Part shown: positions 1 through 57,880 of the stretch, piece by piece
Layout: every line of letters starts with the position of its first letter
Numbering within the stretch: the first letter of the stretch is position 1
Origin: Alphaproteobacteria bacterium
GTDB lineage: Bacteria; Pseudomonadota; Alphaproteobacteria; JAOXRX01
NCBI GenBank assembly: GCA_025800285.1
Contig: JAOXRX010000036.1
Coordinates: 1 to 57,880 of the forward strand
Reading direction: 5' to 3'
Length of the DNA: 57,880 nucleotides
Program-made: the position numbers and the translations under genes
The notes under the pieces: model-generated
What the model was told of the DNA's origin: nothing
Databases searched by the model: none
Seen by the model: the letters and a program-made list of their open reading frames with translations, nothing else

Positions 1-117
1 ACGACCAGTTCCACTTCCAACTTCTAACACATCACCTTTAACTAAATCTAAAAAAGCTTTTTTGTCATAAGATATATTTTTAGTTCTTATATCATACATC
101 GTAGCAATATTAGGCAT
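1..117 (-). CDS. SAM-dependent methyltransferase, N-terminal part (cut by window edge)
   Basis: The first 39 codons of a leftward gene whose remainder lies outside the window. The visible part reads into LEVGSGTGR at residues 31-39, which is the glycine-rich motif I (SAM-binding loop) of class I methyltransferases. The ATG is preceded on the minus strand by a good ribosome binding site (AGAAGGA). The substrate cannot be told from this fragment. It is transcribed divergently from the phage-like gene to its right. Confidence 0.75.
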   Translation of the reverse strand, partial: MPNIATMYDIRTKNISYDKKAFLDLVKGDVLEVGSGTGR

Positions 118-278
118 ATATATTTTCCTTCTTATTATATATCATTTTAAATTCATATCTAATAAACAATAAATTTTTAACTCTAATCATATTGCTTCGC
201 TTTCTTTGTTTTATAGACTATATAAACCATAACTATGCATTTTGCAAGAGCTACGAGAACAATAATGCAAATTAAAAC

Positions 279-307
279 TTGACAAAATAGGAAAAATGTC
301 CTATAAA
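279..307 (+). promoter_or_regulatory. Promoter with palindromic operator, in front of the tail-tube-like gene
   Basis: A near-perfect sigma-70 promoter: TTGACA at 279-284, a 17-bp spacer and TATAAA at 302-307. Between and overlapping these is a perfect inverted repeat, ATAGGA (287-292), six bases, TCCTAT (299-304), placed where a repressor would block RNA polymerase. The same arrangement, base for base in its arms and spacing, occurs at 52147-52175 in front of the other phage-like gene of this window. The region 118-278 to its left is A+T-rich and shows no gene. Confidence 0.75.
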
Positions 308-333
308 TCAATAATTGAAATAAGAACAACTAT

Positions 334-360
334 GCCCATGTAAAAACATGGGCTTTTTTT
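334..360 (+). terminator. Leader hairpin with U-tract (terminator or attenuator)
   Basis: GCCCATG, five bases, CATGGGC, followed by seven Ts. It lies about 20 nt after the predicted transcription start and just before the ribosome binding site (AAAGGA) of the gene at 386. It would either attenuate transcription into that gene or protect the 5' end of the mRNA. The other operator-bearing promoter of this window also has a leader hairpin with a T-tract. Confidence 0.7.
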
Positions 361-385
361 ATATTAAAAAGAAAGGAACTAAACA

Positions 386-955
386 ATGGCATTATCTCAA
401 GTATCTATAGCTTCTGCTGCTCTTATAAAAGTTGGAGCTATGCCAATCAATTCATTTAACGATAACACTGCTGAAGCGGAAATAGTGAACACTTTGTATC
501 CTATAGTAAAAAGAGCAATATTATCTTCTCATCCATGGTCTTTCGCCACTAAACAAACATCTCTAGCGAGATTGCAACAAAATCCTATAGCAGATTACGA
601 CTCATCATTTCAATTGCCCTCTGATTTTTTAAGAGCTCTTTCTGCTGGAGTTGGTGATAGAGGTCAAGGCATTTACTACAGAATTGCAGGAGATCAAATA
701 CATGCAAATGCTGATGAACTTAACTTAACATATATATTCTCACCAGATGAGAGTTCATTCCCTCCATTCTTTGAGCAAGCTTTAATAGCAAAGTTATCTG
801 CTGAACTATGCATTCCTCTGACAGAAAACACTTCTCGAGCTCAAGCTTTGCAAAAAATTGCGGATTATGAATTTAAAAAAGCAAAAGCTATTGATTCACA
901 ACAAGATACACCGAACTCATTTAATGATTTCTCTTTAATAAATGTTAGAAATTAA
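386..955 (+). CDS. Phage tail tubular protein A-like protein (T7 gp11 type), orphan
   Basis: A 189-residue soluble protein. It has the layout of T7-like tail tubular protein A: an N-terminal segment opening with MALSQVSIASAAL and a nearby LYPIVKRAILSSHPW stretch, a central FQLPSDFLRAL segment, and an acidic-basic helical C-terminus. In podophages this protein forms the ring joining the portal to the tail nozzle. Its length matches T7 gp11 (about 196). No other phage gene is adjacent: it sits between a methyltransferase and tRNA-Leu. It has its own promoter with operator and a leader hairpin, so it looks maintained and regulated rather than decayed. The family call is from sequence pattern only; a conserved alphaproteobacterial phage-derived protein of this type is the likely identity. 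Confidence 0.7.
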   Translation: MALSQVSIASAALIKVGAMPINSFNDNTAEAEIVNTLYPIVKRAILSSHPWSFATKQTSLARLQQNPIADYDSSFQLPSDFLRALSAGVGDRGQGIYYRIAGDQIHANADELNLTYIFSPDESSFPPFFEQALIAKLSAELCIPLTENTSRAQALQKIADYEFKKAKAIDSQQDTPNSFNDFSLINVRN

Positions 956-960
956 TTTTC

Positions 961-989
961 TTGACTTTTAGTCATATTTATCATATATT
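961..989 (+). promoter_or_regulatory. Promoter of tRNA-Leu(CAA)
   Basis: TTGACT at 961-966, a 17-bp spacer and TATATT at 984-989. The predicted start, at about 996, is some 11 nt before the mature 5' end of the tRNA. Confidence 0.6.
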
Positions 990-1006
990 TTTTTTGATTT
1001 TGAAAT

Positions 1007-1092
1007 GCCTCGGTGGCGGAATTGGTAGACGCAGCAGATTCAAAATCTGCCGACCTCTGGTTGTGCGAGTTCGAGTCTCGCTCGAGGCACCA
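1007..1092 (+). tRNA. tRNA-Leu (anticodon CAA)
   Basis: A class II tRNA with a long variable arm. The acceptor GCCTCGG pairs with CTCGAGGC less its first base, and CCA is encoded (1090-1092). The anticodon loop sits in CAGATTCAAAATCTG, giving anticodon CAA. The D-arm and T-arm (GAGTTCGAGTCTC) are canonical. Confidence 0.97.
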
Positions 1093-1093
1093 T

Positions 1094-1122
1094 AAAAAAA
1101 CACCCTTTTGGGTGTTTTTTTT
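1094..1122 (+). terminator. Rho-independent terminator of tRNA-Leu(CAA)
   Basis: AAAACACCC, a TTTT loop, GGGTGTTTT and a T-run, immediately after the encoded CCA. The A-run on the other side could also let it act on the minus strand, at the end of mutM. Confidence 0.9.
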
Positions 1123-1204
1123 ATTTACACAGAAATATATTTAAAAATAAATGAATTTCATAATAGTAGTTTATAAATATCTTTCTAAAAAAATAATATA
1201 AAAT

Positions 1205-2032
1205 CTATTTTTGGCATTTAGAACAGTAGAAAGTTGATCTCCCTCCCTGCTTAATATTTTTAATTACATCATCACAAACAATACACTTTTCACCTGCTCT
1301 ACCATAGACAGCAAAGTTATTTTGAAAACCTCCCATAGAGCCATCGCTTTGAACATAATCTCTTAAAGTTGAGCCTCCTGCTTCTATAGACTCTTTCAAT
1401 ATTCTCTTTGTGTGTTTCGCTAAGGAATCTGCTTCCTTTGAAGATAGAGAGTTAGCTTTACGGAGAGGAGAAATATTAGCATAAAAAAGAGCCTCACAAG
1501 CATATATATTACCAATACCACAAACTATTTTTTGATTTAATAAAGCTGCTTTAATATTACCAGTTTTATTACTTAATAATTTAAACAAAACTTCACCATC
1601 AAATTCATCACTTAGAGGCTCTATACCTATATGTGATATTAAATCATGATTATCAACATCTCTACTATCTAAACTTATCATTAACCCAAACCTACGAACA
1701 TCATTATATATAATAGACATATGAGAATCTAACTTAATTATAACATGAGTATGTTTCTTTAAGTTGTTTTCATCTAAATTCTCATTTAAAGTTAATTGAC
1801 CCGTCATACCCAAATGGCATAGTATTGACTTACCATTAGATAACTCAATAATTATATATTTAGCTCTTCGTTTAATTGATTTAATAGTAGTGTTTTTCAC
1901 ATCATTTATAAAGCTATCATTGATATTTCGTCTCAACTTATAATTAAATATTTTAACATCTAATATTTTTCTATTTACTATATATTTCCTCAATCCACTG
2001 GATATTATTTCAACTTCTGGTAGCTCTGGCAT
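1205..2032 (-). CDS. mutM: Formamidopyrimidine-DNA glycosylase (Fpg/MutM)
   Basis: Bifunctional DNA glycosylase/AP lyase that removes 8-oxoguanine and ring-opened purines. The sequence starts PELPEVE, so the catalytic N-terminal proline follows the initiator Met. It contains a conserved Lys in the KRRAKY segment near residue 57. It ends in a zinc finger with Cys250, Cys253, Cys270 and Cys273 and the QGGRSTFYC loop that holds the catalytic Arg. The 275-residue length is normal for the family. It is monocistronic, with its start facing trcR. Confidence 0.97.
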   Translation of the reverse strand: MPELPEVEIISSGLRKYIVNRKILDVKIFNYKLRRNINDSFINDVKNTTIKSIKRRAKYIIIELSNGKSILCHLGMTGQLTLNENLDENNLKKHTHVIIKLDSHMSIIYNDVRRFGLMISLDSRDVDNHDLISHIGIEPLSDEFDGEVLFKLLSNKTGNIKAALLNQKIVCGIGNIYACEALFYANISPLRKANSLSSKEADSLAKHTKRILKESIEAGGSTLRDYVQSDGSMGGFQNNFAVYGRAGEKCIVCDDVIKNIKQGGRSTFYCSKCQK

Positions 2033-2171
2033 AACTCTCCCTTTAAAAAAAACTTGATTATTATTTCTTTATATGATATTAACATTAATAAATAAAAAAA
2101 TGAAAGTATTTTTTTATATTTGCCCCCAAAAAAGGGGGTAATATTTTAGAAAAAATATAAAGGAGAAGAGT

Positions 2172-2690
2172 ATGAAAAACAAAATATCTATGCCTCAAGC
2201 TACAGCGACATGGCTAATTGATAACACAAGCTTAACTTTCAAACAAATTGGTAGGTTCTGTGGAATTCACTGGCTACAAGTAAAAGCTATTGCAGACGGA
2301 GAAATACCTAAAGTTATTGGTGAAAGCCCAATCAAAGATGAACTTCTAACAAAAGAAGAAATCAAAAGATGTGAAGCTGATCCAAAAGAGCAATTAAAAA
2401 GAAAGCTTGCTAGAAAAGATATCCCAGAGGTATCAAAGAGAACAAAAGGTATTAAATATATACCTATCTCAAAAAGAGAAGATAAGCCAAATGCGATTGC
2501 ATGGTTAATCAAAAACTATCCAGAAATGAAGGATGAGGTTATTGTTAAGTTAATAAGAACCACAACACCTACAATTGAAGCAGTTAGAACAAAGACTCAC
2601 CGAAAACAAGATGAAATTGTTCCTACAAGCCCAGTTACATCAGGACTATGTTCTTCTGAAGATCTGGAAGCAGCAATTGCGAAAAAATAA
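2172..2690 (+). CDS. trcR: DUF1013 cell-cycle transcriptional regulator (TrcR-like)
   Basis: A 172-residue basic protein matching the alphaproteobacterial DUF1013/TrcR family, which is associated with RNA polymerase and cell-cycle transcription. Seen here: the opening PQATATWLIDNTSLTFKQIG and IHWLQVKAIADGE, which look like helix-turn-helix segments, a second such segment (NAIAWLIKNYPEM ... IVKLIRTTTPTIEAVR), and a short tail. An AAAGGAGAAGA ribosome binding site precedes the ATG. The 140-bp upstream region holds a CCCCC-A6-GGGGG hairpin (2123-2138) in the leader. It lies directly before the CtrA homologue, so two cell-cycle regulators are neighbours. Confidence 0.88.
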   Translation: MKNKISMPQATATWLIDNTSLTFKQIGRFCGIHWLQVKAIADGEIPKVIGESPIKDELLTKEEIKRCEADPKEQLKRKLARKDIPEVSKRTKGIKYIPISKREDKPNAIAWLIKNYPEMKDEVIVKLIRTTTPTIEAVRTKTHRKQDEIVPTSPVTSGLCSSEDLEAAIAKK

Positions 2691-2697
2691 CACAGCT

Positions 2698-2736
2698 AAA
2701 GAGTTAGTAATATTAACCTATTATTAACTCTTTTTA
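2698..2736 (+). terminator. Terminator after trcR, containing a CtrA-box-like TTAA-N7-TTAA
   Basis: AAAGAGTTA pairs with TAACTCTTT, followed by Ts. Inside it, TTAA (2713-2716), seven bases, TTAA (2724-2727) fits the CtrA-box consensus and lies about 65 bp before the ctrA start codon. In DNA this A+T-rich the motif is expected by chance every few kilobases, so the box is only suggestive. Confidence 0.6.
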
Positions 2737-2789
2737 TTTAAAAGATAATAAATAACACTAAATTTCTAAGGGGAAGGAAATGTAAAGTT

Positions 2790-3470
2790 ATGAGAGTACT
2801 GCTAGTTGAAAACTATCAAGCCACTATAGACAAAATTAAAAATTTATTAAACAGCAAAGAAATAATTATAGATACATGTGGCTCTAAAACAGAGATGCTA
2901 GAACTGTGCAAACTATATGAATACAATTTAATAATTATAGAACAAATGCTAGACTCTATGGATGGAGACCATTTAATAGAGGAATTAAGAAACGATAACA
3001 TCAAGACTCCTGTTCTTGCGATTTCAAAAACAGAAAACATGTCAAAGAGAATAAGTGCTTTACGAAAAGGTGCAGATGACTTTATTGTTGAGCCATTTGA
3101 CAATCAAGAATTTCTAGCTAGAATTAAAGCAATTATTAGAAGAGCTAATGGATATGCTCAAAATAAGATTAAATCTGGAGATCTAGAAATAAATCTATCT
3201 GAACAAAAAGCTTATTTTAAAGGATCAGCAATATCTCTTACAAAAAAGGAATATATGATATTAGAGTTTTTATTCTTGAAAAAAGGAAGTACTTTAAATA
3301 AAGAGAGATTTCTAAATCACTTATATTCCGGAAATGATGAACCTGAAGCAAAGATAATCGATGTATTTATTTGTAAGTTAAGGAGAAAGATTGAAAAAAT
3401 CAGCGGAGGAGAAAGCTTCATAGAAACCGATTGGGGACGAGGATATTATTTATTAGATAAAGAGCAATAA
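2790..3470 (+). CDS. ctrA: CtrA-like cell-cycle response regulator with Glu at the phosphorylation site
   Basis: A 226-residue OmpR-class regulator. It aligns along its length with CtrA, the alphaproteobacterial master cell-cycle regulator. The C-terminal winged helix is very well kept (KEYMILEFLFLKKGSTLNKE, EAKIIDVFICKLRRKI, ETDWGRGYYL), so DNA recognition should be CtrA-like. The receiver is degenerate. The acidic pocket reads E7-N8-Y9 in place of Glu-Asp-Asp. The phospho-acceptor Asp51 is Glu51 (codon GAA at 2940-2942). The conserved Lys is Glu101. Ser79 and the overall receiver length are kept. A D51E change is the classical phosphomimetic allele in Caulobacter, so this protein is probably active without phosphorylation. 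Confidence 0.93.
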   Translation: MRVLLVENYQATIDKIKNLLNSKEIIIDTCGSKTEMLELCKLYEYNLIIIEQMLDSMDGDHLIEELRNDNIKTPVLAISKTENMSKRISALRKGADDFIVEPFDNQEFLARIKAIIRRANGYAQNKIKSGDLEINLSEQKAYFKGSAISLTKKEYMILEFLFLKKGSTLNKERFLNHLYSGNDEPEAKIIDVFICKLRRKIEKISGGESFIETDWGRGYYLLDKEQ

Positions 3471-3473
3471 ATA

Positions 3474-3501
3474 TTGCTTTTTCTTGAATATTATGTATAA
3501 T
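3474..3501 (+). promoter_or_regulatory. Promoter of tRNA-Leu(GAG)
   Basis: TTGCTT (3474-3479), a 16-bp spacer and TATAAT (3496-3501), ending 11 bp before the tRNA. It begins just after the ctrA stop codon. Confidence 0.55.
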
Positions 3502-3512
3502 GCCATGACATA

Positions 3513-3600
3513 GCGGTCGTGGCGGAATTGGTAGACGCGCAACGTTGAGGTCGTTGTCCTTGATAAAAGGGTGAGAGTTCAAGTCTCTCCGATCGCACCA
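3513..3600 (+). tRNA. tRNA-Leu (anticodon GAG)
   Basis: A class II tRNA with acceptor GCGGTCG paired to CGATCGC (one G-T), a long variable arm, and an anticodon loop in ACGTTGAGGTCGT giving GAG. CCA is encoded. It is the second of three leucine tRNAs in the window. Confidence 0.96.
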
Positions 3601-3601
3601 T

Positions 3602-3630
3602 AAAAAAACACCCCTTTGGGGTGTTTTTTT
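3602..3630 (+). terminator. Rho-independent terminator of tRNA-Leu(GAG)
   Basis: AAAACACCCC, a TTT loop, GGGGTGTTTT and further Ts, directly after the encoded CCA. Confidence 0.9.
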
Positions 3631-3703
3631 TATAACTTTGAGCATTAACTAAGTATTAGAATTATCTTTAAAATAACAATTTAAAAACCGCACCTTAATT
3701 AAT

Positions 3704-4399
3704 TTAAAATTTATTTTGATAGTCTGCAATATCATTAATTGTTTCAACAATATCATCTGTTCTAACATCTATTAAAGAACTATCAACTTCTCTAACATAT
3801 TTTGTGTTTGACTCCAAAGTAGCACCGTTATCAATCCAAACAGTTTTTAGACCTATCTCTTTCGCCTTTGTAATATTAACATAACTATCCTCAAACATAG
3901 CTGTCTTATCAATATCCAACTCAGCTTCAGTTATTAGCTTTTTATATGGATGAACATCAGGCTTTGCAATAAAATCAGTTTCCTCAAGACCCCATATTAA
4001 TTCAAAGTGATTTAATATACCAAGAGCATCTAAAACTTTTTCTGCATATACACTTTGAGAGGTTGTTAAAATATATTTCTTACCTTGTAACTTTTTTAAA
4101 GCTTTGTCTAATGCTTTATTTTGTTCTAAACGAGATATATCTACATCATGGCAAAAAGTCTCAAACTTTTTAGCATCTTCAAGCTTACCCTCTTTTATTA
4201 ATCCTTGTAGTGTTGATCCATACTCATAGTAATATTTCTTTTTTATATCTACAGCGATATCTTTTTCCCAACCATATTCTAGCATTAGGAACTCAGTTAT
4301 TTTATCTGAAACTTGATTAGCTATTTTACTATCTGGTCTATATAGAGTCTCATCTAAATCAAATATCCAGCTTTTTACATTTTCTAATTTTTTAATCAT
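3704..4399 (-). CDS. HAD-family hydrolase, pyrimidine 5'-nucleotidase type
   Basis: A 231-residue HAD phosphatase. Motif I is WIFDLDETLY (nucleophile Asp and acid/base Asp), motif II is ILTTSQS, and motif IV is MFEDSYVNI with upstream KPDVHPYK holding the motif III Lys. The YYYEYGSTLQGL segment of the helical cap is typical of the SDT1-like pyrimidine 5'-nucleotidases common in Alphaproteobacteria. Expected role: dephosphorylation of UMP/CMP-like nucleotides in the cytoplasm. It is divergent from the RNase J-like gene, with 89 bp between the starts. Confidence 0.8.
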   Translation of the reverse strand: MIKKLENVKSWIFDLDETLYRPDSKIANQVSDKITEFLMLEYGWEKDIAVDIKKKYYYEYGSTLQGLIKEGKLEDAKKFETFCHDVDISRLEQNKALDKALKKLQGKKYILTTSQSVYAEKVLDALGILNHFELIWGLEETDFIAKPDVHPYKKLITEAELDIDKTAMFEDSYVNITKAKEIGLKTVWIDNGATLESNTKYVREVDSSLIDVRTDDIVETINDIADYQNKF

Positions 4400-4488
4400 A
4401 ATAATTTTTATATAAAACTTTATCTTGCAAAAAGCAAGGTTTTATTTTAGGTTAGAATTAATATAACGATTAAGAAAAGGTTAGAAAA

Positions 4489-5982
4489 ATGAGCTATTTT
4501 AAGTGGTGGATTGCTGGAGGCAATAACGAAGTTGGAGCGAACAGCCATGTGGTTGAGTTTAATTATAAAGATGAACAAGGGCACAACAAACATATTTATC
4601 TTATCCAAGAGCTAGGAGTAAGCTTTGCTGATAGAAAAAAAGCTGATGATCCAGATTATTTTTATCCAGATGTTACAGAGTATTTATCAAAACATGAAGA
4701 TCAAGATAGAAATCCTAAAGAGGCTCAAGCAATATTATTAACTCATGGTCATTTAGACCATATAGGTGCTATAGCAATTTTAGCCAAGGAAGGTTATAGA
4801 TTACCTGTTGTTTATGCAACTCGTAGAACCATCTCTTTAATAGAGGGAATGCTAGAAGCTCTAGAAGCTCCAGATAGTATAAGATACAAAGAAATAGATC
4901 CTAAAAGAGAAAAAAGCTGTAAAATAAAAATTAATGATTATCTAAATATTGATTGGTATCCAGTTAGTCATTCTGTAAGTGGTAGCGGAGGTTTTCTATA
5001 TACGGCAAAAGATAGAGATGATGAAGAACCTATTAGAGTATGTTTCCAAATAGATTTTAAAACAGATACTACAGTTCTTATAGAGCCAGGTTATGCAAGA
5101 TCTATCATACAAGACATGGGTAAGAATAAAATATCTGCTTGCTTCATGGAATCCACCAGAGCAGAATCTAAAGGCAGAAACTCTACTGAAATGAAAATTA
5201 TGGATAATATTCAATATATTATCAACAAACACCCTAAAAACAGAGTTGTAGCAACAACAATGGCAACAAATGATCAAAGACTTGCAATATTTGTGTATCT
5301 AGCTCATAAAAACAATAGGAAGCTTATATACTTCGGAAGATCTATGGAGGCTACTGTCAAAAACATGAAACAAGAAATTGTAAAGAGTATCGAAAATAGA
5401 TTTGATATAAAAATTGATATAGATGAAACTATAATTAATGGTAAATTTGTTAATCTAGAAGACATACCGGTTGAAGAACAGTTAATAATGCTAACAGGAA
5501 CTCAAGCAGAAGATGGTGCAGCTATGACTCTTGCTTCAAAAGAAGATCATAAAAAATTTACATTCAAAGGATATGATATAGTCCTAGATTCAGCTTCTGT
5601 CATTCCTGGCAATGAAGATTTCGTATATCCTATGCTTAAAAGGATTGGGGAAACAGTTGAGAAAGTTTATACACCACCTATGTACGATATTCATGCATCA
5701 GGACATGGACTAGGCGGAGAATTAAAAGAATTTTTGACAGATATATCTAAAACTGAGTTAAAAAGTTTTATAACTATGCACGGAGAAAAAAAACATAGAG
5801 AATCTCTCAAAAGATTAGCCGAAGAAGTAAATAGTGATTTAGAATATTATAAAGGTAATACTTTTGAAATACTTGCTCCTAATAATGGGGATATAATCGA
5901 AATAAATAAAAATGGAAGCAAAATAATTGCTTCCAATGATAAAGATTTCTTAACTTACACTCTAGTTAAAGAGGAATTTTAA
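4489..5982 (+). CDS. RNase J-like metallo-beta-lactamase ribonuclease
   Basis: A 497-residue metallo-beta-lactamase/beta-CASP protein. The metal motif is LLTHGHLDHIGA. Other RNase J-type blocks are present: GGNNEVGANSH near the N-terminus, ATNDQRLAIF and IYFGRSM in the beta-CASP region, MLTGTQAEDGAA, DSASVIPGNE, and HASGHGLGGEL ... TMHGEKKH at the end. The family normally acts as a 5'-3' exonuclease and endonuclease in RNA turnover. It is about 50 residues shorter than typical RNase J and quite divergent, with a poor match to the usual C-terminal domain. The ribosome binding site is AAAAGG, 9 nt upstream. Confidence 0.82.
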   Translation: MSYFKWWIAGGNNEVGANSHVVEFNYKDEQGHNKHIYLIQELGVSFADRKKADDPDYFYPDVTEYLSKHEDQDRNPKEAQAILLTHGHLDHIGAIAILAKEGYRLPVVYATRRTISLIEGMLEALEAPDSIRYKEIDPKREKSCKIKINDYLNIDWYPVSHSVSGSGGFLYTAKDRDDEEPIRVCFQIDFKTDTTVLIEPGYARSIIQDMGKNKISACFMESTRAESKGRNSTEMKIMDNIQYIINKHPKNRVVATTMATNDQRLAIFVYLAHKNNRKLIYFGRSMEATVKNMKQEIVKSIENRFDIKIDIDETIINGKFVNLEDIPVEEQLIMLTGTQAEDGAAMTLASKEDHKKFTFKGYDIVLDSASVIPGNEDFVYPMLKRIGETVEKVYTPPMYDIHASGHGLGGELKEFLTDISKTELKSFITMHGEKKHRESLKRLAEEVNSDLEYYKGNTFEILAPNNGDIIEINKNGSKIIASNDKDFLTYTLVKEEF

Positions 5983-6083
5983 TTAAGTTGATTGATAGTT
6001 TCAACAACATCTGTTAAAGATTGACTAGTTTCTGTAACTGGTCTTTCTTCTAAAGTTTTTCTAGCATTAACAATATACTCCAT
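5979..6083 (-). CDS. Possible small protein, 34 residues
   Basis: A short frame starting MEYIVNARKTLEERPVTE on the minus strand, with GGAAGAA before the ATG. It ends inside the stop region of the convergent RNase J-like gene. It lies downstream of the small-RNA terminator at 6124. No family is recognised, and it could be a chance frame. Confidence 0.3.
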   Translation of the reverse strand: MEYIVNARKTLEERPVTETSQSLTDVVETINQLN

Positions 6084-6123
6084 TTCTTCCGTCCGATATC
6101 ATGTTTTATTAAAGAAAACAAAT

Positions 6124-6222
6124 AAAAAAAAGACCGTGAAAATTTCACGGCCTAAGTTCGGGGAGGAAATATTTAGAGACCGAAGTCTCAAAATATAAGA
6201 GAAGAATAATTACCTCTCTATG
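6124..6222 (-). ncRNA. Probable trans-acting small RNA with exposed CCUCC motif
   Basis: A roughly 99-nt unit between its own promoter (6229-6257) and a strong terminator (GGCCGTGAAATTTTCACGG then a T-run). In RNA order: a weak 5' hairpin (AGAGA/TCTCT), a GAGAC-UUCG-GUCUC tetraloop hairpin (6176-6189), an unpaired stretch containing UUUCCUCCCC (complement of 6159-6170), then the terminator stem. The pyrimidine-rich single strand can pair with AGGAGG-type ribosome binding sites, as do several alphaproteobacterial small RNAs. No known family is recognised, and no open frame fills it. Confidence 0.65.
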
Positions 6223-6228
6223 AATAGT

Positions 6229-6257
6229 AATATACTATAAAAACCCCCTATTTTCAA
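6229..6257 (-). promoter_or_regulatory. Promoter of the small RNA
   Basis: On the minus strand, TTGAAA (6252-6257), a 17-bp spacer and TATATT (6229-6234). The predicted start is near 6222. Confidence 0.65.
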
Positions 6258-6315
6258 CTCTTTTTTTTGCTTTTTTTATTAAAACAACCTAAGTCATTGA
6301 AAATATTATTTATTT

Positions 6316-6744
6316 TTATTTCAATTCCTCAAAATTTACAGGGGCAATATTCAATGGAGGGAAGCCTCCTTGAACACTTATTGAAGAAATAATTTGCCTT
6401 ACATAAGGAAATAAAATTTTAGGTACTTCTTTTACTAACACAGCCTTTATAGCATCTTCATTATCAGAAACAATCTCTACAAGAGCCGCATAATCAACCT
6501 CTACGATAAATGAAGTTTTCTCTTCTTGTGTAAGAGTAGCCTTTACCTTTAAAGACGATTCGTATATATTTTTTGCTGAGCCGCTTTTATTAATAACTAT
6601 ATTTATATTAACATCAACATTTGGTACTGACTTATTTTGGAAAATATCAGGAGCATTAGGACTCTCGAAAGATAGATCCTTCAAGTATTGCCCTATTATT
6701 GACATTTTTATTGTTTCATTATTTTCTGCTTTCTTTTTTACCAT
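6316..6744 (-). CDS. secB: Protein-export chaperone SecB
   Basis: A 142-residue acidic homotetrameric chaperone that keeps preproteins unfolded and hands them to SecA. It shows the SecB hallmarks: IIGQYLKDLSFESPNAP near the start, the alternating-strand core (VDVNINIVINK ... YESSLKVKATL), and LFPYVRQIISSISVQGGFPP near the end. It is the last gene of a leftward run behind a lipoprotein gene, 11 bp away. Confidence 0.95.
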   Translation of the reverse strand: MVKKKAENNETIKMSIIGQYLKDLSFESPNAPDIFQNKSVPNVDVNINIVINKSGSAKNIYESSLKVKATLTQEEKTSFIVEVDYAALVEIVSDNEDAIKAVLVKEVPKILFPYVRQIISSISVQGGFPPLNIAPVNFEELK

Positions 6745-6755
6745 TTACTTACTCC

Positions 6756-7274
6756 TTATTCATATGGATTTATACTTTTTCTATTATTTAACAATTCTTC
6801 TTTAGTTAACTGAAAGCTTAATAAAACTTTATATTTCCCTAAAACATCTAAATTATTAACTCTAATCTTCTCTTTAAAATTTAACACCTCAAATTTATAA
6901 GAAGATTCATTTTCTATATTTATATTCTCAACATAATTACTTTTCAGTATAATTTTATTATTATCATCTAATACAGAGATAAAATAGTGAATTGGAATAT
7001 TATTAGCCGTTTTTTTATCTAAAGAAATATGCAACTGAAAAGTACCTTCAATTTCTAATTCTTGATACTCTGTTAAATGACACTCTGCAAAAGGTTTTGT
7101 AATGATTGCTTTATACAAAGCCTCACCTGTATTTTCATCTAACTTATTAACTTTATAACCATCAGATATAATAGATATTTCAGGGCACTTATTTAACTTA
7201 ATCATGGCTGTTGACGAACAAGCACTAACAAACATTAAAAATATTAAAATTAAGGTTTTTGAAAAACTATACAT
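6756..7274 (-). CDS. Putative lipoprotein of unknown function
   Basis: 172 residues with a lipoprotein signal: a hydrophobic stretch and then the lipobox VSAC, cysteine at about 19. The rest is beta-rich, with no motif I recognise. It overlaps the end of the polymerase/PrmC gene by 25 bp and precedes secB by 11 bp, so it belongs to the same leftward operon. An envelope role beside polysaccharide export is an inference from position. Confidence 0.7.
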   Translation of the reverse strand: MYSFSKTLILIFLMFVSACSSTAMIKLNKCPEISIISDGYKVNKLDENTGEALYKAIITKPFAECHLTEYQELEIEGTFQLHISLDKKTANNIPIHYFISVLDDNNKIILKSNYVENINIENESSYKFEVLNFKEKIRVNNLDVLGKYKVLLSFQLTKEELLNNRKSINPYE

Positions 7275-9259
7275 CTTATTTTACCTCTTAGATCTTTTTT
7301 CTGTCCTAAATATCTTAGACCAGCTTTTTTCATAAAGCAAGAAACTTTTGTTTTTTGCCCTACTCCTATCTCTAGGAATAGCTTCCCTTGAGGTTTCATG
7401 TATTTACAAACTTCTTTAGAAATTTCTTCATAACAGTTTAGCCCTTCATTTTCAGCAAACAATGCCAAATGAGGATCATAATTATAAACTTCTTTTGATA
7501 GTTTTTCATCTCTTTTAACATAAGGAGGGTTTGATATTATTATATCGAATTCTCCATGAACATTATCAAACCAGTTGCTTTTTATAAACTTACATCTGTC
7601 CTTCAATTTTAAAGAGTTAGCATTTTGTCTTGCCTGCCTAAGAGCTCCAGCTGATAAATCAACACCAACACCTGTAGCATTCTTAAATTCATGCAAAATA
7701 GATAATAACAAGCAGCCACTACCTGTTCCTAAATCTAATACTCTAAGCTCGTCATTATCATCAAAGTTTTCTAATATACTTTCAACAACACTTTCGCTAT
7801 CTGGTCTAGGCACAAGAGTATTCTTATTCAAACCAAACTCTAGCCCCCAAAATTCTTTACTTTTTTCAATTCTAGCAATAGGCTCATTATTTAATCTTCT
7901 TTTAACCAGTTTATTTATAGCTAACTCATCTCTATGAGATAGAGCTCTAGCCCCATCCACAAAAAGCATTGTTCTACTTACCCCTAATGCTTTTTGCATT
8001 ATAATACTACTATCAAGAACAGGATTATCAATTTTTGCTTCATTGAATTTATTAATTATATCTTGTCTTTTCTGAGAAACGGTCGAAGGAATTACTTTTG
8101 TTGATAGCATAATTAATAATAGACAACCAAAGTCAAAATATTTATACCCCGTATATAATGTCATAGAGATAAGAATAGGTGCTAAACAAGAATAAGAAAT
8201 AAAATTAATATTTTTATTATTTGTAAAGACCTTTATAAATATTAAAGCTAAATATGAAGAGTATAAGAAAGTTCCTAACAAACCTGTTTTTAAAACAAAG
8301 TAAGTAAACATACAATGAGTAAAACCTACCTTTGTATCAACAATAGCTGGTGATTGAAACTTATACCCCCAACCTTTACCGAATAATATATCTGCTACAC
8401 TATTTTTAATTTCGCTAATTACAGCATAGAACTCTTCAATTCTTGAATTACTGCCAACAGCTCTAGTTTTTTCAATTAACATATTAAGTGAGGTATCTAT
8501 ATATTCTCCAAAGTAGAAATACATTAAAGCAAATATACCCAATGCAGATACAACATATAATATATTTTTTCTTGATTTATTAACTACATATAAACTTGAG
8601 AAAACAACAGCTGAACCAATTGAGGCTCTTTGAGAAGTTGCCATCATCGCTCCAAAACAAATTGTAGAATAGAAAATTGTTAAGCCTTTTTTTATTAAAC
8701 TTTTAACCTCAAAAAAATCTAAAAACATAAATAATGTTGCAAACAATATAAATGGAGAAATTGCTAAATACATATTGTTATCATAAAATCCAAACTCCCC
8801 CAATAGCTCCCAAGAAAACCCCGATATAATCAAGAACCTTAAAGCCAAACAAACTCCAGCAAAAACACCAACTAAATAAAGTCTAGAGGTATCTCTATTA
8901 GATATTTTTGAATACATAAACACAGGTATAAAAGAATAAAGCAACGGTATAGCATCTCGTATAATCAAAGATAAACTATGCCCTCTTATAAGCCCATTAA
9001 CAAATGGAATTATGAATAAAAATGATAAAGCTACACTACCAACCTTTTCAAAAGCTTCTCGTTTTTTTTCAAATAAAGGTCTTAATGTTAAAACTCCAAG
9101 AAAATTGAATGTTCCAATTGATATAACTAGCAATATGGCAATAACTATTTCAACCACACCTAAACTTTCTGGAGTTGGTTGCCCCCATATAGAGTATATA
9201 GTGATTGCTAGCAATAATAATTGCATTTGCAAATGAGAGTAATTAATCTTTTTTAACAT
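7250..9259 (-). CDS. prmC: Fusion of a Wzy/O-antigen-ligase-like membrane protein with PrmC glutamine methyltransferase
   Basis: 669 residues. Residues 1 to about 390 form a multi-spanning membrane protein of the O-antigen polymerase/ligase type: many hydrophobic segments and a large loop with SNSRIEEFYA, FGKGWGYKF and GFTHCMFTY. Residues from about 395 to 669 are a complete PrmC: the N-terminal helical domain (AKIDNPVLDSSIIMQKALG), FWGLEFGLNKNTLVPRPDSE, the SAM loop LDLGTGSGCLLLS, and the catalytic SNPPYV. PrmC methylates the GGQ glutamine of release factors. Met384 (codon at 8108-8110) sits exactly at the boundary in frame, but has no clear ribosome binding site. The gene follows the SLBB export gene in the same direction. 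Confidence 0.88.
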   Translation of the reverse strand: MLKKINYSHLQMQLLLLAITIYSIWGQPTPESLGVVEIVIAILLVISIGTFNFLGVLTLRPLFEKKREAFEKVGSVALSFLFIIPFVNGLIRGHSLSLIIRDAIPLLYSFIPVFMYSKISNRDTSRLYLVGVFAGVCLALRFLIISGFSWELLGEFGFYDNNMYLAISPFILFATLFMFLDFFEVKSLIKKGLTIFYSTICFGAMMATSQRASIGSAVVFSSLYVVNKSRKNILYVVSALGIFALMYFYFGEYIDTSLNMLIEKTRAVGSNSRIEEFYAVISEIKNSVADILFGKGWGYKFQSPAIVDTKVGFTHCMFTYFVLKTGLLGTFLYSSYLALIFIKVFTNNKNINFISYSCLAPILISMTLYTGYKYFDFGCLLLIMLSTKVIPSTVSQKRQDIINKFNEAKIDNPVLDSSIIMQKALGVSRTMLFVDGARALSHRDELAINKLVKRRLNNEPIARIEKSKEFWGLEFGLNKNTLVPRPDSESVVESILENFDDNDELRVLDLGTGSGCLLLSILHEFKNATGVGVDLSAGALRQARQNANSLKLKDRCKFIKSNWFDNVHGEFDIIISNPPYVKRDEKLSKEVYNYDPHLALFAENEGLNCYEEISKEVCKYMKPQGKLFLEIGVGQKTKVSCFMKKAGLRYLGQKKDLRGKIRCIVFQKP

Positions 9260-9306
9260 TCGATAAATTTAACAAATAAATACTATTCTTGCAAGAATAT
9301 ATTTAA

Positions 9307-11484
9307 TTAATCTTTTATATCTGAAATTGCTGCAGTTGTAATTGCAATTTGACTTAATACATTTGTTATGAATGTAGAGCTTTCCATAAAGTTATATGGA
9401 TCTGGATCTCTAGGAACTATAATTGTAGAGCCTTCAGGAACAGATGTTTCTGCAAAATCCCACGAACTCTCTTTTATAGGTTTAGAGCTACCATCAGGGA
9501 ATAGTATAAAACCTCTACCCTTATCCGCATAATAGCTATAGCCACCAGCTTCTTTGATATAATCTCTAGATTTCTTACCTGTTTCAAATTTCAGATTTGA
9601 TGGATTTAAAACCTCTCCCATCACATGAACAGTTAAACTCCTTTTAGGCACATATACTTTATCACCTTCTTGAAGTAGTATATCTTTTTCTGGAGAAGTA
9701 GCCAAAGCATCAGGATTTGCCTCAACAACTATTCTGCCTAAAGGCTTAATTGCTTTAATTTCCTCTATTAAACTCTGAGAATATTTTATATGATTTGTAT
9801 TTACATCTTCATTTGATGCAATATATTCTGCTAAACTTCTTTCTAAGTTTCTTACTGCCTGCTTGTATTTTTCTTTCTCTTTAATCCTAGCACTTTCTCT
9901 AGAATAAACAGTCCCGTAAGCATAAGACTCTTCTGTTAAACCTCCTGCTCTAGCAATTAAACTAGAAAGTTTCTCTCCTCGAACAAAGCTATATTTCCCA
10001 GGATATTTAACCTCTCCAGATATGTAAACACCAGCATCATTTACTAAATCAAATTTAGCTTTAACAACTACAGAATCACCTCTGGTAACTCTAATGTATT
10101 TTTCTTTTAGATCGTTAAATGATAATTGCTTTTTATCTATTCTATCATATTTTGTTTTTGTAACCTCTATTTTCTGATTATTTGCAGAAGGCAAAACACC
10201 TCCTGAAAGTCCAATTAAGTCTGTAACCTTAACATTATCATAAACAGGATATAAACCTTCTTGAGAAACCTCTCCATATAAAGATACCGAGTTATTAGCC
10301 AATAAATCATAATGCTTTAGAACTATATCATTTAAATCTTCTTTTTCTTCTTTTTGAAAACTTTCAATATCTTGCTTAGTTAATAGAGTTATTTTATCGC
10401 CTTGTTTTAGAATAACCTCTCTATTTTTAGACAGAACAAGAGCAGGATTAAACATAATTTTATTAGCTGTTAGATTTTTATCATTAAATCTTTCAATAAT
10501 GCCAATGAAAGGATACATGTTCTTTTTATAATCCAAGTCTATTTCCTTCATTAGCTCTGATAAATATTTGCTTTTATTAATAGATAAAAATCTGCTAGAA
10601 TTTGAATTAATCATCTCAACGACTTCAGATGAGGATTTAGAATCAGATACTATAATCAAGTTTCCCTTACCAAATTTAGTTTTATTAACACTTACATTTT
10701 TATCAATTCCTGCTATAACTCTTATTAATTCATCATTACCAGAACTCTCAAATATAGATTCTTTTTGAAGACTTCCTATAACTGCTACCGTCTCACTTAT
10801 TGTTGGTATCATAACCCTAGTAGAATGCTTTAAATAAACATCTTCAAAGTTATCATTACCTGCAAACATTTCATATAAATCAATAACCTTTTTCTCTCCG
10901 TTATTTATTACTATAATTTTTCTAAGACTACCTGTTTTCTTTATACCCCCAGCCATAGATATAAGATCACTAAGTTTAGACATAGCATTAAGAGTATATG
11001 CACCAGGTTTTGCCACCTCTCCCAAAATAGTAGCATTGATTAAACGAATTTTATTTAAGCTAACATAACTTTTTGTATTTAGATACATCTTAGAAACACG
11101 AGCCTGTAATAAATCTTTGAATTCATACAGTTTTAAACCAGCAGCATCTATTGGCAACAAACCTTCAAATATAACTTTACCATGCTTATTAACAGTTACT
11201 TCATAAGTCATATTTTTGCCACCAGTTAAAGAAACACTTATTTCATCACCACTTCCTAACACATAGTCATCTTGAACTCCCCCTGATGACACATAATTTC
11301 CTCTTTTAATAAGCTCATTATATCCATATTGATATAAGTCTTTTTGTGATAATTTTTGATTATAGTATTTCTCAACTTTAGAGAACTTATTTTCACTTAT
11401 CTCTTTTAATTCTTCTACAGCAAAGCTCATATTACTACACAACACAAAAACAAGCATTATTAAGCTTTTTAAAAAAACTTTCAT
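9307..11484 (-). CDS. Polysaccharide export protein with SLBB domains (Wza-like)
   Basis: 725 residues with an N-terminal signal peptide (cut after SFA, about residue 22). A poly-export domain follows (VLGSGDEISVSLTGG), then a series of SLBB beta-grasp repeats recognisable as ATILGEVAKPGAYTLN, VSLYGEVSQEGLYPVY, VYISGEVKYPGKYSF and VHVMGEVLNPSNLKF. Such proteins form the outer-membrane or periplasmic channel for capsule or exopolysaccharide. It is longer than Wza (about 380) because it has extra SLBB repeats, as in multi-SLBB export proteins. It heads the leftward run to the polymerase/PrmC fusion, a lipoprotein and secB. Confidence 0.87.
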   Translation of the reverse strand: MKVFLKSLIMLVFVLCSNMSFAVEELKEISENKFSKVEKYYNQKLSQKDLYQYGYNELIKRGNYVSSGGVQDDYVLGSGDEISVSLTGGKNMTYEVTVNKHGKVIFEGLLPIDAAGLKLYEFKDLLQARVSKMYLNTKSYVSLNKIRLINATILGEVAKPGAYTLNAMSKLSDLISMAGGIKKTGSLRKIIVINNGEKKVIDLYEMFAGNDNFEDVYLKHSTRVMIPTISETVAVIGSLQKESIFESSGNDELIRVIAGIDKNVSVNKTKFGKGNLIIVSDSKSSSEVVEMINSNSSRFLSINKSKYLSELMKEIDLDYKKNMYPFIGIIERFNDKNLTANKIMFNPALVLSKNREVILKQGDKITLLTKQDIESFQKEEKEDLNDIVLKHYDLLANNSVSLYGEVSQEGLYPVYDNVKVTDLIGLSGGVLPSANNQKIEVTKTKYDRIDKKQLSFNDLKEKYIRVTRGDSVVVKAKFDLVNDAGVYISGEVKYPGKYSFVRGEKLSSLIARAGGLTEESYAYGTVYSRESARIKEKEKYKQAVRNLERSLAEYIASNEDVNTNHIKYSQSLIEEIKAIKPLGRIVVEANPDALATSPEKDILLQEGDKVYVPKRSLTVHVMGEVLNPSNLKFETGKKSRDYIKEAGGYSYYADKGRGFILFPDGSSKPIKESSWDFAETSVPEGSTIIVPRDPDPYNFMESSTFITNVLSQIAITTAAISDIKD

Positions 11485-11577
11485 TTATTTAACCTCTTAG
11501 ATATTAAACATATTAAAATATTATTTCAGCTCATCATATAGATAAACTTATTTTTATGCAAGATAAAAAACTATATA

Positions 11578-11607
11578 TTGACATACATATAAAATATATA
11601 CTATATA
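11578..11607 (+). promoter_or_regulatory. Promoter of the GLUG adhesin gene
   Basis: TTGACA at 11578-11583 followed after 18 bp by TATATA, about 30 bp before the start codon. The surrounding sequence is almost pure A+T, so the -10 position is approximate. Confidence 0.5.
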
Positions 11608-11637
11608 TATTATTAATATATGAAAAAGGAGATAAAT

Positions 11638-14298
11638 ATGCAGAGAAAATTCCAAAAAACTATATTATACACAGTAATACTAATTACATCTTTTATATGT
11701 GGCATGAACACAAGCATCGCTAGAGATTATTACTACTTTACATCTTTAACTGGACTTATAGACTCTAACTCCAATATACCTTTTGACGGCAGTGTTGTTG
11801 CAGAAGCAGTTGGCAATGTTAAAATAAACATTGATGATATTGTTATAGATCAAAGCGATACAAATAAAGAAATTGATTTTTCAATAACAGCTTCAGGAGA
11901 TATAAACCCAGACGAAGTAAGTCTATATTTCAAATTAAGCAATGAAAATATTATTGCAAAAGATAATGTGATTATATCAGGGACTGGAATTAATAGAAAA
12001 ATCTCTATATCAAGAGCAATTAGCGATGAAACTGGAGAGACTCACTTAAGCATATTTGCAGCAGCAGGAAATACTCAAGAAGCAACAAAGCATATTGATA
12101 TCACTGTTTCATCTACATGTGATAACCCTATAGATGCTGGAGGACATGCTATATTATGTAATTCTCATCAAGAATATTTACTTTCTAGCGATAAAGACTT
12201 ATTACATATATCCAAATATCAAAGTGATTCAGCGATTGGAGAAAGAATATTAAATGGAACTTTCCAATTGACTAAAAGCATTTCTTTTGACTCAAATGAG
12301 AGCAATGTAGATTGGGATAATAGTGGAACAGCAGGAGATAATAACGATAACGAAGGCTGGACTCCTATTGGGAACCCAACAAATAAATTTAAAGGGAAAA
12401 TATTAGGTAACGGTAAAACAATATCTAATCTATATATAAACAGGCCATCATCTGATTATCAAGGATTTATAGGGTATTCAGATTTAGGAAAAATATATGA
12501 TATTGGACTAAAAAATGCTTACATAAAGGGTAAAGATAATGTTGGAGGACTTGGAGGACATATATCATTTGTTTCTAATAGTTATGTAAAAGGAGAAGTA
12601 AGAGGAACTCATTATATTGGAGGAATCTTAGGAGATGCTTCATATTCATATATAAATAATTGTTATACAGATGCTCAAGTGATAGGAACTTCTGAAGTTG
12701 GGGGAATAGTTGGAGGGAAAGCCCCTTCTTATATTAATAACTCTTACTCTGCTGGCAATATTTCTGGATCCTCTTATGTGGGAGGGCTTGTCGGTAAATC
12801 GGCTTCAAATCTTGCTATTAAAAACAGTTATTCCACAGCAAGTGTTAGTGCTTCTTCGCTTAAAGGAGGACTTGTTGGAGGCGGAGATATAAACATAAAC
12901 AATGAAAATAATCTGTGTGAATATCATGATGAATCTACAATAACAATTTGCAATAGTGAAAATGCAAATTTAATCAGAAACAAAGGAAGTATTAGTTTAT
13001 GGGAAGACAAGCTATGGGAAGATTTAAATGATATAAATCCTAAATTAGAGTGGGAAGTTGCTGGTAATATAGATAGTAAAATAGCTTTCGATAACATACC
13101 ATCAGCTTGCGACTCATCCAATCCTCTAGAGAATATATATTACGATGGGAACTCTTATGTAATTGGTGGGGAAAATGGGAATAGCAAATTAGCAGAAAAA
13201 CAATTACTATGCCTATCTCAATTACAAACATATGAATCAATGTCAGCAAATTATAAATTAAATGCAGATGTGGATTTTGGAGACAAAACTTCTGTTGATT
13301 GGGATGGCGATGGCAACCTATCATCAGCAGATGACTCTAAAGGTTGGAATCCTATAGGAGTAAATGAATCAAATATATTCTTAGGGAACTTTAATGGACA
13401 AGGGCATTATATAAAGAACATTTATATTAATAGACCTTCTTCAAATCAACAAGGATTTTTAGGGAAAGCTAGAGGATCATACATATCAAACCTATCAATA
13501 TTAAATATAACTGTTACAGGCAACGAAAATGTTGGTGGTTTAATTGGTAGTGCCTCTTACTCAACATTACATAATAATAGTGTTACAGGAAATATAACAG
13601 GCAACTCCAAACATGTTGGAGGGCTATCTGGATCAGCTTCTAATGTTTCTCAATGTTATGCAGATGTAAATGTGATTGGTAAATCGACTCATGTTGGAGG
13701 ACTTCTTGGAGGCAGCTTAACTGGCTATACAGTCAAAAATTCTTATTCCTCTGGAACAGTTAACGGGACAAGTGATTTAGTCGGAGGCCTAATAGGCTAT
13801 GGTCAATCAAATATTGAGAACTGTTATTCAACTGCTAAAGTAACAGGACAAAACTCTTATGTTGGAGGACTAGCTGGTTATGGTTATAAAGTATTAAACA
13901 GTTATGCTACTGGTAATGTAAGCGGAGCATCTCAAAGAATTGGAGGATTAGTCGGAAACCTTACATCATTAGGCTTCTTAACAAATAGTTATGCAACAGG
14001 AAATGTAACAGGTATTAGTGGAGTTGGAAGATTAGTTGGAGTTTCTTTCTCAAAAATAACTAACAGTTATGGAATTGGGACAGTTAGTGGCTCTGTAAAT
14101 GTAGGAAGCTTGGCTGGATACTCATCAGTGTCTCCTGCAAATGAAGGAGGATATTGTGATGAGGTTCAAAGTGTAGCGACAGTCTGTAATGCCTCACAAA
14201 TATCTACAATACAAACGGGCTCAACATATGGAGCATGGGATAGCGAATCTTGGAATCTAGGAAGCTCAGAGCCTTCGCTAAAAAACATGCCTAATTAA
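11638..14298 (+). CDS. Large secreted GLUG-repeat protein, probable adhesin
   Basis: 886 residues from this start, chosen because AAGGAG lies 7 nt upstream; an ATG 18 bp earlier overlaps that site's surroundings. A signal peptide (cut near SIA-RDY) is followed by an Ig-like region. Two homologous halves come next, each opening with a Cys-containing segment and a WxPIG block (EGWTPIGN, KGWNPIGV) and then rows of GLUG motifs (VGGLVG, VGGLLGG, IGGLVGN) separated by NSYATGNVSG-type strands. This is a beta-helix architecture found in bacterial surface adhesins. No anchoring domain or autotransporter barrel is visible. The C-terminus resembles that of the gene at the right window edge. Confidence 0.85.
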   Translation: MQRKFQKTILYTVILITSFICGMNTSIARDYYYFTSLTGLIDSNSNIPFDGSVVAEAVGNVKINIDDIVIDQSDTNKEIDFSITASGDINPDEVSLYFKLSNENIIAKDNVIISGTGINRKISISRAISDETGETHLSIFAAAGNTQEATKHIDITVSSTCDNPIDAGGHAILCNSHQEYLLSSDKDLLHISKYQSDSAIGERILNGTFQLTKSISFDSNESNVDWDNSGTAGDNNDNEGWTPIGNPTNKFKGKILGNGKTISNLYINRPSSDYQGFIGYSDLGKIYDIGLKNAYIKGKDNVGGLGGHISFVSNSYVKGEVRGTHYIGGILGDASYSYINNCYTDAQVIGTSEVGGIVGGKAPSYINNSYSAGNISGSSYVGGLVGKSASNLAIKNSYSTASVSASSLKGGLVGGGDININNENNLCEYHDESTITICNSENANLIRNKGSISLWEDKLWEDLNDINPKLEWEVAGNIDSKIAFDNIPSACDSSNPLENIYYDGNSYVIGGENGNSKLAEKQLLCLSQLQTYESMSANYKLNADVDFGDKTSVDWDGDGNLSSADDSKGWNPIGVNESNIFLGNFNGQGHYIKNIYINRPSSNQQGFLGKARGSYISNLSILNITVTGNENVGGLIGSASYSTLHNNSVTGNITGNSKHVGGLSGSASNVSQCYADVNVIGKSTHVGGLLGGSLTGYTVKNSYSSGTVNGTSDLVGGLIGYGQSNIENCYSTAKVTGQNSYVGGLAGYGYKVLNSYATGNVSGASQRIGGLVGNLTSLGFLTNSYATGNVTGISGVGRLVGVSFSKITNSYGIGTVSGSVNVGSLAGYSSVSPANEGGYCDEVQSVATVCNASQISTIQTGSTYGAWDSESWNLGSSEPSLKNMPN

Positions 14299-14303
14299 AA
14301 TTT

Positions 14304-14335
14304 ATAGCCACAAGCTTTATTGTGGCTATATTTAT
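14304..14335 (+). terminator. Terminator of the GLUG adhesin gene
   Basis: ATAGCCACAA, a six-base loop and TTGTGGCTAT, then ATTTAT. The stem is strong but the T-tract is weak. Confidence 0.6.
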
Positions 14336-14412
14336 AAAATATTGTCTTGAAAAAAATTAAAAAATAGTCTATATACTTACTTGAATATAATAAATATTAA
14401 GGAATGTATAAA

Positions 14413-14916
14413 ATGAAAAAAATATTAGCTTTATTAGTGTTAATTACTATAACAAACTCAGCATTTGCATCAGAGCCAACATTAATTGATGCTCATGGAG
14501 ATTGGGAATCTTATACTTTCACCGAAGAAAGTGGTAGAGTTTGTTACATGGCATCCACTCCAAAATCATCCGTAGGTAAATATACTTATAGAGGTGATAT
14601 CATAGCTATGCTAACTCATCGCCCAGGAGATAATTCTAAAAATGTTTTTAGTTTTAAAACAGGATACTCTTTCAAAGCTAATAGTGAAGTAACTTTAAAA
14701 ATAGATAATAAAAGATGGAAGTTGTTTACAGATAAAGATACTGCTTGGGCTAAAGATGAAAGAACTGATAATGAAATTGCAGAAGCAATTCAAAGAGGCT
14801 CAAAAATGACTATAGAGGGACATTCTTCAAGAGGAACATATACCAAAGATACTTTCTCATTAAGAGGAACAATGTCAGCATATACAGACATATCTAGAAG
14901 ATGTAAGGTAAAATAA
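14413..14916 (+). CDS. Invasion-associated locus B (IalB) family protein
   Basis: 167 residues from the ATG at 14413. The earlier ATG at 14404 directly abuts the AAGGA ribosome binding site, so the second is preferred. A clear signal peptide ends in AFA-SEP. The mature part shows IalB-family features: an early GDWESYTF segment, a Cys pair (CYMAS near the start, RRCK at the end), PKSS, MLTHRPG and an FSLRG strand. Members are periplasmic or surface proteins; the Bartonella prototype is linked to erythrocyte invasion, but the family is widespread in non-pathogens. The stop overlaps the start of rlmN, a pairing frequent in Alphaproteobacteria. Confidence 0.85.
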   Translation: MKKILALLVLITITNSAFASEPTLIDAHGDWESYTFTEESGRVCYMASTPKSSVGKYTYRGDIIAMLTHRPGDNSKNVFSFKTGYSFKANSEVTLKIDNKRWKLFTDKDTAWAKDERTDNEIAEAIQRGSKMTIEGHSSRGTYTKDTFSLRGTMSAYTDISRRCKVK

Positions 14917-15965
14917 TGAAAAAAAATCTCTTAGGTTTATCTTACGATGAATTATTCAACTTATTAAATGAAGAACTAGATGTAAAAAAATATCAAGTAA
15001 AACAAATTTACTCTTGGATATACCACCATGGAGCTAGAAATTTTTTAGATATGACCAATATATCTAAAAAACTACAAAAAACACTAGAAGACAGATATGA
15101 AATAAAACGATTAAAAGTCCTTAATGAGCAAAAATCTATTGACGGCACTGTAAAGTGGTTATTAGAGACTGAAGATGGCAATTCTGTAGAATGTGTTTTC
15201 ATTCCTGAAGGAAACAGAGGCGGAGCTTTATGTGTATCATCTCAAGTAGGATGCAAAATGGGCTGCAAGTTTTGTTGTACAGCAACTCAAGATTTTACTA
15301 GAAACCTAACCACACCTGAAATAATAGCTCAAGTAGTTCATTGTAGAGACTATGTTCAAGAGTGGGGAAAACTATTAGAGACAAGAAAATTTTCTAACAT
15401 TGTTATGATGGGACAAGGAGAACCTTTAAATAACTACGACAACTTAGTTAAAGCTCTAAACATAATGTCTGATGGAGAAGGTTTATCTATATCAAAAAGA
15501 AGAATTACCGTATCTACTTGCGGAATAGCAAATAAGATTGTTTCTCTTGGAATTGATACAGATGTTAAATTAGCTATATCCTTACATGCTGTTAATGACG
15601 AAAAAAGAAGTAAAATAATGCCTATAAACAAAGCTTTTCCTATTAAAAAGCTTATGGCAGAGATTAGAAAATATCCAAACTTATCAAACTCTAGAAGAGT
15701 AACTTTTGAATATATCATGATAGATGGACTTAATGATACAAAGCAAGATGCTTTAGACTTAATTAAGCTATTGAAAGGAATCCCTGCGAAAATTAATCTT
15801 ATAGGCTTCAATGAATGGGAGGGCTCATCTTTTAAGAGATCTTCTCCAGAAGCTATGAAAAGATTCTCTGATATATTAACAAGAGCAGGATACATTTGCC
15901 CTATCAGGACTCCAAGAGGCAATGATATTTCTGCAGCCTGCGGTCAACTTAAGAATAAGTCTTAA
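14916..15965 (+). CDS. rlmN: 23S rRNA/tRNA adenine-C2 methyltransferase RlmN
   Basis: 349-residue radical-SAM enzyme that methylates A2503 of 23S rRNA and A37 of some tRNAs. The radical-SAM cluster motif is CKMGCKFC (Cys113, Cys117, Cys120). The GQGEPLNN motif follows, and the methyl-carrying cysteine pair is completed by the cysteine near residue 342 (ISAACGQL). Full length. Its ATG overlaps the TAA of the IalB-family gene (TAATG), so the two are translationally coupled. Confidence 0.97.
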   Translation: MKKNLLGLSYDELFNLLNEELDVKKYQVKQIYSWIYHHGARNFLDMTNISKKLQKTLEDRYEIKRLKVLNEQKSIDGTVKWLLETEDGNSVECVFIPEGNRGGALCVSSQVGCKMGCKFCCTATQDFTRNLTTPEIIAQVVHCRDYVQEWGKLLETRKFSNIVMMGQGEPLNNYDNLVKALNIMSDGEGLSISKRRITVSTCGIANKIVSLGIDTDVKLAISLHAVNDEKRSKIMPINKAFPIKKLMAEIRKYPNLSNSRRVTFEYIMIDGLNDTKQDALDLIKLLKGIPAKINLIGFNEWEGSSFKRSSPEAMKRFSDILTRAGYICPIRTPRGNDISAACGQLKNKS

Positions 15966-16060
15966 TAGCTATTAGTTAAAAATTTATGATAAAAAAAGCC
16001 TTTAGATAGATATTTAGGCAATATACTTATTTCAGTAAATTAAATTGTTAGATAATATAA

Positions 16061-16089
16061 GCGATTCGTTTTTTATAGTGTAGAATCGC
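16061..16089. repeat. Inverted repeat in the 398-bp gap after rlmN
   Basis: GCGATTC and GAATCGC around a 15-base loop. A second palindrome (GCTTAAGTTTTAAGC) follows near 16110. The stretch 15966-16285 has no gene I can support. On the minus strand, a hairpin at about 15998-16020 followed by a T-run could be a terminator. No known RNA family is recognised. Confidence 0.5.
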
Positions 16090-16285
16090 ACAAAAACCAA
16101 AAATTTCGCTTAAGTTTTAAGCAAAATATTAGCAAAAAAAAGCAATAATCACCTGTTTATCAAGCTAAAAACTTAAAAAAAACTATAAATCGAACTTTTT
16201 CCGTTTAAAAAGCACTTTATCGTAATAAAATAACAAATAAACACAACTTTTTATTAATAAAAATACAATAAATATTGAGTTTGAT

Positions 16286-16314
16286 TTGACTTTTACCTAA
16301 AAACATGGTATAAG
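16286..16314 (+). promoter_or_regulatory. Strong promoter of the charged orphan gene at 16364
   Basis: TTGACT (16286-16291), a 17-bp spacer and TATAAG (16309-16314). A small palindrome (TATCTATAGATA) lies at the predicted transcription start. Confidence 0.65.
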
Positions 16315-16363
16315 TATATCTATAGATAGGAAACATCTATACAAAATTTTTTGGAGGTAAAAA

Positions 16364-17320
16364 ATGACAAAAGAAGTTGAAACAACAAATGAAACTACAG
16401 ATTCTGTAAATAGTAATACAGGTCAATCAAATGCTGAAGCAACAAAGAGAATGCTTTCAAAAAGTATGCAAACTAGAATTCAAAAGGTTAATGCTCTTAA
16501 GGCTACAATTAATGAAATCATATCAAGCTCTAGGACTCCTAAAGAGATGAGAGAAGATATTGCAAAAATTATAGAAGAGTCAGGGTTTTCTAATGAAGAC
16601 ATTAAAATTATAATGAATCACCCTAGCAATAAAGAATTTAAAGAACAAATAGCTCTTGCAATTACAGGCAAGAAAGCAAAGGAAAATAAAGCAGTTAAAA
16701 ATCAACAAACTAACAGTAGTTGCTCAGGAATCAACTTAGGTATAGGTGATAAACTAGGTGAACTTAAAGGGTTTATCAAAGGGGTTTCAGAAAAAAGTGC
16801 TAATAAAGCATTTGAAGTTAAAGAAAATGCACTGGAAAAAGCTCATAATGCTGAAGTTAAAGGTGCTCATAAACCTGCTTTTGATGAAATCTCCTCAAAT
16901 ATAACTAAACTTAACAAAGTAATTAACAATTATGGTATAGGTGATAGAGATGACATCAAATCTAGAGCAAAAGATAAGAAAAAAATGAATACATTAATTT
17001 CTAAGATTGATGAGAGGTTTGATGAAGCTAAAAATGCAACTAGAAACAAAAGATCTAAAGGTCTATTAACATCACAAAAAGAAAAAGACAGCTTAACTGA
17101 TATGTATAAAAATGCTAAAGAAGAAATGAAAGACAGCACAAAAAAACTAACAGAAAAAGCTAAAAAATTCGAAGAATTAAAAGAAGAGCAAAAAAGAATG
17201 GACAATATGTTAAAAACTATCATGGAATTCATTGAGAATATGTTCAAAGGTGTAGCAAATATATTAACTTTCGGTAGAGTTAAAATGAGAGTAAAAACAA
17301 AACAGCCTACAGCTGCATAA
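16364..17320 (+). CDS. Uncharacterised highly charged coiled-coil protein
   Basis: 318 residues with no signal peptide or membrane segment. I do not recognise a family. Visible features: a Ser/Thr/Asn-rich acidic N-terminus, a helical region with EMREDIAKIIEESGF, a short Gly/Ser/Cys patch (SSCSGINLGIG), and a long Lys/Glu-rich coiled coil (about 220-290). The C-terminal tail is basic, behind a hydrophobic segment (NMFKGVANILTFG) that could contact a membrane. It has a good promoter, a TTGGAGG ribosome binding site and a strong terminator, so it is probably well expressed and monocistronic. A structural or effector-like role is possible but unproven. Confidence 0.75.
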   Translation: MTKEVETTNETTDSVNSNTGQSNAEATKRMLSKSMQTRIQKVNALKATINEIISSSRTPKEMREDIAKIIEESGFSNEDIKIIMNHPSNKEFKEQIALAITGKKAKENKAVKNQQTNSSCSGINLGIGDKLGELKGFIKGVSEKSANKAFEVKENALEKAHNAEVKGAHKPAFDEISSNITKLNKVINNYGIGDRDDIKSRAKDKKKMNTLISKIDERFDEAKNATRNKRSKGLLTSQKEKDSLTDMYKNAKEEMKDSTKKLTEKAKKFEELKEEQKRMDNMLKTIMEFIENMFKGVANILTFGRVKMRVKTKQPTAA

Positions 17321-17342
17321 ATAAAAAGATTTATGAAGGAAG

Positions 17343-17373
17343 AAAAGACTCAGCAACGACTGAGTCTTTTTTT
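17343..17373 (+). terminator. Rho-independent terminator of the orphan gene
   Basis: AAAAGACTCAG, a CAACGA loop, CTGAGTCTTTT and further Ts. It lies between two convergent genes. Confidence 0.9.
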
Positions 17374-17385
17374 ATATATAGTTAT

Positions 17386-18279
17386 CTATATTATATTCTT
17401 TGAAAGCTTATTAAAATAAGGAATTAAGTTATTATCATCTGCGGTCATCCAACCATAGAAATAAACCTTCCCTTTATATATCTGACCAAACAATGTAATA
17501 CTAGGAGCATTCATTCTAGAATAGAAATCCTTATTAATAATATCTTTGGCTATTGATATTAAATATTGTATTTTAGCTTTGCTTATAGGTCCCTTTTTTT
17601 CATTAATTCTATTATGATTATTATCTAAAAGCCATTTTTTAACTCCAGATTTATCAAAGCCTCTAATACAAGGAAAACATGTTGGAATAAAAGAATAATA
17701 GAAATCTTTAGTTTCTTTACTTATCTCATGAAATGAGTGACTCTGCAGCCTATACTTACCCCATTCATGAGTCTTAAAGTTTATTATACCACAAGGAGTC
17801 ACTAAATTTTTATTTAATTCCGCTCCAGAAAAACCTGCAGGCATATATTCAATAACTAGTTTATCTGGATTAACAAATAAATTAAAAGAATAATCAAACT
17901 TTGTAGGCATAGGAACAGAAAGAATTGCAACATAACCATATTTATCAAAAAATTCTGATATAGTCTTATATGCTTTCTCTATCCAATTCTCTTCATTAAA
18001 AAAAATACTCTGCGATTTTGGTATTATTCCTGATTGCCATTGTCTATCGGCAAGAATCCTCAATCTCCCCTCATCAAACTCAACACTTTTTAACACCTTA
18101 ACTATATCTTCTTTTTTAGCTGTATTTAAGAATAAAATTGGAGTAAAAAAAACAGGTAAACCATTTTCCTTAGCTTCATACATAGATAGAATCTTTTCTG
18201 GATATTTTCCTAAAAAAATGGCTTTGTCATCATTTTCTATAAAATCAATAAGATCTGCTTTTGTTTTTAATATATTCAT
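17386..18279 (-). CDS. Uncharacterised cytoplasmic protein
   Basis: 297 residues, mixed alpha/beta composition, no signal or membrane segment. No family is recognised. Features that might help: FLGKYPEKILSMYEAKENGL near the start, RQWQSGIIPKSQSIFF, a central EYMPAGFSGAELN, a Cys-containing SFIPTCFPCIRGF, and a C-terminal YKGKVYFYGWMTADDNN. It is monocistronic, with its own promoter at 18288-18316. Confidence 0.65.
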   Translation of the reverse strand: MNILKTKADLIDFIENDDKAIFLGKYPEKILSMYEAKENGLPVFFTPILFLNTAKKEDIVKVLKSVEFDEGRLRILADRQWQSGIIPKSQSIFFNEENWIEKAYKTISEFFDKYGYVAILSVPMPTKFDYSFNLFVNPDKLVIEYMPAGFSGAELNKNLVTPCGIINFKTHEWGKYRLQSHSFHEISKETKDFYYSFIPTCFPCIRGFDKSGVKKWLLDNNHNRINEKKGPISKAKIQYLISIAKDIINKDFYSRMNAPSITLFGQIYKGKVYFYGWMTADDNNLIPYFNKLSKNII

Positions 18280-18287
18280 AATTTATT

Positions 18288-18316
18288 TATATATAAGAAA
18301 ATTAATGTTTTGTCAA
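18288..18316 (-). promoter_or_regulatory. Promoter of the gene at 17386-18279
   Basis: On the minus strand, TTGACA (18311-18316), a 17-bp spacer and TATATA (18288-18293), with the start codon less than 15 bp downstream. The leader would be very short. Confidence 0.5.
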
Positions 18317-18379
18317 TTTTATTAAGTTTATGAATGAAAATCATAGATACCTTTTTATAGTTTAATTATATAACCTTGA

Positions 18380-18431
18380 ATTACACAAGCATGAAAAGAT
18401 TTTTCGACTCCTTGCATTCGCTCAAAATGAC
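18380..18431. repeat. Partial copy of the dispersed palindromic repeat
   Basis: One arm of the 101-bp repeat (TTACACAAGCATGAAAAGAT ... CTCAAAATGAC), 20 bp before a full copy. The rest of the gap between 18280 and 18725 holds this pair, a small TGTACAT hairpin and the tig terminator. Confidence 0.7.
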
Positions 18432-18450
18432 AATATCATTTCCCCAACCC

Positions 18451-18551
18451 GTCATTCTGATGAGCAGAGCGAAGAAGAATCTCATTGTGCTACTGGATGT
18501 AAATTAACATTACACAAGCATGAAAATATTCTTCACTTTGTTCAGAATGAC
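18451..18551. repeat. 101-bp palindromic repeat, full copy 1
   Basis: Begins GTCATTCTGATGAG and ends GTTCAGAATGAC, the two ends being inverted repeats. The centre carries CTACTGGATGTAAATTAACA. It is in the opposite orientation to the copies at 23777 and 25176. Confidence 0.8.
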
Positions 18552-18671
18552 AATAAAAAATAGATTTTAAAAAATTTTAGATTATGAAAAAACCCCTAAT
18601 TAAAAAATAGATTTTAAGCTTATTTTAGGTGAATTATTTTTGAGTGAAGTGTACATAAAAGTACATGAGCG

Positions 18672-18694
18672 AAAACCCCAGCTAAAAGCTGGGG
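18672..18694 (-). terminator. Terminator of tig
   Basis: Minus strand: CCCCAGCT, a TTT loop, AGCTGGGG, then TTTT. It lies about 30 bp after the tig stop codon. Confidence 0.75.
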
Positions 18695-18725
18695 CTCGAA
18701 TAATCATATAAAATGAACTTATAAT

Positions 18726-20048
18726 CTATTTTTCTATTATAGCTTTGATATCATCTACAGACATCTCTTTTTCTTCAACTTTCGCTAACTCAAGAACAAA
18801 GTCCATAACTTTTTTCTCAAATAAAGGAGCTTGAATAGATGCAATAGCATTTGGATTCTTTTGATAGAATTCAAGAACTTGTTTTTCTTGACCAGGATAC
18901 TTTTGCATTTCTTGAGAAATAGCTTGATTAATTTCTTTTTGAGATACTGTAATTTTGTTTTTGTTTCCAATATCTGCCAGAACAAGACCAAGTTTAACTC
19001 TTCTTTCAGCAATACCTTTGTATTCTTTTTCTAAATCTTTATCAGATTTACCTTTATATTCTGAGCTTTCTGGATTTTGTTTTTTATCTTCTTCAACACG
19101 ATTCCAGATTTCTTTAAATTCACCTTCAAGCAAGCTTTCTGGTAATTCAAGTTTAACTTTAGAATCTAGAGTATCTAGCATAGTTCTTTTAACAGCCATA
19201 TCTGTTAATTCTGAATATTCTAATTCAACACTAGATTTGATTTTAGATTTTAGCTCTTCTAAATCTTTACACTGCATTTTCTTAGCTAATTCATCATCAA
19301 TAGCTGGAACTACTTTTTTCTTTAACTCATGAACTTTAACAGCGAAAACAGCATCTTTACCTGCAAGATCTTTTGCAGCATAGTCAGCTGGGAAAGTTAC
19401 TTTAATATCTTTTTCATCACCGATATTAAGCCCAATAACTTGATCTTCAAATCCAGGTATAAACATTCCTGAACCTATTTCTAGATCATATTTTTCTGCT
19501 TTCATTCCAGGTTTTCTTTCTCCATCAACTTTACCGTCAAAGTCTATAGAAACGATATCACCTTTTTTAACAGCTCTTTTTTCATCAAGAGCTTCTGATG
19601 TTTTATGAGCATTTGCAATATTTGTTAGAGTTTCTTCTATAGTTTTATCTTCAACTTTAGCTACTGGTTTAACTATAGAGATTTTAGAAAAGTCTATTTC
19701 TTTAACTTCTGGAATAGTTTCTAAATCCACAGAGATTTCAAGATCTTCATTTTCTTCAAATTTTTTAATTTCAACATTTGGTTGAGCAGCTGGTCTAATA
19801 TCTTCTTTTTCGAATAGATCAGAGATTGCTTTATTAACTACTGCATCAAGAACTTCGCCCATTACAGCACTTTCGTATTTTTTCTTTAGAACATCTAAAG
19901 GAACTTTACCAGGTCTAAACCCGTCAACTTTAGCTGTTTCACCAATTTTTAGTAATTGTTCTTCTTTTTTTTCTGCTATAACTTTTGCAGACACTTTTAC
20001 ATCGTAAGATCTTTTAAGACCTGATGATTTTGTTTTTTTTATTTCCAT
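18726..20048 (-). CDS. tig: Trigger factor, ribosome-associated chaperone and peptidyl-prolyl isomerase
   Basis: 440 residues from the ATG chosen (20046-20048), which begins MEIKKTKSSGLKRSYDV as expected. A GTG five codons earlier is possible. Domains: ribosome-binding domain (residues 1-115) with VDGFRPGKVPLDVLKKKY, the FKBP-type isomerase domain (about 150-240, GDIVSIDFDGKVDGE and FIPGFEDQVIGL), then the long helical chaperone arms. The C-terminus is KVEEKEMSVDDIKAIIEK. Normal length. In many bacteria tig stands before clpP-clpX. Here clpP-clpX lies 1.7 kb away in the other direction, separated by tRNA-Leu, nth and a SPOR gene. Confidence 0.96.
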   Translation of the reverse strand: MEIKKTKSSGLKRSYDVKVSAKVIAEKKEEQLLKIGETAKVDGFRPGKVPLDVLKKKYESAVMGEVLDAVVNKAISDLFEKEDIRPAAQPNVEIKKFEENEDLEISVDLETIPEVKEIDFSKISIVKPVAKVEDKTIEETLTNIANAHKTSEALDEKRAVKKGDIVSIDFDGKVDGERKPGMKAEKYDLEIGSGMFIPGFEDQVIGLNIGDEKDIKVTFPADYAAKDLAGKDAVFAVKVHELKKKVVPAIDDELAKKMQCKDLEELKSKIKSSVELEYSELTDMAVKRTMLDTLDSKVKLELPESLLEGEFKEIWNRVEEDKKQNPESSEYKGKSDKDLEKEYKGIAERRVKLGLVLADIGNKNKITVSQKEINQAISQEMQKYPGQEKQVLEFYQKNPNAIASIQAPLFEKKVMDFVLELAKVEEKEMSVDDIKAIIEK

Positions 20049-20158
20049 ATTTATGCTAACCACTCTTTTTTATTTATAGTTATAAAGTATAGACTTTGAG
20101 TCCAAATAGCCAGCAAAGCCTGCTTAATTTTTTATGCGAAAGAAATCGCTTAATATTA

Positions 20159-20243
20159 TGGTGCGGATGAAGGGACTTGAACCCCCACGCCTCGCGGCAC
20201 TAGAACCTAAATCTAGCGTGTCTACCAATTTCACCACATCCGC
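20159..20243 (-). tRNA. tRNA-Leu (anticodon TAG)
   Basis: Minus strand. The acceptor GCGGATG pairs with CATCCGC, CCA is encoded (20159-20161), the variable arm is long, and the anticodon loop lies in CTAGATTTAGGTTCTAG giving TAG. Confidence 0.96.
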
Positions 20244-20298
20244 ACAGTTCTAAGAGTTATCCTTATAACTCAATTTTTAAAAAAATGCAAGTTATTTT

Positions 20299-20928
20299 TT
20301 AAGAACTTTTAAAAAAATCACAATATTTTGCTATTTTACAGTTTTCACAATCTGGTTTTTTAGCCTTACACACATATCTACCATGTAGAACCAACCAATG
20401 ACCAGCATATGTTTTATACTCATCAGGTATTACTTTTTCTAGATCTGCTTCGATTTTCAAAGGCTTATCATTTTTTGTCAATCCTAATCTTTGAGAAGTT
20501 CTAGAAACATGTGTATCAACCCCTATAAAAGGTTGGTGATAATAACTATTAAGAAAGACATTAGCTGTTTTTCTACCAACTCCAGCCAAGCTTTCTAAAT
20601 CTTTTCTATCAGTAGGAACCTTGCTTTCAAATTTATTCACTAAGTCTTCTGACATTTTGATAATAGACTTAGCTTTATTATTATATAGCCCAATTGTTTT
20701 TATATACTCTTTTAAACCATCTATACCTAATTCCAACATTGCCTTAGGATTATCTACTTTAGCAAAAAGATCTGGAGTAGCTTTATTAACTCCTTTATCT
20801 GTTGCTTGAGCAGATAATATTATAGCTGTTAAGAAAGTATAATCATTTACGAAATCCAACTCACACTCTGGAGCAGGATTATCTTTTTTAAATATCTCAA
20901 AAATATCTTTAATATTTGCCTTATTCAT
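20299..20928 (-). CDS. nth: Endonuclease III
   Basis: 209-residue DNA glycosylase/AP lyase for oxidised pyrimidines. The helix-hairpin-helix is LAGVGRKTAN with catalytic Lys120. Asp138 lies in GVDTHVSR. The 4Fe-4S loop at the C-terminus has Cys187, Cys194, Cys197 and Cys203. Full length. Its start codon is 1 bp from the stop of the upstream SPOR gene, so the two are co-transcribed. Confidence 0.97.
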   Translation of the reverse strand: MNKANIKDIFEIFKKDNPAPECELDFVNDYTFLTAIILSAQATDKGVNKATPDLFAKVDNPKAMLELGIDGLKEYIKTIGLYNNKAKSIIKMSEDLVNKFESKVPTDRKDLESLAGVGRKTANVFLNSYYHQPFIGVDTHVSRTSQRLGLTKNDKPLKIEADLEKVIPDEYKTYAGHWLVLHGRYVCKAKKPDCENCKIAKYCDFFKSS

Positions 20929-20929
20929 A

Positions 20930-21586
20930 CTACTTTGCCTTTACTATTAAACAATTTTTGATAACATTACAAACTTTGCTAGCTCTTGTTTTTGTGGTTT
21001 TAGAGGTTTGAACTCTATAAAAAATCCCCCTACTTGTATTTACTTTCTCTATATGACCTTTTAAGCCATCTAAAGTTCCCGAATATTTTTTCTTTAGCTT
21101 TTTCCAAGTATTAACAGCATCATTTCTACTTCTTAAAGAGCCTAATTGAACTCTATATATTCCAAAAGGAGAAGGTTTTGATTCAACTATCTTTTTAATT
21201 GCTTTTTTAGTTTCTATCTTTTTATTTTCTTTTCCTGATAGAACATTTATAAGATCATCTAAGTCTTCAACATCTTTTTCTGTTTTAACTTCTGTTTCTT
21301 CAAATTTTATTTTCAAATCTTTTTTAGAATCTTTTAGTTTAGATGTCTCTGTATCATCAACATCCCTAGAAGCTGATTCGTATATTTCTGTTTCTCTGAA
21401 AGGTATATCCATGCCCCCTTCATCTTTTGGCTTAATTTTAATAGGTGATTTATCCGCACTCACAACTGGCACTGCTTCATTAATATTATTCTCTTGTTTT
21501 GCAGAAAAGTATGAAGAAAAAATAGCCACCATAAAAATGATAAAAACCACACCTGTAACAAATCTAAAAATTTTATCTTTATTCAT
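20930..21586 (-). CDS. SPOR-domain inner-membrane protein
   Basis: 218 residues: a short cytoplasmic N-terminus, one membrane helix (residues about 8-28, VTGVVFIIFMVAIFSSYF), a long Lys/Glu/Asp-rich periplasmic linker, and a C-terminal SPOR domain (about 140-218) with FGIYRVQLGSLRSRNDAVNT and IFYRVQTS. SPOR domains bind denuded septal peptidoglycan, so a role in cell division or envelope remodelling is likely. It forms an operon with nth, which is an incidental pairing. Confidence 0.85.
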   Translation of the reverse strand: MNKDKIFRFVTGVVFIIFMVAIFSSYFSAKQENNINEAVPVVSADKSPIKIKPKDEGGMDIPFRETEIYESASRDVDDTETSKLKDSKKDLKIKFEETEVKTEKDVEDLDDLINVLSGKENKKIETKKAIKKIVESKPSPFGIYRVQLGSLRSRNDAVNTWKKLKKKYSGTLDGLKGHIEKVNTSRGIFYRVQTSKTTKTRASKVCNVIKNCLIVKAK

Positions 21587-21627
21587 TTTGAAACCTCATT
21601 ATAAAAATTAACATATATATGCATTAA

Positions 21628-21656
21628 TATTTATATATAACTAGTCCTTTTGTCAA
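21628..21656 (-). promoter_or_regulatory. Promoter of the SPOR-nth operon
   Basis: Minus strand: TTGACA (21651-21656), a 17-bp spacer and TAAATA (21628-21633). The -10 is poor but the spacing is right. Confidence 0.5.
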
Positions 21657-21745
21657 TATATTTTTTTTGATTTTATTGTTGATTTTTTTTAAATTCATCT
21701 CTATAAGTTATATTAAACAGTAAGAAAAAAGGAGATACAATTACT

Positions 21746-22336
21746 ATGTCAAATTTAGTCCCTATGGTTGTTGAGCAAACATCAAAAGGAGAAAGATCAT
21801 TTGATATTTTTTCAAGATTATTAAAAGAGAGAATTATCTTTCTAACAGGAGAAGTAAATGATAGTGTTGCGAGCCTTGTGTGTGCTCAATTATTATTTTT
21901 AGAGTCAGAAAACCCTGATAAAGATATTTACCTATACATCAACTCCCCAGGAGGAGTCGTAACATCAGGGCTTTCAATGTATGATACAATGCAGTATATA
22001 AAATGTGATGTTAACACTATATGTATTGGACAAGCATGCTCTATGGGTTCACTCCTTATGGCAGCGGGAACAAAAGGTAAAAGATTCTCACTACCTAACT
22101 CTAGAATCATGGTTCATCAACCTTCTGGAGGAGCTCAAGGGAAAGCTAGTGATATTCAAATTCAGGCTCAAGAGATTCTTAACCTAAGAAAAAGACTTAA
22201 CAAAATTTATGTTAAACATACTGGTAGAAAACTATCAGAAATTGAAGATGCTTTAGACAGAGATAATTTCATGTCTGCTGAAGAAGCTAAAAAGTTTGGG
22301 TTAATTGACAAGGTTATTGAAAAAAGACCTGTATAA
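21746..22336 (+). CDS. clpP: ATP-dependent Clp protease proteolytic subunit
   Basis: 196 residues. Catalytic triad Ser99 ([10 protein letters not shown]), His124 (IMVHQPSGG) and Asp173 ([11 protein letters not shown]). It forms the tetradecameric chamber fed by ClpX. AAAAAGGAGAT precedes the ATG. It is the first gene of the clpP-clpX pair. Confidence 0.98.
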
Positions 22337-22344
22337 TTTAAAGA

Positions 22345-22389
22345 AAGGAGATAAGCTTAAGAATTTCATAGTTAAATTCTTATTGCTTA
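22345..22389 (+). promoter_or_regulatory. clpX ribosome binding site displaced by a hairpin
   Basis: The only good Shine-Dalgarno sequence (AAGGAG, 22345-22350) lies 49 nt before the clpX ATG. Between them is a hairpin of 14 base pairs: TAAGC/GCTTA (22352-22356 with 22385-22389) and TAAGAATTT/AAATTCTTA (22358-22366 with 22374-22382), loop CATAGTT. Folding it leaves about 11 nt between the site and the ATG, a workable distance. Confidence 0.5.
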
Positions 22390-22399
22390 AGATAAATAT

Positions 22400-23707
22400 A
22401 TGGCTAAAGATAAAGAGTTCTTCTGCTCATTTTGTGGAAAAAGTCAAAACGAAGTAAAGAAAATCATAGCTGGGCCTAATGTATTCATTTGTGATGAGTG
22501 TGTTGAGCTATGTGCAGATGTAATTAATGAAGAAGTTAAAACTGCGATTGCTGAAGATGGAGAAGTTCCTTCTCCAAAGAAAATCAAAGAAACTCTTGAT
22601 GAATATGTTATCGGTCAAGAGCAAGCTAAAAAAATTCTTTCTGTTGCAGTACATAACCATTATAAAAGATTAAATCACATAACTACTCAAAAAGATGAGA
22701 TTGAGCTACATAAATCTAACATACTTTTATTAGGACCTACAGGTTGTGGTAAAACATTACTTGCTCAAACACTAGCTAGACTGCTTGATGTTCCGTTTAC
22801 TATTGCGGATGCAACAACTCTAACAGAAGCTGGTTATGTTGGTGAAGATGTTGAAAACATAATTCTAAAACTGCTTCAAGCAGCTGATTATGATGTAGAA
22901 AAAGCTCAAAGAGGTATCGTATATATTGATGAAATTGATAAAATTACAAGAAAATCAGATAACCCATCAATTACAAGAGATGTTTCTGGAGAAGGTGTTC
23001 AACAAGCTCTATTAAAATTGATTGAAGGAACTGTTGCATCAATACCTCCTCAAGGCGGAAGAAAACACCCTCAGCAAGAATTTTTGCATGTTGACACAAC
23101 AAATATCTTATTCATCTGTGGCGGTGCTTTTGCGGGACTAGATAAAGTTATTGAGCAAAGAACAGAAAAAAGCTCTATTGGATTTGAAGCTAAAGTTAAG
23201 AGTAAAAAACATAGAAAAGAAAGCGAACTATTTAAGCAAGTAATCTCTGAAGATCTACTTAAATACGGATTAATCCCTGAGTTTGTTGGAAGAATACCTG
23301 TTGTTGCTACTCTAGAAGACTTAGATAAAAAAGCATTAGTGAAGATATTAACAGAGCCTAAAAATGCACTTACAAAACAATATCAACACTTATTCCAAAT
23401 GGAGGATATAAAACTTAAGTTTACAAAAGATGCTATTGAGAAAATAGCTGAAGAATCTATGGAAAGAAAAACTGGAGCTAGAGGATTAAGATCAATCTTA
23501 GAAAGATTCCTTCTGGATCCAATGTTTGAATTACCAGGTAATGACCAAGTAGAATCTTTAACTATTGATGCGGAAGTTGTCTCTGGAGAAAAAGAAGGTA
23601 TTGTTAAATACAAAGAACCTAAACAACTAAAGACTAAAACTAAGAAAAAAGCTAACACAGCTACAAAGAAGCCAGCTAAAAAAGCAGGATCTAAAAAAGC
23701 TAGCTAA
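22400..23707 (+). CDS. clpX: ATP-dependent Clp protease ATP-binding subunit ClpX
   Basis: 435 residues. It has an N-terminal C4 zinc finger (CSFCGKSQ ... [10 protein letters not shown]), Walker [12 protein letters not shown], Walker [11 protein letters not shown], the pore loop region [11 protein letters not shown], sensor motifs ([17 protein letters not shown]) and a normal AAA+ body. The tail beyond the conserved end is a Lys/Ala/Thr-rich extension of about 20 residues, not essential to the family. Its start has no adjacent ribosome binding site (see 22345-22389). Confidence 0.98.
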
Positions 23708-23727
23708 GACAATTAGTTTATAAATAT

Positions 23728-23758
23728 AAAAAAGCTCGGATAACCCCGAGCTTTTTTT
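23728..23758 (+). terminator. Terminator of clpP-clpX
   Basis: AAAGCTCGG, a five-base loop, CCGAGCTTT and further Ts. Confidence 0.9.
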
Positions 23759-23776
23759 ATTATGTCTTCTTTTTTT

Positions 23777-23877
23777 GTCATTATGAACAAAGTGAAGAAT
23801 CTTTTCATGCCTGTGGAATCTTAATTTATATCCAGTATCACAAGAAGATTCTTCTTCGCTCCGCTCATCAGAATGAC
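23777..23877. repeat. 101-bp palindromic repeat, full copy 2
   Basis: Begins GTCATTATGAACAAAG and ends CATCAGAATGAC, with the same central TATCCAGTA-type block as the others. It is followed by the linker CGGATGGGGAAAATGCTAAT also seen after copy 3. With the next copy it fills the gap 23760-24058. Confidence 0.8.
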
Positions 23878-23897
23878 CGGATGGGGAAAATGCTAAT

Positions 23898-24016
23898 GTC
23901 ATTTTGAGCGACTGTAAGGAGTCGAAAAATCTTTTCGTGCCTGTGTAATGTTAATTTACATCCAGTAGCACAGGTAGATTCTTCACTACCACACAAGAGA
24001 GCCCCTTCAGAATGAT
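23898..24016. repeat. Palindromic repeat, divergent longer copy
   Basis: A 119-bp variant: GTCATTTTGAGCGACTG ... TTCAGAATGAT, containing the shared core GTAATGTTAATTTACATCC. It ends 42 bp after the stop side of the orphan gene 24059-24958. Confidence 0.7.
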
Positions 24017-24058
24017 AAATTAATAAATAACATTAACAATAATTTGATTAAAAAAATA

Positions 24059-24958
24059 TTATCCTATATTAGGATTAACTGTAGCATCTTTTTCTTTACC
24101 TTTAGCTCCCAAAACTGGCATTGCTTCTTCAACCACTGGAGTCAAAACTTTTACCAACATATCTTTCGCTTTTTTCATTACAAGTTTATTTGTAGCATCA
24201 CAAATAGCAGTAGCTTGAAAAACACTTTCTGCCTTTTCTCCCAGCTCGGAGAAATCATTTTCCGAAAATGCACCAACTAAAGACATTGTATTCTTTACAA
24301 TATAATCATCCATACACTCTAAACAATTATTTAAAACATCAGCTTTCTTCCAAACATCTCTCTGAGAACAAGGCTCTATAACATCCAACTCTTCCAATAT
24401 AATCATTGTTTTATCATGTAACTGAAACATCCTATTTATAGGATTTATATAAACAGGATTATTTAAAATAAAGTCTTGTCTATACATCAAATCCTCCTGA
24501 GAAAACACAGAGTTATGTACACAATTATAAAATTCCATGAACTTCTTATCCTGTTTGTCAGGATTATCAAAATCAGTTATCATTTCAGATACAGCATCAT
24601 TAAGTAATACTAAAACCTCATCCATATATTTATCATAAACCCACTCATTAGGTCTCTTTTTTAACTCTTTTCTAAAACTATCTTTTCTCAGAGCTAACAA
24701 GTCTATAGTAATAGCTTTGCTTAGATTCCTTTCAACCATTATATTGAAATAACCCTTTTCGTAATCTTGAACTTTACCTCCATTTATAGTATCAATTTTA
24801 AGTTCTTCAATGGCCAAATAATAGTTCTCTTTTGCATGCTCAAAAACATTAAGAATCTCTTCATAGCTTTGAACCCTTTTCTCATTCTCTTCGGCTCTTT
24901 TATGAAAAGATTCAATCTTTTCTTCAGCTTTTTCTAATGATATAAACACCTTATCCAT
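24059..24958 (-). CDS. Uncharacterised cytoplasmic protein flanked by palindromic repeats
   Basis: 299 residues, acidic and helical, with an N-terminal coiled coil (residues 1-60, rich in Glu and Lys). No family is recognised. Notable segments: ILNNPVYINPINRMFQLHDK, ECMDDYIVKNTMSLVGAFSE and a C-terminal VLTPVVEEAMPVLGAKGK. There is no signal peptide. It is bracketed by copies of the palindromic repeat (23777-24016 and 25062-25276), an arrangement seen at no other gene here, so it may sit at a site of past insertion or recombination. Confidence 0.65.
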   Translation of the reverse strand: MDKVFISLEKAEEKIESFHKRAEENEKRVQSYEEILNVFEHAKENYYLAIEELKIDTINGGKVQDYEKGYFNIMVERNLSKAITIDLLALRKDSFRKELKKRPNEWVYDKYMDEVLVLLNDAVSEMITDFDNPDKQDKKFMEFYNCVHNSVFSQEDLMYRQDFILNNPVYINPINRMFQLHDKTMIILEELDVIEPCSQRDVWKKADVLNNCLECMDDYIVKNTMSLVGAFSENDFSELGEKAESVFQATAICDATNKLVMKKAKDMLVKVLTPVVEEAMPVLGAKGKEKDATVNPNIG

Positions 24959-25061
24959 AATAACAAATTATCCTTTATTGATTTAATTAAGTAATAATAT
25001 CATAAAATACAAGATAAAACAAGAAGTTAGATATAAAAATATCATATTAGCTTATTAATTA

Positions 25062-25150
25062 ATGCTTGTGTAATGTTGCTTTACATCCAGTAGCACAATG
25101 AGATTATTCACTACCACACAAGTGTGTCCGTTCAGAATGACGGGCTGGGG
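25062..25150. repeat. Palindromic repeat, truncated copy
   Basis: Starts at GCTTGTGTAATGTTGC, so one arm is missing, and continues TTACATCCAGTAGCAC ... TTCAGAATGACGGG. The gap 24959-25468 contains this, the next copy and the dnaK terminator, and no gene. Confidence 0.7.
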
Positions 25151-25175
25151 ATGCGGCAGTGTGTGTTTAGATAAA

Positions 25176-25276
25176 GTCATTCTGAACAAAATGAAGAATC
25201 TTTTCATGCATGTGGAATGTGAATTTATATCCAGTAGCACAATGAGATTCTTCTTCGCTCCGCTCATCAGAATGAC
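25176..25276. repeat. 101-bp palindromic repeat, full copy 3
   Basis: GTCATTCTGAACAAAATG ... CATCAGAATGAC, the same length as copies 1 and 2, again followed by CGGATGGGGAAAATGCTAAT. Confidence 0.8.
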
Positions 25277-25392
25277 CGGATGGGGAAAATGCTAATGTCA
25301 TCTTCGCCCCTTCTCTCTGTTTTTCATAGAGTAAATAATTGCAAATTAAAAAGCAGATTTATTTAAATAGAACTTTTAAACATTTTTAAATT

Positions 25393-25446
25393 AAAAAAAT
25401 TACCCCTTCTCGTATGTGTGATACTTGCATGGGGTAATTTTTTTTA
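25393..25446 (-). terminator. Terminator of dnaK
   Basis: A stem of ATTACCCC and GGGGTAAT around a 22-base loop, with T-runs on both strands, so it works in either direction. It lies 23 bp after the dnaK stop. Confidence 0.8.
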
Positions 25447-25468
25447 AAAATAAAAATGAATTAAAATT

Positions 25469-27373
25469 CTATTTCTCTTCAACTTCACCTTCAACTACAT
25501 CTTCTTCAGGTTTAGCATCTGCTTCAGACTCTGCACCACCAGCAGTTTGTCCTGATTGTGCTTCAGCTTGACTAGCTTGATACATTTGTTGTCCTAGTTT
25601 CATTGAAACTTCATTTAATGCTTCAATCTTCGCATTAATTTCTTCAACATCATCAGAATCCTTAACCTTAGCTAATTCCTCTTTAGCTGTTTCAACTAAT
25701 TTTTTATCTTCTTCGCTAACTTTATCACCTAATTCTTTAAGCATTGAGTCTGTTTGGTTAACTAAAGAGTCTGCCTTATTTTTTGTTTCAATAAGTTCTC
25801 TTTTCTTTTTATCTGCTTCAGCATTTGCCTCTGCATCTTTAACCATTGAGTCAATATCAGAGTCAGACAACCCACCGTTAGCTTGGATTTTAATTTCTTG
25901 CTCTTTACCAGTAGCTTTATCAGTTGCTTTAACTTTAACAATACCATTTGCATCAATATCAAATTCAACTTCAATTTGAGGAACACCTCTTGGTGCTGGA
26001 GTAATACCAACTAAGTCAAAATTACCTAATAATTTATTATCTGCAGCCATTTCTCTTTCACCTTGGAAAACTCTAATTGATACAGCTGGTTGATTATCTT
26101 CTGCAGTTGAGAAAACTTGAGATTTATTTGTTGGGATTGTTGTATTTCTATCAATCAATCTTGTAAACACACCGCCTAGAGTCTCAATACCTAATGAAAG
26201 AGGAGTAACATCTAATAGAAGAACATCTTTAACATCCCCTTGTAGAACACCACCTTGAATTGCAGCACCCATAGCAACAACTTCATCAGGGTTAACACCT
26301 TTATTTGGCTCTTTGCCAAAAATTTCTTTAACTGTTTCTTGAACTTTAGGCATTCTTGTCATACCACCAACTAAGATAACATCATCAATTTCACTTGCTG
26401 AAATTCCTGCATCTTTCATTGCTTTTTGACAAGGTTCAATTGTTCTCTTAATTAAATCTGCAACTAAGCTCTCTAATTGAGCTCTTGAAATTTTGATTTG
26501 TAAATGTTTTGGTCCAGAAGCATCTGCAGTAATAAACGGAAGATTTACCTCTGTTTCAATTGAGTTAGATAATTCAATCTTAGCTTTTTCTCCAGCTTCT
26601 TTTAATCTTTGTAGAGCTAGTTTATCTTTTGATAAATCAATTCCAGATTCTTTTTTGAACTCTTCAACAAGGAAATTAATAATTCTTGAGTCAAAATCTT
26701 CACCACCTAGGAAAGTATCTCCATTTGTTGATTTAACTTCAAATAATCCATCGCCAATTTCTAGAATAGATACATCAAATGTACCACCACCCAAGTCAAA
26801 CACTGCAATAGTTCCACCATCTTTTTTATCTAGACCATATGCTAAAGCAGCAGCTGTTGGCTCATTAATAATTCTTAGCACTTCAAGACCAGCAATTTTA
26901 CCAGCATCCTTTGTTGCTTGTCTTTGTGAGTCATTAAAATATGCTGGAACTGTAATAACTGCTTGTGTTACATCAGAGCCAAGATAAGACTCTGCAGTTT
27001 CTTTCATTTTTTGTAAAATAAATGCTGAAATTTGTGATGGAGCATATTTTTCTCCATGACCTTCCACCCAAGCATCTCCATTATCACCCTTTACAATTGA
27101 GTATGGTACAAGATGTTTATCTTTCTCTACTAAAGGATCTGCAAACCTTCTACCAATTAATCTTTTAATCGCAAATAGAGTATTATCTGGATTTGTAACA
27201 GCTTGTCTTTTTGCAGGTTGTCCTACTAATTTCTCACCTTTATCTGTTAGAGCTACCATTGAAGGAGTTGTTCTTGTTCCCTCAGAGTTTTCTATAACTT
27301 TTGCATGTGTTCCATCCATTATAGATACACATGAGTTTGTTGTTCCTAAATCAATACCAATAACTTTTGACAT
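25469..27373 (-). CDS. dnaK: Chaperone protein DnaK (Hsp70)
   Basis: 634 residues. The ATPase domain opens [16 protein letters not shown], with phosphate-loop motifs [11 protein letters not shown] and [10 protein letters not shown]. The substrate-binding domain follows ([17 protein letters not shown]), then the helical lid and an acidic, Gln/Ala-rich tail ending [12 protein letters not shown]. Full length. No dnaJ or grpE is adjacent, although dnaK-dnaJ is the usual arrangement. It is transcribed alone from a heat-shock promoter and closed by its own terminator. Confidence 0.99.
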
Positions 27374-27428
27374 TTTTTTCTCCTCTTTTTTAACTTATTT
27401 TCCTAAGCTTTATCGCTTCTTATATATC

Positions 27429-27457
27429 ATTTGGGGACTCTCTTTTACTTTTTCAAG
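27429..27457 (-). promoter_or_regulatory. Sigma-32 heat-shock promoter of dnaK
   Basis: Minus strand: CTTGAAA (27451-27457), a 14-bp spacer and CCCCAAAT (27429-27436). This fits the sigma-32 consensus (CTTGAAA-N13/14-CCCCATNT) with one mismatch in the -10. It is about 55 bp from the start codon, which has a GAGGAG ribosome binding site. Confidence 0.8.
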
Positions 27458-27574
27458 TATTTTTTATTTTTTTTATTTTATTATTGATTAGACTATTTAA
27501 ATATGATATTATTCTCTATATTTTATATAAATAAAACAGCATAATAACAATATAAAACACAAAAAGGAATAATT

Positions 27575-27826
27575 ATGACAGATTCAGATTTTCAATTAAC
27601 AAGAATGGTTCACAGTTTAAAAGAATGGTTTTATAATGAAGAGTCTCTTATAACAGAGATGTCATACTTAGCAATTGTTAATCCTGCTCTAGTAAAAATT
27701 ATTCAAAAATCAGAAAAAGAAGGCAGATACAACTTAGGAACAACAGAAAAAGTTATGAAGAATATTAGACCAGCTTTATCTCGTAAAAACTTTCAAAAAA
27801 TAACAGAAGAATTAAGTATTAATTAA
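27575..27826 (+). CDS. Small uncharacterised protein
   Basis: 83 residues, helical, soluble, with the segments MVHSLKEWFYNEESL and VEKVMKNIRP-like basic helices. No family is recognised. It has an AAAAGGAAT ribosome binding site and stands alone, divergent from dnaK and 88 bp before the transporter gene. Confidence 0.55.
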   Translation: MTDSDFQLTRMVHSLKEWFYNEESLITEMSYLAIVNPALVKIIQKSEKEGRYNLGTTEKVMKNIRPALSRKNFQKITEELSIN

Positions 27827-27914
27827 AAAATTTAAAAAAAACTTGACTTTTTAACTAAATTGTAAAATTCTATTTAAATTATCAAATAGTTAAACTATAA
27901 AAAGGAATAAATAA

Positions 27915-28799
27915 ATGGTACATTTTGAAGAAGAATATTGCGAGTGCAAAACTCCTAAAAAAACAGCATGTGAAATATGTGATAGCATCATGCCTATCAA
28001 AGCAAGTAAGAAGTTTTTAAACTTATTAATACTGGGTATCATGTCAGGTATATTTATTGGTTTAGCAGCTGAAGTATCAACTCTAGTTACTCACGACTCT
28101 GCAAAATATGTAGGAAAAGGTATATCAAAGCTTTTATCAGGTATAGTGTTTAGCACTGGGCTTATTATGGTAGTGCTTGCAGGGACAGAACTGTTTACTA
28201 GCAATGTTATGATAACAATATCTGCTCTACAGAAAAAGGTGAGCTTTAAATCTCTATTCAGAAATTGGGGCATTGTTTATTTCGCAAACTTTATAGGCTC
28301 TTTGTTATTAGTTGCCTTAATATACTTATCAGGACTATATAAACAAGCAGATTTCGCAACAGGAGCAAGTGCTCTTAAAATTGCTATAGCAAAAACAGAC
28401 CTAACATTTACAGAAGCTTTCGTTAGAGGTATTCTTTGTAATTGTGTAGTATGTCTATCTGTTTGGTTAGCTTGCACTTCAAGACAAGTTATCGGAAAAA
28501 TATCAGCTATAGTATTTCCTATTACTATGTTCGTAGCTTCTGGATACGAGCATTGCATCGCAAATATGTACTATATACCTAAAGCATTATCTCTAAAAGC
28601 TATTCCAGAAGTGGTAGAAAAAAGTCACATATCAGCCGACAGAATAAACAACTTCACAGTTAACAGCTTTTTTATGGATAACTTAGTTCCAGTTACATTA
28701 GGAAATATTGTTGGTGGAGTAATGTTTATTTCTCTTCTATTCTGGTTTGTATACATAAAAAACACTAAAGAACAAGAAACTAACGAAACAGCTAAATAG
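27915..28799 (+). CDS. Formate/nitrite transporter (FocA/NirC family) with Cys-rich N-terminus
   Basis: 294 residues, six membrane segments, with FNT-family marks: SGIFIGLAAEV in the first helix, AGTELFTSN, GILCNCVVCLSVWLA, and GYEHCIANMYY containing the central channel histidine. The family moves formate, nitrite or hydrosulfide by a pentameric channel. Unusual is the N-terminal cytoplasmic tail with Cys9, Cys11, Cys19 and Cys22 (C-x-C-x7-C-x2-C), which looks able to bind a metal or sense redox state. It is followed 23 bp later by an HD/RelA-like gene. FocA and NirC cannot be told apart here. Confidence 0.88.
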   Translation: MVHFEEEYCECKTPKKTACEICDSIMPIKASKKFLNLLILGIMSGIFIGLAAEVSTLVTHDSAKYVGKGISKLLSGIVFSTGLIMVVLAGTELFTSNVMITISALQKKVSFKSLFRNWGIVYFANFIGSLLLVALIYLSGLYKQADFATGASALKIAIAKTDLTFTEAFVRGILCNCVVCLSVWLACTSRQVIGKISAIVFPITMFVASGYEHCIANMYYIPKALSLKAIPEVVEKSHISADRINNFTVNSFFMDNLVPVTLGNIVGGVMFISLLFWFVYIKNTKEQETNETAK

Positions 28800-28822
28800 A
28801 TATATAAAAAACGAGGTAGCAA

Positions 28823-30166
28823 GTGGATAATACAAGAATTTTAGATAGAGACCCTAGCTTTTATGGTAAACATTTAGTAAGAGCGGTTCATAATTCAGAA
28901 AAAATAAAAAAAGCTTTATCTTTAGCAGACAAAGTACACAAAGAACAACTAAGATTAGATAAAAAAACTCCTTATATAAAGCATCCCATTAAAGTTGCCG
29001 CCCTAATTTTAGAAAACCATCCTAATTTAGAAAACCTTGAAAATATCGTTTGTGCAGCATTATTGCACGATGTTGTAGAAGATAGCAATGGTCTAATTAA
29101 GCATGAAGATATTGTTAGAGAGTTTGGAGAGAATGTAGCCAAAATAGTTAAAGAAGTAACCGACGAAGACAACCCTGAAATATCAGATAAATTAACATCT
29201 CAACAATATAAAGCTTGGTTAAAAGAAAGACAAATTGAGGGACTAACAAAAATATCCTTAGGTGCTCAACTAATCAGAATAGGTGATAAAATATCTAATG
29301 TTATTGACATGAAGAGTGCTAAATCTTCTATGCAATGGAAAGCTAAATACACAATGTTTGCTAGAAAAGTACATGAAGAATTATCATATGTAAATTCTCC
29401 TTTAATCAATATCTTTGATAAGAAAATCAGACAAGCAGAAAAAATATATGTAAACAGAGATTTAAAACAATCAAGTGTAGTTGGAATCAAAGGATTAAAA
29501 GAGCAAATGATAGCCCTATATAAATCTGCTGCGAAAGCTAAAAGAACAATTTTAAAAACAGCTAAAGAACTAAAAGAAGAGCTTGGAGAAGGTGTAAATT
29601 TTGTACCAGTACCTTTAAAAAAGCCTAAAAGACTATTACAAAAAAAAGACACTTCTTTTGCTGGAGATATATCTAAAATAACAGATGTTGCTAGATGTAG
29701 TTTTGTTTGTGATAGCTATGAAAAAATGCTTGAAGTTAGCAAAACTTTAGAAAGCAAGTTCAAAGTTAAGAAAAGAAGAGATACTATTAAATCACCTTTT
29801 GATAATGGCTTAGGTTTTAGAGGAATTGCTATGTATGCAGAAGTTGATGGACATATAACAGAAGTAGCTGTTAATTTAAAATGTATATGTGAGGTTTGCA
29901 ATAATGGTGCACATAATTTATTCAAAGCAAGAAGAGGCATCTTAGCTAAAACTATAAAAGAAAACAGAGAAATGAGCCATGAGGAAGCTTTAAAATATGA
30001 TGAACTCTCTAAACAATCTATAGAATTATATGATAATGCTTTGACAAAATACAATGAAAGTAGTAAAAATAAAATTAAGTTATTTTCTGAACACTTTCCT
30101 AATTCTAAAAAGAAAGCAGAAAAAAAGAATATAACTGAAAAAAAGTTTCAACTTCAAACATTATAG
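28823..30166 (+). CDS. HD-domain protein with degenerate RelA/SpoT-like synthetase domain
   Basis: 447 residues starting at GTG with GAGG 6 nt upstream. Residues about 25-190 are an HD hydrolase domain of the RelA/SpoT kind: metal ligands His54, His82-Asp83 and Asp155 (RIGDKISN), plus LLHDVVEDSNG. Residues about 210-375 follow the fold of the (p)ppGpp synthetase domain (ITDVARCSFVCDSYEKM with Asp288, DTIKSPFDNGLGFRGIAMY, TEVAVNLK with Glu347). The usual GYxSLH is GFRGIAM and EVQIRT is EVAVNLK, so synthesis is doubtful or altered. TGS and ACT regulatory domains are absent. A hydrolase-type alarmone enzyme is likely. It is operonic with the FNT transporter. Confidence 0.75.
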   Translation: MDNTRILDRDPSFYGKHLVRAVHNSEKIKKALSLADKVHKEQLRLDKKTPYIKHPIKVAALILENHPNLENLENIVCAALLHDVVEDSNGLIKHEDIVREFGENVAKIVKEVTDEDNPEISDKLTSQQYKAWLKERQIEGLTKISLGAQLIRIGDKISNVIDMKSAKSSMQWKAKYTMFARKVHEELSYVNSPLINIFDKKIRQAEKIYVNRDLKQSSVVGIKGLKEQMIALYKSAAKAKRTILKTAKELKEELGEGVNFVPVPLKKPKRLLQKKDTSFAGDISKITDVARCSFVCDSYEKMLEVSKTLESKFKVKKRRDTIKSPFDNGLGFRGIAMYAEVDGHITEVAVNLKCICEVCNNGAHNLFKARRGILAKTIKENREMSHEEALKYDELSKQSIELYDNALTKYNESSKNKIKLFSEHFPNSKKKAEKKNITEKKFQLQTL

Positions 30167-30202
30167 TTTAAGTAATATTAGTTTATTTAAAGGAGGAAGA
30201 AT

Positions 30203-30463
30203 ATGACTAAATCAGAAGAAACCTACAAATACTATTTAATAGATGAAATACCTGTTAAAGTTAAGTTAAATGAAAGCGGATTAAAAGTAGCTTCATATGT
30301 TTATAATAGAGAAAGTAAAGATTTTGAATTAAACAATGAATACTTATTAAAGTTAGAGGATCACAACAAACTTCTTGAAGTTGAAAGTGTTACAGAAGAT
30401 GAATTTAGAGATAGATTAAAGACTCTAAAAACATTAGGAAAAATAGACGGGCTTACTTTATAA
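30203..30463 (+). CDS. Small uncharacterised protein
   Basis: 86 residues, acidic and basic residues mixed, mostly short strands (YYLIDEIPVKVKLNESGLKV) then a helix. No signal, no family recognised. Its ribosome binding site AAAGGAGGAAG is very strong. It lies 36 bp after the HD/RelA-like gene and may be the last gene of that operon. Confidence 0.6.
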   Translation: MTKSEETYKYYLIDEIPVKVKLNESGLKVASYVYNRESKDFELNNEYLLKLEDHNKLLEVESVTEDEFRDRLKTLKTLGKIDGLTL

Positions 30464-30515
30464 AACCGTTTAAAACCCATAATTATTATCAATAATCATT
30501 ATAAAAAGTAAAAAC

Positions 30516-30660
30516 TTGACTTTTTCAAAAAAATATGATAATTTTCAGGCTCACCGTCTGAGAACGAGGAAGCTTAACTGAGAAATCAAGAGAACCCTTC
30601 ACTCCGCAAGGAATATCGGACACAAAATAACACTCGCAAAAGCGAGGCAAAAAAGGAAAA
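30516..30660 (+). promoter_or_regulatory. Promoter and structured leader of rpsD
   Basis: TTGACT (30516-30521), a 17-bp spacer and TAATTT (30539-30544), then a leader of about 110 nt. The leader is richer in G+C than its surroundings and holds short stems: CTCA/TGAG, CCTT/AAGG, and CTCGC-AAAA-GCGAG just before the ribosome binding site. S4 commonly represses its own mRNA, so this leader is a candidate S4-binding element. No named leader family is recognised. Confidence 0.5.
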
Positions 30661-30664
30661 TAAA

Positions 30665-31282
30665 ATGGCTAAAAGAATTCAAGCTAAACACAAAATCGAC
30701 AGAAGATTAGGTGTTAACCTTTGGGGAAGAGCAAAGTCTCCAATTAACAAAAAAGAATATGCTCCAGGACAACACGGTCCAACAAGAAGATCAAAACCAA
30801 CTGATTATGGTATCCAATTAATGGCTAAACAAAAGCTAAAAGGTTACTATGGTAACATCTCTGAAAAACAATTCAAAAAATACTATAAAGAAGCTGTTAG
30901 AAGAAAAGGTGATACATCTGAAAACCTTATCGGAATTTTAGAATGCAGACTAGATGCTATCGTTTACAGAATGAAATTCGTTCCAACTGTATTTGCAGCT
31001 AGACAATTCGTTAACCACGGTCATGTTTTAGTTAACGGTAAAAAAGTAAATATCCCTTCATACATGTGTAAAGCTGGTGATGTTATTGAAGTTAAAGAAA
31101 GCTCAAGAACTATGCCAATGGTTATATCTGCTGTAGAATCTGCAGAAAGAGAAATCGCTGACTACATGGATGTAGATGTGAAGAAATTCAAAGGTACTTT
31201 CGTTAGAGTTCCTGAAATGAATGAAGTTCCATACCCAGTTCAAATGGAACCAAATCTAGTTATCGAGTTCTACTCAAGATAA
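30665..31282 (+). CDS. rpsD: 30S ribosomal protein S4
   Basis: 205 residues, primary 16S rRNA-binding protein. Typical N-terminus ([24 protein letters not shown]), then the S4 RNA-binding domain ([32 protein letters not shown]). Codon choice is distinctly more ordered than in neighbours, consistent with high expression. It is monocistronic. Confidence 0.98.
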
Positions 31283-31307
31283 TAATAGATTTTATAAGAT
31301 TATTACG

Positions 31308-31340
31308 AAAAGGCTTGTTTATAAAACAAGCCTTTTCTTT
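31308..31340 (+). terminator. Terminator of rpsD
   Basis: AAAAGGCTTGTTT, ATA, AAACAAGCCTTTT and further Ts: a 13-bp perfect stem. Confidence 0.92.
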
Positions 31341-31421
31341 TTCTAATACCCACCCTGCCCTAAAAAAATAACTTAAAAATAAACTTGATATTAATATAAA
31401 AACAATATAGCATTATTCATT

Positions 31422-31985
31422 ATGAAAAAAATAATTACCTTAATCTTTTTAATACTATTAACACCTCATGCTACAGCAAAGAGCTACGATAAAAACTCTT
31501 GGGAGTTTAATGGGAAGATAATCTCCATAAAAAGCCTCTATACAGAATGGCTAAGTAGTGATAACTTAGAGCAAGTAATAAAGAACACAAATATAAAAGA
31601 TATTGAAAAGCTTTCAAAAACTCCAGGAGTTTTCTTAGGTGAACACAATTTACAAGTAAAGAGTCTATGCTCGCAAGATTTTTGCAAAGATGTTGGAATA
31701 ACTAGAAACTTATATATAACAACAAAACAAGAGGCTAAAATCCGCAATGATGGGTTTGATTTAGAAGCTGATTATTATGAGGTTATAAAAGATATAAGTA
31801 ATAAAAAAGCGAAACAACTATCTCCTAATTTCAAAGGAGAAATCCTATCATCAAAACTATTAAAAATAACAAAACATACTGGTGGTAGTATCGGGAACCT
31901 AGTAACTTATGGCATATACTCTTTAATTCTAAGCGATAATATAAAGAAAGTATCTCCCCTAGTCTTATTTTCAGGAGAAGAATAA
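31422..31985 (+). CDS. Secreted protein of unknown function
   Basis: 187 residues with a clear signal peptide (MKKIITLIFLILL ... ATA-KS). The mature part has a Cys pair (VKSLCSQDFCKD), which may form a disulfide, and a C-terminal beta-rich half. No family is recognised. No obvious ribosome binding site is visible just before the ATG. Convergent with yggU. Confidence 0.6.
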   Translation: MKKIITLIFLILLTPHATAKSYDKNSWEFNGKIISIKSLYTEWLSSDNLEQVIKNTNIKDIEKLSKTPGVFLGEHNLQVKSLCSQDFCKDVGITRNLYITTKQEAKIRNDGFDLEADYYEVIKDISNKKAKQLSPNFKGEILSSKLLKITKHTGGSIGNLVTYGIYSLILSDNIKKVSPLVLFSGEE

Positions 31986-31995
31986 GCAAGTAAGT

Positions 31996-32217
31996 TTATA
32001 AATCTATCTCTATAATCTTATTTGAAGATAGCTCTCCACTCACTATATTTATTTTTGATTTAGATATATTAAACTTCTTGGATAATAGCTTTATAATTCT
32101 CTTATTCGCTTTACCCTTCTCTGGAATTGTGGTTATATGAATTTTCATTGAATCATCTGATAATATATCTATATTATCTCTCGAAGCATTGGTTATAACT
32201 CTTACTGAATATTTCAT
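31996..32217 (-). CDS. yggU: DUF167/YggU family protein
   Basis: 73 residues matching the small UPF0235/DUF167 fold: V-x-V-x-x-x-A-S-R-D near the start (VRVITNASRDN), a central IHITTIPEKGKANKRII and an IVSGELSSNKII end. Function is unknown in the family. The gene is 9 bp after the small membrane-protein gene to its right. Confidence 0.88.
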   Translation of the reverse strand: MKYSVRVITNASRDNIDILSDDSMKIHITTIPEKGKANKRIIKLLSKKFNISKSKINIVSGELSSNKIIEIDL

Positions 32218-32226
32218 ATTAACAAT

Positions 32227-32502
32227 CTATATAACTAAAAAATTAAATCTTATAATTGCTATAGCAAAAAAAGGTACGATGGACACAAACAAAAAAGAAG
32301 TAATTAATTTTTCCTTTTTATAAAACCTAAATGAAGTTATTATACATGAAGTCAATATTAAAAATGCAATAAAAATATCCAAAAATGAATTAAGAGTTAT
32401 TTCATCAAAAATAGAAACAATACTTTCAACAAATAAGCCTATTGAAACAGTTGAACATATAAACAATAAAATTAAATAAACAGCTTTTAAAATAAATTTC
32501 AT
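32227..32502 (-). CDS. Small integral membrane protein
   Basis: 91 residues, three predicted membrane helices (about 5-27, 35-58 and 66-90) with a short basic loop (RFYKKEKL). Its place directly before yggU recalls the common yggT-yggU pair, but I do not see the YggT sequence pattern, so the family is left open. Confidence 0.6.
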   Translation of the reverse strand: MKFILKAVYLILLFICSTVSIGLFVESIVSIFDEITLNSFLDIFIAFLILTSCIITSFRFYKKEKLITSFLFVSIVPFFAIAIIRFNFLVI

Positions 32503-32621
32503 ATTACACTCCTTTGAACAGAATTTATATCATACAATGGATAAAGTCAAGTATCTGGTTGACTTTACTTTCCAATTCAATATACTACAAAAAAAGACCA
32601 TAACTTAAGGGAGTGATTATT

Positions 32622-32873
32622 ATGGATATATATACTGAAATAGGGATAGATTTTGATAACAATAAATATGGATTAGGAGTCTCCAGCGAGATAGAAAAAG
32701 AAGGACAAGATGAAATCCGCAAAAAAGGATTCCACAAAATGAAAATAATTGGTATTTACTCTAGATTATGGCTTTTTAAAACCGTATTTATTATATCTAG
32801 CAAAAATGGTTTTGAAATTAAAAGAAAAAACCGTAACAATTTTAAATGGGTCCTAGGATTAAGAGGAAAATAA
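32622..32873 (+). CDS. Small uncharacterised protein
   Basis: 83 residues from the ATG at 32622, with AAGGGAG 8 nt upstream; the GTG at 32613 is part of that site. Basic, with the C-terminal half carrying FKTVFIISSKNGFEIKRKN. No family is recognised. It is monocistronic. Confidence 0.45.
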   Translation: MDIYTEIGIDFDNNKYGLGVSSEIEKEGQDEIRKKGFHKMKIIGIYSRLWLFKTVFIISSKNGFEIKRKNRNNFKWVLGLRGK

Positions 32874-32980
32874 ATTGTTTTATCTTCATTAAAGAAGATC
32901 AAAACCATTGCTAAATGACAAAGAACATACTCCCATATTTGATATGAAATCTAAAACACTCTTCTTTTATAAATTTCATA

Positions 32981-33712
32981 TTATTTTTCATAAAAAGTTT
33001 TTAACATTGGTTTGAAAATATCTTCTTCAGGAGAGATAAAAAAATCATTAGTATTTGCTTTTTCATTAAATACTAATCCTTCTATATTTCTACCGATACA
33101 AATTGGAGTCTGCTCTCCTCCTTCTCCCATATACCATACAGCCATAGATGTCATTGGAGTTATTTGATCCACTCTAGTTATTTTCAATTCTCTTCCAAAT
33201 ATATCGGAAGCTCCTCTTTCATCTTTTAATGGCTCTATTCCAACTAATCCTGTTGCGATTCCAGAAACTCCTAACCTCAAAGGAGTAGTATGAGAATCTG
33301 TCGATATAACAGCAAGATTTTTAACCTTATATTTATTGCATAAGAAAGCTCTTATTTCTTTCAATAAATTATCTACTTCTTTAGGCCACAAAACATAATA
33401 ATTATCAGAGTTTGATTCATCTATACCCGCAGAAGCAATGATAATATTATCTTTTATTGTTAGCATTACATTATGCTCTTGTTCTAAATCTCTTTCAATA
33501 TAATAATCAGCTTCTTTCTTTATTAAATCATCTTTATCTAAAATACTATCCCTAGCTATACACTCTCCCTGATGTATAGCTAAAACTTTAGATGTTATAA
33601 AAACAACATCATTCTCTTGTAAATCTGGTAAAAATTTATCTAATTGCTCATAAATATCAAATTTAGGAGGAGTAAACTTATCTGTTTTAACTGTTATAAA
33701 TTCTATCTTCAT
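32981..33712 (-). CDS. CofE-like (coenzyme F420-0:L-glutamate ligase family) protein
   Basis: 243 residues. It shows the CofE/FbiB N-domain blocks: VVFITSKVLAIHQGE, ASAGIDESNSDNYYVLWP, a STDSHTTPLRLGVSG metal-site region, TGLVGIEPLKDERGASDIFG, and a helix after VDQITPMTSMAVW. CofE adds glutamates to F420. No F420 gene accompanies it here, and most Alphaproteobacteria lack F420, so it may ligate another gamma-carboxylate substrate. It is divergent from fur, with the Fur box between them. Confidence 0.78.
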   Translation of the reverse strand: MKIEFITVKTDKFTPPKFDIYEQLDKFLPDLQENDVVFITSKVLAIHQGECIARDSILDKDDLIKKEADYYIERDLEQEHNVMLTIKDNIIIASAGIDESNSDNYYVLWPKEVDNLLKEIRAFLCNKYKVKNLAVISTDSHTTPLRLGVSGIATGLVGIEPLKDERGASDIFGRELKITRVDQITPMTSMAVWYMGEGGEQTPICIGRNIEGLVFNEKANTNDFFISPEEDIFKPMLKTFYEK

Positions 33713-33806
33713 ATTTTATTCCTTAGTTTAGATTTAATGTAAATGTAAAACTTATATTTACATAAGTCAATAATTAGGTCTAATAAATATTTTTTATATT
33801 TTTCTC

Positions 33807-33835
33807 TTGACAATCTAATTGATAATGATTATCAT
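33807..33835 (+). promoter_or_regulatory. Promoter with Fur box, in front of the fur-flavodoxin operon
   Basis: TTGACA (33807-33812), a 17-bp spacer and TATCAT (33830-33835). The exact 7-1-7 Fur palindrome TGATAATGATTATCA occupies 33820-33834, covering the spacer end and the -10. Iron-bound Fur here would block transcription, making the operon iron-repressed and fur autoregulated. Confidence 0.88.
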
Positions 33836-33868
33836 TAGCAACAAGAAACATTTAAGAGAGGTTTTTTA

Positions 33869-34285
33869 ATGGAAAAAGCTATAGAAGTATTAAGTAAATT
33901 ACAAATAAAAATAACTGAACCAAGAAAAGTTATTACAAGTATTATGATTAATACTAAGCAGCATTTAACCATAGAAGATATTCTTAAACAGGCAAGAGAA
34001 AGCTTACCTCAAATTGGCATTGCTACTGTTTATAGAGTTCTAAAAATCCTTGAAGATGAAAAAGTTATTGAAAAACATATTTTTAATGATGACTATATAA
34101 TATATGAGAATACTTATGCTAAAGATCATCATTACCATATAATAGATATAGAAAAGAACAATGTCATTGAGTTCTGCAACTCTGATTTAGAGGAGCTGAT
34201 AAAAAAATTAGTCTCTGATAAAGGTTATGAGCTTATTTCTCACAACATAAAAATTTATGCTAAAGGAGAAAAAAATGATAAATAA
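33869..34285 (+). CDS. fur: Fur-family transcriptional regulator
   Basis: 138 residues. Winged-helix DNA-binding domain (ITEPRKVITSIM, IGIATVYRVLKILEDEKVI), then the dimerisation domain with the metal-site region YENTYAKDHHYHIIDIEKNN. The CxxC zinc pairs of many Fur proteins are missing; a single Cys sits in EFCNSDLEELI. The CxxC-less form and the Fur box upstream favour an iron-sensing Fur, as in other Alphaproteobacteria. Its last codons contain the ribosome binding site of the next gene. Confidence 0.92.
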   Translation: MEKAIEVLSKLQIKITEPRKVITSIMINTKQHLTIEDILKQARESLPQIGIATVYRVLKILEDEKVIEKHIFNDDYIIYENTYAKDHHYHIIDIEKNNVIEFCNSDLEELIKKLVSDKGYELISHNIKIYAKGEKNDK

Positions 34286-34508
34286 AAATAACATAAAAAG
34301 TTTGAAGAATTCCTCTTCTCTTTCTTTTGGCTGGAAAAATTTTCTAGTTAATATTAAAAAAGAGGTCGATACTACTCTTGGCGGATTTTTTGATTTCGAC
34401 TTTCTTTATAGTTTTACTATTGAGAGTTTTTCACTCTCAATCTCTGACGTTAAAAAACTAGATTTGTTTGATACAAGAGAAGAGGATATCGCGCATATCT
34501 CTTGTTAG
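34275..34508 (+). CDS. Small protein in the fur-flavodoxin operon, function unknown
   Basis: 77 residues from the ATG at 34275, which overlaps the end of fur and has AAAGGAG 6 nt upstream. It is Ser- and Phe-rich (FGWKNFLVNIKKEVD, GGFFDFDFLYSF) and ends IAHISC. No family is recognised. Translational coupling to fur makes it part of the iron-response operon. Confidence 0.65.
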   Translation: MINKNNIKSLKNSSSLSFGWKNFLVNIKKEVDTTLGGFFDFDFLYSFTIESFSLSISDVKKLDLFDTREEDIAHISC

Positions 34509-34546
34509 CAGGAGATATGCCTTTAATTTAAAAGAGAGGATTATAA

Positions 34547-34720
34547 GTGAACAGTTTTACGAAATACTTTGAAGTTACAAAAACCCCTGAAGGGAAATAC
34601 ATACATAAAAAAACAGGAGAAGAAATGAGACCTTCCTGTGCTACTTGCAGAACAAGAGGCAAAATATATTGTCCTATAAGCAAATGTAATGGAAATAATT
34701 GCGGGAATACACCTAAATAA
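34547..34720 (+). CDS. Very small Cys-rich protein before flavodoxin
   Basis: 57 residues, starting at GTG with GAGAGGA 6 nt upstream. After a Lys/Thr-rich start (NSFTKYFEVTKTPEGKY) come five cysteines, arranged C-x2-C-x7-C-x4-C-x4-C, ending near the C-terminus. This spacing could hold a zinc ion or an iron-sulfur cluster. No family is recognised. It lies 38 bp after the previous gene and 25 bp before flavodoxin in the same Fur-controlled run. Confidence 0.65.
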   Translation: MNSFTKYFEVTKTPEGKYIHKKTGEEMRPSCATCRTRGKIYCPISKCNGNNCGNTPK

Positions 34721-34745
34721 TTTTATATAGAAAGAGGTAATTTAA

Positions 34746-35186
34746 ATGAATATAAAAATACTATTTGGAACAGAAACAGGAAATGCTGAAGAAGCAGCTA
34801 ATGTTATTTCTCAAAAATTAAACGAGGCATCTTTATCAGCTGAAGTTTTAGATATGTCGAAATCTAGTCTTGAAGATATAAAGAACTGTGATGTAGCTCT
34901 AATATCTACGAGCACTTGGGGAGATGGTGATGCTCCGACTAATGCCATGACTATGTTGGAAAGCATATCTGCAGAAACAAACACAGAGGATTTATCAGGA
35001 GTTAAATTTGCAGTATTTGCTCTGGGAGACTCTATGTATCCTAACTTCTGTCAAGCTGGAGAAGATTTTGATAATGCTTTGTCTAAGCTTGGGGCGGAAA
35101 GAATAGCTGAATTATGTAAGAATGAAGATGATTTTTATCAGAACATTGCTCCTTGGGTTGAGCAGATAATTAATGCTATAAAATAA
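34746..35186 (+). CDS. Flavodoxin
   Basis: 146-residue short-chain flavodoxin or MioC-like FMN protein. The phosphate loop is FGTETGNAEEAA. The FMN-ring loops are STSTWGDGDAP and FALGDSMYPNFCQAG. Flavodoxins replace ferredoxin as electron carriers when iron is short, which fits its position behind fur and a Fur box. The ribosome binding site is AAAGAGG. Confidence 0.93.
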   Translation: MNIKILFGTETGNAEEAANVISQKLNEASLSAEVLDMSKSSLEDIKNCDVALISTSTWGDGDAPTNAMTMLESISAETNTEDLSGVKFAVFALGDSMYPNFCQAGEDFDNALSKLGAERIAELCKNEDDFYQNIAPWVEQIINAIK

Positions 35187-35208
35187 TTTAAAAAATTTTC
35201 CTAATTTT

Positions 35209-35236
35209 AAATGGCCTCTCCTGAGGCCATTTTTTT
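35209..35236 (+). terminator. Terminator of the fur-flavodoxin operon
   Basis: AAATGGCCTC, TCCT loop, GAGGCCATTT and further Ts. Confidence 0.92.
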
Positions 35237-35284
35237 ATTTTTATAAAAACAAAATTCAAACTTCTTGTAAAAAAATGTTCTCAA

Positions 35285-35421
35285 TGGTAGGTGCTGCGGG
35301 ATTACTTTGTTGCGGTCGCAAGGGCCCTTTCAAAGTTGCAAAACTACGGTTTCCTACGGTTTCTGCGAAACCTTTGAAATCTAGACAGTTTTCTAACCCA
35401 AGGGTTCTAATGCTAACCCTT
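35285..35421 (-). repeat. tRNA-Lys 3'-end-like structured unit 1
   Basis: Read on the minus strand, the unit starts after TAAATATATA, passes a CTTGGGTTAGA stretch like the 5' side of a T-arm, then about 85 nt rich in hairpins (GGTTTC/GAAACC, ACTTTG/CAAAGT, AAGGGCCCTT), and ends ATCCCGCAGCACCTACCA, like the 3' end of the neighbouring tRNA-Lys. No D- or anticodon arm is present. It is the more diverged of the two units and has no clear terminator of its own. Confidence 0.7.
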
Positions 35422-35431
35422 ATATATTTAC

Positions 35432-35459
35432 AAAAAAAAGACTGCCAAAAGGCAGTCTA
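35432..35459 (-). terminator. Terminator after unit 2 (minus strand)
   Basis: AGACTGCC, TTTT loop, GGCAGTCT and a run of eight Ts on the minus strand, starting about 12 nt after the CCA of unit 2. Confidence 0.85.
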
Positions 35460-35470
35460 TTTGTTATAAA

Positions 35471-35611
35471 TGGTAGGCGCTGCGGGATTACTTTCGTGCG
35501 ACCTTGCAGGTCTTCGAAAGTTGCAAAGACTACAGATTTGCTGCGGTTGCTACGCTCCCTAGCAAATCTAAGCGTATTGTCGAACCCATGGGTTCAAAGT
35601 CCAAAGTGCCT
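35471..35611 (-). repeat. tRNA-Lys 3'-end-like structured unit 2
   Basis: Minus strand: AGGCACT at the 5' side and AGCGCCT-ACCA at the 3' side can pair in six of seven positions. The T-arm sequence CATGGGTTCGA is identical to that of tRNA-Lys, but about 90 nt separate it from ATCCCGCAGCGCCTACCA. The inserted part folds into long stems (GATTTGCT/AGCAAATC; ACTTTCG/CGAAAGT enclosing GACCT/AGGTC). Flanking TAAATATATA and a terminator match the layout around unit 1. Confidence 0.75.
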
Positions 35612-35621
35612 ATATATTTAT

Positions 35622-35646
35622 AAAAAAAATCCCCCAAACGGGGGAT
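35622..35646 (-). terminator. Terminator of tRNA-Lys (minus strand)
   Basis: AATCCCCC, GTTT loop, GGGGGATT and a run of Ts on the minus strand, shortly after the tRNA's CCA. Confidence 0.88.
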
Positions 35647-35658
35647 TGTTTTTATAAA

Positions 35659-35734
35659 TGGTAGGCGCTACGGGATTCGAACCCATGACCTACTGATTAA
35701 AAGTCAGTTGCTCTACCAGCTGAGCTAAGCACCC
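35659..35734 (-). tRNA. tRNA-Lys (anticodon TTT)
   Basis: Minus strand, 76 nt with encoded CCA. The anticodon loop lies in CTGACTTTTAATCAG, D-arm in AGCTCAGCTGGTAGAGC, T-arm in TGGGTTCGAATCCC. The acceptor GGGTGCT/AGCGCCT contains two G-T pairs. Confidence 0.96.
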
Positions 35735-35843
35735 TTATTAACCACTTATGAAAGGCATATTATATCAACTTCCTCTTTTAGTCAAGTTATTTCTTTAAAA
35801 AAAATCAAAAAAATAAAAATTGATATTTTATTTACTTTAATAT

Positions 35844-36782
35844 ATGATTATGTGTATGAAATGTTTAAATGTTATGGATGATTTAAGAGAGTATATCAAC
35901 AAGTGGAATCTCTTTTTAAAACAAGAAAAAAATTTATCTGATAATACTATTAGAGCTTACAATATAGATATGGAAAACTTTATAAATTTTTATAATGAAT
36001 TTCATAATAAGAAACCTAGCATAAATGATTTATCTAGTGCAGACTTAACAGATTTCCGTTCTTGGTTATCAGAGAAAGCTATGCAAGGAGTTTTACCAGA
36101 CTCTAGAGCTCGTTCCATAGCAGGATTAAGAAACTTTTTTCACTTCATGGATAAAATAGGGCAAATGCATAATGCCAGCATTGATGTGTTAAACTCTCCA
36201 AAAGCTTCTAAGAAGTTACCAAAGCCTATTGATAAGAGAGCAATTGATGAGATATTGAAATTCGCAGAAGAAGACAGTGATGATTGGGTTGGGAAAAGAG
36301 ATAGAGCTCTATTTACTTTATTATATGCCTGCGGATTAAGAATAAGCGAAGCAATAAGTCTAAACTTTGGAGATATAAACTCAATGTCAGAGACAATTAC
36401 TATATTAGGTAAAGGAAATAAAGAAAGAATAGTCCCTATAATAAATCAAGCCAAAGATGCTATCTTTAAATATACAAATGAATGCCCTTTTAATTTTGAA
36501 AAAGACTCTGCTTTATTTTTAGGAAAACGAGGAAAAAGATTAAACCCAGGAGTAGCAGAAAGAACTTTAAGAAATATACGATATTCTTTAGGCTTACCAA
36601 ACAGTCTAACTCCACATGCTTTTAGACACTCATTTGCGACACACATTCTATCTAGCGGAGGAGATTTAAGATCTATTCAAAGTATGCTTGGACACTCATC
36701 TTTACAAACAACTCAAAAATATACAAAGATTGACGAAGAACACTTAGCAAACATTTACAACAAATGTCATCCTAGAAAATAA
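35844..36782 (+). CDS. xerC: Tyrosine recombinase XerC-like
   Basis: 312 residues (or 302 if Met11 is the start; neither has a clear ribosome binding site). The N-terminal SAM-like domain reads LSDNTIRAYNIDMENF. The catalytic domain shows Arg in YACGLRISEA, Lys in GKGNKER, His-x-x-Arg in HAFRHSFATH, His in MLGHSSLQTTQ and the nucleophile Tyr in QKYTKI. The pattern is that of the housekeeping XerC/XerD resolving chromosome dimers at dif, not of a phage integrase. It stands beside tRNA-Lys and its repeats, which could mislead. Confidence 0.87.
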   Translation: MIMCMKCLNVMDDLREYINKWNLFLKQEKNLSDNTIRAYNIDMENFINFYNEFHNKKPSINDLSSADLTDFRSWLSEKAMQGVLPDSRARSIAGLRNFFHFMDKIGQMHNASIDVLNSPKASKKLPKPIDKRAIDEILKFAEEDSDDWVGKRDRALFTLLYACGLRISEAISLNFGDINSMSETITILGKGNKERIVPIINQAKDAIFKYTNECPFNFEKDSALFLGKRGKRLNPGVAERTLRNIRYSLGLPNSLTPHAFRHSFATHILSSGGDLRSIQSMLGHSSLQTTQKYTKIDEEHLANIYNKCHPRK

Positions 36783-36792
36783 AAACACTAAC

Positions 36793-37638
36793 TTATGCAA
36801 TATATTTTTTAAACCATGTTCTTTGTCTTTTTGCATACCTTCTTGTTTGCATTTGAGCTTTTTCAATTGCTTCTTCTAAACTCATTTCTTCTTTTATATA
36901 AGATATAATTTCAGGAACACCTATAGCTTTCATAGCTGGCAAACTTTCATCTAAATCCATAGACATAAGAGCTTTAACTTCCTCAATAGCCCCCTGCTCT
37001 ATCATTTTTACAAAACGACCATCGCATTTTTTATAAAGCTCTTGCAAATCTGGCATAATAATTCTTAAATCAAAATCTAAATCATCTCTAACCCCAACAT
37101 TAGGAACTGAGTTCCAATAAGCCATAGATTTCCCCGTAGCTTTTAAAACTTCATAAGCTCTACAAACTCTTTGACTGTCATTCTCACTTAATCTTTTTCT
37201 ATCATCTTCCGAAATTTCTTTATATAAAGAAGAACTCCCCTCTTCTAATAATCTTGTCCTAGCATTTTTACGGATTTCTGTAGGTATATCTGGTATAGGG
37301 GTCAAACCTTCCATTAAAGATTTTATATACATACCTGTTCCACCAACAATTATAGGTAATTTCCCTTTAGATATAACATCATCTATTTCTTTTAAAGCTC
37401 TTTCTCTCCATAGATTTGCATTACAAGCTTCTGCTGGAGATAAATATCCATAAAGCCTATGTTCAACTTCACCTTCATCTTGTTTTGATGGTCTTGCTGT
37501 GATAATCCTCAGCACATCATAAACCTGCATAGAGTCACAATTTATAATCACTCCATTTTCTTTCAAAGCCAACTCTTTTGCAACGGAAGATTTACCACTT
37601 GCTGTAGGACCAGCTATAATTACTACTTTATTTTTCAT
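36793..37638 (-). CDS. miaA: tRNA dimethylallyltransferase MiaA
   Basis: 281 residues. P-loop GPTASGKSSVAKEL, substrate motif INCDSMQVYDVLRI, and IIVGGTGMYIKSLMEGL. It transfers a dimethylallyl group to A37 of tRNAs reading UNN codons, such as the leucine tRNAs here. It is slightly shorter than the usual 300-310. Its start overlaps the end of cdd by 11 bp. Confidence 0.95.
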   Translation of the reverse strand: MKNKVVIIAGPTASGKSSVAKELALKENGVIINCDSMQVYDVLRIITARPSKQDEGEVEHRLYGYLSPAEACNANLWRERALKEIDDVISKGKLPIIVGGTGMYIKSLMEGLTPIPDIPTEIRKNARTRLLEEGSSSLYKEISEDDRKRLSENDSQRVCRAYEVLKATGKSMAYWNSVPNVGVRDDLDFDLRIIMPDLQELYKKCDGRFVKMIEQGAIEEVKALMSMDLDESLPAMKAIGVPEIISYIKEEMSLEEAIEKAQMQTRRYAKRQRTWFKKYIA

Positions 37639-38026
37639 TTAAGCTAAATCCTCCTGGTAAAAGCTCACCAACAGTAGTTTTTTGTAAATCCCCTGCATCA
37701 TTAAACAAATATATTTCTATATCTTTATCCGCAAACTCTGCCAATCTTTGCCTACACCCACCACACGGAGTTATTATTTTATAATCAGGTCCAATTAAAA
37801 CAACTTTTTCTATTTCTCTTTCTCCTGCTGAAACCATGGCACCAATAGCATTTGTTTCTGCACAAGTTCCTTCTGGATAAGCTGAGTTTTCTGCATTAGC
37901 TCCGACATAGAAGCTTCCTTTTTTTGTAAGAATACAAGCTCCGACTTTGAATTTAGAATAAGGAGCATAAGCATTCCCTCTTGTTCTTTTTGCAAGCTTC
38001 AGCATTTTTTTAATTTTTCTATCCAT
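37628..38026 (-). CDS. cdd: Cytidine deaminase
   Basis: 132 residues, the small homotetrameric class. Zinc ligands and catalytic Glu are in GTCAETNAIGAM and TPCGGCRQRLAEF (three cysteines). Substrate loop APYSKFKVGACI. It sits between murF and miaA in a leftward operon with 8-bp spacing to murF. Confidence 0.96.
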   Translation of the reverse strand: MDRKIKKMLKLAKRTRGNAYAPYSKFKVGACILTKKGSFYVGANAENSAYPEGTCAETNAIGAMVSAGEREIEKVVLIGPDYKIITPCGGCRQRLAEFADKDIEIYLFNDAGDLQKTTVGELLPGGFSLNEK

Positions 38027-38034
38027 TGTAACAC

Positions 38035-39384
38035 CTATTTATTTTTAAAATGATTTATGATTAAAGTCATATTACTACCATGAGAACCTTTTGTCAAAAC
38101 ATTATCTTTATCTTGTAACTCTTCTTCCAAAACATTGAGCAACCCCTCTGATTTTGCACTAAAAGCACCTTGAATTGAAACAGGTAATTCATCAAAAAGC
38201 AATTTCATATATTTCCCACAGCAATAAACTTTATCTATATTATTCTCTAATATAGTAGGTAGAATTGATAAGTGCAAATCTTCTGATCGAGCTCCTAATT
38301 CCAACATATCGCCGAGAACTAAAACTCTTCTTCCTCCTTTTATTAAAGACAGAGTCTTTATTGAAGCAATCATGGATTTAGCACTAGCATTATAAGTCTC
38401 ATCTATAAAAGTTATATCTTTACCATTAAATGAAACTTTTATTTTCTTTCCCCTACCTTCTGTAACAACTATCTTTTTCATATTTAAAGAGGCTTTTGAT
38501 ATATCTAACCCCAAAGCTTTTAACACTCCTATAACACCACAAGAGTTTAAAGCTATATGCTCTCCAGGAATTGATAATTCATAATTATAATCTATATTGT
38601 CTATATTTATTTTGACTTCACTTGAGCCCTCTTTACAAGTAACACTCTCTAAAGAGATGTCTGCACCTGTTCCAAAGGTTATTATAGAATCTGTATTACT
38701 TTTTGCTTGTTTCAAAAGAACATCAAAACAAGGACTATCTTTAGGTAATACAGCAGTCCCCTTTAAGTCTTCAAATATTTCTGCTTTAGCAAGAGCAATA
38801 TCTTCTATAGAATTAAAAAACTCTATATGACACTCTGCTACAGTAGTAATTAGAGCTACCTGCGGTCTCACTTGTTTAACCAAAGATGATATTTCTCCTG
38901 CATGATTCATACCAAGCTCAATAACTGCAAAATCTGTACTTTCTGGCATATTAGCTAATGTTAAAGGAACTCCGTAGTGATTATTATAATTACCAGCTGT
39001 TGCATAAGTTTCTCCATAAAAAGAAAAAATCTTAGCCAGCATATTTTTAGTTCCAGTTTTCCCTACTGATCCTGTAATAGCTATAAACTTAGCATTTGTT
39101 TTTTCTCTCTTATACTGCCCCATAGCAACTAAAGATGTAAAAGTGTCCTCAACTTTTATTAAAGGGAACCCCTCTAATTCTTTATTAAAGGATTTAGGGA
39201 CAATTGCACATACAGCTCCAGCTTTTATAGCATTGTCTAAATACTGCTCTCCCCCCTCTATTGCGACGAAAACATCTCCCGCTTTTGTATTACGAGTATT
39301 TATAGAAACCCCCTCTGCAACAAAAGGTATCTTATTAAAATCTCCAGATACAGCTTCTAATAATTTTTTATCATTCCATAACAT
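38035..39384 (-). CDS. murF: UDP-MurNAc-tripeptide:D-Ala-D-Ala ligase MurF
   Basis: 449 residues. Mur-ligase ATP loop AITGSVGKTGTKNML, ligase motifs ELGMNHAGEIS and NSCGVIGVLKALG, C-terminal TYNASAKSMIASIKTL and LGDMLELG. It adds D-Ala-D-Ala to the peptidoglycan precursor. It stands alone among peptidoglycan genes here, with cdd and miaA downstream. Confidence 0.95.
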   Translation of the reverse strand: MLWNDKKLLEAVSGDFNKIPFVAEGVSINTRNTKAGDVFVAIEGGEQYLDNAIKAGAVCAIVPKSFNKELEGFPLIKVEDTFTSLVAMGQYKREKTNAKFIAITGSVGKTGTKNMLAKIFSFYGETYATAGNYNNHYGVPLTLANMPESTDFAVIELGMNHAGEISSLVKQVRPQVALITTVAECHIEFFNSIEDIALAKAEIFEDLKGTAVLPKDSPCFDVLLKQAKSNTDSIITFGTGADISLESVTCKEGSSEVKINIDNIDYNYELSIPGEHIALNSCGVIGVLKALGLDISKASLNMKKIVVTEGRGKKIKVSFNGKDITFIDETYNASAKSMIASIKTLSLIKGGRRVLVLGDMLELGARSEDLHLSILPTILENNIDKVYCCGKYMKLLFDELPVSIQGAFSAKSEGLLNVLEEELQDKDNVLTKGSHGSNMTLIINHFKNK

Positions 39385-39466
39385 AGTTTTTCATCTCCAT
39401 ATTTTATACTTATTGCTTTTAGCATATATAGAGAAAAATATCCAGTAAGATTTAAAAAATTTGATA

Positions 39467-39512
39467 TAAAAAAGAGCCTCTCCATATACATATATATTTT
39501 AGAAAGGCTCTA
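39467..39512 (-). terminator. Terminator of pyrG
   Basis: Minus strand: AGAGCCT, a 25-base loop, AGGCTCT and a T-run, about 20 bp after the pyrG stop. Confidence 0.75.
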
Positions 39513-39531
39513 TTTATAAGAATAAAAAGTA

Positions 39532-41193
39532 TTAATCTATTTTTTCCATTCTTTCACGATGCTTTTTAATTGCTGCTTTCACAAAAGAAGCAAATAAAGG
39601 ATGTGGAGTTGTTGGTTTTGATTTAAACTCTGGATGGAATTGAACACCAACAAACCAAGAATGATCAGCTATTTCTATAATTTCAGGTAGATTACCATCT
39701 GGGGACATTCCTGAAAATACTAAGCCAGCTTTTTCTAATTGTTTTTTATAATGAATATTCACTTCATATCTATGTCTATGTCTTTCAGATATATCAGCTT
39801 TACCATATATTTTTTGCACTAGAGAACCTTTTTTAAGCTTACAAGGATAAGCTCCTAATCTCATAGTCCCGCCTAAATCAGAGTTCTCATCTCTTTTTTC
39901 TTTAGTTCCTTTATGATGATTATCCCACTCTTCAATAAGAGATATAATTTTATGTTCTGGATGCTCTACTAATTCTGTAGAATTAGCTCCTTTAAGTTTT
40001 GCAACATCTCTTGCATAATCTACAACTGCCATTTGCATACCGAAACATATACCAAAGAAAGGAATATCATTTTTTCTAGCATATCTTGCTGATAATATTT
40101 TACCAGTTGTTCCTCTTTCCCCAAAGCCACCAGGAATAAGAATACCATCAACTTCATGTAATAACTCTTCTGCTAAGGACTTATCAACTTTTTCTGCATC
40201 AATCCACTTAAGGTTCACTTTACATTTATTAGCAATACCTCCATGATCAAGAGCTTCGATTAAAGATTTATAACTTTCTAATAAATTTATATATTTACCT
40301 ACGACACCTATAGTAACTTCTGCTTCTGGGAATAAGGATGCTCTTAAAACATTCTTCCAAGTTGTCAAATTAGCAGTCTTACCTCTCATATGTAAACACT
40401 TAAGTATTTCTTTATCTAAACCATGCTCATGATAAACATGCGGTACTTTATATATATTATCTACATCTGGAGCTGATATAACTCTATCTTTAGAAACATT
40501 ACAGAACAATGCTATTTTATCTCTATGCTCTTTTGACAGAACACTTTTAGATCTACATAAAACAATTTGAGGCTGAATACCAAATGATAACAATTCTTTA
40601 ACAGAGTGTTGTGTTGGTTTAGTTTTAATTTCCCCAGCTTTTTCTAAGTTAGGCAATAGAGTTAAATGCATATAAACACAATTTTCTCTACCGTAATCAT
40701 TACCGAATTGTCTTATAGCCTCAAGATATGGAGTAACCTCTATATCTCCGACTGTTCCTCCGATTTCAATAAATATAAAATCGTATTCTCCAACACCTTC
40801 TTTTATAAACTCTTTTATTTCATCTGTTACATGAGGTATTACCTGAATACAACGACCTAAATAATCGCCTTTTCTTTCTTTTTCAAGAACATTTAGATAA
40901 ACTCTACCTGTTGTAATATTATCTTTTTTAGAAGTTTGAACTCCTGCAAATCTTTCGTAATGCCCTAAATCTAAATCTGTTTCACCACCATCATTCGTAA
41001 CAAAAACCTCTCCATGTTGAGTTGGACTCATAGTCCCTGGATCAACATTAAGATACGGATCAATTTTTTTCATTCTCACTTTATAACCACGAGATTTTAA
41101 AATTGCTGCTGTTGCAGCTCCCGCTATACCTTTACCTAATGATGATACAACACCACCCGTTACGAATATAAATTTAGTTTCTCTTTTAGCCAC
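39532..41193 (-). CDS. pyrG: CTP synthase
   Basis: 553 residues. Synthetase domain opens with [18 protein letters not shown] and [15 protein letters not shown]. The glutamine amidotransferase domain has the nucleophile Cys in [12 protein letters not shown] and His-x-Glu in [11 protein letters not shown]. Full length. It is the last gene of the tpiA-secG-pyrG run typical of Alphaproteobacteria, though a hairpin (41227-41257) stands between secG and pyrG. Confidence 0.98.
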
Positions 41194-41226
41194 TATCTAA
41201 AACTCCTTACTTACTTATTTACTATT

Positions 41227-41257
41227 AAAAAAAGAAGTCAAAACAACTTCTTTTTTT
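41227..41257 (-). terminator. Hairpin between secG and pyrG
   Basis: AAAGAAGT and ACTTCTTT around a CAAAACA-type loop, with A-runs and T-runs on both sides. It could partly terminate transcription from tpiA-secG before pyrG. Confidence 0.6.
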
Positions 41258-41264
41258 AAGGTTA

Positions 41265-41645
41265 CTATTTATTCTGATCTTTATCAGATACATCAGTTTC
41301 TGTTGTTATTACTTCCGTTTCGACCGGAGGTGTTTCTTGTGTATCTTGAACCACCTGTTCTACAACAACCTCTTGTTGAACGATTTTATCAACTATTGAT
41401 GAATCTTGAGAATTAACTCTAGAGTATAATATAGCTAGAACAATAGCTAGAACCATAAATGCTCCCGCTAAAACAGCTGTTACTCTTGTTAAAAGATTTG
41501 CGGTTCCTTTTACACCTAAGAAGTCACCCATTCCTCCACCAGAGCCACCTATACCTAGGCCACCGCCTTCTGATTTTTGTATCATAATTACTGCAATTAA
41601 AAATACAGTAACTATAACTTGTATAACTAAAACTATTTCTAGCAT
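41265..41645 (-). CDS. secG: Preprotein translocase subunit SecG
   Basis: 126 residues, two membrane helices (about 3-20 and 53-73) joined by the Gly-rich loop IQKSEGGGLGIGGSGGG, then a Glu/Thr/Val-rich cytoplasmic tail. The tail is long, as in other alphaproteobacterial SecG. It lies 27 bp after tpiA. Confidence 0.93.
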   Translation of the reverse strand: MLEIVLVIQVIVTVFLIAVIMIQKSEGGGLGIGGSGGGMGDFLGVKGTANLLTRVTAVLAGAFMVLAIVLAILYSRVNSQDSSIVDKIVQQEVVVEQVVQDTQETPPVETEVITTETDVSDKDQNK

Positions 41646-41672
41646 TTAAATATCCTCTCTTAATTAATTTAA

Positions 41673-42443
41673 TTAACAAGTAGCACTTTTTGCAATTTCG
41701 ATAAAGCTTTCTGCTGATAAACTTGCACCACCTACTAGAACACCATCAACATTTTCAGTTGCTAGGATTTCTTTAGCATTTGCAGGTTTTACAGAACCAC
41801 CATATAGAACTTTAACATTTTCAAAATCACTCATCATTGTAGCTAGTTTTTCCCTAATAGCTTTGTGCATATCTTCAACATCTTGAATACTTGCAACAAG
41901 ACCTGTACCGATAGCCCAAACTGGCTCATAAGCTACAACTGTATTTTCTGCAGTAGCTCCAGCAGGGATAGATTCTTCTAATTGTTTTGAAACAACTTCT
42001 ATTTCTTTACCAGCTTCTCTTTCTTCTTTTACTTCACCAACACAAATAACACTAACAAGTCCAGCTTCATTTGCAGCAGCTGCTTTTGCTTTAACAATTT
42101 CATTTGTTTCAGCATGATCAGCTCTTCTTTCTGAGTGCCCAACAATAGCATGTGTAGCTTCAATATCTTTAATCATTGTTGCAGAAGTGTCTCCTGTATG
42201 AGCACCTGAAACAGCCGTATGACAATCTTGAGATCCAACCATAAGTTTTGATTCACCTGCAATTTGCACAACTCTATCTAAAATAGGAAATGGAGGGCAA
42301 ATAAGCATTTCGTAAGAATCTTCATTTGTTGATTCACATTGTTTTTGATTCATGAACTCAGCTAGAGGTTTTGCTAAATCTTCAACATAGCTTTTCACAC
42401 CATTCATTTTCCAGTTTCCTGCAATAAGTTTTGTTTTTGACAT
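41673..42443 (-). CDS. tpiA: Triosephosphate isomerase
   Basis: 256 residues. AGNWKMNG with the catalytic Lys, IVGHSERR with the catalytic His, VVAYEPVWAIGTG with the catalytic Glu, and VLYGGSVKPAN binding phosphate. Normal length. First gene of tpiA-secG-pyrG, divergent from the ppiD-like gene. Confidence 0.98.
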   Translation of the reverse strand: MSKTKLIAGNWKMNGVKSYVEDLAKPLAEFMNQKQCESTNEDSYEMLICPPFPILDRVVQIAGESKLMVGSQDCHTAVSGAHTGDTSATMIKDIEATHAIVGHSERRADHAETNEIVKAKAAAANEAGLVSVICVGEVKEEREAGKEIEVVSKQLEESIPAGATAENTVVAYEPVWAIGTGLVASIQDVEDMHKAIREKLATMMSDFENVKVLYGGSVKPANAKEILATENVDGVLVGGASLSAESFIEIAKSATC

Positions 42444-42531
42444 TTTATTTTCCTTTTCTATTGAATTTTCTTATTTTTACTACTTAACATTTTCTTAAAA
42501 AAAAATCTAGTAAAATTTTACATTTTTTAAC

Positions 42532-42559
42532 TTGAAAAAAAAATCTTTTTCTATATTAT
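42532..42559 (+). promoter_or_regulatory. Probable promoter of the envelope operon
   Basis: TTGAAA (42532-42537), a 16-bp spacer and TATTAT (42554-42559), about 35 bp before the ppiD-like ATG. Confidence 0.45.
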
Positions 42560-42593
42560 GAGTATAAACAAAATAAATTAGGAAGAAAATACA

Positions 42594-44087
42594 ATGAAAA
42601 GATTATACAAACACTTAGCGGAAAATTTAAAAACTATATTATTTACAATAGTAATGCTAATCCTTATTTTTAGTTTTGGACTATGGGGAGTAGCAGATGT
42701 AATTAGAAATATTTTACATACTCAAAATGCAGCAGTTGAAATTAATGGACAAAAAATATCAAATGTTGCTATAGATAGTAACTTTAAAAAAGATTTATAT
42801 TTTATAGGGCAACAAAACAATACAAGCATTTCTCTAGAAGATGGTGTAAGAGCAGGACTATTAAATACATCAGTTAAAAAAATGATAAGTGAAATAGCTC
42901 TTAATACAGAAGCTGATAGCATGGGGATAAGGGTTAGCGATGACCTTGCTGCAAAGCTAATAGCTGAAGAACCATATTTCCAAGATGAAAATGGTAATTT
43001 TGATGCTGAAAAATTTAAATCTGTTATTGCTTATTCAGGATATAGAAAAGAAAAACAATTTATAGATAATCTAAAGCAAGAAAAAGCTAGAGTTAATTTA
43101 CTTTCAATCATAACCTCTGGAGCTAAACCATTAGCATACTCTAAAGAGCTACTTAATAAGTATAATAGTGAAGTTAGAAATGCTAAATATATTATACTAC
43201 CTATAGAAGAATCTAAGGTTGAATTTTCAGATGAAGATTTAACAAAATATTATAATGAAAATCTTCATTTATACAGAGAACCTGTATTACATGATATATC
43301 TGTTTTAGTTTTATCAAGTTCAGGAGAAGAAAAATCTGAAGAAGCTGAAGATGAGTTATTATCTAAAGTAGATTTAGCTGAAAACTTACTATTTGATGAA
43401 CTATCTATTGAAGAAATAAGTGAAGAGCTTGGTACAGACATAATAACAATTAAAAATGTTGATCCTATGAATGCAGATAGTGTGAAGACAGAATTAGTTG
43501 CAAAACAAGATATCCTTGGAACTCTTTTAGAACTATCATCTACAGAAACACCAACATCAGAGCTTAAAGAAACAGTTAACGGAGAATTCTTTATTGTTAG
43601 AATAGATGAAACAAAAGGCAATGAAGCTAAACCTTTTGCAAAAGTTAAAGAAGAAGTAAAAGAGAAATATATTTCTCAAAAAGCTGAAGATCTTGTTAGA
43701 GGGAAAGCTGTAGCAGCTGTTAAGCAAATAAATGCTAGTGAAAAAACTTTAGAAGATATCGCAAAAGAAGAAAATTTAAAAGTTCAAACAAGTTCAAACT
43801 TCCATAGAAGACCTACTATTGAAGAGTTAAGCAAACTTTCTCCTATTGCTATAGCTCAGCTATTTACAAAAGAAAAAGAAGGTGAAGCTGGCTTATCAAT
43901 AATTGAAGAAGGTGTATTTTTATTTACTCTTAATGAAATAGATTATGAAGAAAAGAAGGAAGTATCAGAACAAAAAGATGTAGATACATCTTACACAATA
44001 ATGGAAGCTTATGCTAATTCTTTACTTGATAAATATAAAGCAAAGATAAATTATAATGCTCTTGATAAATTATACGAAATAGAATAA
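42594..44087 (+). CDS. PpiD/SurA-type periplasmic chaperone
   Basis: 497 residues: an N-terminal membrane anchor (residues about 12-38, TILFTIVMLILIFSFGLWG), then a SurA-N/PpiD-like helical chaperone domain (NAAVEINGQKISNVAIDSNF, SDDLAAKLIAEEPYFQDENG). A degenerate parvulin region follows with EFFIVRIDETKG and a helical end. The parvulin isomerase core is poorly conserved, so it is probably a chaperone rather than an active isomerase. It heads a five-gene rightward envelope operon. Confidence 0.85.
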   Translation: MKRLYKHLAENLKTILFTIVMLILIFSFGLWGVADVIRNILHTQNAAVEINGQKISNVAIDSNFKKDLYFIGQQNNTSISLEDGVRAGLLNTSVKKMISEIALNTEADSMGIRVSDDLAAKLIAEEPYFQDENGNFDAEKFKSVIAYSGYRKEKQFIDNLKQEKARVNLLSIITSGAKPLAYSKELLNKYNSEVRNAKYIILPIEESKVEFSDEDLTKYYNENLHLYREPVLHDISVLVLSSSGEEKSEEAEDELLSKVDLAENLLFDELSIEEISEELGTDIITIKNVDPMNADSVKTELVAKQDILGTLLELSSTETPTSELKETVNGEFFIVRIDETKGNEAKPFAKVKEEVKEKYISQKAEDLVRGKAVAAVKQINASEKTLEDIAKEENLKVQTSSNFHRRPTIEELSKLSPIAIAQLFTKEKEGEAGLSIIEEGVFLFTLNEIDYEEKKEVSEQKDVDTSYTIMEAYANSLLDKYKAKINYNALDKLYEIE

Positions 44088-44099
44088 AGGAAAAAAATT

Positions 44100-44576
44100 A
44101 TGAAAAGAAATATAATAGAAACTATTTTTGGCGGTGTCGTTTTAGCTATTGCGGTTACATTTTTAATGTTTGTTTACTCATCATCAAACATCAAAACAGT
44201 TGACGGCTTCAACCTAATTGCTAAGTTTTCAAATGTAAACGGAATTGCTGTAGGCTCTGATGTAACTATTGGAGGATTTAAAGTTGGTTCTGTTAGTAAC
44301 ATCGATATTGAAGATGATTTTTTCGTTAAAACAACTTTAACAATAAAAGATTCTTTAAAAGATAGAATACCTTATGACTCTATCGCTACAGTATCATCTC
44401 CAGGTTTAATGGGAAATAAGCTAATCGCCATTGAAGCAGGTTTTGAAGAGGAATTTCTACATGATGGAGACGAAATTACAAACACTCAATCTGGAGCGAG
44501 TTTAGAGCAACTTCTTGGACAAGTTATATTCTCTTTAAAAGATAAAGGTGATAAAAATGAAAGCGAAAGCAATTAA
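44100..44576 (+). CDS. mlaD: MlaD, MCE-domain lipid-transport protein
   Basis: 158 residues: one N-terminal membrane helix (about 6-27), then a single MCE domain (VDGFNLIAKFSNVNGIAVGS, VTIGGFKVGSV, TVSSPGLMGNKLIAIEAG) and a short helical tail. MlaD forms the hexameric periplasmic ring of the Mla phospholipid-transport system. Its partners MlaF and MlaE are encoded 12 kb away on the other strand (55868-57450), so the locus is split. Confidence 0.95.
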   Translation: MKRNIIETIFGGVVLAIAVTFLMFVYSSSNIKTVDGFNLIAKFSNVNGIAVGSDVTIGGFKVGSVSNIDIEDDFFVKTTLTIKDSLKDRIPYDSIATVSSPGLMGNKLIAIEAGFEEEFLHDGDEITNTQSGASLEQLLGQVIFSLKDKGDKNESESN

Positions 44577-44934
44577 ACTTGCAATATTCTTAATACTATT
44601 ATCAACCTCTATTTCTAATGCTATGGAAATGGAGGATTATGATACATCTGTATTAGGAGCTTTAAATAAAATAACTGGTAAAACAGAAACTCTTGAAATA
44701 GAAGTTGGAAAAGAAACAGATTTTGGAGATTTAAAAATAAAAGCATTATCTTGTCAAAAATCATCTCCCCTAGACCTACCTGAATCCGCTTCATTTTTAA
44801 AGATATATTATAAAAAAGATGAAATCTTCTCGGGTTGGATGTTTGCCTCTTCCCCTTCTTTATCAGCAATGGAAAGCGGCATATATGATATTTGGGTTAA
44901 AGATTGCAAAAAAACACTTGTAAAAGAAAAATAA
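44557..44934 (+). CDS. DUF2155 periplasmic protein
   Basis: 125 residues from the ATG at 44557 (AAAGGTG 6 nt upstream; overlaps the end of mlaD). A signal peptide (cut near SNA-MEM) is followed by the DUF2155 domain: LNKITGKTETLEIEVGKE, KALSCQKSSP, FSGWMFASSP and YDIWVKDCK, with a conserved Cys pair. The family is alphaproteobacterial and often beside mlaD. Function unknown. Confidence 0.85.
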   Translation: MKAKAIKLAIFLILLSTSISNAMEMEDYDTSVLGALNKITGKTETLEIEVGKETDFGDLKIKALSCQKSSPLDLPESASFLKIYYKKDEIFSGWMFASSPSLSAMESGIYDIWVKDCKKTLVKEK

Positions 44935-44972
44935 ATTTCGTAACATAGCGACAACAAGGAGAAATAATTACT

Positions 44973-45341
44973 ATGAATAAAATTTTAAAAGCAACAAGCC
45001 TATTTTTAATGGTTTTAACTTTAGCATCATGCTCTGGAATGATAAATAGAAAAACAGAATACAGCAACTTATGGGAAAGAGAAAAATTAAGCACAGACAC
45101 TAGCTTAACAGGACCAAAAGCAAAAGATTTATTAGATAGAGATCTAGCTGAATGCATATCAATCTCTAAAAACAGACAAAAGCTTGAAGTTGAAACATTG
45201 AATACAAAAAGATGTGCTGTTAAAGATGGTAACGATTGGAAATCTCAAAATTCAAAAACCTTCATAGAAAAGTGTATGAAAAGAAAAGGTTGGATTCCTT
45301 CAAGATGTTGTGCTTATAAAAAGAGCTGCTCTTGTAACTAA
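44973..45341 (+). CDS. Cys-rich lipoprotein of unknown function
   Basis: 122 residues. Lipoprotein signal with lipobox LASC (Cys about 20). The mature part is charged and ends with a cluster of cysteines (KCMKRKGW, SRCCAYKKSCSCN), unusual for so short a protein. No family recognised. AACAAGGAGAAA precedes the ATG; 3 bp separate it from the M23 gene. Confidence 0.7.
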   Translation: MNKILKATSLFLMVLTLASCSGMINRKTEYSNLWEREKLSTDTSLTGPKAKDLLDRDLAECISISKNRQKLEVETLNTKRCAVKDGNDWKSQNSKTFIEKCMKRKGWIPSRCCAYKKSCSCN

Positions 45342-45344
45342 AAA

Positions 45345-46289
45345 ATGAATGCAAAAAGGTTAATAATTTTAATTCTTTTATGTTGTGCAACGACATCATG
45401 CGCAAGGAAACACCCTGCCCCTCTAAGATCTGCGAATTTAAGAAAACTAACGAGAAGACAATATAATCAGAGAAGAGCAATAGCTATCAATGAAACAATT
45501 AGCTCTGAAGAAACACATAATAAGAATCAATATAAAAATTATGTCATAGTTCAAAAGAATGACACAGCTTATTCAATTGCTAAGAAACATAAAATTCCTT
45601 TAAGATCTCTAATTGAAATAAATAAATTAAAGAAGCCTTATAGTTTAAAAGTAGGACAAAAATTAGCAATATCTAACACAAAGTATTACACTGTTAAAAA
45701 GAATGACACTCTGTATTCAATTGCAAGAGAAAATAGTGTAACATTATCTTCCTTAATAAGTGTTAACAATCTAAAATCCCCTTATATAATAAGCAAAGGA
45801 GATAAATTAACCATACCTTATAATTCCAAGTCCACTACAAGAAAATCTCTTGTAAAAAACAATAATAAAGTAAGAATAAGTAAAAATATTATTAGCAGAA
45901 CCCCACCAAAAAGAAGTTCTTCAAAATTCTTAAAGCCAACAAGTGGGAAAATAGTATCTTCATTTGGCTCAAAGAAAAACGGCCTACACAATGATGGCAT
46001 AAACATATTAGCACCAAAAGGAACAGCCGTTAAAGCTGCTGAAAACGGCATAGTAGTTTATGCAAGCGACAAGATAAAAGGGCTTGGTAATATAATATTA
46101 ATAAAACACGATTCTGGGTGGATAACAACTTATGCTCATTTAAACAAAATATTAGTTGAAAAAGGGCAAACTGTAAACAGAGGCTCTATAATAGGAACAG
46201 TAGGAAACACAGGTTCAGTAGATAATAACCAACTACATTTTGAAATAAGAAAAAGAACAAAACCTGTTAATCCTGAAAAATACATATAA
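45345..46289 (+). CDS. LysM/M23 lipoprotein, NlpD-like, with degenerate metallopeptidase site
   Basis: 314 residues. Lipobox TTSC near residue 19, two LysM domains (about 66-110 and 113-155, VIVQKNDTAYSIAKKHKIP and YYTVKKNDTLYSIARENS), a basic linker and a C-terminal M23/LytM domain (SFGSKKNGLHNDGINILAP, TTYAHLNKI, NNQLHFEIRK). The Zn-binding Asp of H-x-x-x-D is Asn (HNDGIN) and the H-x-H motif is Q-L-H, so it is probably not a hydrolase. It is more likely an activator of cell-wall amidases at division, as with NlpD and EnvC. Confidence 0.87.
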   Translation: MNAKRLIILILLCCATTSCARKHPAPLRSANLRKLTRRQYNQRRAIAINETISSEETHNKNQYKNYVIVQKNDTAYSIAKKHKIPLRSLIEINKLKKPYSLKVGQKLAISNTKYYTVKKNDTLYSIARENSVTLSSLISVNNLKSPYIISKGDKLTIPYNSKSTTRKSLVKNNNKVRISKNIISRTPPKRSSSKFLKPTSGKIVSSFGSKKNGLHNDGINILAPKGTAVKAAENGIVVYASDKIKGLGNIILIKHDSGWITTYAHLNKILVEKGQTVNRGSIIGTVGNTGSVDNNQLHFEIRKRTKPVNPEKYI

Positions 46290-46318
46290 AAAAAGCATTT
46301 GTTTCCAAATGCTTTTTT
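46289..46318 (+). terminator. Terminator of the envelope operon
   Basis: AAAAGCATTTG, TTTC loop, CAAATGCTTTT and further Ts. It faces dksA, which is convergent, and can serve both. Confidence 0.9.
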
Positions 46319-46340
46319 ATTAATATTATGTAAATAAATA

Positions 46341-46745
46341 TTAGATAGGTCTATTACCGTTATTCTTTTCCAACTCTTTTAAAGCTTCTATAGAATACCT
46401 TGTTGTAGGCATAGCTTCTAATCTCATAACAGCTATCTCTTCTTCAGTTTCTTCACAGTAGCCATAGTCTCCTATTTTAATTTTATTTAAAGCAACCTCA
46501 ATATCTGCTAGAGTTTTATTTATTCTTTCCTTATTCTTTAAATCTAGAGCAGCTTCTTCTTCTTTAGTTGCTCTATCATTTGGATCTGCTTCTTTTAAGT
46601 CTTGTAGATCTTCATTTATATCATGATCTTTATCTCTTGATAAAACTTTATCTTTCATTTCTAAAAGTTTGTTTTCGAAATACTTAACCATTTGTTCATT
46701 CATGAACTCTTCTTGTTCTGTTGGTTTATAATTATTATCTGACAT
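46341..46745 (-). CDS. dksA: DksA-like RNA polymerase-binding protein
   Basis: 134 residues. A long coiled coil with the acidic tip region (EDLQDLKEADPNDRATKEEE), then the C-terminal globular part GDYGYCEETEEEIAVMRLEA and IEALKELEKNN. It has one cysteine instead of the four of the E. coli zinc finger, as in several alphaproteobacterial DksA proteins. It works with ppGpp on transcription initiation. The HD/RelA-like gene at 28823 could link to it functionally. Confidence 0.9.
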   Translation of the reverse strand: MSDNNYKPTEQEEFMNEQMVKYFENKLLEMKDKVLSRDKDHDINEDLQDLKEADPNDRATKEEEAALDLKNKERINKTLADIEVALNKIKIGDYGYCEETEEEIAVMRLEAMPTTRYSIEALKELEKNNGNRPI

Positions 46746-46875
46746 GATACCCTCCTAAAAATAATATTTACCCTTAGATATTATAAAAATAAAAAAAATT
46801 CAACTTTTTTCTTTATTTTTAGCAAAAAAAATTTTATAATTGCTTAAATTGTTAACTATTTATTGAGTATTTACC

Positions 46876-47400
46876 ATGAAAACACACTTATTATTACTTA
46901 CATTAATTTTTTCTATTGTAATTAGCCTAAACTCTAATGCTCAAGAGATTATGAATAAAGAAAATACAGAAAAATTAAATTCTATAAAATCAGATACTGC
47001 TGACATCGGAAGCGATGTATCCAATAAGATTCAAGAATTAAATGCTGTAAACTTAGAAAAATCTGGTGAAATGATAGGAGAAGGTATCAAGAATACAAAA
47101 GAGATGGCTGACATCAGCTGTCTAAAAAAACTTGAAATTGGAGCAAGTATGCCCTCCATCCTAGATATTAAAAAAGCTCTTTGCGATGTAGTTGAAAAAT
47201 CATCAAAAATAGCTAATAAATATGTTAAAGACTCTATAAAAGATGCTAAAAACATGGCCTTTGATCAAGTAAAAGATATGACTGGAGGCAAAGTTAATCT
47301 CAAGAAAAAAAAGTTTAAAGTAACTGAAGCTGTAGGCATACCAGACACCAAAAGATTCAAAGAATTATCTGCAGATGCCGTTGAGGGGGGGGGTAGATGA
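46876..47400 (+). CDS. Secreted protein, N-terminal part of a gene split at a 9-G tract
   Basis: 174 residues in this frame. A signal peptide (cut near SNA-QEI) is followed by a helical, Lys-rich domain with a Cys pair (ISCLKKLEIGASM, KALCDVVEKSSK). The frame runs into nine consecutive Gs (47385-47393) and stops seven bases later. With one G fewer it reads straight into the next frame, giving one protein of 319 residues. This is the pattern of a slipped-strand phase-variable gene in the off state, or of a sequencing error. No family recognised for the domain. Confidence 0.75.
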   Translation: MKTHLLLLTLIFSIVISLNSNAQEIMNKENTEKLNSIKSDTADIGSDVSNKIQELNAVNLEKSGEMIGEGIKNTKEMADISCLKKLEIGASMPSILDIKKALCDVVEKSSKIANKYVKDSIKDAKNMAFDQVKDMTGGKVNLKKKKFKVTEAVGIPDTKRFKELSADAVEGGGR

Positions 47401-47836
47401 GTCTCTTGAAACCAGCTCTGACAGGGGCTTAAGCCAAGCTAACGGTAGATATAATTCTATAAATAATGGAGATCAAAATAAAAAGAGATCTGAGAAATAT
47501 AAAAATAATAATAAAAATAATGAAAATAGTGATAAAAATAAAAAGGATAAAAATAATGCATTAATTATTAATAGCGGCAGTAGTAATTTAGGGATTTTTA
47601 AAGTAACTGACTTAGATAGCGGTAAATATAAAATGCTTGAGATGAATAAAGGTGATTTTAAAAAAGTAGGTGATTTTAATTTAGAATTTAATTCTTGTAG
47701 TTATGATAAAAATGATAAAGCTAATGCTGCTGTGCAAGTTAAAAACAATAATAAAGTATATAAGGGTAAACTTAACAGTGATAAAAAAATTAATACAAAA
47801 GGATACTCTATAAAATTAATTGGTTGTAAAAATTAA
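47375..47836 (+). CDS. C-terminal part of the 9-G-split secreted protein
   Basis: 153 codons in the +1 frame. There is no ribosome binding site near its first ATG, so independent translation is doubtful. After the tract comes a Ser/Gly start, an Asn/Lys-rich linker (NKKRSEKYKNNNKNNENSD) and a beta-rich domain (about 75-153) with FNLEFNSCSYDKND and GYSIKLIGCKN. The two-Cys, two-strand layout of that domain resembles DUF2155 (compare 44557-44934), but this is only a visual likeness. Codon use continues that of the first part. Confidence 0.7.
   Translation: MPLRGGVDESLETSSDRGLSQANGRYNSINNGDQNKKRSEKYKNNNKNNENSDKNKKDKNNALIINSGSSNLGIFKVTDLDSGKYKMLEMNKGDFKKVGDFNLEFNSCSYDKNDKANAAVQVKNNNKVYKGKLNSDKKINTKGYSIKLIGCKN
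47385..47393 (+). repeat. Poly-G tract (9 G) in a secreted-protein gene
   Basis: Nine consecutive Gs, exceptional in such A+T-rich DNA. Nine gives a stop after GGR. Ten gives a TAG at once. Eight restores a single reading frame through 47836. Confidence 0.95.
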
Positions 47837-47897
47837 AAAAACCTTGTAAAATTTAATAAAATTTAATAGTATGAGGGAAGTAAGGAGAAATCAAAGG

Positions 47898-48602
47898 ATG
47901 AAAATTAAAGTCATATTATGTTTATTGATAGGAGTTTCTATATTCTGCTCTGAATCTTTCGCTCAAGCAGTAGCAATTCCTCCTAAAACTACTGGGGTTA
48001 AACAAACAGAAACCAGTGCAGAAAAAAGCTCAACAAATGATAACTCTACATTTTGCGATCCGAAAATCAAACAAAAAATTGCAGAAAGAAATAAACAATT
48101 AGTAATAGCTGATACACAAGAGATAAATAAAATAATAAAAAAACAACCTTCTGTTTCTCCGACAAAAAAAGAAAAAGAAAGTGGTTGTTTTAGTGTCCCA
48201 GATTTTTCTTTAATTGGACTAGGAGGGGCTCTAGGAGCTGGACTTAAGTTTTCAAGTGATGAAATAATGTCAGGAATTGCTGGCATGATGGGTGACGGAT
48301 TAGATATCGTTGGCGGAATGATGAAAGACATTGGAGAAATTGCTGGCAACTTAGCGAACCCTGGCAAATTAATGGACTCATTACTTGGTGCGGGAGCAAG
48401 TTTCTTTAACGAGGCTTGTACAAAATTTGTTGATGCAACTACTGATGCAACAAAATCTTACTTAAATGTGGAAACATACACCAAAAAATATAAAAAGATT
48501 CCTTATGTAGGCAAAATTAAAGCAGATAATTCAGCAACATATAAATTTAGCTTTCAAAAAGAAAACTATAAATCTATTGCTGCAGATGTATTAGCAAAAT
48601 AA
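47898..48602 (+). CDS. Secreted protein of unknown function
   Basis: 234 residues from the ATG at 47898, which gives a clean signal peptide (MKIKVILCLLIGVSIFCSES, cut near FAQ-AVA). An earlier ATG at 47871 lies upstream of the ribosome binding site. The mature part has a Lys/Thr-rich region, a Cys pair (STFCDPKIK, ESGCFSVPDF) and a Gly/Met-rich amphipathic region (GGALGAGLKF, MSGIAGMMGDGLDIVGGMMK). This is followed by SFFNEACTKFVDATTDATKS. Gly/Met-rich helices of this kind occur in membrane-inserting or conjugation-related proteins. No family is assigned. Confidence 0.7.
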   Translation: MKIKVILCLLIGVSIFCSESFAQAVAIPPKTTGVKQTETSAEKSSTNDNSTFCDPKIKQKIAERNKQLVIADTQEINKIIKKQPSVSPTKKEKESGCFSVPDFSLIGLGGALGAGLKFSSDEIMSGIAGMMGDGLDIVGGMMKDIGEIAGNLANPGKLMDSLLGAGASFFNEACTKFVDATTDATKSYLNVETYTKKYKKIPYVGKIKADNSATYKFSFQKENYKSIAADVLAK

Positions 48603-48616
48603 AATGGAGATATAAA

Positions 48617-50170
48617 ATGAAAATAACAAATAAAATAAGTTTATTTATAATTACTTTTTCTTTATTAGGGTTTGGTTTTGCTAATGCTCAAAATATATTA
48701 GCAACACCAAAAAAAGATAATACAGAAAAAAAACATTCTGTTGCTAATGTTGAAATCAAAAAAGAAATAGAAGAAAATAAAATTGAAGCAGATCAAGAAA
48801 AACTATACTCTATAGAAAAAACAATAAATCAAATTAGCTCGATAACAAGTGGAGAAACAAATTTAGCTGCAGGGGCAGGAATGATGTCCATTCCCTCCGT
48901 TGCCTCTTGTCTTCCCCCTATACCTTGCTTAGGTTCAGGCACTGGGGATCTTGCTGCTACTTTAGTTGAAGCATCATTCACTGCTGGAATGACAACCATG
49001 GAACAAGCTTTGAAACTTTTAATAGATAATGAGATACCTACTGTTACTCTTACTCAATGTGTATTACCAACATCTGTTGTACAGGCAATAGACTGTCAAA
49101 AGATGAGAATTGAAGCAGCTTTTTCTGAGATAACTAAAAAAGAAGAAGCTATGCTAAATAAACAAAAACAGATAAATAGAAATATGATTATAGATCAAGG
49201 GAAAGCTGAAATAGCTATGAGTCTTGGTAAGGATAAGCTAGGAAATAACTGTGAAAAAGCTAAATCAAAATCTGGTGCTATAGAAATTGCTAAAAAGACC
49301 GAAGAACAATACAAAAAAGCATCTAATACAGCTACTTCTTATTCAAATCTGAATAAAGAAACTTTACAGCAATTAAGCGGAACAAAAGAAGAGTTCGCAC
49401 CAAATTCATCTGGAGCAATTAATGCAAGATTAGCTTCAAGTTTAGCCTTTGAAACAACAGGAGATTTCCCTGAACAAAAAAATGAAGAAGGTTACTCAGA
49501 AAAAACATCTATGCCTCCTGCTAGATTTAACGAAGATGGTACACCAATTGGTGTTGCACCATTGGATAGCTTAGCTGGAGTAAGTATATTCCCTACTGTT
49601 TTGCCTGCCGCTGATAGAAACTACTATGGTTTTGTTTTAGCAAGACCTGTAATTAAAACACTACAGCATTCTTTTGCTGCATTAAACGGAATTGTTAACT
49701 TGTTTAATCCAATACCAGAAGAAACAAACATAGATAATGTACCATCTTCACGAAGTGTTGATTTTGTTGCAGCAAAATCTAAACAAGCTAGATTTTCTGT
49801 TGCTCAAGATATCAGTAATTTCTCAATGGCATTCAGGGAGGCTCTTAACGATGGGAAAGAAGGCACAGGAACATATGCTGCTAAATATATAAAAGAAGAG
49901 TTAGAAAACAATGCTGCTGCCGAAGAGGATTATGCTGACTTAGGTAATACAATATCAGAGTATCAATTCTTAGATTCTCTTGTTAGAAGAATACCTCAAT
50001 CTACAGGTTACTATGTAAAATTATCTCCTGATAACCCTACAAACATAGATAGAGAGATTATTAGAAACTTAGGTACTACATTAGCTATAAAATGGAAACA
50101 GTATCAGGTTCTTGAAAAAATATTAGCGAATAGAGCAGCTACATTAGCTGTACACACTGAACAAAAATAA
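48617..50170 (+). CDS. Large secreted or periplasmic protein of unknown function
   Basis: 517 residues, signal peptide cut near ANA-QNI. A helical N-terminal region with Cys-containing SVASCLPPIPCLGSGTG is followed by a long helix (KKEEAMLNKQKQINRNMIID), a Pro/Gly-rich middle (MPPARFNEDGTPIGVAP) and a helical C-terminus. The architecture (signal, Cys pair, long helices, C-terminal helical bundle ending DREIIRNLGTTLAIKWKQYQ) loosely recalls periplasmic subunits of conjugative type IV secretion. I cannot confirm that. It lies 14 bp after the previous gene, so the two are co-transcribed. Confidence 0.7.
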   Translation: MKITNKISLFIITFSLLGFGFANAQNILATPKKDNTEKKHSVANVEIKKEIEENKIEADQEKLYSIEKTINQISSITSGETNLAAGAGMMSIPSVASCLPPIPCLGSGTGDLAATLVEASFTAGMTTMEQALKLLIDNEIPTVTLTQCVLPTSVVQAIDCQKMRIEAAFSEITKKEEAMLNKQKQINRNMIIDQGKAEIAMSLGKDKLGNNCEKAKSKSGAIEIAKKTEEQYKKASNTATSYSNLNKETLQQLSGTKEEFAPNSSGAINARLASSLAFETTGDFPEQKNEEGYSEKTSMPPARFNEDGTPIGVAPLDSLAGVSIFPTVLPAADRNYYGFVLARPVIKTLQHSFAALNGIVNLFNPIPEETNIDNVPSSRSVDFVAAKSKQARFSVAQDISNFSMAFREALNDGKEGTGTYAAKYIKEELENNAAAEEDYADLGNTISEYQFLDSLVRRIPQSTGYYVKLSPDNPTNIDREIIRNLGTTLAIKWKQYQVLEKILANRAATLAVHTEQK

Positions 50171-50198
50171 TAAATAATAAAAAGAAAGAATATATAAT

Positions 50199-51299
50199 AT
50201 GGGATTTAATTGTGGAATCGTAGGTTTACCTAATGTCGGTAAATCAACTTTATTTAATGCTTTAACTCAAACGGCATCTGCTCAAGCTGCCAATTTTCCA
50301 TTTTGTACAATCGAACCTAATGTAGGTATTGTTGCTGTACCAGATGAAAGACTACATATACTAGGAGAAATTGCTGAAACCAAAAGAGAAGTCCCTACTC
50401 AATTAGAGTTTGTTGACATTGCTGGCTTAGTTAAAGGAGCATCTAAAGGAGAAGGTCTTGGCAATCAATTTTTAGGTAACATTAGACAGACTGATGCAAT
50501 CATATATGTTGTAAGATGTTTTGAAAATACAGACATAACTCATGTTGAAGGGAATATTGATCCTATAAGAGATGCTGAAATCATTGAAACTGAATTAATG
50601 CTAGCAGACTTAGAAAGTTTAGAGAAAAGATTACCTGCTTTAGAAAAGAAAGCAAAAGGTAATGACAAATCTGCTGCAGAGCAAATTGGAATTATAAATA
50701 GAGTACTAGAAGTATTGAGAGAGGGAAAACCTGCAAGATATACAGAAATAACTGAGGATGAAAATAAACTTTTAAAAGGATTACAATTATTAACTACTAA
50801 ACCAGTTTTATATGTTTGTAATGTTGATGAAGACAGTGCTGCAGAAGGTAACGAGTTTTCTGCAAAAATACAAGAAAAAGCAGCGAAAGAAGATGCTGAA
50901 GTTGTTATTATTTGTGCTTCAATAGAAGAAGAAATCTCTCAGCTAGATAGCAATGAAGAAAAGAAAGAATTTTTAGAAAGCTTAGGACTAGAAGAAGCGG
51001 GACTTGATAAAGTAATTAAAGCAGGATATAGACTACTTGATTTAATCACATACTTTACAGCTGGAGTAAAAGAAACAAGAGCATGGACTGTTGTTAAGGG
51101 TTCAACTGCTCCACAAGCTGCTGGAGTAATCCATACAGATTTTGAAAAAGGCTTCATTAGAGCTGAAACTATAGCTTATGAAGATTATGTAATGCTAGGT
51201 GGAGAATCAAAGTGTAAAGAAGCTGGTAAAGTTAGACAAGAAGGTAAGGCATATATAGTTAAAGATGGCGATGTAATGCACTTTAAGTTTAATAACTAA
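50199..51299 (+). CDS. ychF: Ribosome-binding ATPase/GTPase YchF
   Basis: 366 residues. P-loop GLPNVGKSTLFNAL, switch FVDIAGLVKGASKGEGLGNQ, and a central coiled coil. The base-recognition region reads LYVCNVDED (the NxxE form that gives ATP preference). The C-terminal TGS-like domain has LITYFTAGVKETRAW, VIHTDFEKGFIRAE and GDVMHFKFNN. Complete. AAAGAAAGAA lies before the ATG. Confidence 0.98.
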   Translation: MGFNCGIVGLPNVGKSTLFNALTQTASAQAANFPFCTIEPNVGIVAVPDERLHILGEIAETKREVPTQLEFVDIAGLVKGASKGEGLGNQFLGNIRQTDAIIYVVRCFENTDITHVEGNIDPIRDAEIIETELMLADLESLEKRLPALEKKAKGNDKSAAEQIGIINRVLEVLREGKPARYTEITEDENKLLKGLQLLTTKPVLYVCNVDEDSAAEGNEFSAKIQEKAAKEDAEVVIICASIEEEISQLDSNEEKKEFLESLGLEEAGLDKVIKAGYRLLDLITYFTAGVKETRAWTVVKGSTAPQAAGVIHTDFEKGFIRAETIAYEDYVMLGGESKCKEAGKVRQEGKAYIVKDGDVMHFKFNN

Positions 51300-51339
51300 A
51301 GAGTTAAAAAATCTGAGATATTATTTTAGATAAAAGTAA

Positions 51340-51382
51340 AAATCCACTGCTGTACATAAAAGTATAACAGTGGATTTCTTTT
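51340..51382. terminator. Convergent terminator between ychF and the scaffolding-like gene
   Basis: AAATCCACTG and CAGTGGATTT around an 18-base loop, with CTTTT on the plus side. It serves ychF and possibly the gene on the other strand. Confidence 0.75.
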
Positions 51383-51411
51383 ATATTCAAAATAAAAATC
51401 AAAAATACAAT

Positions 51412-52083
51412 CTATTTATATAGCTTTTTAAATCCTTGAGTTACTTTTTTTACAAACTCAGGGTCTTTAGTTTGCCAGTATTTTTTATCTTTCATCATTT
51501 TGTGCAAGTCTTCAGGAGTCAATCCTTCTTCAAACTCTTCTGCAACAGAAATAATTGGAGCATCTTCTGTCATCATATTATAAAGAGCAATAACTCCATC
51601 ATAACTTGATGATAGACCTTCTAAAACTTTCTCTGGCAACTTAGTCTTACCATATTGTAATAATTGTCTAGAAACTTCTCTCCACTTATCTTGACCGCCA
51701 AACTTTTGATGCAATTTTTCTTTTTCTTTATCACATTGAAAGTGCGAAGCGATCTCTATAATCATTGGTATCATTTTTTCTTCTGCTAAATCATAAACTA
51801 ATTGAGCCTGTTCATTTGAAAAACCTTTCTCTAATAGTTTTTGATTTATTTCATTATCAGGATTAAAATAATCATGGTTGCATATAATAGAGTACTCTTC
51901 TATTGATGCTGGAAGTTTTGGCATTTGAGAAGTTTTTTCTGATAATTTTTTCTCAAGTTCTAAATATGATTTTAATAAAGATTTTGTGTTAATTTCTCCT
52001 GTTTCTTTATTCAGGAATTTTTGAGGAATTTTTACATCCTCTTGATTTTCTTTTTTATCTTCAGATAAGAGATTTTCACTCAT
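51412..52083 (-). CDS. Phage capsid assembly (scaffolding) protein-like, orphan
   Basis: 223 residues, acidic, with features of podophage capsid assembly/scaffolding proteins found in alphaproteobacterial genomes: an N-terminal KFLNKETGEINTKSLLKSY (KF-x4-TGE-x-N/R-x2-L), then PASIEEYSI. A central helix pair follows (GFSNEQAQLVYDLAEEKMIP) and the block FGGQDKWREVSRQLLQYGK. The C-terminal region is charged and ends KKLYK, as in T7-like scaffolds that bind the capsid. It is alone among cellular genes (ychF and ntrX). It has an operator-bearing promoter and leader hairpin matching those of the tail-tube-like gene at 386. Confidence 0.7.
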   Translation of the reverse strand: MSENLLSEDKKENQEDVKIPQKFLNKETGEINTKSLLKSYLELEKKLSEKTSQMPKLPASIEEYSIICNHDYFNPDNEINQKLLEKGFSNEQAQLVYDLAEEKMIPMIIEIASHFQCDKEKEKLHQKFGGQDKWREVSRQLLQYGKTKLPEKVLEGLSSSYDGVIALYNMMTEDAPIISVAEEFEEGLTPEDLHKMMKDKKYWQTKDPEFVKKVTQGFKKLYK

Positions 52084-52106
52084 AAATGGTCTCCTTTATT
52101 TATTGT

Positions 52107-52137
52107 TAAAAAAAATGAGGACACAATGGCCCTCATT
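52107..52137 (-). terminator. Leader hairpin with U-tract before the scaffolding-like gene
   Basis: Minus strand: AATGAGG, a ten-base loop, CCTCATT and further Ts, at the very start of the predicted transcript and before the ribosome binding site AAAGGAG. It corresponds in position to the hairpin at 334-360. Confidence 0.75.
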
Positions 52138-52146
52138 CTTTTTATA

Positions 52147-52175
52147 TCTATAGGATATTATTCCTATAATGTCAA
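52147..52175 (-). promoter_or_regulatory. Promoter with palindromic operator, in front of the scaffolding-like gene
   Basis: Minus strand: TTGACA (52170-52175), a 17-bp spacer and TATAGA (52147-52152). The inverted repeat ATAGGA-N6-TCCTAT occupies 52150-52167, two bases after the -35 and overlapping the -10. Distances and arm sequences are identical to those at 279-307. Confidence 0.8.
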
Positions 52176-52176
52176 G

Positions 52177-53541
52177 TTATTTTTTAGACTTTATTCCTAA
52201 AGAGTTCATTTTTTTATGCAAAGCACTCCTCTCCATGCCTATGAATTCGGCTGTCTTGGAGATATTCCAACGAAATCTATCTAATTGGTCCTCTATGTAG
52301 TTTTTCTCAAAAACACTTCTAGCTTCTCTTAAGTTCTTATTAAGAAATTGAACAGATGTATTATTCACATTTACAGAAGAGGACTTATATGCATTTAGTA
52401 GATAGCTTGGTAACATATCTTTTTTTATTTCTTTTTTATTATTACTAGCATTCGTTATTATAATTGAATCACAAGCATTTTTTAATTGAACAATATTACC
52501 ATTCCAATCATACCTCTTTAAAAGTAGCATAACTTCTTCCGAAATCTTTTTAGGTATTAAATTATGCTCTAAACAATATTGCTCTATGAAATATTTACTT
52601 AATAAAGGAATATCTTCTTTTCTTTCCTGCAAACTAGGAACATATAAAGGAACCACATTAAGTCTATAATATAAATCTTTTCTAAAAGCTCCCTTTTCTA
52701 CAAGCTTTTCTATATCTTTAGCTGTAGAGCATATTACTCTACAGTTAGATTCCAATATTATATCGCTATCAATTTTAGAAAATTTTTCTTGTAAGATGAA
52801 TGAAGATATCTTCGCTTGTATCTCTAAAGACATATCTGCTATTTCATTAAGAAATAAAGTTCCACCTTGAGCTTTTTCAATAAGCCCCTCCATGTCTTTT
52901 GAGCCAAATAGTTTTTCTTCTAGTAGCTTATCATTCATTGAAGCACAATTTATCATGATAAAAGAGCTGTTTCTTCTATTAGACTTCTCGTGTATTAGTC
53001 TAGCAACACTTGCTTTACCAGCACCAGTTTCACCCGTTATAAAAACTCTAGAGTTAGATCCAGAGATTACATCAATCTCCTCTTTTAAAGATTTCATTGA
53101 TTCTCCTATTAAGAAGCCATCTTCATGAAGTTCATTCTCAACAATTAATTTTTTATTATTTTTCTTTAATTCATTTAGTTCTAAAGCTCTTCCTATAATC
53201 ATAATTAATTTATCAAAGTCAAAAGGCTTCTCTAAAAAATCATAAGCACCCATTTTAATAGCTTTTATTGATGTTTTTATATCTCCATGTCCTGTAATCA
53301 TAATAATAGGAATATCACAATGCTCATTATGTAATTTATTTAGGATATCTATTCCATTAAGCTCACTACCCTCAAGCCATATATCTAATATAATTACATC
53401 AGGATTATCTGTCTTAATTTTTTTGAAACAGTTAATATCGTTATTTGCTTTGATAACATTAAAACCTTCATCTTCTAGAATACCAGATAAGGACTCTCTT
53501 ATATCTCTTTCATCATCAACTATTAATATGTTATTAGACAT
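52177..53541 (-). CDS. ntrX: Nitrogen/redox response regulator NtrX
   Basis: 454 residues: receiver domain (phospho-Asp53 in VIILDIWLEG; acidic pocket IVDDERD), AAA+ sigma-54-type domain (GETGAGKASVARLIH, GTLFLNEIADM, FRKDLYYRLNVVPLYVP), and a Fis-type helix-turn-helix (WNISKTAEFIGMERSALHKK). The GAFTGA loop that contacts sigma-54 is absent (KLFGSKDMEGLIE), as in other NtrX proteins. The Walker A reads GETGAGKAS with Ala-Ser at its end. Overlaps ntrY by 8 bp. Confidence 0.94.
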   Translation of the reverse strand: MSNNILIVDDERDIRESLSGILEDEGFNVIKANNDINCFKKIKTDNPDVIILDIWLEGSELNGIDILNKLHNEHCDIPIIMITGHGDIKTSIKAIKMGAYDFLEKPFDFDKLIMIIGRALELNELKKNNKKLIVENELHEDGFLIGESMKSLKEEIDVISGSNSRVFITGETGAGKASVARLIHEKSNRRNSSFIMINCASMNDKLLEEKLFGSKDMEGLIEKAQGGTLFLNEIADMSLEIQAKISSFILQEKFSKIDSDIILESNCRVICSTAKDIEKLVEKGAFRKDLYYRLNVVPLYVPSLQERKEDIPLLSKYFIEQYCLEHNLIPKKISEEVMLLLKRYDWNGNIVQLKNACDSIIITNASNNKKEIKKDMLPSYLLNAYKSSSVNVNNTSVQFLNKNLREARSVFEKNYIEDQLDRFRWNISKTAEFIGMERSALHKKMNSLGIKSKK

Positions 53542-55642
53542 TATTTATCCTCCTACACTTAAAACATAGAGTTACCTTAGCTCCTCTAGATCTTTTATTA
53601 TAAAAACTTATAGTCCCTAAGTGATCTTCCATTATTTTTTTAACTATAGCAAGCCCTAAACCTGTACCTTTATCTTTAGTAGTTACATATGGTTCTATAA
53701 TATCTTTATCCATATCTATACCGCTACCATTATCTTCTATAGTGATTTTTATATTATCTTCACTTTTATTTATAGATACAACCAGCTTTTTATCTACTAC
53801 TTCATGCATAGCTTCAATTGAGTTCTTTACTATATTACTAATAGCTTGTATTATTTGCATCTCATCGCAATAACACATTACATCTTTTGAAAAACCTCTA
53901 AAAGATATACTAATATCATCTGTCTTGAAAGCTAAAGTAGCATTTTTAACTAATAAAGATAAGTTGTTTTCTTTAAATACAGGTTCTGGCATTCTTGAAA
54001 AAGAGGAAAACTCATTTATCATTTGCCTGATTGTTTTTACTTGTCTTAAAATTGTATCTGTACAAGTATTGAAAACCTCCTTATCTTTAACCTCATCCTT
54101 AAACTTTCTTTTAATTCTTTCCGTTGATATTGATATAGGAGTTAATGGGTTTTTTATCTCATGAGCTATTCTTTTTGCAACATCTCCCCATGCCGCCTGT
54201 TTCTGAGCATATATCAAACTTGTTATATCTCTGAAAGAAATAACAAAACCCTGCTTTTCTTGTTTAGTAATATTAATCGATAATATTTTATGGGGCTGAT
54301 TATCAAAAGATATTTCTATCTGTTTACTACTTACATTATTTTCTATCATTTTTCTAACATTTGGAAAAATGCTATCTATATTTTTATTAATTAAACTTTT
54401 CTTTTTAATATCTAAAATGTGTTCCGCCTCTGGATTAGCTAGATTGATTATTAAATCATTGCTAATTCCCATTACTCCAGAAGGAACCCCTGATAACACA
54501 CTTTCAATAAACTGCTTTCTTTCATCTAAATCTTGATTTGCTTTTATTAGGTCTTGCTGTTGTTCCTCAAGTTTTTTAGTCATCAAGTTAAAAGCTTTTA
54601 TTAAATCATTTATTTCTCCAGAGTTCTTACTCTCACAAATATTTATATTAAAGTTACCTTCCCCAACTTTTCTAGAAGCTTTTATTAAGTCTATGATTGG
54701 AGAGGTTATTCTATCAGTGAAAACAAAAGAAAGCATTATAGATAGAAATAACAAGACTAAAGATAACATAGCAAAAACCAATATAAATGTGAACTGGATT
54801 TTACTCATGTTCTTTTCTAAATGGAAATAATTTTCAGCTCCTTTTTTTGAAATTTCAACATGTTGCAATATATTTGTATCTACAAACTTACTCACCAGCA
54901 CAAAAGAGTCTATTAATCCATCCAGCTTCTTCAAAGAGCTAATACTCTCTTCATTATCCTTATGCATAATAACTATTTCACCATTTCTTGCTAAATTCAT
55001 CTCTTCAATATTTTTAAAGACATCAAACTCTAAAGATGGCAACATCTCAGTTTCAGCAATTACTCTATTTGACCCATCAAAAACTATAATTTCTGATAAT
55101 CCCATGCTATTAGCATATTTTCTTAGTATACCTGAGAAATTACTCTTATCATTATAGGTCTGCATAGATATTTCATTTATCATATTTTCTAAATTTAAAA
55201 CATCTGTTTTAATTATAGATTTATGCTCAATTAAATAAGCTTCTGATACATATACTGATTCATTAACGGCTTGCTTAACTCTATCAGAGAACCATGTTTG
55301 CATACCCAAATATGATGAAAAAACATAAGATATACATATAACTAAGAATGGTATTGTAAGGATAGCTGTAAATATCTTAATTAGTCTGGATTGCAATTTT
55401 GCACCAGCCCTCTTCTTTTTTTTCTCTCTTAATATGAACGATATTTTATATAAGAAAATAAAAGCTAGAGATATTAACAATAATAACTCTATTACCATCA
55501 AAACATATACTGTTTTAATATCGCTTAATAAATAGTCTGATGATAAGAATTTAATATAAGTAAATACACCAAAAACGATTGCACAGAATGTAATCAAAAA
55601 TGCAACCGAATTTAATGTAATTTTACTTATAATTTTTTGCAT
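53534..55642 (-). CDS. ntrY: Sensor histidine kinase NtrY
   Basis: 702 residues: membrane helices in the first 120 residues and again near 285-310, flanking a periplasmic sensor. A HAMP domain follows (about 310-370, SRKVGEGNFNINICESKNSG), then a PAS domain (GVPSGVMGISNDLIINLANP), the phospho-His in RIAHEIKNPLTPI, and an HATPase domain (NIVKNSIEAM, EDNGSGIDMD, KGTGLGLAIVKKI). It pairs with NtrX. Overlaps the fis-like gene by 20 bp. Confidence 0.94.
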   Translation of the reverse strand: MQKIISKITLNSVAFLITFCAIVFGVFTYIKFLSSDYLLSDIKTVYVLMVIELLLLISLAFIFLYKISFILREKKKKRAGAKLQSRLIKIFTAILTIPFLVICISYVFSSYLGMQTWFSDRVKQAVNESVYVSEAYLIEHKSIIKTDVLNLENMINEISMQTYNDKSNFSGILRKYANSMGLSEIIVFDGSNRVIAETEMLPSLEFDVFKNIEEMNLARNGEIVIMHKDNEESISSLKKLDGLIDSFVLVSKFVDTNILQHVEISKKGAENYFHLEKNMSKIQFTFILVFAMLSLVLLFLSIMLSFVFTDRITSPIIDLIKASRKVGEGNFNINICESKNSGEINDLIKAFNLMTKKLEEQQQDLIKANQDLDERKQFIESVLSGVPSGVMGISNDLIINLANPEAEHILDIKKKSLINKNIDSIFPNVRKMIENNVSSKQIEISFDNQPHKILSINITKQEKQGFVISFRDITSLIYAQKQAAWGDVAKRIAHEIKNPLTPISISTERIKRKFKDEVKDKEVFNTCTDTILRQVKTIRQMINEFSSFSRMPEPVFKENNLSLLVKNATLAFKTDDISISFRGFSKDVMCYCDEMQIIQAISNIVKNSIEAMHEVVDKKLVVSINKSEDNIKITIEDNGSGIDMDKDIIEPYVTTKDKGTGLGLAIVKKIMEDHLGTISFYNKRSRGAKVTLCFKCRRINNV

Positions 55643-55868
55643 CTATATTTAAGTCTTTCATTTTTTTGCTTAGAGTATTTCTATTTATGCCAAGTATTTC
55701 AGCTGTTTTAACTTTATTACCTTTTGTTTGAGTCAAAACCACATCTATAAGAGAATAATCAAATTCTTTTAATAAAGAAGCATATAAATCTCTTGGACAA
55801 GTTCCATGCAAATCATAGAAGTAACTGTTTAATTTTTCTTTAATACAAGAAGCCACACCTTTAGACAT
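55623..55868 (-). CDS. fis: Fis-family helix-turn-helix protein
   Basis: 81 residues: an N-terminal dimerising region (CIKEKLNSYFYDLHG) and a C-terminal Fis/NtrC-type helix-turn-helix (VLTQTKGNKVKTAEILGINRNTLSKKMKDL). It has the size of a stand-alone Fis protein and no AAA domain, so it is not a broken NtrC remnant by length. It overlaps mlaF by 1 bp and ntrY by 20 bp, forming mlaE-mlaF-fis-ntrY-ntrX. Confidence 0.85.
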   Translation of the reverse strand: MSKGVASCIKEKLNSYFYDLHGTCPRDLYASLLKEFDYSLIDVVLTQTKGNKVKTAEILGINRNTLSKKMKDLNIDAKNYK

Positions 55869-56659
55869 TACTCATTACTCACTTTCATTTTTATTGGTCC
55901 TTCAGCCACTCCCTCAACGAACTGTCTTATGTATGGATTTTTTGTTCTTTCTAACTGCTTAACAGTTCCATACCAAATAATCTTCCCCTCATGTAACATA
56001 GCAATCTTATCTGCTATTTTTTTAGCACTCGCCATATCATGAGTTATAGATATAGCAGTTGCACCTAAATTTTTCACACACTTAACGATTAAATCATTAA
56101 TTATATCTCCCATAATAGGATCTAATCCTGTAGTAGGTTCATCAAAGAATATAACTTCTGGGTTTGAGGCAATTGCTCTTGCTAAGCCCACTCTTTTTTG
56201 CATACCTCCAGATAACTCTGAAGGATATAAATCAGCGACCTCCTTACCTAAACCTACTTCTGATAATTTCTCTACAGCTAATTTTCTAGCTACTTTTTTA
56301 TTCATTTTATGTTTTCCTTGCATTAAAGCAAAAGAAACATTTTCCCAAATTGTTAAGCTATCAAAAAGAGCTGCTCCCTGAAATAACATTCCAAAGTTTG
56401 CATTTACTTTTTCTCTTGTTTTAGAGTTCATTTTTTTAGTATTAACTCCATCTATCTCTACAGAACCAGAGTCTGGTTGGAGTAATCCCAATATACATTT
56501 TATAGTAACTGACTTACCTGTACCAGATCCTCCAATAATCACTAAAGACTCTCCTTTAGCCACTTCAAAGTCAACTCCATTTAAAACTTTTTTACTGCCA
56601 AAATGCTTATAAACATTATTCATTTTTATTTTAGGAGTTTTATCTTTTTTTATTTTCAT
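55868..56659 (-). CDS. mlaF: MlaF, ABC transporter ATP-binding protein for phospholipid transport
   Basis: 263 residues. Walker A IGGSGTGKSVTIKC, Q-loop GMLFQGAALFDSLT, signature PSELSGGMQKRVGLARA, Walker B VIFFDEPTTGLDP and H-loop SITHDM. It drives MlaE to move phospholipids across the envelope. It lies 11 bp after mlaE. Confidence 0.96.
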   Translation of the reverse strand: MKIKKDKTPKIKMNNVYKHFGSKKVLNGVDFEVAKGESLVIIGGSGTGKSVTIKCILGLLQPDSGSVEIDGVNTKKMNSKTREKVNANFGMLFQGAALFDSLTIWENVSFALMQGKHKMNKKVARKLAVEKLSEVGLGKEVADLYPSELSGGMQKRVGLARAIASNPEVIFFDEPTTGLDPIMGDIINDLIVKCVKNLGATAISITHDMASAKKIADKIAMLHEGKIIWYGTVKQLERTKNPYIRQFVEGVAEGPIKMKVSNE

Positions 56660-56670
56660 TTCTCTTACCT

Positions 56671-57450
56671 CTAGAATAGTAAATCTGTAACGATATAGTT
56701 AGCTATTAATATTAAAATCGAAGCGGATACAACTGCATTTGTTGTTGCAGAACCAACTCCTTGAGCTCCTCCTCTAGAGTTATACCCATGATAACATCCC
56801 ATTAAAGATACTATAAATCCAAAAACAGCCGCTTTAATTAATCCAGAATAAACATCCATAGGCTCTAAGTACTCAACTGTATTTCTGATATAATTTGCTG
56901 GATTAAAATCTAAGTTATATACTCCAACTAAGAATCCCCCCATAACTCCAAAAACATCTCCAATTAAAACCAATACAGGTAACATAATTGTTCCTGCTAT
57001 AACTCTCGGCACTACTAAGTATTTATATGGATTTGTAGATAAAGTTGTAAGAGCATCAATTTGTTCTGTAACTTTCATTGTTCCTATCTCTGCCGCTATA
57101 GCCGCCCCTACTCTTCCTGCAACCATAAGCCCTGCCATAACAGGAGCAAGTTCTCTAGTTATACCTAGCACTACTACTGTAGCCACAGCTCCTTCTGCAG
57201 AGAATCTAGAGAATCCTGAATAAGTTTGAAGAGCCAATGCCATACCTGTAAAGACTGTAGTCATTGCAACAACTGGCAAAGAGTAATAACCTATAGACAA
57301 ACATTGAATAAATAGTTGCTTTAAATAAAATGGCCTACCGAAAATATTCTTAACTGAATTAACAGAGAACATTGATAGTCTTCCTAAAACCTCTAATGAA
57401 TCTAAGAACTTTTTACCAAGTCTCGCTAAGAAATTTCTTTTTTCAATCAT
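56671..57450 (-). CDS. mlaE: MlaE, ABC permease for phospholipid transport
   Basis: 259 residues from the ATG at 57450, chosen because AAAGGG lies 9 nt upstream; two earlier ATGs abut that site. Permease of the MlaE type: five membrane helices, VFTGMALALQTYSGF, RELAPVMAGLMVAGRVGAAI, EIGTMKVTEQIDAL and the C-terminal GVGSATTNAVVSASILILI. First gene of the mlaE-mlaF-fis-ntrY-ntrX run. Confidence 0.95.
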   Translation of the reverse strand: MIEKRNFLARLGKKFLDSLEVLGRLSMFSVNSVKNIFGRPFYLKQLFIQCLSIGYYSLPVVAMTTVFTGMALALQTYSGFSRFSAEGAVATVVVLGITRELAPVMAGLMVAGRVGAAIAAEIGTMKVTEQIDALTTLSTNPYKYLVVPRVIAGTIMLPVLVLIGDVFGVMGGFLVGVYNLDFNPANYIRNTVEYLEPMDVYSGLIKAAVFGFIVSLMGCYHGYNSRGGAQGVGSATTNAVVSASILILIANYIVTDLLF

Positions 57451-57488
57451 AAACATCATCCCTTTATTTTTAATAAGCTAATATTAAA

Positions 57489-57517
57489 TAAATAAATCTT
57501 TTAACACTCAATGTCAA
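57489..57517 (-). promoter_or_regulatory. Promoter of the mlaE operon
   Basis: Minus strand: TTGACA (57512-57517), a 17-bp spacer and TATTTA (57489-57494), about 35 bp before the start codon. Confidence 0.6.
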
Positions 57518-57553
57518 TATTTTTTTATAAATAATGCTTATTAAATAAACATT

Positions 57554-57880
57554 TTACTCTTTAATTAACAATGGAGTTTTTGTAGTCCCTACAGTTTTCC
57601 ATATTGGGCTTGTCCATGAGTTATTCTGTATAGCAATTGCATCTGCTTCAGAGCAAGCATTAACACCTTCTTCACAAAGATCACTATAGTTACTAACACT
57701 ACTAGAAGAGAATCCAACCAAACCTCCAACATTAGAATTGCCCGTTGGAGCTGTAGTAAATGATGCATAACTATCTATTATATTAGAAGACTGTAAGTAG
57801 CCCACTAAACCACCAACAGAAATAGTCCCAGAAACAATAGCTTTACTATATGAATAACTAATATAATTAGAATATTGCCA
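57554..57880 (-). CDS. C-terminal end of a second GLUG-repeat secreted protein (cut by window edge)
   Basis: 108 codons of a leftward gene that begins beyond the window; the frame is open to the last base. It contains two GLUG motifs (VGGLVGYL, VGGLVGFS), a Cys pair (DLCEEGVNAC) and an end like that of the adhesin at 11638: a CSEADAIAIQ-type segment, a W-containing stretch, then the stop. So at least two related surface proteins of this family occur within 46 kb. Confidence 0.8.
   Translation of the reverse strand, partial: WQYSNYISYSYSKAIVSGTISVGGLVGYLQSSNIIDSYASFTTAPTGNSNVGGLVGFSSSSVSNYSDLCEEGVNACSEADAIAIQNNSWTSPIWKTVGTTKTPLLIKE

Follow-up and report, generated by a model that had tools for sequence, protein, structure and literature searches.

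At positions 51412-52175 the window (the whole stretch of DNA analysed, 57,880 nucleotides) carries, on its minus strand, an intact gene for a T7-type scaffold (capsid assembly) protein with a promoter of its own (Table 1). The protein is 40-52% identical to the scaffold of relatives, where the gene lies between portal and capsid. A dyad occupies the promoter spacer, and a stem-loop with a T run stands between promoter and ribosome binding site (RBS). The preliminary description had given the elements in this order, from -35 through dyad, -10 and hairpin to RBS, and a letter-by-letter reading at 52175-52147 bears it out. A second promoter of this kind precedes the tail tube A gene, on the plus strand, whose product is 48-60% identical to the relatives' counterparts. 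Read directly, the two promoters have equal arms, order and spacing, as had been claimed.

A search of the window for the full pattern, with up to three mismatches allowed, returned two sites, both perfect, against an expectation of 0.09 from shuffled sequence. The earlier statements that the motif stands at no other promoter of the window, and that two perfect copies are improbable by chance, thus hold. So does the assignment of both genes to podophage virion or assembly functions, the scaffold by PF05396 and the tail protein by phrog_394.

Window positions 1-141 are identical to the end of contig C63, so that C63 and the window contig, C36, probably adjoin. A 133-bp segment that includes the tail A promoter (window 170-302) is duplicated, at 98%, near 48.6 kb of C63; this duplicate lies about 5 kb from the original and is without gene and terminator.

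Table 1. Features of the two window loci (window positions) and of the other loci of the genome (contig:position)
Feature	Position	Strand	Remarks
Scaffold gene, intact	51412..52083	-	223 aa; PF05396, 2.7e-12
Scaffold start codon	52083	-	ATG
Scaffold RBS	52091..52097	-	AAAGGAG
Scaffold leader intrinsic terminator	52108..52137	-	10-bp stem and T run
Scaffold leader stem-loop	52137-52114	-	AATGAGGGCC-ATTG-TGTCCTCATT, T run after
Scaffold promoter	52147..52175	-	TTGACA-N17-TATAGA
Scaffold -35	52175-52170	-	TTGACA; next two bases TT
Scaffold operator dyad	52150-52167	-	ATAGGA-N6-TCCTAT; N6 = ATAATA
Dyad left arm	52167-52162	-	ATAGGA
Dyad right arm	52155-52150	-	TCCTAT
Scaffold -10	52152-52147	-	TATAGA; overlaps dyad right arm
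Tail A promoter	279..307	+	TTGACA-N17-TATAAA
Tail A operator dyad	287-304	+	ATAGGA-N6-TCCTAT
Tail A leader intrinsic terminator	332..360	+
Tail tube A gene, intact	386..955	+	189 aa; podophage tail protein, phrog_394, 8.8e-49
Fibre 2	C19		window pattern at C19:60007
PGB-like gene (our label), then Tlde1/MuF-like gene	C37:65 kb		window pattern at C37:65875
Paralogue of PGB-like gene, then MuF-like gene	C63:47 kb		window pattern at C63:47027
49-aa ORF	C37:204 kb		window pattern at C37:203835
Major capsid	C37:8 kb		second register at C37:8862
Holin-like gene, beside dnaA	C37:150 kb		second register at C37:150132
Operon of tail tube B, internal-virion-like protein, fibre, small ORFs, SNase-like nuclease, TerL	C59		second register at C59:80909
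Small phage-like protein and SleB-type endolysin	C37:16.5 kb		operator-like site at C37:16567, overlapping -10
S24/cI-type repressor gene, divergent g121-g131-portal operon	C79		perfect dyad between them at C79:39410
Decayed cassette copy	C63:48709		no terminator

One control cassette at scattered phage-type genes

The genome (1.095 Mb in 117 contigs, 97% complete) has ten promoters with a common cassette, made of TTGAC, a TAGGA-N6-TCCTA dyad over the core promoter, a leader terminator and an RBS. Two are those of the window and eight belong to other loci. A genome-wide pattern search placed four of the latter in the register of the window promoters, and in a second register the dyad lies 2 bp nearer the -35 (Table 1). 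Nearly all ten stand ahead of virion, packaging or lysis genes, and the preliminary description was right in speaking of a dispersed phage-derived regulon. One more match, at C63:15.9 kb, was set aside as chance, since it has three mismatches and precedes an unrelated gene. A GAA motif common to the organism's own transcript starts was dropped because it did no better than shuffles (1/10).

The loci supply the particle genes of a tailed phage together with a packaging motor: portal (PF12236, 8e-131), scaffold, capsid, tail A and B, fibres, TerL, endolysin and a holin-like gene. By homology search, capsid, tail B and TerL are intact, each with an operator upstream or within an operator-bearing operon. 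All core ORFs are intact, and their G+C content is 26-37%, against 30.6% for the window. A relative's TerL as query found the terminase; phrog_2 gave no terminase match in the window genome. No small terminase was identified, which counts against the explanation preferred below.

Although the assembly is fragmented, single contigs (C36, C37) hold several regulon loci among housekeeping genes. The loci lie on separate long contigs, and those on C37 span distances of up to about 195 kb, too far for one particle to carry the whole set. In this organism the genes are thus fixed in the host and unable to travel together.

A staphylococcal-nuclease-like gene (PF00565, L143:5065-5574, on C59) lies inside the tail B-to-TerL operon. 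An [FeFe]-hydrogenase-like ORF at L158:8237-10270, known from its translation, suggests an anaerobic host.

The products of two paralogous cassette operons (C37:65 kb and C63:47 kb) include MuF-like proteins and Tlde1-like ones of the L,D-transpeptidase type, which may be enzymes for entry or exit, or else cargo. Their presence would fit phage-derived particles put to a use other than DNA transfer, be they DNA-free, effector-delivering with these proteins as cargo, or agents of altruistic lysis. We hold such a use to be very unlikely, since TerL and portal are intact, which points to DNA packaging, and peptidoglycan enzymes are also usual entry and exit parts of phages and gene transfer agents (GTAs).

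A single collinear cluster in relatives

Searching named genomes with the portal yielded 493 relatives; of the best 80, nearly all are titled Alphaproteobacteria. Among sampled genomes of the class, 86 of 385 have the portal at E≤1e-30, mostly in single copy. The gene order in relatives is S24 (minus strand), g121, g131, portal, scaffold, tail A; longer stretches, of about 20 kb, run through portal, scaffold, capsid, a small ORF, tail A, tail B, an internal-virion-like protein, fibre, TerL and endolysin. Judging from these sequences, hundreds of Alphaproteobacteria appear to hold the genes as one collinear cluster of some 20 kb with the same repressor. Thirty relatives were checked for capsid, tail B and TerL, and the hits lay close to the portal or, on short contigs, close to one another; among these and the window genome, wide dispersal on long contigs was found in the window organism only. 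The intact but dispersed state is best read as limited to that organism, the relatives having a single cluster.

In three 0.9-Mb genomes of one family (G079, G198, G370), TerL is seemingly split, its ATPase and nuclease halves lying about 4 kb apart. TerL of G292 has stops in its N-terminal half.

Such a cluster could also be a temperate podophage, functional or defective, and the scattered copy a decaying remnant of it. Every gene is indeed of phage type, an S24 repressor with a LexA-type box is the usual control of prophages, and many such clusters are found in IMG/VR as viral contigs (274 relatives). We nevertheless regard a prophage as improbable. The 80 of the 274 IMG/VR relatives that were kept lie on contigs of at most 25.6 kb. 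No integrase, replication or phage polymerase gene was seen in the two relatives' clusters read, judging from their ORF lists, and past the cluster end the host genes icd, folD and acn are the same in two Micavibrio-like genomes. The cluster is mostly present once per genome. The portals of isolated phages reach 38% identity at most, and the one closer portal (54%) comes from an unannotated faecal contig of 5,084 bp, itself a piece of such a cluster. In the window organism, finally, the core ORFs are intact though scattered, and each has a maintained operator and terminator.

The faecal contig, MT838907.1 (L191), is recorded as 'Bacteriophage sp.' from human faeces and covers the genes from portal through tail B; its DNA may be bacterial, either packaged or a contaminant. 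For g121, no match was obtained among 50,697 phage records.

Repressor, operator and leader terminators

The repressor gene on C79 is of the S24/cI type (PF00717, 5e-10; phrog_4, 8e-13). We collected 67 S24-g121 intergenic regions, from 66 relatives and the window genome. A dyad matching 9 or more of the 10 arm bases is present in 35 of them, where 0.2 were expected, and 55 have one with at least 8 (3.4 expected). In the window organism and in most related clusters the operator thus adjoins, and travels with, one phage-type repressor gene, which was the check proposed with the preliminary description. In relatives this dyad usually lies 5-9 bp ahead of the -35 of the g121 promoter. The window organism has a perfect dyad downstream of the g121 promoter -10; a degenerate dyad is found close to the ancestral position. 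A second ancestral site is found upstream of capsid, where the dyad directly follows TTGAC in 26 of 53 relatives (0.02 expected), mostly with the TTGAC-N4-TAGGA geometry, equal to that of the window promoters. In architecture the scattered promoters therefore match the ancestral capsid promoter. The dyad is the predicted operator of the S24 repressor.

Most relatives have an S24 protein that retains the LexA-type Ser, Lys and Ala-Gly. A GTTC-N7-GTTC box, which we take to be the alphaproteobacterial LexA-type box, is present in 41 of the 67 regions, mostly just past the -10 (0.24 expected). In the window organism the S24-g121 region has no such box, and the repressor resembles RogA in its make-up, an HTH and an S24 domain without catalytic residues: both the Ser and the Ala-Gly cleavage site are missing. 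Simple SOS induction is therefore unlikely in this organism, and DNA damage, one of the conditions suggested earlier for checking co-expression, is not the obvious trigger.

In seven relatives (L069, L071, L074, L082, L092, L102, L106) the repressor carries, in place of the S24 domain, a phosphoribosyltransferase (PyrE-like) domain, PF00156, an example of the HTH-PyrE fusion being L071:4516-5439; in L107 and L040 a PyrE-like gene directly follows S24. This exchange of the sensor suggests that induction has been rewired to other cues in some relatives.

Between promoter and RBS, an intrinsic terminator is found at all ten live promoters of the window genome. For comparison, 18 of 189 genes sampled from this genome have a terminator within 80 nt upstream, and 6 of the 18 are regulon genes. 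Terminator-like hairpins of -8 kcal/mol or better are present in 21 of 26 capsid leaders of relatives (mean -18.8, versus -6.3 for shuffles), and in an eight-sequence alignment of the capsid leader stem, 5 of 13 pairs changed on both sides with pairing kept. The g121 leader has a terminator in one of the 67 regions and none in the window organism. Thus capsid-type ('late') operons stop early and the g121 operon does not; a terminator between late promoter and genes is the arrangement expected of antitermination. A conserved motif after the relatives' capsid promoter, CAACGCC-N5-TGCGTC, proved to form the 5' arm of this terminator in those leaders where the hairpin is near the promoter.

The hairpins might simply be terminators of upstream host genes, with no part in regulation. 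Three loci, scaffold behind ntrX, capsid behind def and holin behind dnaA, do follow a co-directional gene that ends just ahead of the promoter. Four others (tail A, fibre 2, the PGB-Tlde1 operon and the 49-aa ORF), however, have a divergent upstream gene and still the hairpin, so that there it is not simply that gene's terminator. In relatives, moreover, the hairpin starts near the capsid transcript start and covaries. We find this explanation unlikely, and read the arrangement as a two-tier switch, with repression by S24 followed by antitermination through a predicted factor of the g121 operon. By their position, g121 and g131 are the most likely candidates for the antiterminator. Fold searches with both gave nothing significant.

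The g131 protein (L028:9829-10221) and its homologues are small, with invariant His32, Cys33 and Cys96. A model of it weakly resembles a cysteine peptidase (3kw0, E 2.8), and it is perhaps a permuted NlpC/P60-like hydrolase.

A probable domesticated particle module and known systems

The scaffold gene is, in our judgement, probably a fragment of a domesticated, GTA-like particle module of T7 (podophage) type, repressed by S24 and probably dependent on antitermination. In relatives the module would form one cluster, with the S24 repressor beside g121, g131, portal, scaffold, capsid, tail tubes, fibre, terminase and lysis genes. In the window organism it would be split over about ten loci, each under the same cassette of a sigma70-type promoter, an S24 (LexA/RogA-type) dyad over the core promoter and a leader intrinsic terminator. 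From the position of the operator, and its conservation beside the repressor gene, S24 would keep all promoters off. Once repression is lifted, the g121 operon, whose leader is free of a terminator, would be made first. An antiterminator, most likely g121 or g131, would then carry RNA polymerase past the leader terminators, and the scattered genes would be switched on together. The gene content suggests that proheads would form on the scaffold, terminase would load host DNA, and holin and endolysin would release the product; we infer that particles are built and DNA is packaged.

Taking all loci together, we lean slightly towards a new T7/podophage-type GTA lineage, widespread in Alphaproteobacteria (Magnetospirillum, Azospirillum, Terasakiella, Micavibrio-like lineages), controlled by S24 and by leader-terminator antitermination, and dispersed in one small-genome lineage. 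In such a lineage, the shared operator-terminator cassette would hold the single- and few-gene loci together as a functional unit. The dispersed version argues strongly for domestication, because a virus could not travel in this scattered state, and still the parts remain intact under a single operator. If DNA-carrying particles are made, a means of gene transfer has been overlooked in many genomes of well-known genera, and virus databases currently catalogue parts of it as viral contigs. Its control is directly testable thanks to the conserved leader terminators.

In the accessible literature, which leaves preprints and most subscription journals outside the search, the GTAs of Alphaproteobacteria belong to the RcGTA/CcGTA or Bartonella kinds, and no podophage-type one is described. 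The portal, scaffold, capsid, tail tube A/B and terminase families are those of T7-like podophages, for example the Pelagibacter phages, from which the clusters differ by the low portal identity to isolates (at most 38%) and by the phage polymerase and replication genes not seen in those read. With RcGTA and the Rhodogtaviriformidae (PMC9662315) the system shares phage-derived particle genes fixed in alphaproteobacterial genomes at several loci. Its phage ancestor (PF12236 portal, PF05396 scaffold) and its control are different, and its structural genes fall in the T7-type PF12236, PF05396, phrog_394, phrog_376 and phrog_3437, outside the Rhodogtaviriformidae. A podovirus-like GTA-like element was first claimed in 2026 in Faecalibacterium (FpGTA, PMC12946183). 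It too is GTA-like with podovirus-type parts, in two operons that include lysis genes; unlike the present system, known from its genes and compared with it by description, it belongs to a Firmicute, its particles were seen experimentally and it is far less dispersed.

As for control, Q antitermination in lambda and phage 21 (PMC11150451) differs in that many separate late promoters are present here and that the candidate g121 has no detectable similarity; alike are the late promoter, the promoter-proximal terminator and a site between -35 and -10. The Caulobacter RogA protein is an HTH-S24 repressor without catalytic residues, which binds the gafYZ promoter region, where inverted repeats GGAA-N4-TTCC are present (PMC9632790); GafZ, an antiterminator, has a putative site that lies between -35 and -10 (PMC11150451). 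The likeness to RogA is one of domain make-up, an S24 repressor without catalytic residues, and of dyad spacing, GGA-N6-TCC versus GGAA-N4-TTCC. The CcGTA circuit and the present one, as inferred, would further share a repressor acting on a small regulatory operon, antitermination of structural genes, and accessory loci elsewhere. In contrast to CcGTA, the particle genes here are T7-type rather than RcGTA-type, every scattered structural gene has the operator, and the leaders carry terminators.
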